12,858 nucleotides of DNA from Desulfobacula sp. (GTDB lineage: Bacteria; Desulfobacterota; Desulfobacteria; Desulfobacterales; Desulfobacteraceae), in contig JAQICW010000251.1 of assembly GCA_027858355.1 (NCBI GenBank), positions 1-12,858 on the forward strand. Reading direction: 5' to 3'. The stretch's first letter is position 1, and every line of letters begins with the position of its first letter. The notes below the pieces were generated by a model. The model was given only the letters and a program-made list of their open reading frames with translations. It searched no databases and was not told the DNA's origin. Both the position numbers and the translations under genes were made by a program. This document shows positions 1 to 12,858 of the stretch, in pieces.

Positions 1-269
1 ACTCAATAGAGAAAAAAAAGAATGTAAAAAATCTTATTGATTCAATATATAAATGGAGGAATATGTTTGTTCACGGTGAAATGCCTGTTCCACATCCTCT
101 CATTGACGATATTGGAGAACCAATAAGCAAAATGCAAATTGAGTATTTCAAAGTGCTTGATAATGGCTATCAATTGGTTGTTTCAACATTACAAAAGATG
201 ATTATTAATAATGCAAACAACATATGTTTTGAAGAGTTTTTTAAACATAAAAAATTGAATCCGAGTTAA
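1..269 (+). CDS. HEPN-like domain protein, C-terminal end (5' truncated by window)
   Basis: The frame is open from the window edge (first full codon at base 3) to a TAA at 267-269, so this is the last ~88 codons of a gene that starts outside. The visible part contains YKWRNMFVHG, an R-x4-H motif in the R-N-x3-H form typical of HEPN ribonuclease or HEPN-like domains (Apea-like, RiboL-PSP and related groups). A helical, Ile/Leu-rich segment and a basic tail follow. HEPN proteins are often RNases in toxin-antitoxin or abortive-infection systems, but some are inactive or structural, and the rest of this protein is not visible. An ATG at 63 preceded by GGAGG could be read as a 68-aa gene start. 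The upstream frame also looks coding, and that start would lie two codons after the motif Arg and so cut the motif, so I treat it as internal. It points away from the metabolic genes to the right. Confidence 0.6.
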   Translation, partial: SIEKKKNVKNLIDSIYKWRNMFVHGEMPVPHPLIDDIGEPISKMQIEYFKVLDNGYQLVVSTLQKMIINNANNICFEEFFKHKKLNPS

Positions 270-761
270 ACTAACAAATGTATACATCCGACTTGCCCAG
301 AACGTAGCGGCGGGTGATGCTGGTGTTCAATTATATTTTCTGACAATCTTAATCAAACCCATTTCCCCAGATTCAACTCAATATATAGAGCTGAAAATTT
401 GAATTTGTTAGCATTATCAGAACGTTTGAGACTTCCAAGGCTGGATATTGAACTTGATTTTCAAGAGAAAATAAATCCCCCGGACTATCCTCTGTTAGTC
501 CTCTTTTTTATTCAAAAACAATCAACCACTATATATTGTGCCTTTTATTTTTTCATCCCAAGGTGGGACATTAAATTTAGTTGGCGTTATGTTGCAAGCC
601 GGAAACTCAAACACACTTGTAACAATTCATAACTTTTCAAATATTCAACCATTCAAATAGTATTCTTAAGATCCCTTTATTAAACCCCCCTGCTATTCGG
701 AAAGATCTCTGTGTGAAATCTTTATCAGGGACACAAATTAAATATTGATTTTATCAGGGTT
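270..761. other. non-coding spacer between convergent units
   Basis: This stretch has no convincing gene. It separates a plus-strand gene end from the end of the minus-strand lactate operon. From left to right it holds: an imperfect attC-like fold directly after the HEPN-like stop (about 268-333); a plus-strand terminator-like hairpin (482-510); a short hairpin TCCCA-agg-TGGGA near 555-567 with no T-tract; and an imperfect inverted repeat (669-782). The DNA is AT-rich and its base composition differs from the genes to the right, as expected for a low-constraint junction. Confidence 0.5.
482..510 (+). terminator. rho-independent terminator, plus strand
   Basis: A perfect 6-bp stem, GGACTA at 482-487 and TAGTCC at 496-501, encloses an 8-nt loop. 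It is followed by TCTTTTTTTA. On the plus strand this is the classic stem plus T-tract order. It lies about 210 bases past the stop of the HEPN-like gene, so it could end that transcript. It does not work as a terminator in the minus direction, where no T-run follows the stem. Confidence 0.6.
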
Positions 762-782
762 TTAATCAAGGGCCAGGGATCT
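669..782. repeat. imperfect long inverted repeat overlapping the end of the small ORF
   Basis: The left arm (669-692, beginning AGATCCCTTTATTAAA) and the right arm (755-782, ending CAGGGATCT) are imperfect inverse complements. The outermost 8 bp pair perfectly (AGATCCCT with AGGGATCT). The TTATTAAA-like block and the CCCTG block then pair after a 5-nt offset. The ~62-nt centre holds a second 6-bp inverted repeat, AAAGAT...ATCTTT (701-723). A 9-nt direct repeat, TTATCAGGG, occurs at 722-730 and 751-759. The right arm runs into the last codons of the 762-1028 frame. It may be a 3'-end RNA structure of the lactate operon or a degenerate small mobile element. Confidence 0.4.
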
Positions 783-1028
783 CCGAACCTGTGTGAAAAA
801 TTCGCGTTGAGCAGTGTCTATTTTTTGTTGATTTTTTAAATTTGTTTTTTCTATATCTTCTGCAAATGCCTGGATTTCTCTCGCGCTGAACTCATTTAGC
901 TCAAGCTTAGGCAAAAGATGATTGTTCTGATCTTTAAACGGGATGGAACCTTTTTGGGTGACGTCGTGAAAAACCTTGTCAGATACCTGTTCAAGTCTTG
1001 CAAGCGCTTTTGTTTGTTCCTTGTTCAA
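762..1028 (-). CDS. uncharacterised frame downstream of ldhH; possible frameshifted C-terminal extension
   Basis: This is an 88-codon frame, or about 105 codons counting the open codons upstream of the TTG at 1028. It encodes a soluble, charged, probably helical protein (for example LNEFSAREIQAFAEDIEK) of no family I recognise. The only conventional start is TTG at 1028, 29 bases after the ldhH stop and without a visible ribosome binding site. The frame stays open back through the 3' end of ldhH to a TGA near 1101-1099. It can be reached from ldhH by a -1 slip on the A7G run at 1084-1077. It may be a separate small gene started by coupling, a C-terminal extension of LdhH made by frameshifting, or a formerly fused tail cut off by a homopolymer indel. 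Codon content looks genuinely coding (many Lys/Glu/Gln, few rare codons). Confidence 0.4.
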   Translation of the reverse strand: MNKEQTKALARLEQVSDKVFHDVTQKGSIPFKDQNNHLLPKLELNEFSAREIQAFAEDIEKTNLKNQQKIDTAQREFFTQVRRSLALD

Positions 1029-1057
1029 GTCAAGTTTTACGGATGCTTTTTGAACTT

Positions 1058-3226
1058 TTAAGGGAATGTCGGTATTCTTTTTTTGGCCAGCAGCTCAACA
1101 AGATGGAGCACTTTGACAGGGCTTTGCCGCTTGTCAAGGCCGCCTTTCAACTGCATGACGCAGCCAGGGCAGTCTGTTACCAGTATGTCTGCTCCTGATG
1201 CCTCAACATTATCCAGCTTTTTTTTAAGAATTTCTGAAGATATTTCAGGAAAATCCACGGAATAGGAACCGCCGAATCCACAGCAGACATCTTCATCCTT
1301 TGAGGGGACATAGGTATATCCGGCCTTTTGAATCAGGGCTCTGGGTTCATCTGTCACATGAAGTCCCCGGCACAAATGGCAGGGGGCATGATAGGTTACT
1401 TGTTTATTAATATTCTGACTGGCCTGGGGAAACTTATATACCTTATCCATAAAGGATGAGAAATCGATAATCTTATCTGTAAATAATTTAAGATCCATGG
1501 CAGGTTCTTTAGCTTCCCCGAAAATCTTTTCATAATTGTGGGTCAGATGGGAGGCACATGAGGCGCACAGGGTCAGAATATAATCATATTGTTCTGCGCT
1601 AAAGGCCTGGATGTTCCGAACAGCTATCGCTTTGGCTGTTTTTTCTTCTGCCGCCATCATGGCAGGCAGGCCGCAGCAGGTCTGATCCAAAGGGAAATCC
1701 ACCTGGATATTGGCCTTTTTCAGCAGTTTTAAGAGGTCCTTTCCATGATCAGGATAAATAAAATCCATGGCACATCCGGCAAAAAGAGCGATTCTAAGTG
1801 AAGGGTTTTCCAGTTTGGGGCTAAGGGTTTGCCAAAGATCCCTTAACGGGGTTTTGGCAATGGTGGGCAGACTCCTGAATCCATGGTCTTTCTCCAGAAA
1901 AGAGGGCAGATGACGTATCAAAGGCCTGCCCTTGGAAAGGGGCTGCTGTGCCAGATAGGCTGATCGCAAAATAAAATGAAACAGCTTTCTATTCTTCATC
2001 ACCTTTGCCAGGAGAAAATTTTTAACCGGGGCTTTGCCTTCTTCTTTGATCACCCTTGCATAGGTCTTTTTGATGAGATGGGGAAGATCTATGCTCACGG
2101 GGCAGACTTCCTTGCAGGCCTGGCAGTTTATACAATTTCTCACGATGGCCCTGTCATTCTCTTTACCATGGAAGAATAAGGTTAAAATCAGGCCAATGGC
2201 GCCAATATAGACATGGCCATATCTGTGCCCGCCCACTTTTGAGTAGATGGGGCAGACATTGGCGCAGGCCCCGCACCGGATACACCGAAGACTTGTGCAA
2301 AACACGGGGTCTTTGGAAAGGGAAAGCCGGCCATTGTCCAGGAAAACAACATGCATCTCTTTTTTCCCGGAAGGAGTATTCAAACTTTGGTTGGCCCCTT
2401 TGATCCAGGTCACATAGGAGGTTATGGCCTGGCCCGTTGCATTCTTGGGCAAAAGTTTTAAAATGCGCAGGGCAGAACCAAGGTCTGAAACAAGTTTATC
2501 AAATCCCACCAGGGCCACATGAACCCTGGGAAGCGTAGTGGTAAGGCGCATATTACCCTCATTGGTGACCATCCCCAGGGTGCCGGAATCTGCAATGGCA
2601 AAATTAGCGCCCGTAATTCCCATGTCTGCTTCAAGGAATCTGGGGCGAAGCTCGCGCCTTGCCACCTTAACCAGCTTGTCAATATTTTGCGCATCAACCT
2701 TTAAATCTGTTTGTTTTTCAAACAGCTCTCCAACCTGGTACCTGGAAAGATGTATGGCCGGCATGACCATGTGGGAGGGGCCTTCATGTTTAAGCTGGAT
2801 GATCCATTCTCCAAGATCGGTCTCAGTGACAATAAATCCTTGTTTTTCAAGATGGTCATTTAAAAAGGTTTCTTCTGCAGTCATGGATTTGGATTTAATG
2901 ATCTTTTTAACCTTGTTTTCTTTAGCGATCCGGGCAATGATCTCATTGGCCTCCTGGGCATCCTTTGCCCTGTGGACTATGGCACCGGCCTTTTCGGCAT
3001 TGAGCTTGAATTCTTCAAACAAGACTTCAAGAAAAGGGATCAGGCTGTCCTTATTTTCTGCAATGATATCCCTGAGACTGTTAAAATCAATATCCTTGTA
3101 AACATTCGGACGGTTTTCACGATAGGCTGTGTTGAACTCATCCAGGGCAGAACGTAAAAATGAATCACCAAGGGCCTGGCGAATCTTTTTTTTATAGGAC
3201 TTCATATCCTGGGCAGTTTTGATCAT
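1058..3226 (-). CDS. ldhH: L-lactate dehydrogenase large subunit (LUD + 4Fe-4S + CCG fusion, LutB/LldF-LutA/LldE type)
   Basis: This 722-aa protein fuses what LutB and LutA do as separate proteins. Residues ~60-300 form a LUD (LutB/LldF) domain with ADMGITGANFAIADSGTLG at 200-218. Residues 310-376 carry two [4Fe-4S] sites, C315-x2-C318-x2-C321-x3-C325-P and C365-x2-C368-x2-C371-x3-C375-P. Residues ~478-712 form two cysteine-rich CCG domains (CCG at 517-519, CASC at 554-557, PCH at 615-617, CCG at 648-650, CPGC at 686-689), as in LutA/LldE and heterodisulfide reductase subunits. The length matches the ~717-aa enzyme of Desulfovibrio (DVU3033 type). Its role is oxidation of L-lactate to pyruvate, passing electrons through Fe-S centres to membrane carriers. 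The ATG overlaps the ldhG stop by 4 bases (ATGA), which implies translational coupling. The domain calls are firm. The substrate follows from the family and the operon. Confidence 0.85.
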   Translation of the reverse strand: MIKTAQDMKSYKKKIRQALGDSFLRSALDEFNTAYRENRPNVYKDIDFNSLRDIIAENKDSLIPFLEVLFEEFKLNAEKAGAIVHRAKDAQEANEIIARIAKENKVKKIIKSKSMTAEETFLNDHLEKQGFIVTETDLGEWIIQLKHEGPSHMVMPAIHLSRYQVGELFEKQTDLKVDAQNIDKLVKVARRELRPRFLEADMGITGANFAIADSGTLGMVTNEGNMRLTTTLPRVHVALVGFDKLVSDLGSALRILKLLPKNATGQAITSYVTWIKGANQSLNTPSGKKEMHVVFLDNGRLSLSKDPVFCTSLRCIRCGACANVCPIYSKVGGHRYGHVYIGAIGLILTLFFHGKENDRAIVRNCINCQACKEVCPVSIDLPHLIKKTYARVIKEEGKAPVKNFLLAKVMKNRKLFHFILRSAYLAQQPLSKGRPLIRHLPSFLEKDHGFRSLPTIAKTPLRDLWQTLSPKLENPSLRIALFAGCAMDFIYPDHGKDLLKLLKKANIQVDFPLDQTCCGLPAMMAAEEKTAKAIAVRNIQAFSAEQYDYILTLCASCASHLTHNYEKIFGEAKEPAMDLKLFTDKIIDFSSFMDKVYKFPQASQNINKQVTYHAPCHLCRGLHVTDEPRALIQKAGYTYVPSKDEDVCCGFGGSYSVDFPEISSEILKKKLDNVEASGADILVTDCPGCVMQLKGGLDKRQSPVKVLHLVELLAKKRIPTFP
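1077..1084 (-). other. A7G homopolymer, candidate slippage or indel site in ldhH
   Basis: On the minus strand ldhH reads GCC AAA AAA AGA here and stops seven codons after AAA AAA. A -1 slip on the A-run gives AAG AAT ACC and continues for ~105 codons to 762. A7G resembles slippery motifs of the dnaX A-AAA-AAG class, although the zero-frame phase differs from the canonical one. A single-base homopolymer sequencing or assembly error would look the same. Confidence 0.35.
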
Positions 3227-3783
3227 GGCTGCATATCCTTTATCAATAGTAGATGAAGCTCAACAGGGCCGTGGACTCCAATGGCCAGCACCCGTTCAAT
3301 ATCAGCCGTCCGGCTGGGGCCCGTAATAAATGCAGTGTAGGAGGCAGAATCCTTTTTCAGGATATCATTGAGCGCAGCTTCAATAGATCCTGTGTTAAGC
3401 TTTATTTTTGATACGGGCAGCATGGCAATATGGATTTGTGCCAGCATGGTGGCGATGCGGATTTCTTCAGAGTCAGAAGACAGCATCAGGGTACCTGTGT
3501 CAGCAATGCCGTAATCAACCCAGGTTAATGAAGTATCCAGGGATGAGGCATGATTTCGTAAGGGTTCTTCCAAGAGATCCATGCCTGAGGATTTACACAG
3601 ATCCCTCAGCCTGTCCTGGTCTTCTGAATCCAGACCTGGGCATGCCAGAGTTTTTAAATTTTTCTCTTTGTTCAGGTCGACAGCGTACTGAAGAGCGTCG
3701 GAAACCGAAGATATTTCATGGACAATGGTTCCAACTGCAACAGCCTTTTCTGTCATGATCTGGATTAAATTATTTTTTTCCAT
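3223..3783 (-). CDS. ldhG: L-lactate dehydrogenase small subunit, LUD-domain protein (LutC type)
   Basis: This 186-aa LUD-domain protein has the family signatures YGIADTGTLM (91-100), TGPSRTAD (154-161) and the C-terminal GVHGPVELH (169-177). LutC-type proteins are obligate partners of the LutA/LutB Fe-S subunits in L-lactate oxidation and have no cofactor motif of their own. I chose the ATG at 3783 because AGGGAA sits at good distance before it. An upstream TTG at 3825 would add 14 residues without family similarity or a binding site. The gene overlaps ldhH by 4 bases. It follows the AEC permease after ~70 bases, a gap holding a strong inverted repeat. It pairs with ldhH like DVU3032 with DVU3033 in Desulfovibrio vulgaris. 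Confidence 0.8.
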   Translation of the reverse strand: MEKNNLIQIMTEKAVAVGTIVHEISSVSDALQYAVDLNKEKNLKTLACPGLDSEDQDRLRDLCKSSGMDLLEEPLRNHASSLDTSLTWVDYGIADTGTLMLSSDSEEIRIATMLAQIHIAMLPVSKIKLNTGSIEAALNDILKKDSASYTAFITGPSRTADIERVLAIGVHGPVELHLLLIKDMQP

Positions 3784-3834
3784 TCTGTGTTCCCTATAAA
3801 AAATAGTTTTATCCCTGGGCCACAAAGCTTAACC

Positions 3835-3862
3835 TGGTATAAGATTATCCATAGTTATACCA
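3835..3862. promoter_or_regulatory. 8-bp perfect inverted repeat at the permease-ldhG junction
   Basis: TGGTATAA (3835-3842) and TTATACCA (3855-3862) are perfect inverse complements with a 12-nt spacer, and the permease stop codon lies inside one arm. The TGGT/ACCA ends match the half-site style of FadR-family GntR operators, so it could bind the neighbouring regulator. As RNA it could be a processing or stability hairpin separating permease and dehydrogenase expression. No T-tract follows on the minus strand, so a strong terminator is unlikely. Confidence 0.45.
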
Positions 3863-4763
3863 TATAAAGTAGAATGGTCAATGTCACAAGGCTTAGCATT
3901 GTAGTGAATAATACGGCTGTGGTAACAAATTTTGGCATGATATTATATTCAATGGCAATAATGGATCCCAGAACTGCCACAGGCATGCCGGCCTGGAGAA
4001 TTCCGGAACGAATTTCCATGCCAGACAGAGAAAAAACAAAGCTCAATCCAAAGGCAATAAGAGGGGCTGCTATAAGCCGCAGACAAGAAGCTATGACTAC
4101 ATCAAGGCTGAAATTGAATTTAGCCAGGCTTGATAATTGAACCCCCAGGGTTACCAGCATCACGGGGATCATAGCCCTGCCTAAAAGTCCTGTGATCCTG
4201 GATAAAAACAGGGGAGGCTCAAAATCAGTGCCGTAGAAAAACATGGCCGGCACCATGGCAATCAGGGCCGGTGTTTTAAATACAGACAACACAGCTGACA
4301 AACCCGTTCCCCGGGTCCAGCTTGAAATCCCCACACAAATCACAAAGGACAGCATCATAATAGTTATGAAATAGATGGTGGCAGACGTCTGGGCAGCCTG
4401 GCCCAGCCTGAAATCAATAAGGGAGAGTCCCAGATTTCCCACATTCCCGAAGGTGGCAATAATAACAAAGGCAGCTGTCACTTCCCTGGAACGTTTCAGG
4501 AGTTTAGCCAGGATAAAAGCAGCCACTGCCACTAATATATGGGTCAATGTAGTATACAGGATCATCTGGCCCGCCACTGCAATATCAATATCTACCTTGC
4601 TGATGATATCAAACGCAAAACAGGGTACCAGAAGAAAATAGGCTGTCCTGGACAATGTTCTGGCATCCAGTCCCAGGCGGGGGCCGGCATAATACCCCAG
4701 AAGGATCAGAAAAAATACGGGTGTGACAATATCGATAAAGATCTTCAGAACCTGAAGATACAT
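3855..4763 (-). CDS. AEC (auxin efflux carrier) family permease, probable organic-acid transporter
   Basis: This 302-aa integral membrane protein has about ten hydrophobic segments (roughly 8-27, 36-54, 64-88, 95-118, 127-149, 160-178, 190-212, 225-247, 251-272, 278-301) in two five-helix halves, as in the AEC/BART superfamily. The motif FGNVGNLGLSLI (~105-116) in helix 4 and the matching helix-9 segment ILQAGMPVAVLGSIIAIEYN (~255-274) are typical of Mem_trans proteins. Bacterial members move malate, malonate and other carboxylates. Lactate, glycolate or a related hydroxyacid is the likely substrate here from context alone. AGGAAAGG precedes the ATG. It lies 41 bases after gntR and ~70 before ldhG, so it probably belongs to the same transcript. 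Desulfovibrio loci usually carry an LctP-type lactate permease at this position, so the AEC type is a substitution. Confidence 0.75.
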   Translation of the reverse strand: MYLQVLKIFIDIVTPVFFLILLGYYAGPRLGLDARTLSRTAYFLLVPCFAFDIISKVDIDIAVAGQMILYTTLTHILVAVAAFILAKLLKRSREVTAAFVIIATFGNVGNLGLSLIDFRLGQAAQTSATIYFITIMMLSFVICVGISSWTRGTGLSAVLSVFKTPALIAMVPAMFFYGTDFEPPLFLSRITGLLGRAMIPVMLVTLGVQLSSLAKFNFSLDVVIASCLRLIAAPLIAFGLSFVFSLSGMEIRSGILQAGMPVAVLGSIIAIEYNIMPKFVTTAVLFTTMLSLVTLTILLYMV

Positions 4764-4804
4764 ATTCGGCCTTTCCTGCTTTTATTTATCTTACAATAAA
4801 ATAG

Positions 4805-5515
4805 CTAAGCTTTTTTTTCAAAAAAATAATGGATTCGAGCTAGAACCTTATCCAGGTGAATGTACATTTTTTCACGGGCAAGCTCAGGGTTTTTATCTTT
4901 GATGGCCTGGTATATGGCCCGATGCTCCTCCAATATATCCCAGCTTTCATTAGTCTCATAACAGATGCCAACTGTACTCTGGATAAGAGCATATATGGAA
5001 TACATTAAATGGGTCTGAATTTTATTGTGGGCTGCACTGGATATTGCAAGGTGAAATGCTGCATCATCATCTATAAGACTCTGTTTTTTCGAGATACCTT
5101 CTTCCATGGATTCAAGGTTTTGCCTCAAAAGTTCGATATCCTCTTTTGTTGCCCTTTCAGCAGCGTAATAGGTATTCCAGGACTCCAGGCACCTTCTTAC
5201 ATCATGTACCTCCAGAACAGTGTCCATGTCCTCTTTTAAAAGCTTGCGAATAGGCTCGATAAAGCCTTTCGGTACAATGGATTTCACCCGGGTCCGTTTT
5301 CTCTGGGAGATTTCCACAAACCCAATGGTATCGAGAATTTTCAATGCTTCCCGCAATGAAGACCGACTCACATTAAAGAGACTCATCAGCTCCCTTTCCG
5401 AAGGAAGCGAATCTCCAGGGTTTAAATTGCCCTTAATAATGTGAGCTTTTATCTGATCAACAATCAAAGTTGAAACTTTAATTTGTTTAATTGGCTGATA
5501 ATCGGGATGATTCAT
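4805..5515 (-). CDS. FadR-subfamily GntR transcriptional regulator, LldR-like
   Basis: This 236-aa protein has an N-terminal winged helix-turn-helix (about 12-78, with LPSERELMSLFNVSRSSLRE at 37-56, the GntR signature). A C-terminal all-helical FCD ligand domain spans ~95-230. The FCD metal-site histidines can be recognised as H155 (AAFHLAI), H198 (EEHRAI) and H220 (YIHLDKV). FCD regulators of this type sense small carboxylates: LldR and PdhR sense lactate and pyruvate, GlcC senses glycolate. It is the first gene of the gntR-permease-ldhG-ldhH group and lies downstream of glcF. It likely represses or activates both groups. A perfect dyad 43 bases upstream of its start is a candidate autoregulatory operator. 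The ATG has only a weak GGTGAA-like binding site. Confidence 0.85.
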   Translation of the reverse strand: MNHPDYQPIKQIKVSTLIVDQIKAHIIKGNLNPGDSLPSERELMSLFNVSRSSLREALKILDTIGFVEISQRKRTRVKSIVPKGFIEPIRKLLKEDMDTVLEVHDVRRCLESWNTYYAAERATKEDIELLRQNLESMEEGISKKQSLIDDDAAFHLAISSAAHNKIQTHLMYSIYALIQSTVGICYETNESWDILEEHRAIYQAIKDKNPELAREKMYIHLDKVLARIHYFFEKKA

Positions 5516-5532
5516 TTATTTCACCATTATTG

Positions 5533-5566
5533 TTTTTTTTGTACCTGATTTACATTAAGGTTTTCT
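5533..5566. repeat. shared upstream element, copy 1 (gntR)
   Basis: This 34-nt stretch aligns with 9780-9813 upstream of glcDE. By eye about 30 of 35 columns are identical with two single-base gaps, including the blocks TACCTGA, TTTAC, TTAAG and TTTTCT in the same order and spacing. Both copies lie just upstream of a minus-strand gene start (about 20-50 bases away) and both adjoin an inverted repeat. The likely meaning is a common regulator-binding or promoter element. Confidence 0.5.
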
Positions 5567-5575
5567 GACAAACCT
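5558..5575. promoter_or_regulatory. candidate GntR operator upstream of gntR
   Basis: The plus-strand sequence AGGTTTTCTGACAAACCT is a perfect 6-bp inverted repeat (AGGTTT/AAACCT) with a 6-nt spacer. Its near edge is 43 bases upstream of the gntR start codon. The size suits the dimeric winged-helix operators of the FadR subfamily. It sits at one end of the element that recurs upstream of glcDE. No T-run follows in either direction, so it is not a terminator. Confidence 0.5.
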
Positions 5576-5594
5576 ATACTGCCATGAAGCTTTA

Positions 5595-5621
5595 TGTATA
5601 GGAATATCCATCTTTTGTCCA
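5595..5621 (-). promoter_or_regulatory. weak candidate promoter for gntR
   Basis: On the minus strand TGGACA (5621-5616) and TATACA (5600-5595) resemble -35 and -10 boxes, but the spacer is only 15 nt. A start site near 5587 would put the dyad at 5558-5575 just downstream, a road-block position. It is offered as the best candidate in this gap, not as a firm call. Confidence 0.25.
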
Positions 5622-5639
5622 TTAAAAGAATTTAATCTT

Positions 5640-5778
5640 TCAGACATCATTCTCAGCCATGTTTTTCAGGATCTGATACCGCTCCTGGGCCTCTTTTTCT
5701 ATCTTTGACCTCACTCATCCCGTATGCCACATGGGTTGCTGCTGTATTTCCATCAATTGTCTGCATGTTTTTTTTCAT
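5640..5778 (-). pseudogene. nifJ: relic of pyruvate:ferredoxin oxidoreductase: N-terminus joined to C-terminal tail
   Basis: A good ribosome site (AGGTGA) precedes the ATG at 5778. The frame encodes MKKNMQTIDGNTAATHVAYG followed by MSEV, which is the start of homodimeric PFOR/NifJ (family pattern TxDGNxAxxHVAYxxSEV, normally continuing into the YPITPSS region). After SEV the similarity stops. The frame runs through an unrelated stretch to a TGA at 5655-5653. In another frame the next codons give KIEKEAQERYQILKNMAEN and a stop at 5642-5640, which resembles the ERY..L..LA tail that ends PFOR proteins. So a gene of ~1,200 codons appears to have lost nearly all of its interior in one deletion, leaving both ends out of frame. 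It starts 41 bases after the glcF stop, consistent with an old glcDE-glcF-por operon. The N-terminal match is strong and the tail match moderate. An assembly collapse is a possible alternative. Confidence 0.7.
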
Positions 5779-5818
5779 TCATTTCACCTTATTTAACAAT
5801 ATTTTTTATATGATTTTT

Positions 5819-7078
5819 TTATTCTTTGGGTTTAGCGCCTGTAACAATCTCAGAGATGTGACAGACCTTTGTTTTTAAACCAGCTCTACGGACACCGTGG
5901 GACAATTGAATCATGCAGGCCGGGCAGGAAGTTACCAGAAAATCTGCTTCAGTGGACTCCACATTTTTCATTTTTCGATCCAGCACCTTCATGGAAAGAT
6001 CATAGTGTGTCAATGCGTATGAACCAGCACCGCCGCAGCACCAGTCAGCTTCGGGCATTTCCCTGAATTCAACTCCTTGAATATTCTTTAAAATTTCCCG
6101 GTTTTCCTTGGATATTCCCTGTCCACGAACGGCATGGCAGGGATCATGATAAGTCACCACAATGGGTGATTTGCTTGGTGGAGTTGAATATCCATTTTTA
6201 AAAATAAATTCCACCATGTCCTGGACAAGGGGAGTCTGGGCCTGGACAAGGTCCTGATTTTTTTCGTCGCCTTGAAATACTTTGGGGTATTTCTTTAAAA
6301 ATGAGGCACAGCTTGAGCAGTCTGTGACAATTACGTCAAAGGATTGGGATGAAAAGGCTTCAAGATTTTTCAATGCCAGTTTTTGAGCTGCATCAATATC
6401 CCCATAGGTCCATGCCGGCAGACCGCAGCAGCAATTGTCAAGAACAGTAACTGTTTTGCCAATTTTTTTCAGTATTTTTAAGCTCTCGTGCCCGGCTGCC
6501 TGCTGGATAACATCAACCCCGCAGCCTATAAAATAACCAATTCGAAGAGTTTCTCCCGTGCCTGGGTATTCACCTGGCTTGACAAGCCCTCTAAAGGGGA
6601 CGGGGGGAAGTTTTTCAACAATATTTTCAGCCTTGGCAAAATCTCTGCCCAGAATCCTGAGGAGACCCAGGGCTTTGACAACCTTTGACATACCTGAATT
6701 TTTTCCTAAGGCTGCTGCCCGTGCTGCCATGTGCAGTCTCTTGGGATAGGGAAGCAGCTGTTCAAACAACAGCTTGTGGATGGGTTTCCTTCCTACTTTT
6801 TCCAGATACTGGGCTCTGCCCTTAATGACCAGGTCGGCTGTGGGAACGTCAGCCAGGCAGCTGGCAGTACAGGCTCCACACCCCAGGCAGTTAAACAAAG
6901 GATCTTCCAGTTCTTTGGTCCATTGAACACGATCTTCAATAATGCCACGCATTAATGCCAGTCGTCCCCTGGCAACACCGGACTCATGGCCCGTTGAACG
7001 AAATACTGGGCAGGCCTCCTGGCAGAAACCGCATTTATTACATTGGGAAATTGCATCGTAATCTTCAAAAATATTCAT
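5819..7078 (-). CDS. glcF: glycolate/D-lactate dehydrogenase Fe-S subunit GlcF
   Basis: The length of 419 aa is typical for GlcF. Two [4Fe-4S] motifs lie near the N-terminus: C13-x2-C16-x2-C19-x3-C23-P and C64-x2-C67-x2-C70-x3-C74 (the last lacks the usual following proline). Two CCG domains follow (CCCGLPAW in the first half; YHDPCHAVRG, CCGGAGSY and CPAC in the second). It takes electrons from the FAD subunit at the membrane and passes them to quinone or other carriers. GGAGAGG precedes the ATG, and the gene lies 26 bases after glcDE, so the two are co-transcribed. Glycolate and D-lactate versions of this subunit cannot be separated by sequence alone. Confidence 0.85.
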   Translation of the reverse strand: MNIFEDYDAISQCNKCGFCQEACPVFRSTGHESGVARGRLALMRGIIEDRVQWTKELEDPLFNCLGCGACTASCLADVPTADLVIKGRAQYLEKVGRKPIHKLLFEQLLPYPKRLHMAARAAALGKNSGMSKVVKALGLLRILGRDFAKAENIVEKLPPVPFRGLVKPGEYPGTGETLRIGYFIGCGVDVIQQAAGHESLKILKKIGKTVTVLDNCCCGLPAWTYGDIDAAQKLALKNLEAFSSQSFDVIVTDCSSCASFLKKYPKVFQGDEKNQDLVQAQTPLVQDMVEFIFKNGYSTPPSKSPIVVTYHDPCHAVRGQGISKENREILKNIQGVEFREMPEADWCCGGAGSYALTHYDLSMKVLDRKMKNVESTEADFLVTSCPACMIQLSHGVRRAGLKTKVCHISEIVTGAKPKE

Positions 7079-7104
7079 AGCCCATACCTCTCCTTGATCT
7101 GGCT

Positions 7105-9756
7105 TTAAACCTCATATTCGTTTTTTCCGGGCATACGTCCGGGCGCAAACAATGAATTGGGATCCAGGGCTTTTTTGATCTTGTGCATCATGGCCCATTC
7201 CGGCCGTGGAAATCCTCCAAAAACATCCTGTTCACGGCAAAAGGATTCCGGGGCTTTTTCAAGGTGCACATGCCCGTCAAAGGACATGGCCCTATTGGTC
7301 AATGAAGCCCATTGATCTTTATCCAATGAATCCAGAGCAATGAATATCCTGCCACATCCAAAATCAAGGAGCCGGTCTGACATTATTGTCTGGGTCTTGA
7401 TCCCATCGATAGAATTGATAACATTGATAAGATCCAACATCTTTCCAGTGGCTGTCGAAAGCTTCAAGGTATAAGGAGCCATTGCAATTTTATTAAAAAT
7501 ATCTTTAAAACACCCGTCAATCAAGGGATAATCCCAGGTTTCCAATTTCTTTAATTTGTGTTTACCAAATAGCAGGGAGCATTGTTCCACCTGGTGTTCA
7601 ACAACATTGGCCATGCCTTCAAAACCCACCACCATTTTCCACTGTTTTGGGAATTGATCTGGACCATTATCTTCTTGGATATTATTTTCTGGAACAGCTG
7701 TTACAAAGGCAGGGAACAGATTGGCATTCATAAGCTCCAGCACAGCTCCAAAACAATCATCCAGGTTTCCTGTCATGGATAAAGCCTTGCAGAGTTCAGG
7801 CCTTGTTAAGAGTCTCCAGGTGGCTTCGGTTATTATTCCAAGGCTTCCATTGCTTCCTGCCAAAAGACGGGTCATGTCATATCCGGCAACATTTTTAACC
7901 ACCTTGCCTCCAGTGGAAATTATTCTACCCTGGCTGTCAATATATTGAAGCCCCAGTAAAAAATCCCTGGGAGCCCCATAAAACATACGTTCAGGGCCGC
8001 TTATTCCCATGGCCACCAAGGAACCCGTGCTGGCCTTGCTGCCAAAAAAAGGCGGCCGCAAAGGCAGCCACTGATTATTTTTACCCAGAATCTCCTGAAG
8101 TTCATGCAGGGACATTCCCGCCCCCAGAGTGATATAAAGGTTATCAGAGTCATACTCTATGATATCTGTCATGGCCAACGTACTCACAGCCGTAACATCC
8201 TCTTTGCAGAGATTTCCATAATGACTAAAGGTATCGGCCCCAACAGCGATCACAGGCTTGCCATCATCTTTGGCCTTCCTAATGGCAGCCATGGCTTCAG
8301 GAACCCCTTTACAGGATGCCCCGCCCAGCCGTGTCAATACTGTGGGCTCAAAAACCTCCAAAGGCTTTCCAGGGGATTTGGAAAGGGGGATCACCTTATT
8401 GGGGTTGAATACGTTTCCCGGATCAAAGGCAAGTTTTACGGTTTGCTGGGTATTTAGATCGTCACCGGAAAAGATCATTCTCATGGCTTCTTGTTTTTCC
8501 TGGCCAATACCATGCTCCCCGGATATGGTTCCACCCAGCGCAACACAGGCTTTCATTATATCCCATCCAGCCTTGTGCACCTTTTCCAGTTCTCCTTCAT
8601 TTCGTGAATCAAACAATAAAAGAGGGTGCATATTACCATCACCCGCATGGAAGACATTACCAACCCGGCATTCATGTTTTTGGGCAATGGCCTTGATCTG
8701 CTCCAGGGCTTTGGGCAGATTGGTCCTGGGTACAGTGGCATCGTTTACAAGGTAATTGGGTGCCAGGCGGGCAATAGCGCCAAAGGCTCCTTTTCTGCCC
8801 TGCCATAACAGGTTTCTTTCCTCCTGGGTTTTAGCGATCTTGATGTTCCTGCATTGGGTAGTCATACAGATTTCTTTAATCTGCTCAGCCTGCTCCTCAA
8901 GCCCAACTATCATGCCTTCAACTTCAATAAGCAATACAGCGGCAGCATCCAGAGGGTACCCGCAGGGAATGCTGGCTTCAACAGCTTCAATTACTAAAGC
9001 ATCCATCATTTCAAGGGTATTTGGGAGAATTCCGGCTGATATGATTTTTGAAACAGAAAGGGCAGCTGCCTGGATATCATCATAAACAGCTAACATGGTT
9101 ATAGCGGATTGGGTTTTGGGCAAAGTACGCAGAGTCAGCTCCGTAGTAATGGCCATGGCTCCTTCGCTGCCTACCATTAGACCACGCAGATCAAACCCGG
9201 GAGGATCCAGGGCTGGTCCACCTATTCTCAGAATTTCGCCATCAGCCATCACTATTTCCATCCCCAGGATATGGTTGGAGGTGACACCATATTTCAGACA
9301 AAGAGGGCCCCCTGAATTTTCTCCTGCATTTCCGCCAAGAGTGGCCACTTTCTGGCTGGCCGGGTCTGGAGCGTAAAAGGCACCAACCTTTGCCAGGGCC
9401 TGTTGTACTTCCAGATTAGTCACCCCGGGTTGAACAACGGCATATCGACTTTCAGGATGAATACCCAGGATCTTATTGAATCTAGACAGGCAGATCACAA
9501 GGCCGTGGGTGACAGAGATGGTGCCGCCGGATAAATTGGTACCAAACCCCCGGGGAACAATATCAATTCCTTCTTTATTGGCAGCCTTTACTAATTGGGA
9601 AACCTCCCTGGTATTTGCCGGAAACACGACAACCCCGGGATTCCCTTTTACCAAAGAGGCATCATAGGAGTATAGTTCAATGCCGGTATTGGTCACGGAC
9701 ACATTGGATTTGCCTACTATTGTTTCCAATTCACGAATAAACTTTTCATTAACCAT
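7105..9756 (-). CDS. glcD: fused GlcD-GlcE FAD-dependent glycolate/D-lactate dehydrogenase
   Basis: This 883-aa protein carries two FAD modules. Residues 1-~460 are a complete GlcD: a PCMH-type FAD domain (PRGFGTNLSGG at 68-78, GGNAGENSGGPLCLKYG at 141-157) and the FAD-oxidase C-terminal domain (HAGDGNMHPL at 370-379, GEHGIGQEK at 413-421, ending FDPGNVFNPNKV). After a short linker, residues ~470-883 match GlcE: a second PCMH-type domain (GSLVAMGISGPERMFYG at 578-594, KVVKNVAGYDMTRL at 618-631) and the closing ALDPNSLFAPGRM (863-875). In E. coli these are separate subunits. The reaction is oxidation of glycolate to glyoxylate or D-lactate to pyruvate. I chose the ATG at 9756 because GGGGAGAAG precedes it and GlcD similarity begins there. 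The ORF stays open to 9873 but would then overlap the methyltransferase. glcF follows after 26 bases. Confidence 0.85.
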   Translation of the reverse strand: MVNEKFIRELETIVGKSNVSVTNTGIELYSYDASLVKGNPGVVVFPANTREVSQLVKAANKEGIDIVPRGFGTNLSGGTISVTHGLVICLSRFNKILGIHPESRYAVVQPGVTNLEVQQALAKVGAFYAPDPASQKVATLGGNAGENSGGPLCLKYGVTSNHILGMEIVMADGEILRIGGPALDPPGFDLRGLMVGSEGAMAITTELTLRTLPKTQSAITMLAVYDDIQAAALSVSKIISAGILPNTLEMMDALVIEAVEASIPCGYPLDAAAVLLIEVEGMIVGLEEQAEQIKEICMTTQCRNIKIAKTQEERNLLWQGRKGAFGAIARLAPNYLVNDATVPRTNLPKALEQIKAIAQKHECRVGNVFHAGDGNMHPLLLFDSRNEGELEKVHKAGWDIMKACVALGGTISGEHGIGQEKQEAMRMIFSGDDLNTQQTVKLAFDPGNVFNPNKVIPLSKSPGKPLEVFEPTVLTRLGGASCKGVPEAMAAIRKAKDDGKPVIAVGADTFSHYGNLCKEDVTAVSTLAMTDIIEYDSDNLYITLGAGMSLHELQEILGKNNQWLPLRPPFFGSKASTGSLVAMGISGPERMFYGAPRDFLLGLQYIDSQGRIISTGGKVVKNVAGYDMTRLLAGSNGSLGIITEATWRLLTRPELCKALSMTGNLDDCFGAVLELMNANLFPAFVTAVPENNIQEDNGPDQFPKQWKMVVGFEGMANVVEHQVEQCSLLFGKHKLKKLETWDYPLIDGCFKDIFNKIAMAPYTLKLSTATGKMLDLINVINSIDGIKTQTIMSDRLLDFGCGRIFIALDSLDKDQWASLTNRAMSFDGHVHLEKAPESFCREQDVFGGFPRPEWAMMHKIKKALDPNSLFAPGRMPGKNEYEV

Positions 9757-9779
9757 GGCTTCTCCCCTGCAGGCAGAAC

Positions 9780-9813
9780 TTTTTATTTTACCTGAATTTA
9801 CTTTAAGTTTTCT
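9780..9813. repeat. shared upstream element, copy 2 (glcDE)
   Basis: This is the partner of 5533-5566. It lies between the methyltransferase stop and the glcDE start and slightly overlaps the last codons of the methyltransferase. The blocks TACCTGA, TTTAC, TTAAG and TTTTCT are in the same order as upstream of gntR. An adjoining dyad, TTAAGT at 9803-9808 and ACTTAA at 9817-9822, occupies the same relative place as the gntR dyad. Confidence 0.5.
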
Positions 9814-9822
9814 TCCACTTAA
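9803..9822. promoter_or_regulatory. candidate operator upstream of glcDE
   Basis: TTAAGT and ACTTAA form a perfect 6-bp inverted repeat with an 8-nt spacer, about 47 bases upstream of the glcDE start. It coincides in position with the gntR-proximal dyad within the shared element. It overlaps the stop codon and last codons of the methyltransferase, so part of its sequence is also constrained by coding. Confidence 0.35.
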
Positions 9823-10513
9823 CGGCCAGAAATGCACCTTTGTCAGAATTATTCTTTTTTCCTTGACGTTCAATTTCAGGAATATTAGAAAGGCAATCTT
9901 CCTTTTGAAAATGAATAGCTGTTTTTACAACAGGATTTGCTGGAACAAGGGAGCGCATTTCATCTGGAGACCTGAAAAATATTTTTTGAAATAAATCATG
10001 CCCGTTTTCTGCTGCCTTGCGCCTTTGCTCTGCCCATGGGCTGAGACTGTTCAGGGTGGTTAATACAATAGTCCCTCCCTGTCGGGTCACGCGGTCAAGC
10101 TCGGCAACAGCCTTGTTTGCATCCTCTATAAATTCAATGGCTGTCATGGACAGAACTTTATCAAAACTATTATCTGCAAAGGGCAACACGCACATATCTG
10201 CGCAAATACCCGTAAAATCAGTTGTAACTATTTCAGCAGTTTTGACAGGGCTGCCAATCTTCCCTATTTTATGAATGGCCTTCCTGAGCATGGGTTCAGA
10301 TATATCAATGCCTGTAATCCTGGATCCCTGAGCTATCACATCAATGGTGAAAACCCCGGTGCCACAGCCCACATCAAGAATTTTTTCCCCGGAAAGGGGA
10401 TTGAGAAGTTTAAGCAGCAGCTCGGATTCATACTGCTTAACAAGAATACCGCATTGCGTTTCAAACCAGCAATCATACTTGGTAGTCCATTTATCGAAAA
10501 GAGTGGTTGTCAT
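9803..10513 (-). CDS. class I SAM-dependent methyltransferase (UbiE/BioC-like)
   Basis: This 236-aa Rossmann-fold methyltransferase has motif I ILDVGCGTG at 45-53 binding SAM and motif II as ITGIDISEPML. The post-II segment LPFADNSFDKVLSMTAIEFIED is typical of Methyltransf_11/UbiE-type enzymes. The substrate cannot be told from sequence; small-molecule, quinone or arsenic-type substrates occur in related families. I prefer the ATG at 10513, with GGGAAAAAAG upstream. A GTG at 10525 would add four residues. It sits between the thiamine-binding gene and glcDE, about 46 bases before the latter, and is probably co-transcribed but functionally peripheral. Confidence 0.75.
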   Translation of the reverse strand: MTTTLFDKWTTKYDCWFETQCGILVKQYESELLLKLLNPLSGEKILDVGCGTGVFTIDVIAQGSRITGIDISEPMLRKAIHKIGKIGSPVKTAEIVTTDFTGICADMCVLPFADNSFDKVLSMTAIEFIEDANKAVAELDRVTRQGGTIVLTTLNSLSPWAEQRRKAAENGHDLFQKIFFRSPDEMRSLVPANPVVKTAIHFQKEDCLSNIPEIERQGKKNNSDKGAFLAVKWKKT

Positions 10514-10614
10514 CTTTTTTCCCACAAGGCCTGTTAGGATTTCACAGAGGTAAAACTATGTTTTATTAATCCGCCAGATCTTGTTTTGTATAAAACCCAA
10601 TTGCAATGAAGCTT

Positions 10615-10902
10615 CTAAGTAACGGAATTGATTTTGCTCTTAAGCGTCGCGTCTTTATCCCCTCTGTCATCGATTTTCAAATCAACAACAATACGTTTCG
10701 CCCCCTGGTCAAGGTGGGCCTGGCGTACCTCTTTGACCAAAGCAAACAGGGAATCCATATCAGGGACTTCAATGGCAGTAGACAGTCCTCCAACACTATA
10801 TGTATACCCTGAATCTTTTATCACCTGAATTCCTTTTCTCACAAAGGATCCTAAACTTGTACCCTCGCCTATGGGGTATACGGACAATTGCGCTAGAATC
10901 AT
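10615..10902 (-). CDS. MTH1187/YkoF-family thiamine-binding protein
   Basis: At 95 aa it has the full length of the MTH1187 (thiamine_BP, PF01910) family, small ferredoxin-like-fold proteins that form oligomers and bind thiamine-type ligands. Visible hallmarks are the N-terminal beta strand AQLSVYPIGEG, the segment YSVGGLSTAIEVPDMDSLFALV, and the closing strand RIVVDLKIDDRGD. GGGAAG precedes the ATG at 10902. A thiamine-handling protein near a locus that once carried the thiamine-diphosphate enzyme PFOR is suggestive, but the physiological role of this family is not settled. Confidence 0.8.
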   Translation of the reverse strand: MILAQLSVYPIGEGTSLGSFVRKGIQVIKDSGYTYSVGGLSTAIEVPDMDSLFALVKEVRQAHLDQGAKRIVVDLKIDDRGDKDATLKSKINSVT

Positions 10903-11069
10903 TTTGTCTTCCCTTTAGGATTTTACAGAAAAATGATCTGTTATTTCCTAATTTTATTCTTTCATCTTATTTCCATTACAATTTTGCAATGGATTGCCGA
11001 CTATGGGAACCTGCGGAATTATGGTTAAAAACCCGGGTCCCCATGTCAATAACATCAACAGGTCGATGC
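10903..11069. other. 167-base spacer with two hairpins
   Basis: The spacer between the lyase and the thiamine-binding gene holds an 8-bp hairpin at 10973-10992 (CCATTGCA/TGTAATGG on the minus strand, one G-T pair, 4-nt loop) and a 5-bp hairpin ACAGA/TCTGT at 10925-10941. Neither is followed by a T-run. A promoter could lie here (TTGTAA with TAAAAT on the minus strand, but 19 nt apart). The gap may divide the lyase/ligase genes from the dehydrogenase operon. Confidence 0.35.
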
Positions 11070-11960
11070 TTATTTTGCATCGGCAGCACGAATCTCTTCC
11101 ATGGTTCTTAAAATCTGCATGGCATTTTCATAAACGGGGGTATCCACCATCTTGCCAAGATAGGTAACTGCGGCTGAGCCCTTTGCAATGCCTTCTTCTT
11201 CAAATACTTTTTTTACGCCTTCTGCCCATTCAATACTGGCTGCAGAGGGGGTATAAATCTCATGGGAGGGTTCGATCTGACTTGGATGAATCAGCATTCT
11301 GCCTTCATATCCCATCTGATGACCTTCTTCCGTGCTCTTTTTATACCCTTCGGTATCCTGATACGCCACATACGGGCAATCAATGGCAACGCATCCGGCA
11401 GCTCTGGCGGCAACAGCAGTGTGAAAACGTGCATAAAGCTGTTCTTTGCCTTCAGATGTCAAGGTAACCCTCATGTCTTTGGTGAAATCCACGGCACCAA
11501 ATATCAGGGAATTGACCCTGGGGCTTGCAGACCCAGCTTCATAGGCATTTATAACACCTTTGGCCGTTTCAATGAGCAGCTGGATGGCAACGGAACCGAC
11601 TTTCATACCCCTTCTCTGTTCCAATTCTTCAAGTTTCCAGTCCAGACGTTTTACATTCTCTCCGCTTCCGCACTTTGCCAGACATACGCCATCAAGGCCT
11701 GGATAGACAATAGCTTCAAGGTCGTCATTGGTCATCTCGGTTTCCCAGTTATTAACCCGGACATAAAGATATTTTGATTTCTGTGACGCTCTGCTTGAAT
11801 CAAGATATTTTTTGATCTCTTCACGACCCTTGGCTTTTTCCGCCGGGGGTACTGAATCTTCAAGGTCCAGTGTTAATATGTCTGCTTCAATGCTGACGGC
11901 CTTGCCAACCATTTTTTCGTTATTGCTTGGTACGTAAAATACAGATCTCATAACTGCCAT
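11070..11960 (-). CDS. CitE-family CoA-ester lyase (HpcH/HpaI superfamily), malyl-CoA or citramalyl-CoA lyase-like
   Basis: This 296-aa TIM-barrel lyase carries the family residues in order: LDLEDSVPP (31-39), VRVN with Arg68, LLIETAKG with metal-ligand Glu131, IFGAVDFTKDM with metal-ligand Asp158, and MLIHPSQI (222-229). Such enzymes cleave or form (3S)-malyl-CoA, beta-methylmalyl-CoA, citramalyl-CoA or citryl-ACP using Mg2+. No citrate lyase alpha or gamma subunits lie nearby, so a role in citrate lyase is unlikely. Its neighbour is a CoA-ligase alpha subunit, a pairing seen in malate-CoA ligase/malyl-CoA lyase pathways. AGGAG lies 9 bases before the ATG. Malyl-CoA (glyoxylate + acetyl-CoA) and citramalyl-CoA (pyruvate + acetyl-CoA) both fit the locus. 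Confidence 0.75.
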   Translation of the reverse strand: MAVMRSVFYVPSNNEKMVGKAVSIEADILTLDLEDSVPPAEKAKGREEIKKYLDSSRASQKSKYLYVRVNNWETEMTNDDLEAIVYPGLDGVCLAKCGSGENVKRLDWKLEELEQRRGMKVGSVAIQLLIETAKGVINAYEAGSASPRVNSLIFGAVDFTKDMRVTLTSEGKEQLYARFHTAVAARAAGCVAIDCPYVAYQDTEGYKKSTEEGHQMGYEGRMLIHPSQIEPSHEIYTPSAASIEWAEGVKKVFEEEGIAKGSAAVTYLGKMVDTPVYENAMQILRTMEEIRAADAK

Positions 11961-11988
11961 GATAATTTTCTCCTTTTAATACGAATTG

Positions 11989-12048
11989 TTATTTAATTAT
12001 GCTTTTTTAATTATAACCTGATTTAATTATAACCCAATTTAATTATAA
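11989..12048. repeat. 16-bp AT-rich tandem repeat, three full units plus a partial one
   Basis: Read on the minus strand, the unit TTATAATTAAAT plus four variable bases (TGGG, CAGG; the third reads TTATAATTAAAAAAGC) repeats at 12048-12033, 12032-12017 and 12016-12001. A partial fourth unit follows from 12000. Each full unit contains TATAAT and the palindrome AATTATAATT or a close variant. The first unit supplies the last Leu codon and stop of the ligase gene. Confidence 0.75.
12010..12037 (-). promoter_or_regulatory. candidate promoter inside the tandem repeat, ahead of the lyase gene
   Basis: Minus-strand TTGGGT (12037-12032) and TATAAT (12015-12010) are separated by 16 nt, about 50 bases before the lyase ATG. 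The -10 box is a perfect consensus match but the -35 is weak. Because TATAAT recurs in every unit, the AT-rich repeat alone could create this resemblance. Confidence 0.3.
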
Positions 12049-12858
12049 TTGGATCAGTTCTTTAATTTTCGGGGCAATTTTTTCAGGGCTGTCCACGATA
12101 TGGGCTCCGGCCTTTGTCAATGCGTCCATCTTGCCCTTGGCAGTCCCTCTTCCTTTTTCAACAATACTGCTGGCATGGGAAAACCTCATACCTTCGGGTG
12201 CCCAGGCGCCTGCAATAAAAACAACAAGCGGTTTTGTAAACTCGCCCTTGGCAACACACTCGGCTGCTTCCTCTTCAAGGGTTCCACCGATTTCACCAAA
12301 AATCGCCACGGCCTTTGTCTGATCATCAATCTCAAACATTTTCAGTACATCAGCCATGGTCATCCCCAATACGGGTTCAGTTCCAATGTGAAGAGCCGTG
12401 CTGATTCCAAGGCCTGCTACCTTGAGAGCCCAGGGCACGGTACCGGACTGTCCGCCGCTGCGGGAAATAACTCCCACAGGACCCGGATCAAACAATGCTC
12501 GAGCCCATTCCAAACTTCCGCCCAGCCAGCCAATGGCGGCTCTGCCCGGACTGATCAGCCCGAGGCTGCCAGGTCCCAAAAGTTTTACATCATTTTTCAA
12601 GGCATAATGGACCATTTCAATAACATCCTGAATCGGAATACGCTCCACCGGGGAAACCACAAATTTAATGCCGGCATCAATGGCTTCATAAACTGCACTT
12701 TTCAAAGCAGGCCCAGGAATGAATGTAACAGCGGCATCAATCATTCCCACCTGTTTGATGGCTTGTTTTATCGTATCAAACACGGGAATCCCATGGACCT
12801 TTGCGCCTCCGCGACCCGGTGTCACACCCGCCACCACCTTTGTACCATACTCTTTCAT
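12043..12858 (-). CDS. divergent ADP-forming CoA ligase alpha subunit (SucD/MtkB-like), N-terminus beyond window
   Basis: The frame reaches the right edge, and the ATG there aligns with an internal YGTK-VGGVTPG site of SucD, so roughly 25-30 N-terminal residues of the CoA-binding domain are missing. The 271 visible residues keep the alpha-subunit plan: GVTPGRGGAKVHGIPVFDT, VGVISRSGGQSG, FGEIGGTLEEEAAE and the phosphohistidine loop FSHASSI with His228 (GHAGAI in E. coli SucD). The segment GPGSLGLISPG replaces the usual GPNCPG-ITPG. These departures suggest a substrate other than succinate, possibly malate, citramalate or itaconate. The beta subunit, if present, should lie just outside to the right. 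The lyase gene follows after ~82 bases of tandem repeat. Confidence 0.7.
   Translation of the reverse strand: MKEYGTKVVAGVTPGRGGAKVHGIPVFDTIKQAIKQVGMIDAAVTFIPGPALKSAVYEAIDAGIKFVVSPVERIPIQDVIEMVHYALKNDVKLLGPGSLGLISPGRAAIGWLGGSLEWARALFDPGPVGVISRSGGQSGTVPWALKVAGLGISTALHIGTEPVLGMTMADVLKMFEIDDQTKAVAIFGEIGGTLEEEAAECVAKGEFTKPLVVFIAGAWAPEGMRFSHASSIVEKGRGTAKGKMDALTKAGAHIVDSPEKIAPKIKELIQL

Follow-up and report, generated by a model that had tools for sequence, protein, structure and literature searches.

Gene content of the locus

The window, that is, the whole stretch of 12,858 nucleotides that we analyzed, is probably from a sulfate-reducing bacterium. Its minus strand encodes, in order, a SucD-like protein (cut by the window end), a CitE-like lyase, a thiamine-binding protein, a methyltransferase, a GlcD-GlcE fusion, and a GlcF-like protein, followed by the scar that is the subject of this work (5640–5778); past the scar, the order continues with a GntR/FCD regulator, a transporter, a LUD protein, and LdhH (Table 1). 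The scar lies beside glc and lactate dehydrogenase genes, as a preliminary description of this DNA had stated. No Rfam family is matched anywhere in the window at gathering scores.

Table 1. Features of the window, with the evidence for each assignment.
Feature	Positions	Strand	Evidence
LdhH, quinone-type L-lactate dehydrogenase large subunit	1058–3226	-	NF045670, 1041 bits (cut-off 800)
LUD-domain (LutC/LdhG-like) protein	3223–3825	-	PF02589
Membrane transporter, auxin-efflux-carrier type	3855–4763	-	PF03547
GntR/FCD regulator, with its own GGTGA at 5521–5525	4805–5515	-	Pfam PF00392, PF07729
C-terminal PFOR2 remnant with stop codon, in another frame than the leader	5640–5713	-	inside 184/198-base L002 match
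Accidental 41-codon ORF created by the join	5653–5778	-	translation
N-terminal PFOR2 remnant (MKKNMQTIDGNTAATHVAYGMSEV, 23–24 codons)	5707–5778	-	L002 alignment, PDB PFOR match
Deletion join	5708–5713	-	blastn pieces overlap by 6 bases; 5 (GAGGT) common to both L002 flanks
Ribosome-site-like AAGGTGA of the lost gene	5784–5790	-	read from sequence; identical bases in L002
GlcF-like iron-sulfur subunit	5819–7078	-	Pfam CCG, Fer4_8; GlcF model 146 bits, below cut-off 333
GlcD-GlcE fusion, one ORF; true start probably an internal codon	7105–9873	-	glcD 594 (cut-off 568); glcE 243, below 284
HpcH/HpaI family lyase, CitE-like	11070–11960	-	PF03328; citE 192 bits (cut-off 443); malyl-CoA lyase 75 bits (cut-off 500)
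SucD-like CoA ligase alpha subunit, cut by window end	12043–12858	-	PF02629, PF13607; sucCoAalpha 246 bits (cut-off 353)

Reading from 5778 to 5640 on the minus strand, the first 23–24 codons of a PFOR gene are joined out of frame to the last 22–23 codons and the stop codon. The remnant starts with an ATG at 5778 that is preceded by GGTGA at positions -10 to -6, and the frame that opens with MKKNMQTIDGNTAATHVAYGMSEV continues for 41 codons before ending at TGA. In a search of all PDB chains, the first 24 residues match three sequences of solved PFORs (e-values 2.6e-4 to 8.4e-4); the C-terminal tail peptide, a query that mixes two frames, has no match in PDB at e-values up to 10, and one sequence, that of the relative L002 (vide infra), provides its identity.

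The intact gene in a relative

By scanning genome contigs with GlcF, we located three related loci: L001 (Candidatus Desulfobacula maris), L002, and L003 (Desulfobacula sp.), in the genomes G001, G002, and G003, respectively. At the same site in L002, between glcF and gntR, an intact PFOR of 1172 residues is encoded (PFOR2); it scores 1928 bits with TIGR02176 (cut-off 911) and matches the PFORs in PDB over its entire length. The N-terminal part of the remnant together with 40 upstream bases is identical to L002 at 109 of 112 bases, and the C-terminal part together with the gap to gntR at 184 of 198; in blastn, the window breaks at 5708/5713 and lands on L002 positions 10770 and 14145. The remnant is 139 bp and the intact gene is 3519 bp, so 3380 bp are missing; the C-terminal part is out of frame because this number leaves a remainder of 2 modulo 3. 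A full-length member of TIGR02176 has ~1170 residues and scores over the cut-off; what is left in the window, out of frame, is no such member. In our set of 31 PFOR sequences, VAYGMSE is found in both of the PFOR2 rows and in none of the 29 others. The preliminary description, made from the DNA letters and their translations, had read a minus-strand ATG with a ribosome site and a PFOR N-terminus, a jump out of frame into the PFOR C-terminal tail, and the loss of ~3.4 kb with both ends kept; comparison with the syntenic locus, which it had proposed, bears out all three.

The scar has the marks of a deletion: both of its ends are collinear with the intact orthologue in L002, and a short direct repeat, GAGGT (5 bp), is common to both L002 flanks at the join. 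Among the 38025 possible junction pairs within these end zones, 317 (0.8%) have at least 5 bp in common. An assembly artefact or chimeric contig, that is, a strain with an intact PFOR2 that was skipped by the assembly, is very improbable. Such a collapse had been offered in the preliminary description, and it could draw on the intact PFOR2 alleles of relatives and on the window, which seems to be one whole contig of 12858 bases (P0121); however, the repeat at the join has only 5 bp, and repeats of that length are too short for merging contigs at the usual k-mer sizes. Also, the stretches to the left and right of the join both match L002 (93.5% identity over 5708–9844 and 95.5% over 4798–5713), and the gene is absent from this place in two other assemblies (L001 and L003), one of them with a nested scar.

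Our protein searches, which concern protein sequences alone, covered the best 120 of 7998 matches and the best 120 of 995 matches; among the former are three further intact copies of PFOR2 (P0001–P0003) that are 93–95% identical to that of L002.

L002 itself has four interior deletions of ~640–770 bp relative to the window (at L002:6623, 15171, 15519, and 15618); these affect the methyltransferase, the transporter, LUD/LdhH, and LdhH, genes that are kept in the window and L001. PFOR2, by contrast, is retained in L002, while the window and L001 have lost it. We considered a general assembly fault of L002 as the source of these deletions and rejected it: the contigs L085 and L084 align collinearly across 8.6 kb, and the gaps between the aligned pieces measure about 65–90 bases, none of them 640–770 (one contig pair only); the deletions in L002 therefore look local.

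A second PFOR elsewhere in the genomes of relatives

A full-length paralogue, PFOR1, is encoded on another contig in all three of G001, G002, and G003 and is 74% identical to PFOR2; G035 (probably Desulfospira joergensenii) also has another full-length PFOR elsewhere. In the neighborhood of G001, 55 of 58 genomes contain a PFOR match at e-values up to 1e-50, some as fragments only, and three have no match at that threshold. The genome from which the window derives presumably also encodes PFOR1; a PFOR elsewhere was one of the options raised in the preliminary description.

History of the loss

In G035, the genes glcF, maeB, PFOR2, and gntR are consecutive. In a PFOR tree with 31 rows (including L004–L007, and leaving out fragments and places lacking a locus, e.g., PFOR1 of G035), the PFOR2 of L002 groups with that of G035 in a single clade (support 100/100), apart from the clade with the PFOR1s of G001, G002, and G003. 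We infer that PFOR2 descended vertically; the alternative, gain by transfer into both L002 and G035, is spoken against by the shared place before gntR. With vertical inheritance, the common ancestor would already have had PFOR2, and at least two losses would have followed, one in the lineage of L003 and the other or others in the lineage or lineages of the window and L001. In L001, only the first ~21 PFOR codons are left, joined at the stop codon; its loss is larger than that of the window, and the two are nested; the corresponding gap in L003 contains no recognizable PFOR piece and no leader.

Within this explanation, and compatible with it, is the question of whether the window and L001 lost PFOR2 by two separate deletions, which we regard as possible and on balance somewhat doubtful; alternatively, they may share one deletion, to which L001 later added another of 71 bp. 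The joins of the window and L001 differ, and the informative sites that group the window with L002 (98) outnumber those that group the window with L001 (72) or L001 with L002 (71), which speaks for separate events; over seven shared gene segments (~7.6–7.7 kb), the identities are 94.5% for window and L002, 93.5% for window and L001, and 93.7% for L001 and L002. However, these sites do not settle the three-way branching, and the L001 remnant is nested inside that of the window. Starting from a window-like state, L001 takes just a 71-bp deletion between 4-bp repeats, whereas from an L002-like gene it would take a 3451-bp deletion with 1 bp of repeat.

The place in L003 where PFOR2 would be (L003:11370–11545) is occupied by a dispersed repeat of ~165 bp whose inverted ends resemble TGAMCGAAAAC. 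At e-values up to 1e-3, this repeat has at least 27 matches in G003 (itself counted), at least 18 in G001, at least 36 in G002, at least 41 in G022, at least 32 in G035, and 0 in G010 (40 candidates were scored in four of the genomes). Its RNA fold is not clearly better than those of shuffled sequences (z -1.5), four sources carrying it give no Rfam match at gathering scores, and a search of the window for it found no copy.

The retained leader

The preliminary description had suggested that the leftover leader might act as an upstream ORF before gntR. That the leader is a functional small ORF or leader peptide acting on gntR is, in our judgment, extremely unlikely. The start, the ribosome site, and the first ~20 codons are kept in both the window and L001, and both have a 41-codon ORF, by chance; the likeness of the first codons is expected because of recent shared descent. 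A regulatory peptide should be conserved beyond such descent; instead, the last 17–18 residues are unrelated between the window and L001, residue 3 differs too, L003 has no visible leader, the gene preceding gntR in G035 is a whole PFOR2, and gntR has a GGTGA of its own (Table 1). A scan of 5400–5900 identified no promoter or terminator, a weak result since shuffled sequences average only 1.7 and 0.3. In our view, the deletion created the 41-codon ORF by accident.

Probable decay of a redundant paralogue

The scar is very probably the pseudogene of a redundant, operon-borne PFOR2 that was lost by short-homology deletion, with a leftover that makes no useful product and with PFOR1 handling pyruvate. 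An ancestor would have carried PFOR2 as a second PFOR, after glcF and before gntR. An illegitimate deletion at short repeats would then have taken out ~3.4 kb and fused what stayed, namely the ribosome site and start with the initial ~24 codons, out of frame to the final ~22 codons with their stop. No useful product would be expected from the resulting 41-codon ORF, and pyruvate would be handled by the housekeeping PFOR1 encoded elsewhere in the genome. The nested loss in L001, the lack of any PFOR piece in L003, and the interior deletions in other genes of L002 support this explanation. As counterpoints, retention of the leader in two lineages might suggest a function, and the short-repeat mechanism is less secure for L001, whose join would show a repeat of just 1 bp on derivation from an L002-like gene. 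Ku-type end joining was considered as a source of the deletions and rejected, as no Ku was found in four of four genomes (these MAGs may be incomplete); the control search was positive in one of 14 genomes, Bacillus subtilis.

Ordinary loss of a redundant paralogue very probably explains the scar; the changed route for pyruvate that the preliminary description had raised is not needed. A limited, title-level search of the literature on Desulfobacula found no title on this PFOR loss. Because the intact parent gene is available for comparison, the locus is a clean case of how deletion removes a redundant paralogue from an operon, here in a relative of sulfate reducers, and it is a warning that a PFOR missing from an operon need not mean a metabolic change.

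Metabolic context of the lost enzyme

The preliminary description placed the lost enzyme after lactate dehydrogenase. This reading is incomplete, as glycolate/glyoxylate is indicated by the genes on the opposite side; the gene neighborhood suggests that the role of PFOR2 in glycolate oxidation may have been no smaller than that in lactate oxidation. Matching Pfam families for a ligase, a lyase, glycolate oxidase, malic enzyme, and PFOR are present together in G035. For the ligase, the succinate-CoA ligase models outscore those of malate-CoA ligase, and for the lyase, CitE outscores malyl-CoA lyase; all of these scores are below the NCBIfam cut-offs. The malic-enzyme-like gene of G035 (maeB; L080:8810–10147; PF00390 and PF03949) lies between glcF and PFOR2; it scores below the cut-off of an NCBIfam model of a longer protein, and it has only remote matches in G001–G003 (27–31% identity over part of the length). 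A CitE-like protein at e-values up to 1e-80 occurs in one of the 58 genomes near G035, that is, G035 itself, in a set that leaves out G001–G003, which carry the CitE-like gene. In another genome, G005, the gene after glcF (L081:8838–9950) resembles the aspartate-glyoxylate aminotransferase BhcA (218 bits; cut-off 650), which hints at glyoxylate.

A more specific proposal, unlikely as it stands and offered tentatively, is that the locus is a cluster for a glycolate-oxidizing malyl-CoA cycle (CoA ligase, lyase, GlcDE, GlcF, malic enzyme, and a dedicated PFOR2), the last two enzymes of which Desulfobacula-like relatives have lost by repeated deletion, with a housekeeping PFOR taking over. We infer a step-by-step cycle whose acetyl-CoA would be regenerated from pyruvate by PFOR. 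The finding points to glycolate, besides lactate, as a substrate for the neighboring genes.

Comparison with known systems

The ends of the remnant belong to the PFOR/NifJ family (TIGR02176; solved relatives 1b0p, 7plm, and 6cin); unlike the members of that family, the window retains ~46 of 1172 codons, in two frames, with no domain left.

In the luo operon of Desulfovibrio vulgaris (DVU3025–3033), as that operon is described in PMC4481167 and PMC6456213, por is likewise found with genes for GlcD-type and LUD-type lactate dehydrogenases and a permease, in agreement with the statement in the preliminary description that por lies beside lactate dehydrogenase genes in this species. The two arrangements differ: the D. 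vulgaris operon has por as its first gene and includes pta/ack, whereas here PFOR2, now lost, was flanked by glcF and gntR, its upstream neighborhood includes SucCD-like and CitE-like genes, and it is by gene order that it groups with lactate dehydrogenase genes.

The malyl-CoA pathway of anaerobic glycolate/glyoxylate use is described for Syntrophobotulus glycolicus and Desulfofustis glycolicus (in the accounts of PMC6313629 and PMC8092247). Taken with glycolate oxidase, the ligase-like and lyase-like genes here and the malic-enzyme-like gene of G035 resemble this route at the family level. With respect to the pathway as given there, the enzyme identities at our locus are assigned by family only, and the window has neither maeB nor PFOR2 at the locus; in G035, SucC-like, SucD-like, CitE-like, GlcDE, GlcF-like, malic-enzyme-like, and PFOR2 genes are found in a row.
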